NCBI RefSeq assembly: GCF_004944975.1
Contig: NZ_SPQG01000003.1
Span: 47,998-82,417 of the forward strand
Source: Halorhabdus amylolytica
GTDB lineage: Archaea > Halobacteriota > Halobacteria > Halobacteriales > Haloarculaceae
Reading direction: 5' to 3'
DNA: 34,420 bases
The notes below the pieces were generated by a model, which made no database searches, was not told the origin of the DNA, and was given only the letters and a program-made list of their open reading frames with translations. Both the position numbers and the translations under genes were made by a program. Of the stretch, positions 1 through 34,420 are shown one piece after another. The stretch's first letter is position 1, and each line of letters opens with the position of its first letter.

Positions 1-4
1 TTCG

Positions 5-28
5 GCGCGGCGCGAATCTGCGCCGCGC
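5..28 (-). terminator. Perfect 9-bp stem-loop downstream of tRNA-Ser
   Basis: Positions 5-13 (GCGCGGCGC) are the exact reverse complement of 20-28, with a 6-base loop. The stem begins six bases beyond the 3' end of the minus-strand tRNA-Ser gene, so it may terminate or help process that transcript. There is no T-tract, so the terminator role is inferred. Confidence 0.4.
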
Positions 29-33
29 ACTCA

Positions 34-115
34 CGGTGGGGCTGGGATTTGAACCCAGGAGGCTTACGCCACCGGTTTTCAAGACCGGCGCAATGGGCCG
101 CTCTGCCACCCCACC
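34..115 (-). tRNA. tRNA-Ser (anticodon TGA)
   Basis: On the minus strand a 7-bp acceptor stem (GGTGGGG with CCCCACC) closes a cloverleaf. The anticodon stem CCGGT/ACCGG carries loop CTTGAAA, giving anticodon TGA for the UCA serine codon. The long variable arm and the unpaired G at the discriminator position fit tRNA-Ser. The T-loop is TTCAAAT-like. CCA is not encoded. It is divergent from purB and is followed by a strong stem-loop at 5-28. Confidence 0.95.
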
Positions 116-141
116 AGCACTCTCAGGTTCCCGGTCGGTGT

Positions 142-150
142 CCTAAATCC
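142..150 (-). promoter_or_regulatory. TATA-like box for tRNA-Ser
   Basis: Read on the minus strand this is GGATTTAGG, lying 27-35 bases before the mature tRNA 5' end at 115. That is the usual archaeal TATA-box distance for a stable RNA gene. Its assignment rests on spacing and AT-richness in a GC-rich context. Confidence 0.45.
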
Positions 151-207
151 TGTCGATCGGAACCCCGGACCGGCAGTCTTTTTCGCTCGCTGTGCGGACC
201 CCCAGCC

Positions 208-1593
208 ATGACTGATCGCGATCCGCTCTCGGCCGTCTCGCCGCTCGATGGCCGCTACGCCCACTACACAGAACCGCTGGTGGCCTACGCCAGCGAATCG
301 GCTTTGATCCGCGCCCGCGTCCACGTAGAAGTCGAATACCTGATCGCACTCGCAGACCTCGACGCGACGCCCTTCGATATCGACGGCGGGCAGCGCGACG
401 CACTTCGGGAGATCTACGAGGATTTCGACGACGATGATGCCGCACTCGTCAAGCAAATCGAGACTGAAGGGACCGAGAAATACGACGCCACGAATCACGA
501 CGTCAAGGCTGTGGAGTACTTCCTCCGGGAGCGACTACCGACGGATCTCGACGCCGAGCAGTGGCTGCACTTCGGACTCACCAGTGAGGACGTCAACAAC
601 CTCGCTCACAGGTTGCTGGTCAAGCCCGCCGTCGAGGACGTGCTCCTGCCTGCGCTGCGGGACGTCCGTGATGCCCTCGAAGAACTCGCCCGCGAGTATC
701 GGGACACGCCAATGCTTGCCCGCACCCACGGCCAGCCGGCCACGCCGACCACCTTCGGCAAGGAGATGGCCGTCTACGCCTCACGACTCGGTCGCACACT
801 CGGCCGGATCGAACACGCCACCGACGGCCTCTCGGGAAAACTCGCGGGCGCATCGGGTACCTACGCGGCCCATCACGTCGCCTATCCCGACGTGGGCTGG
901 CCGGCGTTCGCCGAGGACTTCGTCGGCTCGCTAGGGCTCGAACACGAACCGCTGACGACGCAGGTCAACCCCTGTGACGACCTCGCGGCGTTGTTCGACG
1001 CTCTCCAGGGGACCAACCGCGTTCTGCTGGATCTCGACTTGGACGCCTGGTTGTACGTCTCGGATCGCTATCTCGGACAGGAGTCGATGGAGGGCGAGAC
1101 CGGTTCCTCGACGATGCCCCACAAGGTCAACCCGATCGACTTCGAGAACAGCGAGGGCAACCTCTCGAAAGCCAACAGTGATCTCGGGTTCCTCGCAGAC
1201 TACGTCACGAACTCCCGCCTCCAGCGTGATCTCTCGGATTCGACTGTCAAGCGCAACGTCGGGAGCGCACTCGCTCACTGCCTGATCGGCTACCGGAAAC
1301 TCGAGGCTGGCCTCGGAAAGATCGTCCCCAACGAGGCGGTCATGCGCGAGGACCTGGAGGCGACCCCGGAGATCATTGGCGAGGCCGTCCAGACGATCCT
1401 TCGCCGGGAGGGCCACAGCGATGCCTACGAGCAGGTGAAGGCGTTGACCCGCGGCGAGGACGTGACGCTCGCGGACTTCCGGACGCTGTTCGCGGATCTC
1501 GATATCGATCCCGACGTTCGGGACGAACTCGAGGCGCTCACGCCGACGGGGTACATCGGGGTCGCCGCGGAGATGGTCGAAGACGTCGAGTAG
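208..1593 (+). CDS. purB: Adenylosuccinate lyase
   Basis: This 461-residue protein of the fumarase/aspartase superfamily cleaves SAICAR to AICAR and adenylosuccinate to AMP, both with release of fumarate, in cytosolic purine synthesis. It begins [10 protein letters not shown], as PurB proteins do. It carries the LTSEDVNN and [15 protein letters not shown] motifs and the superfamily signature [11 protein letters not shown] at about residues 299-309, which holds the catalytic serine loop. The ATG at 208 is chosen because the open frame upstream runs back into tRNA-Ser and has poor codon use; homologues start near this Met. It is divergent from tRNA-Ser and followed about 100 bases later by leuB. 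Confidence 0.95.
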
Positions 1594-1691
1594 GCTGGTT
1601 CGCCGTCGCGGTGGCGGCCACGCGGTTCCGGGCCAGCCTGTCCGTCGCACGTATCGACACCCTCTTTTTCACCCCCGCGGGAGGTACTCCC

Positions 1692-2672
1692 ATGACGAAA
1701 GAGATCGCCGCGATCCCCGGCGACGGCATCGGGCAGGAAGTGCTGCCGGCCGCGATCGACGTCCTGAGTGCGCTTGACCGTGACTTCGAGTTCGTGAAGG
1801 GCAAGGCCGGCAATGCGGTCTACGAGCGGGAAGGCACACCACTCCCCGAGGAGACGCGCGAACTGGCTCGCGAGGCCGACGCGACGTTGTTCGGGGCTGC
1901 GGGCGAACTCGCCGCCGATATCATCCTCCCGCTTCGCCAGGACGTGGGTTCGTTCGCCAACGTCCGTCCGGCGCGAGCCTACCCGGGCGTCGACGCTGTC
2001 AAGCCCGAGACCGACCTCGTTTTCGTGCGCGAGAACACCCAGGGCGTCTACGCAGGGATCGAATCGAATCTCACCGACGACGTGGCGACGCTGACGCGTC
2101 TCATCACCGGCGAGGCCTCCCGGAAGATCGCCGAATACGGCTTCGAGTACGCCGACGAACACGACGCCGATCGAGTTACGGTCGCCCACAAAGCGAACGT
2201 AATGCGGGAGACCGACGGACTGTTCGTCGACACTGCTGCCGAGGTCGCCGAGGAGATGGACGCCGAGTACGACGAGGCACTGATCGACGCCCTGGCGATG
2301 CACCTGGTGATGCATCCCGAAGACTACGACGTAATTATCACGCCTAACCTCGCCGGCGACGTCCTCTCGGACCTCGCTGCGGGCCTCGTCGGTGGGCTCG
2401 GGATGCTCCCCAGCGCCAATATCGGCGAGGACAACGCGCTGTTCGAGCCGGTCCACGGCTCCGCCCCCGACATCGCCGGCCAGGGTGTCGCCAATCCCTC
2501 GGCGATGATCCTCTCGGCGGCGATGCTCCTGGAATACTTTGATTACGACGAGGACGGACAGCGCGTCCGCGAGGCCGTCCTGACTGTCCTCGAAGAGGGA
2601 CCGCGTACGCCCGACCTCGGCGGCGACGCCTCGACGGAGGAGTTCACCGAAGCCGTCCTCGAACAACTCTGA
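1692..2672 (+). CDS. leuB: 3-isopropylmalate dehydrogenase (isocitrate/isopropylmalate dehydrogenase family)
   Basis: A 326-residue beta-decarboxylating dehydrogenase. It starts [13 protein letters not shown] and has [13 protein letters not shown], a lysine in VAHKANVMR, the aspartate motif [20 protein letters not shown] and the cofactor-binding region [12 protein letters not shown]. This size and the lack of the larger isocitrate dehydrogenase insertions favour LeuB, which oxidises 3-isopropylmalate in leucine synthesis. The true isocitrate dehydrogenase of this genome is probably the 425-residue gene at 14862-16139. The start at 1692 gives the family N-terminus. No other leu genes are adjacent, so substrate is inferred from sequence; homoisocitrate or tartrate dehydrogenase activity cannot be excluded. 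Confidence 0.82.
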
Positions 2673-2690
2673 TCGGCCGACCTGCGTCGA

Positions 2691-3317
2691 TCAACTGACG
2701 AACCTGTCGGGTGCCGACCGCTCGTCATCGTCACTCTCGTGGCCGGCGAAGACGTACATCGCTTCCATTCCGCCCCCGAACAGGAACGCGAAGAAGTGTG
2801 CGAAGTGGGCGATCGTGCTCTGGCCGGCGAGGATCGAGACCAGGAAGAACCCCAGCAGCAGTGGAGCCAGCGTCGCGGCCACCATCGTCTGTAAGGATTC
2901 CATCGAGCCGTTCTGGAAGGCGTATCCCGTCGCACGCACCAGTGTCGCGGCCACGACCCCGAAGGTTGCCCCGCTGGTCCCGATCGCCGGCCCCATCACG
3001 GTCGCCACCCAGACCACGTTCGAAAGAACGTGCGAGACGATGACGATCCCGAGAACGTGACGGTTACTGGTCAACAGCGTCAGGACGACCGCGAACGGGA
3101 CAAACAGCTCCATATTCCCCCAGAAGTGCGCCGGCCCGTCGTGGACAACCATGCTCAACAGATACCACAGCGGGTTCAGGAAGGTCACAAGCGAGACGTT
3201 CAGGGCCGTGTCAGTGATCCCGTTCGCGACGAAGTACCAGCTCACCCCGACTACGACCGCAACGGTGATCGGCACGAACCCACAGAGCCGCCAGACGCCT
3301 ACGGCGATCCGTCGCAT
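2691..3317 (-). CDS. Rhomboid family intramembrane serine protease
   Basis: A 208-residue membrane protein with about six transmembrane helices. It has the rhomboid features in order: H59 with H64-F-W-G-N68 in helix 2, the nucleophile motif GTSGATFG with Ser115, and histidines H171/H174 in the last helix (HFAHFFAFLFGG). Rhomboids cleave substrates within the membrane; the substrate here is unknown. The usual small residue pattern AHxxG is AHFFA here, a mild departure. Its 3' end faces leuB with only an 18-base gap, so the two transcripts converge. The C-terminus is acidic and presumably cytoplasmic. Confidence 0.82.
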   Translation of the reverse strand: MRRIAVGVWRLCGFVPITVAVVVGVSWYFVANGITDTALNVSLVTFLNPLWYLLSMVVHDGPAHFWGNMELFVPFAVVLTLLTSNRHVLGIVIVSHVLSNVVWVATVMGPAIGTSGATFGVVAATLVRATGYAFQNGSMESLQTMVAATLAPLLLGFFLVSILAGQSTIAHFAHFFAFLFGGGMEAMYVFAGHESDDDERSAPDRFVS

Positions 3318-3438
3318 ATCGATCTATGGTAAAAGGATCCACCCTGAAGGTTTCGGAGGAGAACCATCACGTCACACCCGGAAACGTTAATGTACCGTGA
3401 AGTTGCCAGACGGCGGTGGGTTCCGGCAAGATCGACCC

Positions 3439-3446
3439 GCTTAAGG
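3439..3446 (+). promoter_or_regulatory. TATA-like box of pfkB
   Basis: The sequence GCTTAAGG is the most AT-rich promoter-like motif upstream of pfkB and would place the transcript start about 45-50 bases before the ATG. The same GCTTAAGG occurs before the small gene at 6343, which supports it as a promoter box in this genome. Confidence 0.4.
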
Positions 3447-3481
3447 CAGTGTGGCGTGAGAGTTCGACGGGAAAAGAACGT

Positions 3482-3506
3482 CGGCGGGAGCCGCCGTCTC
3501 GGAGGA
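3482..3506 (+). promoter_or_regulatory. Leader stem-loop plus Shine-Dalgarno of pfkB
   Basis: CGGCGG (3482-3487) and CCGCCG (3491-3496) form a perfect 6-bp hairpin with a GAG loop. It ends five bases before the strong Shine-Dalgarno GGAGGA at 3501-3506, which sits seven bases before the ATG at 3514. Many haloarchaeal genes are leaderless, so a leader with both elements is notable. A role in tuning translation is inferred. Confidence 0.4.
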
Positions 3507-3513
3507 CACAACG

Positions 3514-4425
3514 ATGATACTGACAATCACGCCGAATCCGGCAGTCGACCAGACGATCGAGATCGACGAGGATCTAGAATCGGATACGGTACAGCGTTCG
3601 ACCGCCGCCCAGTTCGACTCGGGAGGAAACGGCATCAACGTCTCGCAGTTCCTGCGGGCCCTGGACTACGAGACGGTCGCGACCGGAATCATCGGGGGCT
3701 TTACGGGTTATTTCATCCAGCAGGATCTGAAGACCTACGATGTGCCGACGGACTTCGTCGAGGTCGAGGAGCCGACGCGGATGAACACGACCATTCTCCC
3801 GCCCGGCAAAGAGTACAAGCTCAACCAGTCGGGGCCGGAAGTCGAACGCGAGGCCGTCGACGAACTGATCGAAACGATCCAGGATCACGATCCATCCCTG
3901 ATCAACATCGGCGGGAGCCTACCGCCGAAGATGGACGCCAGCGACGTCGATCGACTCGCCGAAGCGGGTGACTGGGACACCGCCCTCGACGTCCACGGCG
4001 ATCTCATGCAGGAACTGGAGAATACCTACGAGTACTGCAAGCCAAACCGCGAGGAACTGACCGAGGCGACGGGGATCGAGATCGACTCGATCGACGACTG
4101 TGCGGAGGCCGCCCGCCAGCTTCAGGAGACGGGATTCGAGCGCGTCCTGGCGTCGATGGGCGGGGACGGTGCAATGCTGGTCACGCCCGACGAGACGCTT
4201 TACGCGCCGGCACTGGACGTCGATGTCGTCGATACGGTGGGTGCCGGCGACTCGATGTTCACTGGCGCGCTGTGGGCCTACGAGCAGGGTTGGGACGACG
4301 AGAAGGCGCTGCGTGCCGGCGTGGCAACGTCTGCCCATCTCGTCCAGACGAAAGGGCCGAGCATCCGTGAACTGGATCCCGAATCACTGATGGACGAGGT
4401 CCGCGTCTGGTCGATGCGCGGCTGA
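3514..4425 (+). CDS. pfkB: 1-phosphofructokinase (PfkB/ribokinase family)
   Basis: A 303-residue PfkB-family sugar kinase. The N-terminus ILTITPNPAVDQTI and the SGGNGINVS segment are characteristic of 1-phosphofructokinases and tagatose-6-phosphate kinases. The second family signature DTVGAGDSMFTG lies at residues 240-251, with D246 the expected catalytic base and the GAGD anion hole. In haloarchaea this enzyme phosphorylates fructose-1-phosphate to fructose-1,6-bisphosphate, the route used for fructose breakdown. The aldolase for that product is encoded immediately downstream (4520), which supports the assignment. No PTS genes or GlpR-type regulator are next to it in this window. The start is fixed by the Shine-Dalgarno at 3501. 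Confidence 0.88.
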   Translation: MILTITPNPAVDQTIEIDEDLESDTVQRSTAAQFDSGGNGINVSQFLRALDYETVATGIIGGFTGYFIQQDLKTYDVPTDFVEVEEPTRMNTTILPPGKEYKLNQSGPEVEREAVDELIETIQDHDPSLINIGGSLPPKMDASDVDRLAEAGDWDTALDVHGDLMQELENTYEYCKPNREELTEATGIEIDSIDDCAEAARQLQETGFERVLASMGGDGAMLVTPDETLYAPALDVDVVDTVGAGDSMFTGALWAYEQGWDDEKALRAGVATSAHLVQTKGPSIRELDPESLMDEVRVWSMRG

Positions 4426-4477
4426 GGCGCGCCGATCATTACTGAAAGCCCGTTCGATAGCGGGTATTTTCGCATAC

Positions 4478-4485
4478 GTTTTAAC
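4478..4485 (+). promoter_or_regulatory. TATA-like box and ribosome site before fba
   Basis: GTTTTAAC at 4478-4485 lies about 35-42 bases before the ATG at 4520. GGTGGTGA at 4505-4512 is a near-consensus Shine-Dalgarno seven bases before it. The aldolase can therefore be transcribed separately from pfkB despite the short gap. Confidence 0.5.
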
Positions 4486-4519
4486 CACGGCAGCGTAACA
4501 TTTCGGTGGTGACCTACTG

Positions 4520-5512
4520 ATGACGTTTTACGGCGGAGACGAACTCGCCGAAGTGTACGACGAGGCTCTGGACGGAGGATTCGGGCTCGTCGCGAGCAAC
4601 GTCGCGGAACCGAACGTGATGATGGGCCTGATGGAAGGGGCCGAACAGGCCGACTCGGACCTGCTCATCCAGATGAGCGCCGGTGCCTGTCGGTTCGCGG
4701 GCAACGGCGACGCCGAGGCAGGTCTGGCCGCGATGGGGAATTACATCGACGTCATCGCCGAACAGTACGACGTCGGCGTATTCCTCAACATGGACCACCA
4801 GACGGACATGGACTTCATCGACATGCAGGTCGAGACGGCCATCCCCTCCTCGATCATGATCGACGCCTCCCACGAGGACTTCGAGGAGAACGTCGAACGC
4901 TCGAAGGCCGTCGTCGAGAAGACCGAACAGGCCGACGAGGAGATCCTCGTCGAGGCCGAACTCGGCCAGATCAAGGGCGTCGAGGACGAAATCGTCGCCG
5001 AAGAGGCCTTTTACACCGATCCCGAGCAGGCGGTCGAGTTCGTCGACCGGACGGGCTGTGATCTGCTGGCGATCTCGGTGGGGACCCAGCACGGCGTCGC
5101 CAAGGGCAAAGACCTCGATCTCAAGCCCGACCTCGCATCAGAGATCAGTCAGACACTGGCCGATCACGGCCTGGAGACGCCGCTGGTCCTGCACGGCTCC
5201 TCCGGTCTCCAGCCCGAGCAACTGTCAGACTTCATGGGGCGGGGCATCTGCAAGGTCAACAAGGACACCCGTTACCAGTACGAGTACACCCGGACCCTCT
5301 ATGACCTCTACCGCGAACACGGCGACGAACTCGTCCCGCCGGAGGGCATCGAGGATCAACGTGACTCGTTCTTCAACGATGTCGACTGGTCGCCCAACAA
5401 GGACGTCTTCGACCCGCGCGTCGGCGGCCGCGATGTCCGCGAGCGCATCGCCGAGGTCTATGCCGGGCTTGCCGAAGTCTCGGGCAGTGCCGGCCGGAGC
5501 CTATACAAGTAG
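4520..5512 (+). CDS. fba: Class II fructose-bisphosphate aldolase
   Basis: A 330-residue zinc-dependent aldolase that splits fructose-1,6-bisphosphate into dihydroxyacetone phosphate and glyceraldehyde-3-phosphate. Zinc-site motifs are visible in order: NMDHQTD with H93, the acidic loop [23 protein letters not shown] and the phosphate-binding VNKDTR. Class II enzymes are bacterial-type and are used by sugar-degrading haloarchaea with the fructose-1-phosphate route. It sits 94 bases after pfkB with its own promoter and ribosome site. Sequence and neighbour agree, and the triosephosphate isomerase at 27039 acts on its product. Confidence 0.93.
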
Positions 5513-5579
5513 AGCGATCGCGACCCGTTTTCACCGCGGTTTTCGGCGTCCACCGACGGTAGGACCATCCCTATCTCCT

Positions 5580-6233
5580 TCAGTCGGTCGACGCTTCGTC
5601 ACGGATATCTGCGATCATCCTGGCGACGAACTCGCGTTCGTCCTCGTTGACGCCGTGGCCCATGCCCTCGTAGAGTCGCTTCGTCACGTCGGCGTTCAGT
5701 CGGTCGAACACCGCCGCCGTCTCGTGGACCCGTTCCTCGGGGATATGCGGATCCACGTCGCTACAACCCAGGAATACCGGCGTCCGTTCCAGATCGCCGT
5801 TGTAACCCGCAGGATCGATCGTTTCGCCGATGAGGCCGCCGCTGAGTGCGGCGAGTCCGCCGTATCGGCGCGGGTTACGGGCGAGGAACTCGCTGGCGAG
5901 ACACGCACCCTGGGAGAACCCAACCAGTGCGACCCGCTCGCGCGGAATGCCAGCCCCGGTCGCCTGGCTGACGGCGTCGTCGATCGCTTCGAGCCCGGAG
6001 GATCGGCCCGGCTCGTTCGACTCGACCGGCGCGGTGAAGGGATTGGGGTACCAGGTGTTGCGGGCAGCCTGGGGCGCGAGATACGCGACGCCGTCACTCG
6101 GGAACGCATCGGCCATCTGGAGAATGCTCCGGGCGGTCGCGCCCCGACCGTGGATCAGAACAACGGCTGCGTCGGCGGATTCGACGTCCGTCCCTCCCCG
6201 TTCGAGTGGCTGTCCCTGGTGTGGCCCGGTCAT
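5580..6233 (-). CDS. Alpha/beta hydrolase, phospholipase/carboxylesterase family
   Basis: A 217-residue alpha/beta hydrolase. It shows the oxyanion segment LIHGRGATA, the nucleophile elbow GFSQG, an acid in CSDVDPHIP and the catalytic histidine in GMGHGVNEDE. The family (Pfam Abhydrolase_2) hydrolyses short-chain or lysophospholipid esters; the natural substrate is unknown. The start MTGPHQGQ at 6233 is preferred over an open extension of 19 residues that lacks family similarity. It is convergent with fba. No export signal is visible, so it is probably cytoplasmic. Confidence 0.8.
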   Translation of the reverse strand: MTGPHQGQPLERGGTDVESADAAVVLIHGRGATARSILQMADAFPSDGVAYLAPQAARNTWYPNPFTAPVESNEPGRSSGLEAIDDAVSQATGAGIPRERVALVGFSQGACLASEFLARNPRRYGGLAALSGGLIGETIDPAGYNGDLERTPVFLGCSDVDPHIPEERVHETAAVFDRLNADVTKRLYEGMGHGVNEDEREFVARMIADIRDEASTD

Positions 6234-6309
6234 GGATGGGTACCCCCGATCGAGTGGGGAAGTTGCCACGTGAGTTCGGACATGTGTCACGTATCAATAT
6301 CGCCCCGTT

Positions 6310-6317
6310 GCTTAAGG
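6310..6317 (+). promoter_or_regulatory. TATA-like box of the small gene at 6343
   Basis: GCTTAAGG lies 26-33 bases before the ATG at 6343, the spacing expected for a leaderless or nearly leaderless haloarchaeal transcript. It is identical to the box proposed for pfkB. Confidence 0.5.
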
Positions 6318-6342
6318 TAGTTGCCGCCGAAGAGCCGGACAC

Positions 6343-6492
6343 ATGCCAACAATCGAACTCGACGAGGAGACAGTCGAGCGACTCGACGCGCTCCGGGTCG
6401 AAGACGAATCCTACGACGAGATCGTCACCGAACTGATCAACATCTACGAGGCCGAGGAACTGACGCTTTTCCACGCGGGCGACGAGGTCTAG
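6343..6492 (+). CDS. Small acidic haloarchaeal protein, antitoxin-like (DUF7557-type)
   Basis: A 49-residue protein starting MPTIELDEETVERLDALR, which looks like the beta strand and first helix of a ribbon-helix-helix or VapB-like DNA-binding antitoxin. The second half (YDEIVTELINIYEAEE) forms the next helix. Similar small proteins are common in haloarchaea, often without a toxin gene; none is seen here. It is too short for routine gene calling, but the promoter, codon use and family resemblance support it. The stop codon overlaps the first unit of a 22-base triple repeat. Function as a transcriptional regulator is inferred only. Confidence 0.75.
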   Translation: MPTIELDEETVERLDALRVEDESYDEIVTELINIYEAEELTLFHAGDEV

Positions 6493-6553
6493 AGTCCGGA
6501 GTGACAGCATCTAGAGCCCGGAGTGACGGCATCTAGAGTCCGGAGTGACGGCA
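6488..6553. repeat. Three tandem 22-base repeats
   Basis: Units at 6488-6509, 6510-6531 and 6532-6553 share TCTAGAG(T/C)CCGGAGTGAC(A/G)GCA. Each differs from another at no more than two positions. The first unit contains the TAG stop of the upstream 49-residue gene. The unit length is not a multiple of three. Confidence 0.9.
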
Positions 6554-6599
6554 CAGCGAGCCGACCTGCGGGAAGCGAAGCCTTCGAGGGATGGCGCGC

Positions 6600-7052
6600 C
6601 TAGGTGCCTCGGGCCAGTTCACAGATTTTCGCCCATCGATCTCGGTTCTCTAAGCGAGACTGTAACTCACTCGCGTATTCCTCGGCGAGTTCCTCGGCCG
6701 CCTCACGGAGTTGGTTGTCGTCCCCGTCGAACCCGAGCGCGTCCTTGAGTCCGCCGAACAGGCCGCCGCCGCTTTCGCCACTATTGCCCCCGGAACTGGT
6801 CGACATGGCCGTCCCGCCGCCACGTTCGCCCATGCGTTTGATCTCGTCCATGACACTCGAGAGTTTACTGGTGTCGGCGACGAGTTGAGCCGAATCGGGG
6901 TCTTCGGGTCCGTCTATCTCGAATTCGACGGCGGTCATGACCAGCCCCCACTGCTGGTTAGATAGCGGTGAAGCGTTGACGCGATCGGCGAACTCCTGGT
7001 CAGTCTGCATCCGTTCGGTAGCGATCTGCTCACTCCAGGGTCTACTGCTCAT
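6600..7052 (-). CDS. Conserved haloarchaeal protein (DUF5799-like)
   Basis: A 150-residue acidic soluble protein of unknown function, conserved in haloarchaea as I recall. Residues 1-75 form a mixed domain (NQQWGLVMTAVEFEIDGPEDPDSAQLVADT) followed by a Gly/Ser linker (SSGGNSGESGGGLFGGL) and a charged helical C-terminus. No catalytic motif or membrane segment is visible. It is divergent from the dehydrogenase at 7165. The start at 7052 gives the expected N-terminus. Confidence 0.7.
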   Translation of the reverse strand: MSSRPWSEQIATERMQTDQEFADRVNASPLSNQQWGLVMTAVEFEIDGPEDPDSAQLVADTSKLSSVMDEIKRMGERGGGTAMSTSSGGNSGESGGGLFGGLKDALGFDGDDNQLREAAEELAEEYASELQSRLENRDRWAKICELARGT

Positions 7053-7164
7053 ACCGGACGTACGCCCCCGTTCCCCATGAACGTTGTCGCTCCCGGGATC
7101 GAATCCAATAATCGTCCGTCAAAGCCGTAATCCTTCTGTCGCCGGCGACCGAACGGCCGTCCGT

Positions 7165-8064
7165 ATGCATACTGTCGGATTCATCGGACTCGGCGCGATG
7201 GGTGCGCCGATGGCCGAGAACGTCAACGGCGCTGGCTATCCACTGATAGTCTACAACCGGACTCGCTCGCGGACGGAACCGTTCGCCGAACGGGGCGAAA
7301 GAGTGGCCGATTCCCCCTGTGAGGTGGCTCAAGCATCCGACGTCGTGATTGTGATGGTCACCGACGACGAGGCGCTGGAGGCTGTCCTCGAAGGCGAGGA
7401 GGGCATCCTCGCTGGACTCACCGACGGGACGATCGTCCTCCAGATGAGTACGGTCACCCCGGCTGGGACCGAAGCCGCCGCCGAGGCGGTCCGGGACGTC
7501 GGCGGACGGTACGTCGACGCACCGGTCTCGGGCACGGTCGGGCCCGCAGAGGAAGGGACACTCACAGTACTCGCGGCCGGCCCCGACGACCTGCTCGGAG
7601 AGGTCGAAGGGATCCTCGCAGCTATCGGGGAACCGATCGTCGACTGTGGCGCGGTCGGCGACGGCGCGCGCATGAAGCTGTTCGTCAACCTCCTGCTCGG
7701 GGACATGATGGGTGCCTTCGCCGAGGCACTCGCGTTTGGAACCGCCCAGGGACTGGACTACGAGGGCATGCTGACGGTCGTCGAAGCCGGGGCCGTCGAC
7801 TCGCCGCTGTTCTCGATCAAGGGAGAAAACATCGCAGCCGACGATTTCGAGCCCCGCTTCCCCGTCGACCTGCAGTTCAAAGACCTCCGGTACGCCGTCG
7901 AGGAAGCCAACGACGAGGGCGTCCCGCTGCCCCAGACCGCTGCCGCCCGCGAGACGTTCAGTGCCGCCAGGGGCATGGGTCACGGCGGGGAAGACATGGC
8001 CGCAGTCGTGAAATTCTTCGAGCAGGTAGCCGGGCTGTCTGTCGGAGACAGCAGCGAATCGTAG
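7165..8064 (+). CDS. NAD(P)-dependent beta-hydroxyacid dehydrogenase (3-hydroxyisobutyrate dehydrogenase family)
   Basis: A 299-residue oxidoreductase. It opens with the Rossmann motif GFIGLGAMGAPMAENV and has the substrate loop VDAPVSGTVGPAEEGTL. The catalytic lysine motif GDGARMKLFVN holds K171. The family oxidises or reduces short beta-hydroxyacids such as 3-hydroxyisobutyrate, tartronate semialdehyde or succinic semialdehyde. Motifs do not settle the substrate, and the neighbours are not a pathway cluster. The start at 7165 places the Rossmann strand at the N-terminus; the frame extends upstream but without similarity. Confidence 0.85.
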   Translation: MHTVGFIGLGAMGAPMAENVNGAGYPLIVYNRTRSRTEPFAERGERVADSPCEVAQASDVVIVMVTDDEALEAVLEGEEGILAGLTDGTIVLQMSTVTPAGTEAAAEAVRDVGGRYVDAPVSGTVGPAEEGTLTVLAAGPDDLLGEVEGILAAIGEPIVDCGAVGDGARMKLFVNLLLGDMMGAFAEALAFGTAQGLDYEGMLTVVEAGAVDSPLFSIKGENIAADDFEPRFPVDLQFKDLRYAVEEANDEGVPLPQTAAARETFSAARGMGHGGEDMAAVVKFFEQVAGLSVGDSSES

Positions 8065-8076
8065 CTGCCGTCACGT

Positions 8077-8352
8077 TCACACCACCGCGTAGGTCATCAA
8101 CAGCACGAAGTAAAGCAGGATCAGCGCCAGCAACGCCTTGAGTCGGAATACGTTGAGGTGGTCGTTCTCGGATTCATACGTGTCTTCGAACGCACTCGTC
8201 CCCGCGTCGTCGAGGATGTCAGAATGCTCGTATCCCCGATGCAGTACCAGGAGTTCCTCGCGAACGAACGGGCGACCGCAGTCGGGGCACCGCGAGGGGT
8301 CCGCATCGGCGGGCACTTCGAAGTTCGTGGCGTCGATACGTTCAGTCGTCAT
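8077..8352 (-). CDS. Small zinc-finger membrane protein (DUF7410-like)
   Basis: A 91-residue protein. Residues 20-45 hold a C2H2-type zinc finger (CPDCGRPFVREELLVLHRGYEH) and residues 68-91 form one transmembrane helix (LKALLALILLYFVLLMTYAVV). The tail is therefore membrane-anchored, with the finger on one side. It lies 34 bases downstream of the large membrane protein at 8387 on the same strand, so the two are probably co-transcribed. Both lie beside cytochrome oxidase subunit III. Role unknown; an assembly factor or metal-handling partner is a guess. Confidence 0.75.
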   Translation of the reverse strand: MTTERIDATNFEVPADADPSRCPDCGRPFVREELLVLHRGYEHSDILDDAGTSAFEDTYESENDHLNVFRLKALLALILLYFVLLMTYAVV

Positions 8353-8386
8353 GATTGGATTCAGTCGACTCCTTTGGCGGACATGA

Positions 8387-9811
8387 TCAGAGGAACGGCG
8401 GCTGAATAGACGGTTGCGTGACGATCCAGAGGCTGGTCATGGTGTACAGTACCATCACGGCGATGAAAGGGTACTGGCTCCGGATCGCCTGTAGGCGACC
8501 CGGAAACAACTCGAATGCGGTCGCGTGGGCGATCCAGATCGCCAGCAGGTGTCCCAGAAGGACGCTCGCGACCGGGACGCCCGTGAACCAACCTGGCAGC
8601 GAGAGCACTGGTACAGTCACTGGCGGTGAAAGCGGCGAACCGAGCACCGTCAGCAGGACCGGCGCGAGCGAGAGGAAGTACCCCAGGTAGTGCGCGAGGT
8701 GGTAGCCGGCGGCGATCGCCAGCAGCGGCGGCGCGAACCGCCGCGCGAGGACGGTGGCCGAGAGGTACGTCTCCGCTGTCCGCCGGGCGTACCGTGAAGC
8801 GAGGCGATAGACCGCCAGAAAGAATACGAACCCTACGACGAGAACGAGCGGATACAGCACGTGAGCGGGGACGCCGGCCTCGACCAGCGGGCGAGCGATA
8901 TCCCGCCAGGCGGGCGTCGCCACGAATCCGTCGTAGGTCGTCGCCCACAGCAAGGCGACGACGAAGGCCACCTCGCTGGCGTCACCGAGGAGGTCGGGGC
9001 GTGTCAGCCCGACGCCCGGGAGTCTGACGGGATGTCGACCGTCGTCGAGAACCGCCCGGTCGGCGTCGGTCGCAGTCCGCTCGCTCGCCACCGGCGCGAC
9101 GTGGCCGTAGTAATGAAAGACCCTCGAAACCGGGTCGACGTGCTCGAACCACGCGTCGGAGTCGAAGACGACGGCTCCGACGAGTGTCACTGCGGAGTAG
9201 CCGAGGACGATCGTCGCCAGGAGTGCGGGCGTATCGGCGAGCGGACTCACCACTTCGACCCAGATCAGTGCGAGCAAACCGACGACGCTCGGCCAGGCAC
9301 CCACCGCGGGAAGATCGCGATCCAGGGAGGGGAGTGAACCGGCGATCGTCCGCCAGGGATTGAGGACGCGCCAGGACTCTCCGAGCAGGTACGCCGTCGC
9401 CGTATAGCCCGCCCACCAACCGACCCAGACGCCGAGGACCGCAAGGTTTCCCAACCCTTGACTCGGACCGAGATACCCGATCGCAACGATCGCGACCAGA
9501 CCGAGAACGCCAGCGATCCGGACGATTGCGACGAGGAGGCCCGAAGACGGGAATGGGAGCGTTCGTCGCCAACCGTGAAGGCCCTCAATCAGTCGTCGAT
9601 CGGTAACGAACGAGGCCAACAGGAACGACGCGCCGACGGCTGCCCCACCGGTGAGCAGGAACAGCCACGTGGGCACGGTGACGGTCTCACGCGCCTCTAC
9701 TCCGAGACTGCCACCGTGAGCTGCGACGGGTGCGGCGATGGTGATCAGCGCGACGAAGGTACCGATCGTCGAGAGCGAGCGACGGAGCCGGCGACCGTGG
9801 CGACGAGCCAT
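8387..9811 (-). CDS. Multi-pass membrane protein of unknown function
   Basis: A 474-residue, very hydrophobic protein with roughly eleven membrane segments. The N-terminus is arginine-rich and followed by a hydrophobic stretch ending PVAAHGG, which could be an uncleaved or Tat-like signal. After it comes VEARETVTVPTWLFLL. From memory, the layout (AHG near the start, P-x-WLF, and a DSDAWFEHVDPVSRVF segment) resembles actinobacterial membrane proteins annotated as fenitrothion hydrolase. That annotation probably does not reflect the native role. It is divergent from cytochrome oxidase subunit III and followed by the small zinc-finger membrane protein at 8077. Function unassigned; a respiratory-chain link is inferred from position only. 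Confidence 0.8.
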   Translation of the reverse strand: MARRHGRRLRRSLSTIGTFVALITIAAPVAAHGGSLGVEARETVTVPTWLFLLTGGAAVGASFLLASFVTDRRLIEGLHGWRRTLPFPSSGLLVAIVRIAGVLGLVAIVAIGYLGPSQGLGNLAVLGVWVGWWAGYTATAYLLGESWRVLNPWRTIAGSLPSLDRDLPAVGAWPSVVGLLALIWVEVVSPLADTPALLATIVLGYSAVTLVGAVVFDSDAWFEHVDPVSRVFHYYGHVAPVASERTATDADRAVLDDGRHPVRLPGVGLTRPDLLGDASEVAFVVALLWATTYDGFVATPAWRDIARPLVEAGVPAHVLYPLVLVVGFVFFLAVYRLASRYARRTAETYLSATVLARRFAPPLLAIAAGYHLAHYLGYFLSLAPVLLTVLGSPLSPPVTVPVLSLPGWFTGVPVASVLLGHLLAIWIAHATAFELFPGRLQAIRSQYPFIAVMVLYTMTSLWIVTQPSIQPPFL

Positions 9812-9932
9812 CGGAAGAACGTTGGACTGTCTGCCTCCTGTAAGTTCCGACTGGACGGATCATCGGGAGCCCGTGGGCCCGAGCGGACAGTCGGATCGAC
9901 CGGACGGCGGCAAAAGGGTCCCCCGAAGGTGG

Positions 9933-9940
9933 CTTTTTAG
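9933..9940 (+). promoter_or_regulatory. TATA-like box of coxC
   Basis: CTTTTTAG lies 24-31 bases before the ATG at 9964, consistent with a leaderless transcript. No Shine-Dalgarno is evident. Confidence 0.5.
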
Positions 9941-9963
9941 CCGTCGGTAGGGTATCCAGCCCC

Positions 9964-10815
9964 ATGAGCATCGTGGAGGACTCAGAATCACACGACGGTC
10001 ACCACCTCCCCGCGACGGAGGACTGGCCGCGGGGGTTTGGCGAGGCCAGCTGGTGGCCCTTTATCACCGCTGTCGGCGCGGCCGGCATCTACGTCGGTGT
10101 CGCACTGTGGGTACTCGGCATGGGCGAGGACGCCCTCGTCGGGCCGACGGTCGGCCCGGCCGCGATCGCCGGGAGCGTCCTGCTCCTTTTGATCGGAATG
10201 TACGGCTGGCTGTATCACGCGTTCGTGGCTGACTTCTGGCGTCGCGGAACGGCGACGCGCTCCTCGAGTGCGCTCCGCTTTGGCATGTTGCTGTTCCTCG
10301 GCTCGGAGATCGCCACCTTCGGCGCCGGGTTCGTCTATTACTTTTTCATCAGAGCAGGCACCTGGCCGCCCCAGGAGCTCCCGCACCTGCTCGGGAGTCT
10401 GGTAATCATCAACACCGCCATTCTGATCGCCAGCAGCGTGACGCTGCACTTCGCACACGTCTACTTGCGCCGAGGGAATCGCAAACGCTTCATACGACTG
10501 CTCGGTCTGACGCTGGCGCTGGGGATCGTCTTCATCGCCGGCCAGGCCTATGAGTACTACGCGTTCATCGTCGGCGAGGGGTTTTCCATCACTGAAGGTG
10601 CATTCGGCAGCGCATTCTACGGGTTGACGGGGCTTCACGGTGCTCACGTGACGCTTGGTGCGATCTTGTTGGGCATCGTCTACGCGCGTGGGTTGTCGGG
10701 CCAGTACAGCGCCGAACGCCACACGTCAGTCAGTACGGTCTCGATGTACTGGCACTTCGTCGACGCCGTCTGGATCTTCCTCGTCGTCACTCTGTACGTC
10801 GGTGCCGCGGTCTGA
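9964..10815 (+). CDS. coxC: Heme-copper terminal oxidase subunit III
   Basis: A 283-residue membrane protein with seven predicted helices. COX3 motifs are visible: FLGSEIATFGAGFVYYFF with the conserved glutamate, FIAGQAYEYYAF, TGLHGAHVTLGAI and the C-terminal YWHFVDAVWIFL. Subunit III stabilises the catalytic subunit I of aa3/ba3-type oxidases in the cytoplasmic membrane. Subunits I and II are not in the window, so this subunit is encoded apart from them. The N-terminus is rich in His and Asp and is probably outside the membrane. Confidence 0.92.
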   Translation: MSIVEDSESHDGHHLPATEDWPRGFGEASWWPFITAVGAAGIYVGVALWVLGMGEDALVGPTVGPAAIAGSVLLLLIGMYGWLYHAFVADFWRRGTATRSSSALRFGMLLFLGSEIATFGAGFVYYFFIRAGTWPPQELPHLLGSLVIINTAILIASSVTLHFAHVYLRRGNRKRFIRLLGLTLALGIVFIAGQAYEYYAFIVGEGFSITEGAFGSAFYGLTGLHGAHVTLGAILLGIVYARGLSGQYSAERHTSVSTVSMYWHFVDAVWIFLVVTLYVGAAV

Positions 10816-10860
10816 CTCACCCCGCCCACATTCTTTGCAGACGCCCACGTACCGCCAGCC

Positions 10861-11103
10861 ATGGAGCGACTGAAGGTTCAGGAGGGGTTCGATGTCCACG
10901 AGTACCGTCACGGACTGAAACTCCTCAAGGAGGATCGCGAGACGATGCGCCTGGCCAACCGTGACGGGTTCGCCTGCCCGGCCTGTGGCCGTGAGTTCGA
11001 GAAACTACTTGTCTCGGAGAAGCGAACGCACACCTTCAATTCGCCGCCCGGTCCGTTCTGTCTCGTCCGGACTGACGAGCAACTGCTGTTATTGACGCAC
11101 TGA
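10861..11103 (+). CDS. Small CPxCG protein (DUF7385-like)
   Basis: An 80-residue soluble protein. A single CPACG zinc-knuckle half sits at about residues 39-43, followed by REFEKLLVSEKRTHTFNSPPGPFCLVRTDEQLLLLTH. A later Cys and His could complete a metal site. Haloarchaeal relatives are, as I recall, sometimes labelled flagella cluster protein, which has little functional basis. It starts 45 bases after coxC on the same strand and could share its transcript. The ATG at 10861 is the only good start. Confidence 0.72.
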   Translation: MERLKVQEGFDVHEYRHGLKLLKEDRETMRLANRDGFACPACGREFEKLLVSEKRTHTFNSPPGPFCLVRTDEQLLLLTH

Positions 11104-11784
11104 TCGGAGAGGAGCGATCCACTGCTGGATGAAATAAGCCCCCCGAAAACGGACGCGACGGCGTAGGCCCGGACGGGAGACGTTGTCCCCGACCCACGCG
11201 GCCGGTGACGACGTTACCCGGATTACGACCGGGTCTTGTCGATCGAAGGCGTTGCCCGGACTCCCACCGGGTGTTCCGTCCGACAACCGGACGGGTGTAT
11301 CCGGCTTCTACCGGCAGTGCCCATTTCGATCGACGTGAGCCGGATTTTCGCCAGCGTTGTCGCCAGTATTCCCGAAACCCGCTTGCGCGTGTTCCGGTAC
11401 GTTGGCCTTCCCTTCGACCGCCATGGCGGCCGAACGTCGGGTCGGTTCGGTTCTCCTTCGGGACCTGCGTCCTCGTCGCCCTTTCACGGACGGTTCGGTT
11501 ACGGCCCCTACCTCGTCCCGTCTCGGCGGACCGATCCAGGATCGAGGCGTCCAGTGTACCCCCGTCGCGTTCGTGAGGGATGTTATACTATGACATGGGA
11601 TATATTAATACTTTCTATCGACTCCTGACGTGTCAGTTCTGTTTCTCACCGGCAACGATTGGTGATCTCGGGGACGAAGAGTCGGGCCGGGCTCGGACCG
11701 GCGGCCGGTCATCCCCTCGAGCCCGAAGGAGGGGGCCTGACCGGAAGGCAAACTGTTAGGGGATCGGCCGACGAGTCACCGGAC
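11104..11784. other. 680-base gap with repeated CCGG stem-loops, no convincing gene
   Basis: Several frames are open here, but the products are Arg/Pro/Ser-rich and lack the acidic composition of every neighbour. The left part holds a loose series of short inverted repeats: ACCCGG/CCGGGT (11216-11234, 7-base loop), CCCGG/CCGGG (11255-11271, 7-base loop) and CCGGA/TCCGG (11287-11304). They are spaced about 32-38 bases apart and are preceded by related words (CGTTACCCGGA, CGTTGCCCGGA). Around 11597-11610 is an AT-rich patch GATATATTAATAC that could be a promoter for hmgA with a leader of about 150 bases. It may be a noncoding RNA region or decayed DNA. Confidence 0.45.
11599..11609 (+). promoter_or_regulatory. 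Possible TATA box upstream of hmgA
   Basis: ATATATTAATA is the strongest AT-rich motif in the gap before hmgA and stands out against GC-rich flanks. If used, transcription would start near 11630-11635, giving a leader of about 150 bases. A start closer to the gene cannot be excluded. Confidence 0.35.
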
Positions 11785-12996
11785 ATGGCTGACGTGACTG
11801 ATCTCGTCGAGAAGGTACGCAGCGGGCAGCTCCGGCTGCACGAACTAGAGGACCACGCGGACCCGGACGACGCGGCGACGGTGCGACGCGAGTACGTTGC
11901 CGGCGAGACCGGCGCAGACTTAGAGACGGTCGGCGAATACAGCATCGACGCGGCGGATGCCGAACCGAACATCGAGAACATGATCGGGACGATCCAGGTC
12001 CCGCTGGGTGTCGCCGGACCCCTCCCCGTCGATGGCGACGCGGCCGACGATGACTATCAGGTCCCGCTGGCGACGACGGAGGGCGCCCTGGTCGCAAGCG
12101 TCAACCGTGGAATGGCGGCGATCCGTGCGGCCGACGGCGCGAACGCCAGCATCGTGAAATCTGGCATTACCCGGGCGCCGGTATTCAGCGTCGCGGATGT
12201 CCGGGAAGCCAAGGAGGTCGCTGACTGGGTGCGCGAGAACGAGGGTGAGATCGCCGAAACCGCCGAGGAGACTGACCCGCACATTGCCTTCGAGGAGGTC
12301 ACGCCGTACGTCGTCGGCGACTCCGTCTTCCTTCGGTTCCGCTACGACACGGGTGACGCGATGGGGATGAATATGGTCACGATCGCCAGCCGGGCCGCCA
12401 GCGAACTGATCGAGGAAGAGACCCCCGCGGAACTGGTCGCACTCTCGGGCAACCTCTGTTCGGACAAGAAGCCCGCGGCGATCAACTCGATCGAGGGGCG
12501 TGGCTACACGGTCGCCGCAGACGTGTTCCTCCCACACGACGTCGTCGAGGAACGCTTCCACGCCACGACCGAGGACATCGCCGCGGTCAACACCCGCAAG
12601 AACCTGGTGGGGAGCGCCAAGGCCGGCAGTCTGGGGTTCAACGCCCACGTCGCGAACATCGTCGGCGCGGCCTTCCTCGCGCTTGGCCAGGACGAGGCCC
12701 AGGTCGTCGAGGGATCGAACGCGATCACGAGCCTCGAAGCCCGCGATGACGGCCTCTACGCCAGCGTGACGCTGGCTTCCCTCGAAGTCGGGACTGTCGG
12801 CGGCGGCACAGCACTGCCCACGCAGTCCGAGGCCCTCTCGATCCTCGGTGTCGCTGGTGGAGGCGATCCGGTCGGCTCGAACGCCGAGGAACTCGCCGAG
12901 ATCATCGCGAGCGCGGCGCTGGCCGGTGAACTCTCCCTGCTCGGTGCGCTCGCGTCGCGACACCTCTCCAGCGCCCACGAGGAACTCGGTCGCTGA
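11785..12996 (+). CDS. hmgA: 3-hydroxy-3-methylglutaryl-CoA reductase (class I)
   Basis: A 403-residue enzyme that reduces HMG-CoA to mevalonate with NADPH. It is the committed step to isoprenoid chains of archaeal ether lipids. Signatures visible: ENMIGTIQVPLGVAGPL near residue 70, the catalytic lysine loop NLCSDKKPAAIN, DAMGMNMVTIAS with the catalytic aspartate, GTVGGGT and the C-terminal catalytic histidine region ASRHLSSAH. It lacks the N-terminal membrane domain of eukaryotic enzymes, as in other archaea. The start MADVTDLVEKV at 11785 matches family length; an open upstream extension of 42 residues has no similarity. Confidence 0.95.
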   Translation: MADVTDLVEKVRSGQLRLHELEDHADPDDAATVRREYVAGETGADLETVGEYSIDAADAEPNIENMIGTIQVPLGVAGPLPVDGDAADDDYQVPLATTEGALVASVNRGMAAIRAADGANASIVKSGITRAPVFSVADVREAKEVADWVRENEGEIAETAEETDPHIAFEEVTPYVVGDSVFLRFRYDTGDAMGMNMVTIASRAASELIEEETPAELVALSGNLCSDKKPAAINSIEGRGYTVAADVFLPHDVVEERFHATTEDIAAVNTRKNLVGSAKAGSLGFNAHVANIVGAAFLALGQDEAQVVEGSNAITSLEARDDGLYASVTLASLEVGTVGGGTALPTQSEALSILGVAGGGDPVGSNAEELAEIIASAALAGELSLLGALASRHLSSAHEELGR

Positions 12997-12998
12997 GA

Positions 12999-13520
12999 TC
13001 AGTTCTCGGGCCCAGACACGGAGTCGGACTCCTCGTCGACAGAGGTCCCGCCTTCGTCGGTATCGTCGACGGCCACGAGCACGTGTCCAAAGCCCTCGGC
13101 GATCAAAAAGAGTCCGCCGAGCGCCAAAATCAACGCACCGGTTCCGACGAACAGCGGTGCCGAGCGAGCGTGTGGGGCAAGGAAGATCAGTACGAGCCCC
13201 GCACCGCCGGAGAGCGCACCGACGCCCTGTCGGTAGGTGCCACGCGTAGCCGATCGGAGCCCCCAGACGAGCAACGCGAGCGCGAGCAGACCGGCCCCGA
13301 TGCTGATCGCGTCGAACCCACCGACGCGGATCGAAACGCCGGCCGCGGTCGCCACCGCCGCGAGGACGCTCGCCACGACGAAGCCGATCCCGGTCACCAG
13401 CGGTGCCGAGCGGGTCGGGCCGTTCGGTTCTTGATCGATCACGTTCGCCCAGTTAGCTCCCAATCCTCTTGAAACCGGGCGGTCGAGTCGATCGCCTTCA
13501 CGGATGACTTTCACTTTCAC
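12999..13520 (-). CDS. Four-helix membrane protein, function unknown
   Basis: A 173-residue protein with about four transmembrane helices (around residues 42-62, 70-90, 103-118 and 124-145 by eye) and an acidic C-terminal tail (DDTDEGGTSVDEESDSVSGPEN). No family motif was recognised. It is convergent with hmgA, with only two bases between the stop codons. Both candidate starts are GTG. The one at 13520 is preferred because a TATA-like box (13541-13548, minus strand) lies at leaderless distance; the alternative GTG at 13442 would remove 26 residues. Confidence 0.65.
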   Translation of the reverse strand: MKVKVIREGDRLDRPVSRGLGANWANVIDQEPNGPTRSAPLVTGIGFVVASVLAAVATAAGVSIRVGGFDAISIGAGLLALALLVWGLRSATRGTYRQGVGALSGGAGLVLIFLAPHARSAPLFVGTGALILALGGLFLIAEGFGHVLVAVDDTDEGGTSVDEESDSVSGPEN

Positions 13521-13540
13521 TGTGAACTCCAGGCCGAGAC

Positions 13541-13548
13541 GTTTATCG
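13541..13548. promoter_or_regulatory. Possible shared divergent TATA box
   Basis: GTTTATCG read on plus, or CGATAAAC on minus, lies about 21-28 bases from the minus-strand GTG at 13520. It is also the only promoter-like motif upstream of the plus-strand small gene at 13604. It could serve either or both directions. Confidence 0.35.
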
Positions 13549-13603
13549 GAGACGTCCGTCGTTCCGATGGCGGCCGATCGGCGAGCACCGCCACGGAGAG
13601 ACC

Positions 13604-13723
13604 ATGGAGACAGACGACGAATCTATACCGACACGCGTACAGCCCTGGCTGGGGATGGTAAAGCGATCCCTCACGATCCTGGTACTCGCTCTCAGCCTCT
13701 TGCGGGCGCTCGGGATCGTTTAA
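13604..13723 (+). CDS. Possible 39-residue single-pass membrane protein
   Basis: A short open frame reading METDDESIPTRVQPWLGMVK followed by one hydrophobic helix (SLTILVLALSLLRALGIV). The acidic head with a C-terminal helix is a common design of haloarchaeal small membrane proteins. A good Shine-Dalgarno (GGAGAG, 13595-13600) lies three bases before the ATG, and a TATA-like box lies at 13541. It ends four bases before the 3' end of the convergent gene at 13728. No homologue was recognised, so this rests on composition and signals. Confidence 0.5.
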   Translation: METDDESIPTRVQPWLGMVKRSLTILVLALSLLRALGIV

Positions 13724-13727
13724 CCGC

Positions 13728-14252
13728 TTACAGCCGTCGATAGCGACCGTCGTTCTCCGAGACCTCGCCAGATCGAACGAGCGACTGCAGCGCGCGACGG
13801 GCGTACTTCTCCGGGACGCCACGCTCGGCGGCGTACTCCAGGATCTCGTCCTCTTCCGGCGAATCCAGCCGTTCGAGCGCCTCGATGACTGTCTCGCGAC
13901 GACTGTTCGATCCGCCGGTGCCCTCGCTCGCTCGCCGGCCTGCCGCGGCTGCTGCGTCGCTGTCGACGCCCTTCGATTCCAGATACGTCTCGTCGTCGAT
14001 CACGCTATCCTCGACGCGGGCTTCCATCTCCGCGTAGCTGTCCAGGCCGTCGAGGGCCTCGCCGAGATCCTGGCGTTCAGCGAGCATCTTCGCCCGAATC
14101 TCCCTGGCCGCGTCGACGTCCTCGGTCTCGACGAACTTCCGGCGGAACTCGAACTTCCGGCGCGTGCCACAGCGGGGACACTGCGTGGTTTCAGGGCGGC
14201 CCTCGAGAACCCACAGCGCACTGCACTCCGAACAACCCACGACCGCGTACAT
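13728..14252 (-). CDS. Zinc-ribbon and winged-helix protein (DUF5817-like)
   Basis: A 174-residue protein. The N-terminus is a zinc ribbon with CSEC at about residues 8-11 and CPRCG at 25-29. The middle is a long charged helical region with an alanine-rich linker. The C-terminal 55 residues (RETVIEALERLDSPEEDEIL...SLVRSGEVSENDGRYRRL) look like a winged-helix domain of the type found at MCM C-termini. Such proteins are conserved across haloarchaea and are suspected to act in DNA replication or transcription. Function is not established from sequence. It is transcribed in the same direction as the acetyltransferase at 14291, separated by 38 bases. Confidence 0.75.
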   Translation of the reverse strand: MYAVVGCSECSALWVLEGRPETTQCPRCGTRRKFEFRRKFVETEDVDAAREIRAKMLAERQDLGEALDGLDSYAEMEARVEDSVIDDETYLESKGVDSDAAAAAGRRASEGTGGSNSRRETVIEALERLDSPEEDEILEYAAERGVPEKYARRALQSLVRSGEVSENDGRYRRL

Positions 14253-14290
14253 ACGACCACCGTGCGACCAGACCGGCTTGAATCCGGCGA

Positions 14291-14725
14291 CTACGCGATC
14301 GACTTTTCCATCTCAACGTGCGGAATGCCGGCCTCCTCGAACTCGTCGCTGACCTGCTCGTAGCCGAGATGTTCATAAAAGTCGGCGACGCGAAGCTGGC
14401 CGTGCAGGGTCAGGCGCTGCAGTCCCCAACGTTCGGCTTCCCGCTCGACGACGTCCATCAGCTGTCGGCCGAGCCCTTCCTCACGGTGGGCTGGCAGGAC
14501 CGCCAGGCGTTCGATTTTCCCGACGCCGGCCTCGGGTTCCCGGAGTCGCGCCGCGCCGACTGGCTCGTCGTCGGCGTAAGCGACGAAGTGGGTCGCCACC
14601 TCGTCGTGTTCGTCGATCTCGATGTCGGGATCGACGCCTTGCTCCTCCACAAAGACAGCAAACCGCACGTCGTAGGCGTCCTCACGGTCGCCGTCGATTT
14701 CGATCCGGTAGTCGGAGTCGGTCAT
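14291..14725 (-). CDS. GNAT family N-acetyltransferase
   Basis: A 144-residue single-domain acetyltransferase. The acetyl-CoA binding motif follows the GNAT pattern in VGKIERLAVLPAHREEGLGRQLM (Q/R-x-x-G-x-G/A). Downstream LTLHGQLRVADFYEHLGYEQVSDEF matches the ElaA-like subfamily ending. The acceptor substrate is unknown. It is probably in one transcription unit with the gene at 13728. Confidence 0.85.
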   Translation of the reverse strand: MTDSDYRIEIDGDREDAYDVRFAVFVEEQGVDPDIEIDEHDEVATHFVAYADDEPVGAARLREPEAGVGKIERLAVLPAHREEGLGRQLMDVVEREAERWGLQRLTLHGQLRVADFYEHLGYEQVSDEFEEAGIPHVEMEKSIA

Positions 14726-14861
14726 CGTCGTGTTGAACAGTGTAGGCGATGACGATCAAAGGAGGTTGCGTTCGAGCGACGGCAATCGACAGCCAGAACG
14801 ACTCCTTACGCGAGTTACTCGATATTCTCGCGGTGAAACCGGGAGAGAACGAGCGACTGGC

Positions 14862-16139
<1,278 letters not shown>

Positions 16140-16235
16140 GTGCCGACCCTCGCCCGTGGTCCACAAAGGCCTGCCGTTTTCCGCGAGAATCGCACTTCCG
16201 GCACGTCTTGCAGCGAGTTCGGTGCCGCCAGTGAG

Positions 16236-16931
16236 TCACCACATCGCGGCGGCGATCCCCACAGCCAGCCCCGGTCCCTGTTCGATGATCGAACGCGGGA
16301 GTCGCTTCCGGGCACCGTCGAGCGTATTCGCGAGTGCCCCCGTCGCGTTCTCTTGAATCCCTTCGCCGTGGCCGACGAGGATCCGGTTCGGTTCCAGGTC
16401 ACCGAGGAGGTCCCGCGGCGGAAAGAATCGGCAGGGCAACGTCAGCGTGACGCGCTCGCTCCCGACGGTCCAGCGGGTCGACAGCAGATCCGGCGTGTAC
16501 AGCGTGCCGTCGGACTCGCGATAGGCGACACCCTCACGCCAGCCGGGAAGGGGATCGACGGGATCGACGATGAACCCCGACTCGGCGAGTTCGCGATCGT
16601 AGCTGTCGACCGGCGCGTCGACTTTCTCCGGGACGCGATCCATCCATTCGGGAACGAAGATGGGCACGTCAAACCGGTCGGCAAAGATGTCGGCATCGCG
16701 GGTGTGCCAGTTCGAGCAGACGGCGACGCCCACGACGTCGCCAAGGTCTGCGAGCAAGTCCTCCACGCCGGGTGCCTCCAGGGGATCGAACAGCCAGACG
16801 CCCTCCTCGCCGCGGATGGCGTGGCTCGCGCGCCGCCCCGCCTCGTCCGGATGGGCGATCCAGCCGACACCCCCATCGAATCGATCGATGATCGCAGGGT
16901 CCGTCGCGGCGCCGCGGTCGTAGATCGGCAT
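16236..16931 (-). CDS. Metallo-beta-lactamase-like protein with degenerate metal site
   Basis: A 231-residue soluble protein. The fold cues are IRGEEGVWLFDPLEAPGVEDLL, then CSNWHTRDADIFADRF in place of the usual HxHxDH metal loop, and ILVGHGEGIQENAT near the C-terminus. The histidine cluster is reduced to a single His before an aspartate, so hydrolase activity is uncertain. The start MPIYDRGAATDP at 16931 is used, because the upstream extension overlaps the DUF309 gene and lacks a family pattern. It may be co-transcribed with that gene, 67 bases upstream. Confidence 0.68.
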   Translation of the reverse strand: MPIYDRGAATDPAIIDRFDGGVGWIAHPDEAGRRASHAIRGEEGVWLFDPLEAPGVEDLLADLGDVVGVAVCSNWHTRDADIFADRFDVPIFVPEWMDRVPEKVDAPVDSYDRELAESGFIVDPVDPLPGWREGVAYRESDGTLYTPDLLSTRWTVGSERVTLTLPCRFFPPRDLLGDLEPNRILVGHGEGIQENATGALANTLDGARKRLPRSIIEQGPGLAVGIAAAMW

Positions 16932-16998
16932 GGGTGGAGCTGGCGGGGAGACCGCAAAAGTGGTTCCGGAACCCGAGCAGTCACACACAACCCAATCG

Positions 16999-17484
16999 TC
17001 ACTCGAGACCGGCGGCGAAAGCGTAAGCCGCCTCGTCGGCGACCGGATAGCCGTCATCGAGTCTGATGCGCCAGTCGTCGAGCGCCGACGGCGCGTCGAT
17101 CGCGTTCGTGACTACGGTCCGAACGTCGAGTACATCGACGCCGTAGTAATCGCCCGGGACATCCCGAAGGTACTGCAGCGCCGTCTCGAAGAGACTCCGC
17201 ATCCCGTCGTCGTGTTCGAAGTCGTAGTGTTTGTACGCGCCAGCGGCGACCTGAACCATCCCGTGGAGGAACGCGCTCTCGGTCGTCCCGCTGCCGTAAT
17301 TGTACCATTCGTCTTCGAAGCTATCGTGTGAATCGTGGTAGGCCCCGTCGTTGTACAGCGCGACGCCGTGGACGACCGCCCGCCGGAGCGTCGCGTGCTC
17401 CCAGTGGTCCGCCTCGGCGTTCCAGCCGGTCGGCGATCCCTCGGCTGGCGGGCCGACGGAAGCATCGCGCGTGTGACGGTCCAT
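16999..17484 (-). CDS. DUF309 family protein
   Basis: A 161-residue soluble protein. The core [20 protein letters not shown] followed by [17 protein letters not shown] matches the DUF309 pattern (a growing-body helix with H-E-x-W, then a FLQGLIQ-type helix). DUF309 proteins are small helical proteins of unknown function found in archaea, bacteria and plastids. The start at 17484 (MDRHTRDA) is preferred over an open extension that runs back towards tRNA-Leu. Confidence 0.75.
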
Positions 17485-17572
17485 CACCGTCCGGAAAGGG
17501 CGGCCGACGGGTAAGTCCAGCGCCCGGGGAAATCGGAGACTTCGACCGCCCAGAGTGGATCGGAAATCGGGT

Positions 17573-17580
17573 GATTTAAC
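17573..17580 (+). promoter_or_regulatory. TATA-like box of tRNA-Leu
   Basis: GATTTAAC lies 29-36 bases before the mature tRNA 5' end at 17609, matching archaeal promoter spacing for a short 5' leader. Confidence 0.5.
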
Positions 17581-17608
17581 CCCACGAACCGAGTGCCAAC
17601 TACTGCGT

Positions 17609-17692
17609 GCGAGGGTAGCCAAGCCTGGAAACGGCGGCGGACTCAAGATCCGCTCCCGTAGGGGTCCATGCGTTCAAATCGCATCCCTCGCA
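17609..17692 (+). tRNA. tRNA-Leu (anticodon CAA)
   Basis: The acceptor stem GCGAGGG pairs with CCCTCGC, with A as the discriminator base as expected for leucine. The anticodon stem GCGGA/TCCGC encloses CTCAAGA, giving anticodon CAA for the UUG codon, and U33 is present. A long class II variable arm follows, then the T-arm ATGCG-TTCAAAT-CGCAT. CCA is not encoded. The gene borders a region of decayed mobile DNA and seems to have been an integration target. Confidence 0.95.
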
Positions 17693-17765
17693 CTGCTGGG
17701 CCCACGCGGCCCCTCGCAAACCAGTGCAGGAAGATCGTCCCTCTCGGGGGCCATCTTCCCTCGCA
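17684..17765. repeat. Three copies of the tRNA-Leu 3' end octamer
   Basis: CCCTCGCA, the last eight bases of tRNA-Leu, occurs at 17685-17692, 17711-17718 and 17758-17765. The first and third copies share the 9-mer TCCCTCGCA. Such short copies can be left by site-specific integration at a tRNA 3' end, but 8-9 bases is short and chance cannot be excluded. Confidence 0.4.
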
Positions 17766-17787
17766 ACAACTTCTATCGAGCGTCGAC

Positions 17788-17830
17788 GGGTAGCCAAGCC
17801 TGGAAACGGCGGCGGACGCAAGATCCGCTC
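17788..17830 (+). pseudogene. Truncated copy of the tRNA-Leu 5' half
   Basis: Positions 17788-17830 match tRNA-Leu 17613-17655 at 42 of 43 bases, covering the end of the acceptor strand, the D-arm and the anticodon arm. The only difference changes the invariant U33 to G. The acceptor 5' strand is altered, and the variable arm after 17830 diverges into unrelated DNA with no T-arm or 3' acceptor strand. It cannot be a working tRNA. Confidence 0.9.
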
Positions 17831-18098
17831 TTGGAGGGTACTCGTGAGCGGAGCGAACGAGAGCTCGGAAGGCGAGCGGCGCGAGGCGCGACCAGCGCGA
17901 GCGCCTCGTTGCAAACGGTATCTGCAGGGATACAGGTAAACACCATTCCGCGAGATACAAGGCGCGAGTCTCTCACGGTCAATAATAAGGATTGGTTGCG
18001 TCGGCGGTGGTCATTGTAACACTGGCGTCGGTCTCAACAAGTATTTCTCGTCGATGGCTGGGCTATTTTGTGTGATTGAACTGCGAAAGGGGACTGCA

Positions 18099-18150
18099 CT
18101 TGACATCCTCCCCGCACTGAAGCGCGAGGCTTTCGCCTCGAACCTCCCGT
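18099..18150 (-). mobile_element. IS200/IS605 (IS1341-type) right-end remnant, no tnpB
   Basis: On the minus strand the segment reads CGAGGCGAAAGCCTCG, then a short hairpin region GCGCTTCAGTGCGGGG and the terminus AGGATGTCAAG. CGAGGC/GCCTCG (18125-18130 and 18135-18140) is a perfect stem. This layout matches my memory of the 3' ends of haloarchaeal TnpB elements, where the omega-RNA scaffold sits. There is no tnpB on either side. It may be a solo end or a deletion derivative. Confidence 0.6.
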
Positions 18151-18187
18151 AACTTCATATATTGAGGGAGAGCCAAACCAAGTGGGC

Positions 18188-18414
18188 GCATCACATCAAT
18201 TTGGAAGTACCCATAATAATTTTGGACATCTCCTCAAGAACGAATTCGAGGAGTTTGAGGAAGCGCGAAATCATTTTGAATAGACACCCGATATTGATAT
18301 CGAATACGCGGACGTCAATTCCAAATACCTGAATTCCTCGAAGAAATTGGTGAGTCGGAAAAAGCTGAGGAATATTACGAGCGGGCCGCCGAACTGGATC
18401 CAACGTATAGATGA
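18188..18414 (+). pseudogene. Frameshifted TPR-repeat protein remnant
   Basis: One frame from 18212 reads HNNFGHLLKNEFEEFEEARN, then a TAG stop at 18281, then continues as TPDIDIEYADVNSKYL. A shift to another frame at 18331 gives EFLEEIGESEKAEEYYERAA and ELDPTYR before a stop at 18412-18414. Joined, these are two tetratricopeptide-repeat units with the usual Gly/Ala/Tyr/Pro spacing. One in-frame stop and one frameshift make it non-functional as a single protein. No start codon with a ribosome site is visible. TPR proteins mediate protein contacts; the parent function is unknown. Confidence 0.7.
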
Positions 18415-18448
18415 CGAAGGCGAAGATATCGAAGACTCGGTATAGCGG

Positions 18449-18589
18449 TCAGGTGTGAGAATCATTTTCCAGCTTTGACACGCCCGCGGCCACGTGATAT
18501 TCGGTCCCGCGCGGCCGGGCTTCCCGAACGGACACCCGCGCAAGGGCGAGCGCGTACAATACGGCGAGCGGACACGTCCGAGACGTGAC
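18449..18589 (-). pseudogene. Possible gene fragment truncated at the palindromic element
   Basis: About 46 codons on the minus strand (containing VLYALALARVSVREARPRG, ending SKLENDSHT before TGA) have strongly GC-rich third positions and plausible composition, unlike neighbouring noncoding DNA. The frame has no start of its own and runs directly into the 82-base palindromic element at 18592. A gene cut by that insertion is the simplest reading. I recognise no family. Confidence 0.3.
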
Positions 18590-18591
18590 TG

Positions 18592-18673
18592 ATACGGACT
18601 GCTGTAACTGTTTACCGGTACGACCGCCCGCACTCGGGCGGTCGATATCGAAATGACTTACAGCAGTCCGTAT
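18592..18673. mobile_element. 82-base palindromic MITE-like element
   Basis: Perfect 16-base terminal inverted repeats, ATACGGACTGCTGTAA (18592-18607) and its complement at 18658-18673, enclose a 10-bp hairpin CGACCGCCCG/CGGGCGGTCG (18621-18630 and 18635-18644) with loop CACT. There is no coding capacity. The structure fits a miniature inverted-repeat element moved by a transposase elsewhere. No clear target duplication is visible at its edges. Confidence 0.7.
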
Positions 18674-18828
18674 GAAAGGAGAGCCTCGAAATGCGAGCGG
18701 TGAAACCGGATTTGAGTCCTTCATCCCCGTTCAGATCGTGTTTTCGCAATCTGAAGCTACCCCCACCATCTATTTCGCTCACGCGCTTAGTTCTGTTGGG
18801 TGCCACTGCCAGCCTGAGAGGCAGCGAG

Positions 18829-19122
18829 ATGAGTTCCTACTCACCACCGGACGATGACGACGAGGCTGAATCCAGTTTCGACCCCGGCGTCAAGAGTGGG
18901 GAAGCTATCGAGGATCGGGGTGGCTTCGACTGGATCGCCTTCCACCTCGATCAGTCGAATTACGGGCTGTTACTGCTGCTCGTCCTGGCGATGAGCCTCC
19001 CTGCCGGGCTGTTGACGGCCGGCTTGGTCGCGTATTTCTTCCCCGAATATGCTGAGACAGCCGGGAAGATCGTCGGCTGGATCGGTGATCTGCTCGCCGA
19101 TCTTTTCGATCTGATTCGGTGA
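18829..19122 (+). CDS. Small membrane protein, function unknown
   Basis: A 97-residue protein with an acidic, serine-rich N-terminus (SSYSPPDDDDEAESSFDPG), one long hydrophobic stretch (about residues 44-70, YGLLLLLVLAMSLPAGLL...VAYFF), and an amphipathic tail (AGKIVGWIGDLLADLFDLIR). It is probably a membrane-anchored protein. A GAGAGG motif at 18816-18821 could be the Shine-Dalgarno for the ATG at 18829; the longer open frame upstream is AT-richer and lacks signals. No family was recognised. It lies within the accessory region and seems intact. Confidence 0.6.
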   Translation: MSSYSPPDDDDEAESSFDPGVKSGEAIEDRGGFDWIAFHLDQSNYGLLLLLVLAMSLPAGLLTAGLVAYFFPEYAETAGKIVGWIGDLLADLFDLIR

Positions 19123-19502
19123 CTTCACTCCGGATGCGAGTTCCTCAAACACGCTTGCCCACCAACGTGTGAGTTTACGGCCGCCAAAGTCACTGTCAAC
19201 TGTGCACCTCGAGTGTTGGCTTCTGTTAGTAGCATCCGAACTGTCGGGAAAAGGGTACCCGGGTTCGGGTGGGGTGGGGAATTGACAACCAGTGGGTCGG
19301 GAAGTGACGGCTCAGCTATCCAGATAGATACGAGAGTGGTGTTTCACCCGACCCGCTCGGAATGTGTGAGGGACTGGTTACAAACCTTTCGGCAAATATT
19401 ACTTCGAAAACGTGTTGACACGGATCCGGGGGGATGGACTTGCGCAACACGCCGGAGGGCAAGGTTTCCCGTGCCTCCGAACCACCCTGGTGAGGGCGGT
19501 GC

Positions 19503-19600
19503 ATTCCTCTTTGCGAACGATCACGGTGGTCGGTCGCCCGTATCGGGCGGTGGAATGCAACAGCCGTGATCAGCGGGGCCGGAATGGGGCACCCGGCCCA
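19503..19600 (+). pseudogene. Probable relic of a type IV pilin gene
   Basis: Bases 19504-19526 closely match the start of the pilin gene at 19782, encoding FLFANDHG against FLFAEDRG in the intact gene, and then RSPVSGGGMQ against VSPVIGVILM. After an apparent deletion, AGCCGTGATC and GAATGGGGC resemble later pilin bases (GGCCGTGATC and GAACATGGGGC). The frame ends with a stop soon after. The similarity was judged by eye over a short, gapped stretch. Confidence 0.4.
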
Positions 19601-19641
19601 AAAAAGTCGATGGATCGGAGGGATGTAAATGGTGGGGAGTG

Positions 19642-19718
19642 TTTTCACGATCGCTATACTGCGCGGCGTTTTCAGCCTGTGAAAATCACGTCTGACGGCA
19701 TTTTACCGAGTCTGAAAA
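19642..19718. promoter_or_regulatory. Cluster of TTTTCA/TGAAAA words upstream of pilin 1
   Basis: TTTTCA occurs at 19642-19647 and 19669-19674, and its complement TGAAAA at 19680-19685 and 19713-19718. The middle two form an inverted repeat with a 5-base centre. The cluster lies 26-102 bases before the promoter box, a reasonable place for an operator. The binding protein is unknown. Confidence 0.35.
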
Positions 19719-19743
19719 CACCGATCGGTGGTGAACGATCTGG

Positions 19744-19760
19744 TTAGATTCTTATAATGT
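19744..19760 (+). promoter_or_regulatory. Promoter of pilin 1
   Basis: TTAGATTCTTATAATGT contains the TATA box TTATAAT (19752-19758) centred about 27 bases before the ATG at 19782, implying a leaderless transcript. It matches the pilin 2 promoter (20689-20705) at 15 of 17 bases. Confidence 0.65.
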
Positions 19761-19781
19761 TCCATTTACGTATCGCTTGCA

Positions 19782-20267
19782 ATGTTCGAGAAAGCGAAGG
19801 AGTTCCTCTTCGCGGAGGACCGCGGTGTATCGCCTGTGATCGGTGTCATCCTCATGGTCGCCATTACAGTGATTCTGGCGGCCGTGATCGCGACGTTCGT
19901 GATGAACATGGGGCCGTCCGAGCAGACCCAGCCCAGCGTGCAGTGGGAATGGAACAACGAGAGTGACGGTGGTGGGAACTATTATTACACGCTCTCGCAT
20001 ACCGGTGGTGACGCAGCCAACCCCGGTAATCTTGTAATTCAAGCGGATGGGACTGAGGAAGGGACATTAAAAAGCGGGAATGGTATGCCCAGTGAGCTAA
20101 CTGCTGGCACTACTATCGCTATGAATAGTTCAGCTGCTGTTCCATCTTCCCTGCCTAGTCCCAATATGAGTCTTACCGACGATCCGGAGAGTATTGACGA
20201 AGTCCAACTCATCTGGGAGAACCCGGAAAGCGACCAGACTCAAGTCATCAGCGACTTCGACGGATAG
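19782..20267 (+). CDS. Type IV pilin (haloarchaeal, Pilin_N family)
   Basis: A 161-residue secreted pilin. The class III signal peptide ends AEDRG, followed by the hydrophobic assembly helix VSPVIGVILMVAITVILAAV, the hallmark of haloarchaeal PilA-type pilins cleaved by PibD. The mature part has an aromatic strand (QWEWNN), several potential glycosylation sites (NNES, NSS, NMS) and the conserved tail VQLIWENPESDQTQV. It is a paralogue of the pilin at 20729. Pilins of this kind build adhesion pili; no pilB/pilC assembly genes are in the window, so it must use machinery encoded elsewhere. Confidence 0.9.
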   Translation: MFEKAKEFLFAEDRGVSPVIGVILMVAITVILAAVIATFVMNMGPSEQTQPSVQWEWNNESDGGGNYYYTLSHTGGDAANPGNLVIQADGTEEGTLKSGNGMPSELTAGTTIAMNSSAAVPSSLPSPNMSLTDDPESIDEVQLIWENPESDQTQVISDFDG

Positions 20268-20282
20268 CGACGCTGAACTAAC

Positions 20283-20297
20283 CCTTTTCGTTTTATA
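20283..20297 (+). terminator. T-tract terminator after pilin 1
   Basis: CCTTTTCGTTTTATA follows the pilin stop by about 15 bases. Archaeal termination commonly uses such T-runs. Confidence 0.35.
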
Positions 20298-20359
20298 CTC
20301 ATGGAACGCGTAGTCACTCGTACCCTATGAGGGTCTGCACCACTTCTTTACCCAGGGTA

Positions 20360-20400
20360 ACGAGGCGAAAGCCCACCCGTTCACGGGTGGGATAAAGCCG
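20360..20400 (+). mobile_element. IS200/IS605 (IS1341-type) right-end-like hairpin
   Basis: CGAGGCGAAAGCC at 20363-20375 is the same 13-mer seen in the minus-strand remnant at 18099-18150. It is followed by a hairpin made from CACCCGTTCACGGGTG and then GGATAAAGCC. The order purine-rich box, hairpin, G-run resembles the 3' scaffold of TnpB elements. The terminal AGGATGTCA is not conserved here, so this copy looks decayed. Confidence 0.5.
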
Positions 20401-20570
20401 ACAGCAATCGAAACAGTCAATTGATTGTCGTTCGACGGTTCGGCTGTCGAGACGAGTGCAAGGCTGCCAACCCCGCTGTCTTCGTCGGGAGCCGTACTGA
20501 GTCGGCTCTAAACCGAACCACGACGAGTTCGGAGCGCTCGAGAAGTCGTGGTGCAACACGGTTTGTGACC

Positions 20571-20606
20571 GTCGAAACCCCACGACTTCAGTCGTGGGTG
20601 AACTCA
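20571..20606 (+). mobile_element. Second IS605-like hairpin (CCCACGAC-TTCA-GTCGTGGG)
   Basis: CCCACGAC (20579-20586) and GTCGTGGG (20591-20598) form a perfect 8-bp stem with loop TTCA, preceded by GTCGAAAC. From memory this hairpin is very common at ends of haloarchaeal TnpB-type elements. An AGTCGTGG copy lies upstream at 20544. No transposase gene lies between this and the 20360 hairpin (about 200 bases), so together they may bound a deletion derivative. Confidence 0.5.
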
Positions 20607-20688
20607 GTCGCGGCACGGTCATCTTTCGAGGGGATGCCTCGCCCCATCAGGGCGTTCGAGAGCACTGAATGCTGATAGCTCGTTCCCA

Positions 20689-20705
20689 TTAGATTTTTAT
20701 AATAT
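20689..20705 (+). promoter_or_regulatory. Promoter of pilin 2
   Basis: TTAGATTTTTATAATAT contains TTATAAT (20697-20703) about 29 bases before the ATG at 20729. It is nearly identical to the pilin 1 promoter, although the flanks differ. Confidence 0.65.
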
Positions 20706-20728
20706 CAAAGGAACTGTTTGACTGGGGT

Positions 20729-21202
20729 ATGGACTTGAAGCACTACCTGTTTGGCGACGAACGGGGGGTATCGCCGGTCATCGGGGTCATCCTGATGGTC
20801 GCAATCACTGTCATCCTGGCAGGCGTCATCGGCGCGTTTGTAATGAATATGGGCGCGGATGGGGAGACGCCACCGAACGTCCAGTGGGAGTGGAACAACG
20901 AAACGACGTACTTCACGCTTGAACACACGGGCGGTGACGCAGCTGTGGCAAACAACTTGGTGGTAAGTGTCGATGGGACAGAGTACTCTCTTTCCCCAGC
21001 AGAAACGGCTGTCCGTGGTATGCCCGATGAACTGACTGCCGGGACGACTATCGGGATGAATGAGTCGTCATCGACGCCCTACCCACCAGTCAATCCAAAT
21101 ATGAGTATTGGCAACGATCCGGCCGATGTCGATGAAATCCAACTGATCTGGGAGAACCCGAACAGCGATCAGACCCAGGTCATCACCACGTACGACGGAT
21201 AA
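20729..21202 (+). CDS. Type IV pilin, paralogue of the pilin at 19782
   Basis: A 157-residue secreted pilin with the same design: short basic leader ending GDERG, assembly helix VSPVIGVILMVAITVILAGV, VQWEWNNET strand and tail IQLIWENPNSDQTQV. The N-terminal 50 and C-terminal 25 residues are highly similar to pilin 1, while the middle differs in length and sequence. That is typical of diversified pilin paralogues with different surface exposure. The two genes look like a tandem duplication later separated by IS605-like DNA. Confidence 0.9.
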   Translation: MDLKHYLFGDERGVSPVIGVILMVAITVILAGVIGAFVMNMGADGETPPNVQWEWNNETTYFTLEHTGGDAAVANNLVVSVDGTEYSLSPAETAVRGMPDELTAGTTIGMNESSSTPYPPVNPNMSIGNDPADVDEIQLIWENPNSDQTQVITTYDG

Positions 21203-21207
21203 CACCG

Positions 21208-21232
21208 TCGAAGCATCTTTGTTTTTTCTTCG
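21208..21232 (+). terminator. Terminator after pilin 2
   Basis: A T-rich run (CTTTGTTTTTTCTT, 21217-21230) is flanked by CGAAG and CTTCG, which can pair. It lies 6-30 bases after the pilin stop codon. Confidence 0.5.
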
Positions 21233-21381
21233 CACGCACGAAATCCGTAGTGGTCCGTGTCGATCTGGAAACGTTGTTTCCACCAGCGATACGCATCGTT
21301 GTCGAGCGCTCGTTGACAAGTACCTCGGTGTGGGGCCTCCGGAACGTTCCCAAGCGGATTTCCGGTACGAGTCCACGCCGG

Positions 21382-23103
21382 TCAATACTCCTCGATAGAG
21401 TCTTCGATCGCCGCGACGTACTCGTCTAGATCGCTCTCCTCAACGTCCCCGTCCGCTCGCTCCGTCAACAGATCTCGAAGGCGATACCGGTAGGTTCCTT
21501 GGCCGACGTGTTCGATTAGTCCACTCGTCCGCAAGGCGCGATTGCGGGCGTAGGCGCTCGTCCGGTCACCGGACCCGCCAGCCACGAAGTGGGCGTCCAA
21601 CGGCGACGCCTGACCCTGTTCACGGTAATACGCGAGCATCTTCCGGGTCTTGGGCTCGAGGGTTCTGATCTCAGCACGCACTCGCCCGACGAACTCGGGA
21701 CATTCGCCGATCGGGATCGTCCCGCGTGCCTCGGTGTGTTCGCCCGGCTTCTCGTCGTCCTTTTCGCTCGTCGATTCGCCGTTCTTTTCGCTCGTCGATT
21801 CGCCGCCCTTTTCGCTTTCTTCCGGTGGAGCGAATCCCCCAAACGATTCGAGCGCAGCCGCCACGGCTTCGTCCGATCCTTCACCGTTGGATTCGGCTGT
21901 AGTCCCCTCACCGTTCTCCGCTTTGCTGTCAGACTCATCGGCGACGTCCGGGAACGTGACCTGCGCTTCGTCGCCCGTCGGAAAGTTGGCGACCGCGTCT
22001 TCGTGCCGGGCACGTAGCTTGGCCTGTTCGGTCCGACCGGGGTTGGCTCCCTCGACGTGTTCGACCAGCGCGTCGACGAACTGATCGGCCATACGACTCA
22101 TGTCGCGGGCGTCCTGGAGTTCGGCCTCGAGTTCGGCGATCCGGGAGTTCTTCTTGTCGAGTTCCTCTCGGAGTTCGGCGATGCGATCCTCGGTCTCTTC
22201 GCGTTGCTCGCTGATCGACTCTAGTTCCGAGACCAGGTCGTCGCTGACGGACTTTAGATCTGGACGTTCGAAGTCCTCCAGTCCTGGCGTAGCCCCGGCG
22301 TCGAAGGTCTGTTTGCGGTGAAACTGGACGCGCTGGACGGTCTCCGCCCAGTCGGTCATCAGGAAGGCCTCACCGTCGTCCAGATCCTCGACTGCATCGG
22401 CGTACTCCGCGTCGAGAATGCGCCGGACGACGTTGGTGTCGTTGTTCCAGGTGAGACGGTGCCAGACGAGCCAGTCACACTGGGTGATGAAGTCCTTTTT
22501 GACGTCGGCGGGCCGCTGGCTGATCCCGGTGACGCCGAGGCCATGCTTGCGTCCGCGCTTGCCGATCTTGATGAGCATCTTCCCGCACTCATCAAGCCCG
22601 CCGTTCTCGGGGATGTACTCGTGAATCTCCTCGACGAGCAACAGGAACGGCTGTTTGCATTTCTTGGCTTTGGCAAACAACTGGCGAGCGACCGCAGTCA
22701 GCAACTCCCTGGCCTCGTCTTCGTCTAAGAAACTCGAGACGTCGAGGATGATCGGAACGTTCTGTTCGAGGGCGAGGGTAGCGAGTTTCCCGGCGTGATC
22801 GGTCGTAACCTGGATGTCACACTCCTCGTCGGCGCCGACGTGAAGGATCTCGTACTCTTCCTTGAGGCCGTAGTACTCCCCGTCGATGTCGACGATGAGC
22901 AGACCAAAGCCCTTGTCAAGGAGATTCTCGGCGATCACGCTCGCGGAGTTGCTCTTGCCACTGCCGCTCTTGCCGGTGATGAACCCGCGTCCAGTAAGTA
23001 CTTCGACGACGGGCAGCGACACTGGCCGGCCAGGCTCACCGCTTTCGCGTACGCCGTCGCTGTGATCCGCGACGGTGATCGTCCGCGCCTCGTCGTTGAC
23101 CAT
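21382..23103 (-). CDS. HerA-type ATPase with coiled coil and C-terminal winged helix
   Basis: A 573-residue AAA+/FtsK-HerA superfamily ATPase. Walker A is GKSGSGKS at residues 44-51; Walker B is LLLVEEIHEY at about 154-163; the downstream ISQRP at 194-198 fits the sensor region of HerA/DUF87 proteins. Residues about 290-338 form a heptad-rich coiled coil. A low-complexity acidic segment (about 385-470) contains the tandem word GES-TSEKN/D. The last 80 residues look like a winged-helix domain. HerA proteins pump DNA, often with NurA; no NurA is adjacent. A plain guess is a role in DNA repair or segregation. The gene lies between the pilin region and the polymerase. Confidence 0.8.
   Translation of the reverse strand: MVNDEARTITVADHSDGVRESGEPGRPVSLPVVEVLTGRGFITGKSGSGKSNSASVIAENLLDKGFGLLIVDIDGEYYGLKEEYEILHVGADEECDIQVTTDHAGKLATLALEQNVPIILDVSSFLDEDEARELLTAVARQLFAKAKKCKQPFLLLVEEIHEYIPENGGLDECGKMLIKIGKRGRKHGLGVTGISQRPADVKKDFITQCDWLVWHRLTWNNDTNVVRRILDAEYADAVEDLDDGEAFLMTDWAETVQRVQFHRKQTFDAGATPGLEDFERPDLKSVSDDLVSELESISEQREETEDRIAELREELDKKNSRIAELEAELQDARDMSRMADQFVDALVEHVEGANPGRTEQAKLRARHEDAVANFPTGDEAQVTFPDVADESDSKAENGEGTTAESNGEGSDEAVAAALESFGGFAPPEESEKGGESTSEKNGESTSEKDDEKPGEHTEARGTIPIGECPEFVGRVRAEIRTLEPKTRKMLAYYREQGQASPLDAHFVAGGSGDRTSAYARNRALRTSGLIEHVGQGTYRYRLRDLLTERADGDVEESDLDEYVAAIEDSIEEY
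21759..21817. repeat. In-gene tandem 24-base repeat
   Basis: Within the HerA-type gene, CTTTTCGCTCGTCGATTCGC recurs with a 24-base period, encoding repeated SEK-GES-T residues in the acidic linker. It keeps the reading frame. It is probably a slippage-prone linker. Confidence 0.7.
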
Positions 23104-23201
23104 GCGTCTCTGTCAGGAGTACGTGTCTCGGCGTGCATAACTCTCCGTCAGACGCGAGTCCGACGATCGAGAAGAGTGCCTGACTGGCAGGGGCGGGAGA
23201 G

Positions 23202-23209
23202 TATTTATT
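23202..23209 (+). promoter_or_regulatory. TATA-like box of the gene at 23252
   Basis: TATTTATT lies 43-50 bases before the ATG at 23252, suggesting a short leader of about 20 bases. Confidence 0.45.
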
Positions 23210-23251
23210 CTCGGCGCGCCTCACTGCGGATAAGCAGCATCCTCTCGAAAT

Positions 23252-23626
23252 ATGGTACGCTACGGGACGATCGTCGAGGACGGGACCGTTTACGTCGAGA
23301 GTGGCGACGCCGGCCTCGCCGACGACGGCGAACGCCTCGAGATCGGCCCCCTTGAGGACACCCTGGACGTGATCGGTGGCCACTCCTGGACTATCACTTA
23401 CACCGAAGAAGAGAAGGCACGCCACCCGGAGATGGACACCTCCGACGAGGGACTGACCGTTGACGTCGTCGACGTGATGCAGGCGATGACCCACAGCGAA
23501 CGGTTCGTCGAAACGCTGTCGTCCCATCCCGCAGAACGACCGAGCGATGATCCCGACGCGATCGCACCACGGATGGGATTGTTCGTTGGAAAACTCCTGG
23601 AAAATCTCGAGAACGGCCTCGGATGA
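23252..23626 (+). CDS. Conserved haloarchaeal protein of unknown function
   Basis: A 124-residue acidic soluble protein. It begins VRYGTIVEDGTVYVES and has a beta-rich first half, then VDVVDVMQAMTHSERFVETL and a helical C-terminus. No catalytic motif or membrane segment is visible. It is divergent from the HerA-type gene and convergent with the polymerase. I recognise it only as a haloarchaeal hypothetical. Confidence 0.7.
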   Translation: MVRYGTIVEDGTVYVESGDAGLADDGERLEIGPLEDTLDVIGGHSWTITYTEEEKARHPEMDTSDEGLTVDVVDVMQAMTHSERFVETLSSHPAERPSDDPDAIAPRMGLFVGKLLENLENGLG

Positions 23627-23648
23627 GCCTCTCGCCCGGCCGAATCTG

Positions 23649-23693
23649 CTGGTCCGGTAGGAACAGAATCGCACACTGGTCCGGTAGGAACAG
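23649..23693. repeat. Two perfect 18-base direct repeats between convergent genes
   Basis: CTGGTCCGGTAGGAACAG occurs at 23649-23666 and 23676-23693, a 27-base period with an unrelated 9-base spacer. It sits between the 3' ends of the gene at 23252 and the polymerase gene. Confidence 0.9.
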
Positions 23694-23714
23694 TCCGATA
23701 TCGGAGCGTCCGGA

Positions 23715-24953
23715 TCACGAGAAATCCTGCAGAGACGTCTGTCCGTTGGGCTCCGGCGAGCGATCAGTTCGTCCTTCGTCGTGTCGGGCACCCTCACTCG
23801 CCGAGGTGGATCCGTCGCCGAACCCTTCGAGACTGACCTGCTCGCGCTCGGTGAACGACAGGTTCGAAACCCGAACGCCGATCTTCCGGACGGCAACTCC
23901 CTCGAATTCCCGGAAGAGATCGACGGCGATCCGCTCGAGGAGGTCGGGATCGTCGACGGGGCCCGACAGTGATCTGGCTCGTGTCCGAACGTCGAAGGGT
24001 GGTTCGACGACCTTGATCCCGATCGTCCCGTAGAGCGCCCCGTTCCGACTCGCTCGCTCGGCGACTGCCGCGGCGAGCGTCCGCACGCGCTTGCAGATCC
24101 GCTCGAAGTCCTCGACTGGTTCAGGGAACGCCGATTCCCGCGAGAGGCTTTTGGGGTCGTCCCGCGGCGTCACCTCGCGGTCGTCGTCGCCCCGCGCATA
24201 CCGGTAGATCGCCGCCCCACGTTCGCCAAATCGGTCACGGAGCCGGTCGGGGTCGGCACCTGCAAGGTCGCCAGCCGTCTCGATTCCCATCTCACGCAAT
24301 TCACGGGCCGTCGTCGGCCCGACGTTGTGAATGCGCTCGACATCCATCGGTGCGAGAAAGGGCCGTACGTCACCGGATTCGACAACGACCAGCCCGTCGG
24401 GCTTGTCGGCGTCGCTGGCAATCTTCGCCGCGCTCATCGTCGGCGCGACACCGACGCTCACCGTGACACCCACCTCGTCGGCGATCCGTGTCTTCAACCC
24501 GGCAGCGAAGGACTCGATGTCGCCCCAGTCGGTCCGCTCGGTCACGTCGAGGTACGCCTCGTCGATACTCACTTTTCGGACGATGTCGGTGGACTCCCGG
24601 AGGATGGACTCGACGTCCGCACTGACACCCTCGTAGTAGTCCATGTCGACTGGCCGGTAGTACGCGGTCGGTCCGTCACCGGGATCGTCGACGTCACGCC
24701 GTCCCAAGTGTTCGAGAGCCTCCTCGATCGACTGGGCGCTCTCGACGCCGTGTTCGCGGGCCTCGTAACTCGCCGTCGCGACGGCGCCGTGAGGCTCACC
24801 CGCCTCGTAGCCCATGCCGACGACGACAGGTTCGCCCTCCAGTTTCGGCTCGCGCAGCCGCTCGCAGGCAGCATAAAAGCAGTCGGCGTCGACGTGACAG
24901 ACGATCCGTTCGTCGTCGTCTGTCTCGACGGGGAGTCGCCCCGGTCGGGACAT
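23715..24953 (-). CDS. dinB: Y-family DNA polymerase IV
   Basis: A 412-residue translesion polymerase. Catalytic motifs are VDADCFYAACE (D22, D24) and SIDEAYLD (D131, E132). The helix-hairpin-helix region around VERIHNVGPTTARELREMGI and the little-finger domain follow. The C-terminus ends QTSLQDFS (405-412), a PIP-like motif for binding the PCNA sliding clamp. The enzyme bypasses damaged bases, useful for a strongly sun-exposed halophile. The start at 24953 is used. The 280 bases upstream hold three stem-loops. Confidence 0.93.
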   Translation of the reverse strand: MSRPGRLPVETDDDERIVCHVDADCFYAACERLREPKLEGEPVVVGMGYEAGEPHGAVATASYEAREHGVESAQSIEEALEHLGRRDVDDPGDGPTAYYRPVDMDYYEGVSADVESILRESTDIVRKVSIDEAYLDVTERTDWGDIESFAAGLKTRIADEVGVTVSVGVAPTMSAAKIASDADKPDGLVVVESGDVRPFLAPMDVERIHNVGPTTARELREMGIETAGDLAGADPDRLRDRFGERGAAIYRYARGDDDREVTPRDDPKSLSRESAFPEPVEDFERICKRVRTLAAAVAERASRNGALYGTIGIKVVEPPFDVRTRARSLSGPVDDPDLLERIAVDLFREFEGVAVRKIGVRVSNLSFTEREQVSLEGFGDGSTSASEGARHDEGRTDRSPEPNGQTSLQDFS

Positions 24954-25042
24954 ACCCGACGTTCGTACGCGATCGACAACAAGCTTCTCAACCCGGCATG
25001 CAGACGTCAGTCGATACTCTTCGGAACAGGAGGTCAGACGGA

Positions 25043-25158
25043 CCGCCGGAGAAACCCCGGCGGCGTGGCGTCGCTTGCGTGCGGTGCGTCTCCCGGACGT
25101 TCACGACGGTAGTTCCCGTCGGGAACCCCAGGCGAGGTTCCACGAGTGTGTTTCACAC
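25043..25158. other. Three stem-loops upstream of the polymerase gene
   Basis: CCGCCGG/CCGGCGG (25043-25063, 7-base loop), GTTCCC/GGGAAC (25112-25126, 3-base loop) and GTGTG/CACAC (25146-25158, 3-base loop) lie in the 281-base gap between the VIT1-like gene and the polymerase. They could be terminator-type structures for the former or leader structure for the latter. Both genes are on the minus strand. Confidence 0.45.
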
Positions 25159-25234
25159 ACTCACACTTAACGGTTTCCCCGAACACCGACATCCGTCTCC
25201 AGTCGTCGAACGTCTCTCCGGATCTGTCTCGCGT

Positions 25235-25816
25235 TCACCCGGGCAGAACGATATTGATCCCTCCGACGACCAGTCCGACGAGGCCGGTTCGGAGCCCTGC
25301 GATCACCCAGTTCTGTTCGGAAATATTGCCCATATACGCCCCGAAGACGAACAGGAGACCAACGCCGATCATCACGCCCAGGACCGTCGCCCACAGCAGA
25401 GAGAGCGCGACGTCGACGAAAAAATACGGGACGATCGGCAACAGCATGCCGATCGTCGGCCCCAGACCGCTCATCGCCGCGTTGATCTTCCGGGCCTTGC
25501 CTTTCCGTTCGTGGAGTTCCGTGCCTTCGAGCCCCGAGAGCATCTTTGCTTCGACGCGTTTCAGTTCGGCGAGTTTCTCGGCGCGTTCGATCTCCCAGAC
25601 GCTCCAGACGCCGGAGGCAGCCAACCCGACGGTCCCGCCGGCGACGATCCGGACGATGTCCATAGCCGCTTGATTCCCGCCGAGGAACGATCCCACGATG
25701 ATCCCGATGCTGGTCAGCGTACCGTCGAACCCGTTGGAGATGAAGTATCGCCGGGAGATCGACCGGACGTCTTCGTTCGCGAGGAGTTCCCTGAGCGTCG
25801 ATTGATTCGAGGCCAC
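25235..25816 (-). CDS. VIT1/CCC1-family metal transporter
   Basis: A 193-residue membrane protein with about five membrane helices. The N-terminus SRRYFISNGFDGTLTSIGIIVG matches the VIT1/CCC1 pattern (iron/manganese transporters). The cytoplasmic helix carries acidic residues (SVWEIERAEKLAELKRVEAKML), and GPTIGMLLPIVPYFF and the C-terminal VGGINIVLPG follow. Ion specificity is not readable. It starts only three bases after the DUF211 gene, so they are one operon. Confidence 0.82.
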   Translation of the reverse strand: MASNQSTLRELLANEDVRSISRRYFISNGFDGTLTSIGIIVGSFLGGNQAAMDIVRIVAGGTVGLAASGVWSVWEIERAEKLAELKRVEAKMLSGLEGTELHERKGKARKINAAMSGLGPTIGMLLPIVPYFFVDVALSLLWATVLGVMIGVGLLFVFGAYMGNISEQNWVIAGLRTGLVGLVVGGINIVLPG

Positions 25817-25819
25817 GGG

Positions 25820-26107
25820 TCAGTCCTGGTGTGTCGAACTCTCTTCGACGAGGCGCTCGCCACAGACCACCTCGTCGACCGAGTGTATCGTCCCGCCGAG
25901 GTTCTCGACAGCGTCGGAGACGGCAGTCTCGTCGACCGATTCTCCTTCGATGGTGATCTTGAGGTTCTGTACCTCCTTGTCCGACTCGAGCAAGGAGACG
26001 TTCGTCCCATCGACGCCGTCCAGATCTGCAAGCGTCCGTGCGAAGGTGACGTTCTCGATCTCATTGGGTTTCAGGAGATCGAGAACCAGTCGCTTTATCG
26101 GACTCAT
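25820..26107 (-). CDS. DUF211 family protein
   Basis: A 95-residue protein with the DUF211 layout: IKRLVLDLLKPNEI at the start, DGVDGTNVSLLESDKEVQNLKITIEG and a second beta-alpha unit. The fold is ferredoxin-like, and the family is confined to archaea. Its role is unknown. Tight coupling to the VIT1-like transporter gene (stop and start three bases apart) suggests it regulates or partners that transporter. Confidence 0.85.
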   Translation of the reverse strand: MSPIKRLVLDLLKPNEIENVTFARTLADLDGVDGTNVSLLESDKEVQNLKITIEGESVDETAVSDAVENLGGTIHSVDEVVCGERLVEESSTHQD

Positions 26108-26133
26108 TTCCCTGAGGGTTCGGTGTCGCCCCG

Positions 26134-26140
26134 GTTATAT
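26134..26140 (-). promoter_or_regulatory. TATA-like box of the DUF211-VIT1 operon
   Basis: Read on minus as ATATAAC, it lies 27-33 bases before the ATG at 26107, fitting a leaderless transcript. Confidence 0.55.
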
Positions 26141-26194
26141 GGTTCGGTCATTTCGATCGTTTCCGTCTAGGATTGCCCCCTATTCTTCGGATCC

Positions 26195-26248
26195 GTCGTC
26201 TTGTTCCGAATTGTCAGTGGTTCCTTTTGTCGTCTTGTTCCGAATTGT
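26195..26248. repeat. Two perfect 20-base direct repeats
   Basis: Copies at 26195-26214 and 26229-26248 are identical and 14 bases apart. The repeat is T-rich on the plus strand, unlike the local sequence. Confidence 0.9.
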
Positions 26249-26386
26249 TCTCGCTTGTCCTGTCGGACCTCCGTTCGTCGGTCGGGCCGCCGGGGCCGGC
26301 CGATGAACCAGTCGATACAGTATCGGAATCGACTCGCCTTCGCAGTTGACCGTGGCTCAGCCGGTGAAGGCGCGACAGGCACGTGA

Positions 26387-26959
<573 letters not shown>

Positions 26960-27038
26960 TCTCCCGTCCACGATGCTATCCAGTCGCGTCCGACTTTTCC
27001 GATCCGGATCGAGAGAAGACGGTTTCTAACCCGTCCGT

Positions 27039-27686
27039 TCAGCTGAGCGGTGCGACGAGGTCCTCGAGAACTGCACGCGGATCGTCAGCCTTTGCGACGC
27101 CGCTGGCAAGTAACACGCCGCTGGCACCGAGGTCGTCGGCGGCGTCGACGTCGTCGCCGGTCGAGATGCCGGCGCCACAGTAGACCTCAACGTCCGAATC
27201 GACCGCGGCAGCGGCCTCGACGGCATCGGTGACGATGTCGGGATCGGCACTCGCGACAGAGACGTCACCGCCGATGAGTTCCGGCGGCTCGACGGCGACC
27301 GAATCCGGGCCCAGGGCCGTTGCGGCCGCGATCTGGTGGGGGTTGTTGGCACAGACGCAGGTCTCGAGGCCGGCGCGCTCGGCGGCCCGGACCGATCCGT
27401 CTATATCCGCCAGCTTGAGTCGGTTCTCCGAGTGGTTGATCAGCGTTCCCTCCGCGCCAGCGTCGGCGACCGTCTCGGCGAGCGTGTGGCCGGTGTTGCT
27501 CCCGTGTTCGATCGGATCGACGTGTTGGGCCCAGGTTTCGACCCCGGTCCCGGCGACGGCGGCGATGTCGGCGTCTTCCGCGGCGATTCCGATGCGTACG
27601 CCCGACTCCTCGCTCACTTCTTTGGCGGCTTCCGCGACTTCGACCGGATCACAGGGGTAGGTCTTGAGGTTGACGAGAACGAACAT
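27039..27686 (-). CDS. tpiA: Triosephosphate isomerase (archaeal type)
   Basis: A 215-residue enzyme interconverting dihydroxyacetone phosphate and glyceraldehyde-3-phosphate. The catalytic residues are seen: N6 and K8 in VNLKTY, H85 in INHSENR and E133 in [11 protein letters not shown], with the phosphate-binding YCGAGIS near the end. At about 215 residues it is the short archaeal form. It acts directly on the product of fba at 4520. Confidence 0.95.
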
Positions 27687-27721
27687 TGCGTCCGTACATG
27701 CGGCGACCGGGCGAAAATAGG

Positions 27722-27795
27722 TTTCGAAGACTGGCCCGGCGACGAACGGTGGCTTTCGAAGACTGGCCCGGCGACGAATGGTGGCTTTCGAAGAC
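27722..27795. repeat. 32-base tandem repeat, 2.3 copies
   Basis: Units at 27722-27753 and 27754-27785 differ at one base and start TTTCGAAGACTGGCCCGGCG. A partial third copy, TTTCGAAGAC, ends at 27795. They lie between the divergent starts of tpiA (27686) and the HalX regulator (27858). Confidence 0.95.
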
Positions 27796-27825
27796 CTCCC
27801 ACCGGCGTCGCGAGCGAACAGTGAC

Positions 27826-27833
27826 CATTATTA
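27826..27833 (+). promoter_or_regulatory. TATA-like box of the HalX regulator
   Basis: CATTATTA lies 25-32 bases before the GTG start at 27858, consistent with a leaderless transcript. Confidence 0.5.
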
Positions 27834-27857
27834 CCCCGTCCGGATAACTTCCGCATC

Positions 27858-28415
27858 GTGACCGACCAGAGCGATTCGACGACTGTCCTCGTGGTCGAGG
27901 ACGAGCGTCATCTGGCCGACCTCTACTCCGAGTATCTCTCCGACTCCTACGACGTCCGGACAGCCTATGGGGGCGAGGAGGCTATCGAGGTGCTCGGTCC
28001 GGCGATCGATATCGTCCTGCTGGATCGTCGGATGCCGGTCGTCTCCGGGAACGAGGTACTGGCGACTATCGAGGAGCGTGGACTGGACCTCGAGGTCGCG
28101 ATGGTGACGGCCGTCGACCCGGACTTCGAGATCATCGACCTCGGTGTCGACGACTACGTGGTCAAACCCGTCAGCAAGGACACGCTCGTCGACGTCGTCG
28201 AGCGCTTAGAGACGATCTCGACGTACAACGAGCAGCGACGGCGACTCACCTCGAAGAAACTCAAGCGCAACGTCCTCGAGGTCGAGAAACCCCGACCGGA
28301 GATCGAGGCCAGCGATCGTTTCGCCAGACTCGAGGCGGAGATTGAACAACTCGAGACGGAGGTCGAGCAGCTCGCGGCCGATCTCGAGCGATCGGAGATC
28401 GAACGACAGGAGTGA
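27858..28415 (+). CDS. HalX-type response regulator
   Basis: A 185-residue two-component receiver protein starting with GTG. The receiver domain has E14/D15, the phosphoacceptor D56 (VLLDRRMP), T84 and K103. The C-terminal 80 residues (RRRLTSKKLKRNVLEVEKPR, then a coiled coil with repeated EIEQLETEVEQL) match the HalX domain. No DNA-binding domain is recognisable, so output may be protein contact. No histidine kinase is adjacent. Confidence 0.88.
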   Translation: MTDQSDSTTVLVVEDERHLADLYSEYLSDSYDVRTAYGGEEAIEVLGPAIDIVLLDRRMPVVSGNEVLATIEERGLDLEVAMVTAVDPDFEIIDLGVDDYVVKPVSKDTLVDVVERLETISTYNEQRRRLTSKKLKRNVLEVEKPRPEIEASDRFARLEAEIEQLETEVEQLAADLERSEIERQE

Positions 28416-28418
28416 CAG

Positions 28419-28958
28419 TCAGGAGTCCTTCCGCTCGACGACGTCACCGAGGGTATACTCGCCGACGTCGGATCCACCTTCCCAATCGGTATCCCCTTCG
28501 CCGGCACCTTCGGTCAGATCGATGGACAACTCACGTTCGAGCTTTCGCTGGACCTCGTCGCTCGGGAGGTGATCGCCGTGTTCGAGTTTGCGGATCAGAC
28601 TCGCCTTCTCGTTGAGTTCGTCTGCCAGCTCCGACTGGCTCAGCCCGGCCGACTCGCGGGCCGAGCGGATCCGCTGATCGAAGTCCTGAGCCAGTTCGTC
28701 CATCTCGTCGAACATGTCGCGCCGCGATCCTCCGCCCCCGCCGCCCGAGGACCCGCTCGAAGCCGTCGTCGAACCCCCGCTGCTGGAATCGTTCGACGAA
28801 CTGCTCGTCGAATACTTCGTCGACGTCGAGCTTGCGTCCTGAGTTTTGACTTCCGTCCCGAAGTCGGTACACTCATCACAGACGTCCAGTTCCGCACCCT
28901 CCACTTTGATCGTGTTCGGGGACTGGGTTTCGGTCCCACACATCTCACACTGTACCAT
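28419..28958 (-). CDS. Archaeal multiprotein-bridging factor 1 (MBF1) homologue
   Basis: A 179-residue protein. The N-terminal zinc ribbon has CEMC at residues 4-7 and CDEC at about 27-30. A flexible Ser/Gly linker follows, then a Cro/C1-type helix-turn-helix (RIRSARESAGLSQSELADEL then KASLIRKLEHGDHLPSDEVQ). MBF1 links transcription or translation machinery to regulators. The start MVQCEMCG at 28958 is used. The end is three bases from the HalX stop, so the two genes converge. Confidence 0.9.
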   Translation of the reverse strand: MVQCEMCGTETQSPNTIKVEGAELDVCDECTDFGTEVKTQDASSTSTKYSTSSSSNDSSSGGSTTASSGSSGGGGGGSRRDMFDEMDELAQDFDQRIRSARESAGLSQSELADELNEKASLIRKLEHGDHLPSDEVQRKLERELSIDLTEGAGEGDTDWEGGSDVGEYTLGDVVERKDS

Positions 28959-29064
28959 GTAGATCCCTTGCCTGTGCCGGGGCATAAATCGTACGCCGCG
29001 ATCGACACTGCGAGGATCCTGCCGCTTTCCCCACGCTCATGGCGCCCTGGTACGGGTATCGGAC

Positions 29065-29580
29065 ATGCCATCTACCCAGGCTGCATCGCTTCTCGAGCGG
29101 TTCGTCGCATCCCTCGAGGAGATCGACGTGGCGTGGTCCCGAACGGACGCGAACGGATTCGAATCTACCCTCGAGAGTGTCCTCGAAGAGCCGGCCGTTG
29201 GCGTCCCGATCCCCATCGACGGCGCATCACTCCCGGATACCGTCGAGACCGATCTCGACCCCGAAACGGTCCGGGCCGCCGCGACGGGCGTGACGCCTGC
29301 GACGATCGCTGTCGCCGACTACGGCAGCGTCCTGCTGGAATCTGACGCCAACGGGTCGGAACTGGCGAGTCTCTTCTCTGAGACCCACGTGCCGGTGATC
29401 CGAGAGCAGGATGTGGTGGGGACGATGGCCGATGCCTTCGAAGATCTCGGGCCGCTACTCCGCGGTGACCAGGGGGACGTTATCGTCGCAACGGGGCCGA
29501 GCGCGACCTCCGACATGGGTGCGCTGGTTACGGGTGTGCACGGACCGACTGACGTCCACGTCGTCATTGTCGAACAATGA
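29065..29580 (+). CDS. lutC: LUD-domain protein, LutC-like
   Basis: A 171-residue LUD-domain protein. Its C-terminal signature (VIVATGPSATSDMGALVTGVHGP) is the LutC/YkgG motif. LutC is the small subunit of the LutABC lactate-utilisation complex, which oxidises L-lactate to pyruvate. It overlaps the next gene by four bases (ATGA at 29577-29580), giving a translationally coupled pair. Identity of the substrate is inferred from family. Confidence 0.82.
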   Translation: MPSTQAASLLERFVASLEEIDVAWSRTDANGFESTLESVLEEPAVGVPIPIDGASLPDTVETDLDPETVRAAATGVTPATIAVADYGSVLLESDANGSELASLFSETHVPVIREQDVVGTMADAFEDLGPLLRGDQGDVIVATGPSATSDMGALVTGVHGPTDVHVVIVEQ

Positions 29581-31793
29581 GCGGAAAAAACTCGGAGCGG
29601 GCCGAACGGAAGGTCTCGAAACGCGCCAAGGCGGCGAAGATCCGTGGGATCATGGAACAGGAGGGGACGGCGATCGAGACAAACACCCAGGGGTTCAACG
29701 ACGGCCGCTACGAGTCGGTTGCCGACCTCGAGGACTACGAGGGTCTCAAGGACGAGGCCCGCGCGATCAAGGAGGACGCCATCGCGCGCCTCCCCGACCT
29801 GATCGACGACCTCACCGCCGCCGTCGAGGACAACGGCGGGACAGTGTACCTCGCCGAGGACGCGGCCGAGGCCAACGAGTATATCGAGTCGATCGTCGCA
29901 GACGCGGACGCAGACTCGGTCGCAAAGAGCAAGTCGATGACGACCGAGGAACTCGAGGTCAACGAGCATCTCGAAGACGCGAGCGTCGACGTCGTCGAGA
30001 CGGATCTCGGCGAGTGGGTCCTTCAAGTCGCCGAGGAGGCCCCCTCCCACCTGGTCGCGCCCGCGATCCACAAGTCCCGCGAGGAGATCACGACACTGTT
30101 CGAGGAGCGGTTCGATCCCGACGTTCCTTTAGAGACCGCTGAGGACCTTACGAAGTTCGCCCGAGAGCAACTGGCCGACGATATCGCTAGCGCGGACGTC
30201 GGGATGACCGGTGCCAACTTCCTGACGGCGGACTCCGGAACGATGGCGCTCGTCACGAGCGAGGGCAACGCCCGCAAGACGGTTGCGAGTACGGACACCC
30301 ACGTTGCCGTCGCGGGCGTCGAGAAAATCGTCCCGAGCGTCGAGGACCTCCAGCCGTTCATCGAGTTGATCGGGCGCTCGGGGACCGGCCAGGACATCAC
30401 CTCCTACGTCTCTTTGTTGACGCCGCCAATCGACGCCCCGACGTTCGCCGACGAGGAGTTCGGCGATGCGGACGCTCGGGACTTTCACCTCGTCTTGATC
30501 GACAACGGCCGGATGGCGATGCGGGAGGACGAGGACCTCCGGGAGACGCTCTATTGCATCCGGTGTTCGGCGTGTGCGAACTCGTGTGCCAATTTCCAGC
30601 AGGTCGGGGGTCACGCCTTCGGCGGGGAGACCTACACCGGCGGGATCGCCACCGGTTGGGAGGCGGGCATCGGCGGCGAGGAGGCCGCGGAGGATTTCAA
30701 CGACCTCTGTACCGGCTGTAGTCGCTGTACGGAGGCCTGTCCCGTGAAGATCGACATCCCCTGGGTCAACACTGTCGTGCGCGACCGGCTCAATCGCGGG
30801 GCCGACCCCGATGCCTTCGATCACCTCGTCTCGGGACTGACGCCCGATCCGGAACCCGCTGGGCTGGATCTCCAGAAGCGCTTTTTCGGGAACTTCTCGA
30901 CAGTCGCGAAACTCGGGAGCGCGTTCGCGCCGGTCTCGAACTGGGTCGCCGAGGCCCCGCCCTCCCGCTGGCTCGCCGAGACGATACTCGGGGTCGATCG
31001 TCGCCGCGACATGCCGAAATTTACTCGTGGGACGCTCCGCAAGTGGGCGAAAGGACGGGATTCACTGGCAGATCCCGACCGCGAGGTCGTCCTGCTGGCG
31101 GACACCTACACGAACTACATGCACGTCGAGCGCGGGAAGGCGACGATCCGGGCGCTGGAAGCACTCGGCTGTGAAGTCCACGTTGCCGATACCTCGGAGA
31201 GCGGCCGGGCCGCCCTCTCCCAGGGGATGATCGCGACGGCCCGCGAACACGCCGAGTCGGTCGCCGACTCGCTCGAACCGCACGTTGAGGCGGGCCGGGA
31301 CGTGATCGTCGTCGAGCCCAGCGACCTCGCAATGCTCCGGAACGACTACGAGCGCCTACTCGACGCGGAGACCTTCGACCGGATCGCGACGAACAGCTAC
31401 GAGGTGCTGGAGTACGTCTACGGCCTCATCGAGAACGGGGCCGATATCAATGCGCTTGCCGACGGCGACGGCGAGGAAATCGCCTATCACAGCCACTGCC
31501 AGCAGCGGACGCTCGGCCTGGATGCCCACACGGAAGCGATCCTCGACCGGCTGGGTTTCGACCTCCTCACCTCCGAGGTCGAGTGCTGTGGGATGGCCGG
31601 CTCCTTCGGCTTCAAACAGCAGTACTACGACGTGAGTATGGCCGTCGGTGACGATCTCCGTGAGCAGTTTACGACGCCCGACACCGAGGATCGAACAGTC
31701 GTCGCCAGCGGGACCTCCTGTCACGACCAGTTGACGGAGCTGCTCGAACGCTCGGTGACCCATCCGGTCGAAGTGATCGCGCCGGCTGAATAG
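29577..31793 (+). CDS. LutB-like iron-sulfur protein fused to a GlpC/LutA-like CCG domain
   Basis: A 738-residue protein in three parts. Residues 1-300 are a LUD domain (TGANFLTADSGTMALVTSEG). Two ferredoxin-type 4Fe-4S motifs follow: C327-C330-C333-C337 and C378-C381-C384-C388. The C-terminal 270 residues form a CCG (DUF224) domain with YHSHCQQRTLG, EVECCGMAGSFGF and ASGTSCHDQL, as in GlpC/LutA. In bacteria LutA and LutB are separate; here the CCG part is fused. No separate lutA is in the window. The complex probably oxidises lactate or a similar 2-hydroxyacid. The adjacent MBF1 gene is unrelated in function as far as can be told. Confidence 0.82.
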   Translation: MSGKNSERAERKVSKRAKAAKIRGIMEQEGTAIETNTQGFNDGRYESVADLEDYEGLKDEARAIKEDAIARLPDLIDDLTAAVEDNGGTVYLAEDAAEANEYIESIVADADADSVAKSKSMTTEELEVNEHLEDASVDVVETDLGEWVLQVAEEAPSHLVAPAIHKSREEITTLFEERFDPDVPLETAEDLTKFAREQLADDIASADVGMTGANFLTADSGTMALVTSEGNARKTVASTDTHVAVAGVEKIVPSVEDLQPFIELIGRSGTGQDITSYVSLLTPPIDAPTFADEEFGDADARDFHLVLIDNGRMAMREDEDLRETLYCIRCSACANSCANFQQVGGHAFGGETYTGGIATGWEAGIGGEEAAEDFNDLCTGCSRCTEACPVKIDIPWVNTVVRDRLNRGADPDAFDHLVSGLTPDPEPAGLDLQKRFFGNFSTVAKLGSAFAPVSNWVAEAPPSRWLAETILGVDRRRDMPKFTRGTLRKWAKGRDSLADPDREVVLLADTYTNYMHVERGKATIRALEALGCEVHVADTSESGRAALSQGMIATAREHAESVADSLEPHVEAGRDVIVVEPSDLAMLRNDYERLLDAETFDRIATNSYEVLEYVYGLIENGADINALADGDGEEIAYHSHCQQRTLGLDAHTEAILDRLGFDLLTSEVECCGMAGSFGFKQQYYDVSMAVGDDLREQFTTPDTEDRTVVASGTSCHDQLTELLERSVTHPVEVIAPAE

Positions 31794-31824
31794 TGGCCGT
31801 CTGTTCTTTGCGGAACCGATCGGG

Positions 31825-32433
31825 CTACGAGAGATCGCCCATCGCATAGTAGAACCGCTGGATCGCAGTCAGGTGCCCGACGATTGCGAACACGACAAGC
31901 AGCCACCCGATCACTGACAGCCCGTAAACTGGCTCGGTCACGACGGCGGCCAGGAGGGCCCCAAAACCCATGAGTGCAAGCCGATCCGCGCGGCCAAGCA
32001 GGCCGCCGTAGACCCGGTCGAGGCCGACCGCCTGGGCCTGGGTCCCCAGATAGGAAGTCATCAACACGCCGGTGATCGCCGCCACGCCGAGGTCCCAGCG
32101 GTCGACTCCGGCCGCCAGCCCGACCAGCAACAGCAGGTCGGCGTAGCGATCGAAGACGTGATCGAGTAAGTCGCCGGCCGAGGATTCAGTGCCGAGTTCC
32201 CGCGCGATCGCGCCGTCGAGCAGGTCGAGCCAGCCGTTGGCGAACACCAGGCCGGCAGCGGCGAGGTACCAGGCGGGGGCCGAACCGCCGAGGTAGAACG
32301 CCCCGGCTGCGCCGCCCGCGACGATCAGTGCGAGGACGCTGACGACGTTCGGCGTCAGGCCGATCCGAACGCTGACGGCGACGAACGGCTCCAACAACCG
32401 ATCAGACAGCGGGCGGAGTTGGTCCAGCGTCAT
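31825..32433 (-). CDS. CDP-alcohol phosphatidyltransferase
   Basis: A 202-residue membrane enzyme with about six helices. The CDP-alcohol phosphotransferase signature D-x-x-D-G-x-x-A-R-(x)n-G-x-x-x-D-x-x-x-D is visible in DLLDGAIAREL...SAGDLLDHVFDRYADL. The family attaches polar headgroups to CDP-activated lipids; in archaea, archaetidylinositol-phosphate synthase is a likely option. Its ATG lies in an ATGA overlap (32430-32433) with the kinase stop, so it is the last gene of a three-gene operon. Confidence 0.83.
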   Translation of the reverse strand: MTLDQLRPLSDRLLEPFVAVSVRIGLTPNVVSVLALIVAGGAAGAFYLGGSAPAWYLAAAGLVFANGWLDLLDGAIARELGTESSAGDLLDHVFDRYADLLLLVGLAAGVDRWDLGVAAITGVLMTSYLGTQAQAVGLDRVYGGLLGRADRLALMGFGALLAAVVTEPVYGLSVIGWLLVVFAIVGHLTAIQRFYYAMGDLS

Positions 32434-32936
32434 AGGTACTCGACGTAGGAAACCGTCCCGGCGCTCGGTTCCCGATCCCCATCGATGACGGCTTCGATCT
32501 CTCCGGCGACCTCCTCTGGCGAACGGTCGGTCGTCTCGATCTCGTAAACTGATTCGGATCCGTGTTCGTCGACGGCTTCGACCAGGATTACGTCGAGTGC
32601 TTCACTTTCGGCGTTCTCGGCGGCGCTTTCTTCGTTCTCGCCGCGCTCCCCAAGTCGGCGCTCGACGGTCTCGGGATGACATCGCAGGACGACAACGCGA
32701 TCCATCTGGAGATGGTGTGCGAGATGAGACTCGACGAGAACGTCGTCTCGATCGTCGAGCCAGGCTTCGACAGCGTCGATATCGGCGATCTCCGAGTCCC
32801 GATCGTCGTCGGTCCCCTGGGTCAGCCCCTCACGTGTTATCACGTCGTTGAGGTGGATGACGTCGAGGTCAGTCTCGAGACGCTCGGTCGCGGTGGTCTT
32901 GCCCGTCCCGGGTGTTCCGGTGACGGCGACTCTCAC
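32430..32936 (-). CDS. Adenylate kinase family protein (AK6/Fap7-like)
   Basis: A 168-residue P-loop kinase starting GTG. The Walker A is GTPGTGKTT at residues 6-14, followed by the AK6-type HLNDVI segment and VESHLAHHLQMDRVVVLRCHP, the family Walker B-like region. AK6/Fap7 proteins act as adenylate kinases and in ribosomal small-subunit maturation. The start at 32936 is fixed by the GTGA overlap with the hisC stop, which excludes the longer upstream frame. Confidence 0.85.
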   Translation of the reverse strand: MRVAVTGTPGTGKTTATERLETDLDVIHLNDVITREGLTQGTDDDRDSEIADIDAVEAWLDDRDDVLVESHLAHHLQMDRVVVLRCHPETVERRLGERGENEESAAENAESEALDVILVEAVDEHGSESVYEIETTDRSPEEVAGEIEAVIDGDREPSAGTVSYVEYL

Positions 32937-34006
32937 GACGGGAGCACCTCGTTGATCGTCTCGACGGCCGTCTTCGTCTCCTCGCGTGTGCCACACGAGA
33001 CACGAATACACTCCGGGAGGCCGAAGCTCGAGCAATCCCGGACGATCACGCCCCGCTCTTTTGTCTGCTGGGCCACATCCGTTGCGTCACCGACTTCCAC
33101 GAGGACGAAGTTCCCGCCGCTCTCGTAGGTCTTGGCGTCGAGGTTGTCATAATAGTACTGTCGGCTCCATTCGACGAGGTCTGTGATGGCCTGGACGTGG
33201 TCGTCGTCCTCGAGAGCGGCAAGCCCAGCCCGGCAGGCGATCTCGCTGGCCGAGAACGGCGTGTTGATCCGCTCGTAGGCGTCGGCCCACTCTTCGGGTG
33301 TGATCGCATAGCCCAGTCGGAGGCCCGCGAGGCCGTACACTTTCGAGAAGGTTCTGACGACGGCCACGTCGTCGCGGGCTTCGACCAGTTCGACGGCGCT
33401 CGGCCGGTCGGCGAACTCGTTGTAGGCCTCGTCGACGACCACCAGCGTCTCCTCGTCGGTCCGCTCGGCGATCTGCTCGATCTCCGCGAGGGAGACCACT
33501 GATCCGGTCGGGTTGTGCGGGCTCGTCAGGTAGATCATGCGCTCGCCGTCGTAGCCCTCAAGGACGCGCTCTGGCGACTGATGGAAGCCGTCCTCCTTCG
33601 AGAGGGGATAGGTGTGGACCTCGCCGTGGTGATACCGGACGCTCATCGAGTGATACGTGAAGTCCGGGTCCGGGACCAGCGCGGCCTCGCCGGGATCGAT
33701 CATCGCGCGTGCGAGGGCGTCCATCGAGCCGTCGCCGCCGTTTCCGAGCCAGATCTGGGCGGGTTCGACGCCCCAGCGGTCGGCCAGGGCATCGACGAGA
33801 TCGGCGTGAGAGGCTTTCGGATACGAATGGAGGCGCTCCGCATGGGCCCGGATCGCCTCGACGGCCTTCGGACTCGGGCCCAGAGCGTTCTCGTTCGAAG
33901 AGAGTTTGATCAGGTCGTCGGGATCGAGACCGAGTTCGCGGGCGGTCTCCTCGATCCCGCGTCCGGCCCGATAGACAGTGTGTCCAGAGAGGTCCCGTGG
34001 GTGCAT
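32933..34006 (-). CDS. hisC: Histidinol-phosphate aminotransferase
   Basis: A 357-residue fold-type I PLP aminotransferase of histidine synthesis. Visible motifs are KLSSNENALGPSP, SPHNPTGS, VDEAYNEFAD and the PLP lysine K222 in RTFSKVYGLAGLRLGY. The C-terminus ECIRVSCGTREE carries the substrate-binding arginine. It heads an operon with the kinase and the CDP-alcohol transferase through 4-base overlaps. No other his gene is present. Confidence 0.93.
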   Translation of the reverse strand: MHPRDLSGHTVYRAGRGIEETARELGLDPDDLIKLSSNENALGPSPKAVEAIRAHAERLHSYPKASHADLVDALADRWGVEPAQIWLGNGGDGSMDALARAMIDPGEAALVPDPDFTYHSMSVRYHHGEVHTYPLSKEDGFHQSPERVLEGYDGERMIYLTSPHNPTGSVVSLAEIEQIAERTDEETLVVVDEAYNEFADRPSAVELVEARDDVAVVRTFSKVYGLAGLRLGYAITPEEWADAYERINTPFSASEIACRAGLAALEDDDHVQAITDLVEWSRQYYYDNLDAKTYESGGNFVLVEVGDATDVAQQTKERGVIVRDCSSFGLPECIRVSCGTREETKTAVETINEVLPS

Positions 34007-34104
34007 ACGGGACGGTCGGGGGCGGGCGTTCTTAAGCGTGCATACCTGTCGGTGTTCTTCGCCGAGATAGAGAGAAGTCGCCCGTATCGTCCGCGATCAG
34101 CCAA

Positions 34105-34420
34105 TCAGGCGAAGGTCTTCGAGACTTCCTCGTCTTCTTCTTCGGCCTGGATCTTCTCCCAGGCGTCGACGAAGTCCTGCTCGGTGACTTCGGTCCGATC
34201 GTCCCGGATCGCGAACATCCCTGCCTCGGTACAGATGGCCTTGACGTCGGCACCGCTGGCCTCGGTAGCTTCCCGCGCCAAGCGCTCGAAGTCGACGTCC
34301 TCGGCGAGGTTCATCTCGCGGGTGTGGATCCGGAAGATCTGCTCGCGACCACGTTCCTCGGGCTTTGGCACCTCGATGAGGCGATCGAAGCGGCCGGGCC
34401 GGAGGATGGCCCGATCGAGC
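34105..34420 (-). CDS. Proteasome-activating nucleotidase, C-terminal part (cut by window edge)
   Basis: Only the last 104 codons lie in the window; the frame continues past 34420. The visible part begins LDRAILRPGRFDRLIEVPKP, the conserved AAA second region of homology with an arginine finger. The lid follows (RLAREATEASGADVKAICTE) and the protein ends SKTFA. PAN unfolds proteins and feeds them to the 20S proteasome. The last three residues TFA replace the usual hydrophobic-Tyr-X gate-opening tail with Phe in the Tyr position. Confidence 0.88.
   Translation of the reverse strand, partial: LDRAILRPGRFDRLIEVPKPEERGREQIFRIHTREMNLAEDVDFERLAREATEASGADVKAICTEAGMFAIRDDRTEVTEQDFVDAWEKIQAEEEDEEVSKTFA

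Follow-up and report, generated by a model that had tools for sequence, protein, structure and literature searches.

The closest described system is the tyrT/tyrV-rttR locus of E. coli, where tandem units with exact copies of the tRNA 3' end lie directly behind the tRNA. Downstream of tyrV, 19 nt copies of the 3' end are found at +178, +356 and +534. Tandem units with copies of the tRNA's own 3' end are likewise present behind tRNAs of the genome studied here, but E. coli has a single operon with 178-bp repeats, whereas in haloarchaea many tRNA genes are involved and the hairpin bodies are variable. The cassette behind tRNA-Leu(CAA) described below also holds a 5' part of the tRNA, unlike the tyrT/rttR repeats.

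In Haloferax, tRNA-like elements are processed by tRNase Z. Their T-arm and acceptor-like 3' ends resemble those of the units here. Haloarchaeal att sites in tRNA genes, e.g. those of Haloquadratum prophages, show partial duplications of the tRNA 3' end of 22 and 43 bp (PMC3119063). These are similar in length to the 3'-end copies here; however, the elements between them are long, and one has an integrase, whereas our units span about 100-190 bp and contain no integrase. Circular whole tRNAs, including a tRNA-Leu, were in one study reported from haloarchaea only (PMC12558985). A description of tRNA-linked arrays of the present kind was not found in the open-access literature.

The half-copy of tRNA-Leu(CAA) in the window

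The window, i.e. the whole stretch of 34,420 nt of Halorhabdus amylolytica DNA that was analysed, contains an intact tRNA-Leu(CAA) and, 95 nt downstream with no gene in the gap, the 5' part of a second copy, Table 1. ARAGORN placed the tRNA at 17609-17693; we take the discriminator A73 as its last base.

Table 1. Features at the tRNA-Leu(CAA) locus, in window coordinates.
Feature	Position	Strand	Description	Basis
Intact tRNA-Leu(CAA)	17609..17692	+	ends at discriminator A73	ARAGORN
Trailer module H1	17693..17718	+	hairpin with CCTCGCA end, a copy of the tRNA 3' end	sequence and fold
Trailer module H2	17719..17765	+	GGAAGATC..CATCTTCC hairpin, end CCCTCGCA	sequence and fold
Second tRNA-Leu copy, 5' part (positions 5-55)	17788..17838	+	T to G at 17818 (canonical U33)	
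Insert hairpin I	17838..17864	+	GTACTCGTGAGCGGAGCGAACGAGAGC	by position; type common to hairpin I of 20 relatives
Insert hairpin II, 5' arm only	17865..17912	+	3' arm and tRNA 3' part (55-84) lost	

An earlier note on this DNA reported a 43-base match, 42 bases identical, to the 5' half of tRNA-Leu with the invariant U33 changed to G. Both observations are confirmed: 17788-17830 aligns to positions 5-47 of the tRNA with 42/43 identities (E = 9.7e-18 within the window), and the sole mismatch, T to G at 17818, falls on canonical position 33. The extent given there holds for the core of the match, but the copy continues weakly to tRNA position 55 at 17838 (47/51 overall), the same break point that is seen in relatives. 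Besides the half-copy, neither strand of the window contains a second significant copy of this tRNA. The window lacks the 3' half of tRNA-Leu, and the genome has no further match to it at E <= 0.001; only short copies of the 3' end are kept, in the trailer.

A HerA-like gene is located about 4 kb downstream of the tRNA, while in the other Halorhabdus genomes in which gene and tRNA were both placed it lies far from tRNA-Leu(CAA), which suggests a rearrangement at the window locus. The window positions 18100-18111 read TTGACATCCTCC, presumably reminiscent of an IS200/IS605 end. Two adjacent archaeal type IV pilin genes (Pilin_N) are found at 19782-20267 and 20729-21202.

Distribution, anatomy and sharp boundaries of the Leu cassette

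Related genomes were searched around tRNA-Leu(CAA), as the earlier note had proposed, and a 5' copy was found downstream of the tRNA in 27 of 104 haloarchaeal neighbourhoods, including 7/7 Halorhabdus. Of the 27 carriers, two genomes come from another family and the others are spread over 12 genera of the window's family. In 16/104 neighbourhoods there is a 3' copy with 28 or more exact bases. The full layout, found in at least 20 genomes, consists of the 5' part to about position 55, a two-hairpin insert and positions 55-84; in 20 genomes both parts were paired by script, with a spacing of 51-165 nt. In G001 both parts are present, the 3' part being partly mutated. The reported state, a 5' half with the 3' half absent, is therefore correct for the window but not in general, as relatives hold both parts; as far as the compared sequences indicate, it is a peculiarity of decayed copies.

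The break in the split copies lies in the variable arm (position 55), and this speaks against recombination in the anticodon arm, which had been suggested as a source of the half-copy. Retro-type copying from a mature tRNA finds no support either, since the relatives' second copies end at A73 and pass into trailer sequence rather than CCA (the tRNA genes here do not encode CCA, and the window copy itself has no 3' end). In most genomes the 3' part is identical to the genome's own tRNA (31/31), although the tRNAs vary between genera, which is consistent with homogenisation and to that extent with the gene-conversion-type copying also considered in the note. An intact second tRNA-Leu, by which the note would have recognised a simple decayed duplicate, was found in one genome (G031, locus L144), where a complete tRNA-Leu(CAA), 82/83 identical, lies about 2 kb downstream; in most relatives the copy is split.

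Modules similar to H1 and to H2 also follow tRNA-Leu(CAA) in relatives. In related genomes the trailer modules (H1 and H2 in Halorhabdus, where a genus-mate of the window genome is Halorhabdus salina FL145) have CTCGCA ends and in many cases are followed by a second tRNA copy, and the trailer modules recur behind that copy. Both the copy and a duplicated flank are thus present in relatives, as expected for a decayed tandem duplicate. In G006 (L079), the third and the fourth 5' copy behind tRNA-Leu(CAA) are separated by a ribbon-helix-helix gene and a ParE-like gene, the latter scoring just under the Pfam cut-off.

All 20 paired inserts fold into two hairpins with nested GA/GA internal loops, and their outer stems show compensating substitutions, for instance GGAAG/CTTCC, GCGAG/CTCGC and GTGAG/CTCAC. 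The window has kept hairpin I and the 5' arm of hairpin II, and the 3' arm of hairpin II is missing. In relatives the cassette starts directly behind A73 with the trailer hairpins, continues with the second tRNA copy (about 5-55), the two-hairpin insert and positions 55-84, and ends at the next A73. It measures about 230-320 bp and is present or absent exactly at the last base of the tRNA within several genera. The flank resumes directly past the cassette when same-genus genomes with and without it are aligned by position, as in G110 and G112 (243 = 1), G118 and G113 (322 = 1), G067 and G064 (230 = 1), and G060 and G061 (245 = 1); the remaining same-genus pairs show small offsets in the flank alignment. 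The hairpin I-II sequence also occurs in a split T-arm unit behind tRNA-Tyr (L003, about 1501-1541; window genome, C1), and inverted behind two tRNA-Val genes.

Hairpin units behind other tRNA genes

The half-copy is one case of a wider set of haloarchaeal hairpin units that follow tRNA genes and carry their own 3' end. With 14 or more exact bases required in the 500 nt behind the tRNA, copies of the own 3' end were found behind 53 of 103 tRNA genes in three genomes: 22/42 in the window genome, 17/31 in G001 and 14/30 in G055, which belongs to another family (for G001 and G055 the 30 best-scoring tRNA loci only). The upstream control gave 0 in each genome, and suffixes of other tRNAs matched downstream in about 1-2% of cases. 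Two genomes of other families show a smaller share (2/16 and 2/15), and no such copy was found among 33 best-scoring tRNAs of non-haloarchaeal members of the phylum.

At its end each unit repeats 14-25 nt from the 3' end of its own tRNA exactly. Where this copy measures 20-25 nt (42 units), the unit has a length of 97-187 bp. In 43 units, bases of the 5' arm pair with the T-stem of the unit's own tRNA copy at 167 of 215 positions, compared with 127.3 +/- 5.6 when the T-stems are reassigned among units. A body motif without any tRNA sequence was found in 45/293 genomes (control 0); among 30 of its loci, one per genome, 25 have an upstream tRNA on the same strand and 22 a copy of that tRNA's own 3' end. 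Two Halorhabdus genomes differ in whether they carry units behind tRNA-Gly(CCC), Arg(CCG), Met and Arg(CCT), and the ends of these units are sharp. Only tRNA was significant when six loci were compared with Rfam, and unit bodies without the tRNA gave nothing at gathering score. Viral contigs scanned with the hairpin and body motifs contained no match, and a plasmid search found none.

At two loci in two genomes (L336, L337), where no upstream tRNA was found, a CGCCGGCCCA-ending fragment and a hairpin unit come after a phage-type integrase gene. At L060, similar units stand behind a stretch ending in CGCGCCGGCCCA that matches no Rfam family.

Origin of the half-copy, nature of the units and anticodon loop changes

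The half-copy is probably the 5' remnant of a downstream tRNA-Leu(CAA) cassette that arose by duplication, hairpin insertion, homogenisation and decay. We infer that tRNA-Leu(CAA) and its trailer would have been duplicated in tandem, that a hairpin element would then have entered the variable arm of the second copy at position 55, and that this copy may have been homogenised with the real tRNA by conversion. The cassette could be gained or lost through recombination between the 3'-end repeats, and in the lineage of the window a deletion or rearrangement would have removed everything from within hairpin II onward. The common break at position 55, the covarying inserts and the flanks that resume directly past the cassette support this reading. 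On the other hand, the occurrence of one insert at one point across about 14 genera, in copies that otherwise match the local tRNA, requires persistent homogenisation or repeated transfer; plain duplication and decay predicts more scatter than is seen, and the presence of the copy in just 27/104 genomes of scattered lineages could mean mobility.

Integration into the 5' half of the tRNA is extremely improbable as the source of the half-copy. It has a precedent in pTN3-like integrases, whose attB is the tRNA 5' half (PMC8371274), but the fragment would then be expected upstream, beyond the element, and not downstream of the intact tRNA; moreover, relatives hold the 3' part as well, and the order of the parts contradicts this reading. 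A broader proposal is that a tyrosine recombinase inserted the cassettes at tRNA 3' ends as minimal integrative elements, with the duplicated 3' end as the att core and the half-copy as a part of such an element. The exact A73 boundary, the presence or absence within genera and the start of the copies in the T-loop, which is known as an att region (review PMC8371274), agree with it, as do the phage-type integrase gene that in two genomes adjoins a unit and a CGCGCCGGCCCA fragment and the RHH and ParE-like genes between copies in G006. However, direct-repeat recombination yields identical boundaries, the units analysed leave no room for a recombinase gene, they bear their own tRNA's 3' end, which a single integrase would not supply, and both motif scans of viral contigs and the plasmid search were empty. 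At the window locus no integrase element separates an intact tRNA from a 3' fragment, because the 95 nt gap holds no gene, the fragment is a 5' part and no 3' fragment was found in the genome. We consider this proposal rather unlikely.

Somewhat less doubtful, though still on the unlikely side, is that the generic units, like the split second copy, may be functional RNAs, co-transcribed with the tRNA and cut by tRNase Z at A73, of which the window copy would be a dead example. The covarying hairpins and the identity with the local tRNA 3' end fit such a role, and the tyrT repeats of E. coli are annotated as the source of the small RNA RttR; against it stand the patchy presence within genera and the lack of a matching Rfam family, and the covariation is equally compatible with single-stranded DNA. 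For the phenomenon as a whole we tentatively suggest, with slightly more doubt than confidence, that haloarchaea carry undescribed tRNA-linked hairpin cassettes, which in some genomes stand behind roughly half of all tRNA genes. These cassettes would duplicate the 3' end of their own tRNA, be gained or lost precisely at A73 and act as processed RNAs or recombination cassettes, the split Leu copies keeping a stem that matches the local tRNA while the anticodon loop is often inactivated. Should units behind many tRNA genes really come and go at the very last base of the tRNA while remaining identical to the local tRNA, an active process, undescribed in searchable sources, would operate at haloarchaeal tRNA 3' ends.

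Changes in the anticodon loop are a further lead. Among 25 second copies, canonical position 33 is G in 11 and position 35 is G in 6, and every substitution at either position gives G. U33 and the anticodon, four positions in all, account for 19 of the 41 mismatches within positions 29-46 of the tRNA gene. Such recurrence is not expected from pure decay, although the enrichment is borderline when genera are counted (p ~0.06). Formation of a GCAA tetraloop by G33 was rejected as an explanation, as it leaves the G35 copies unaccounted for. An exact scan with the G33 anticodon arm matched no viral contig and six genome contigs, three of them haloarchaeal.
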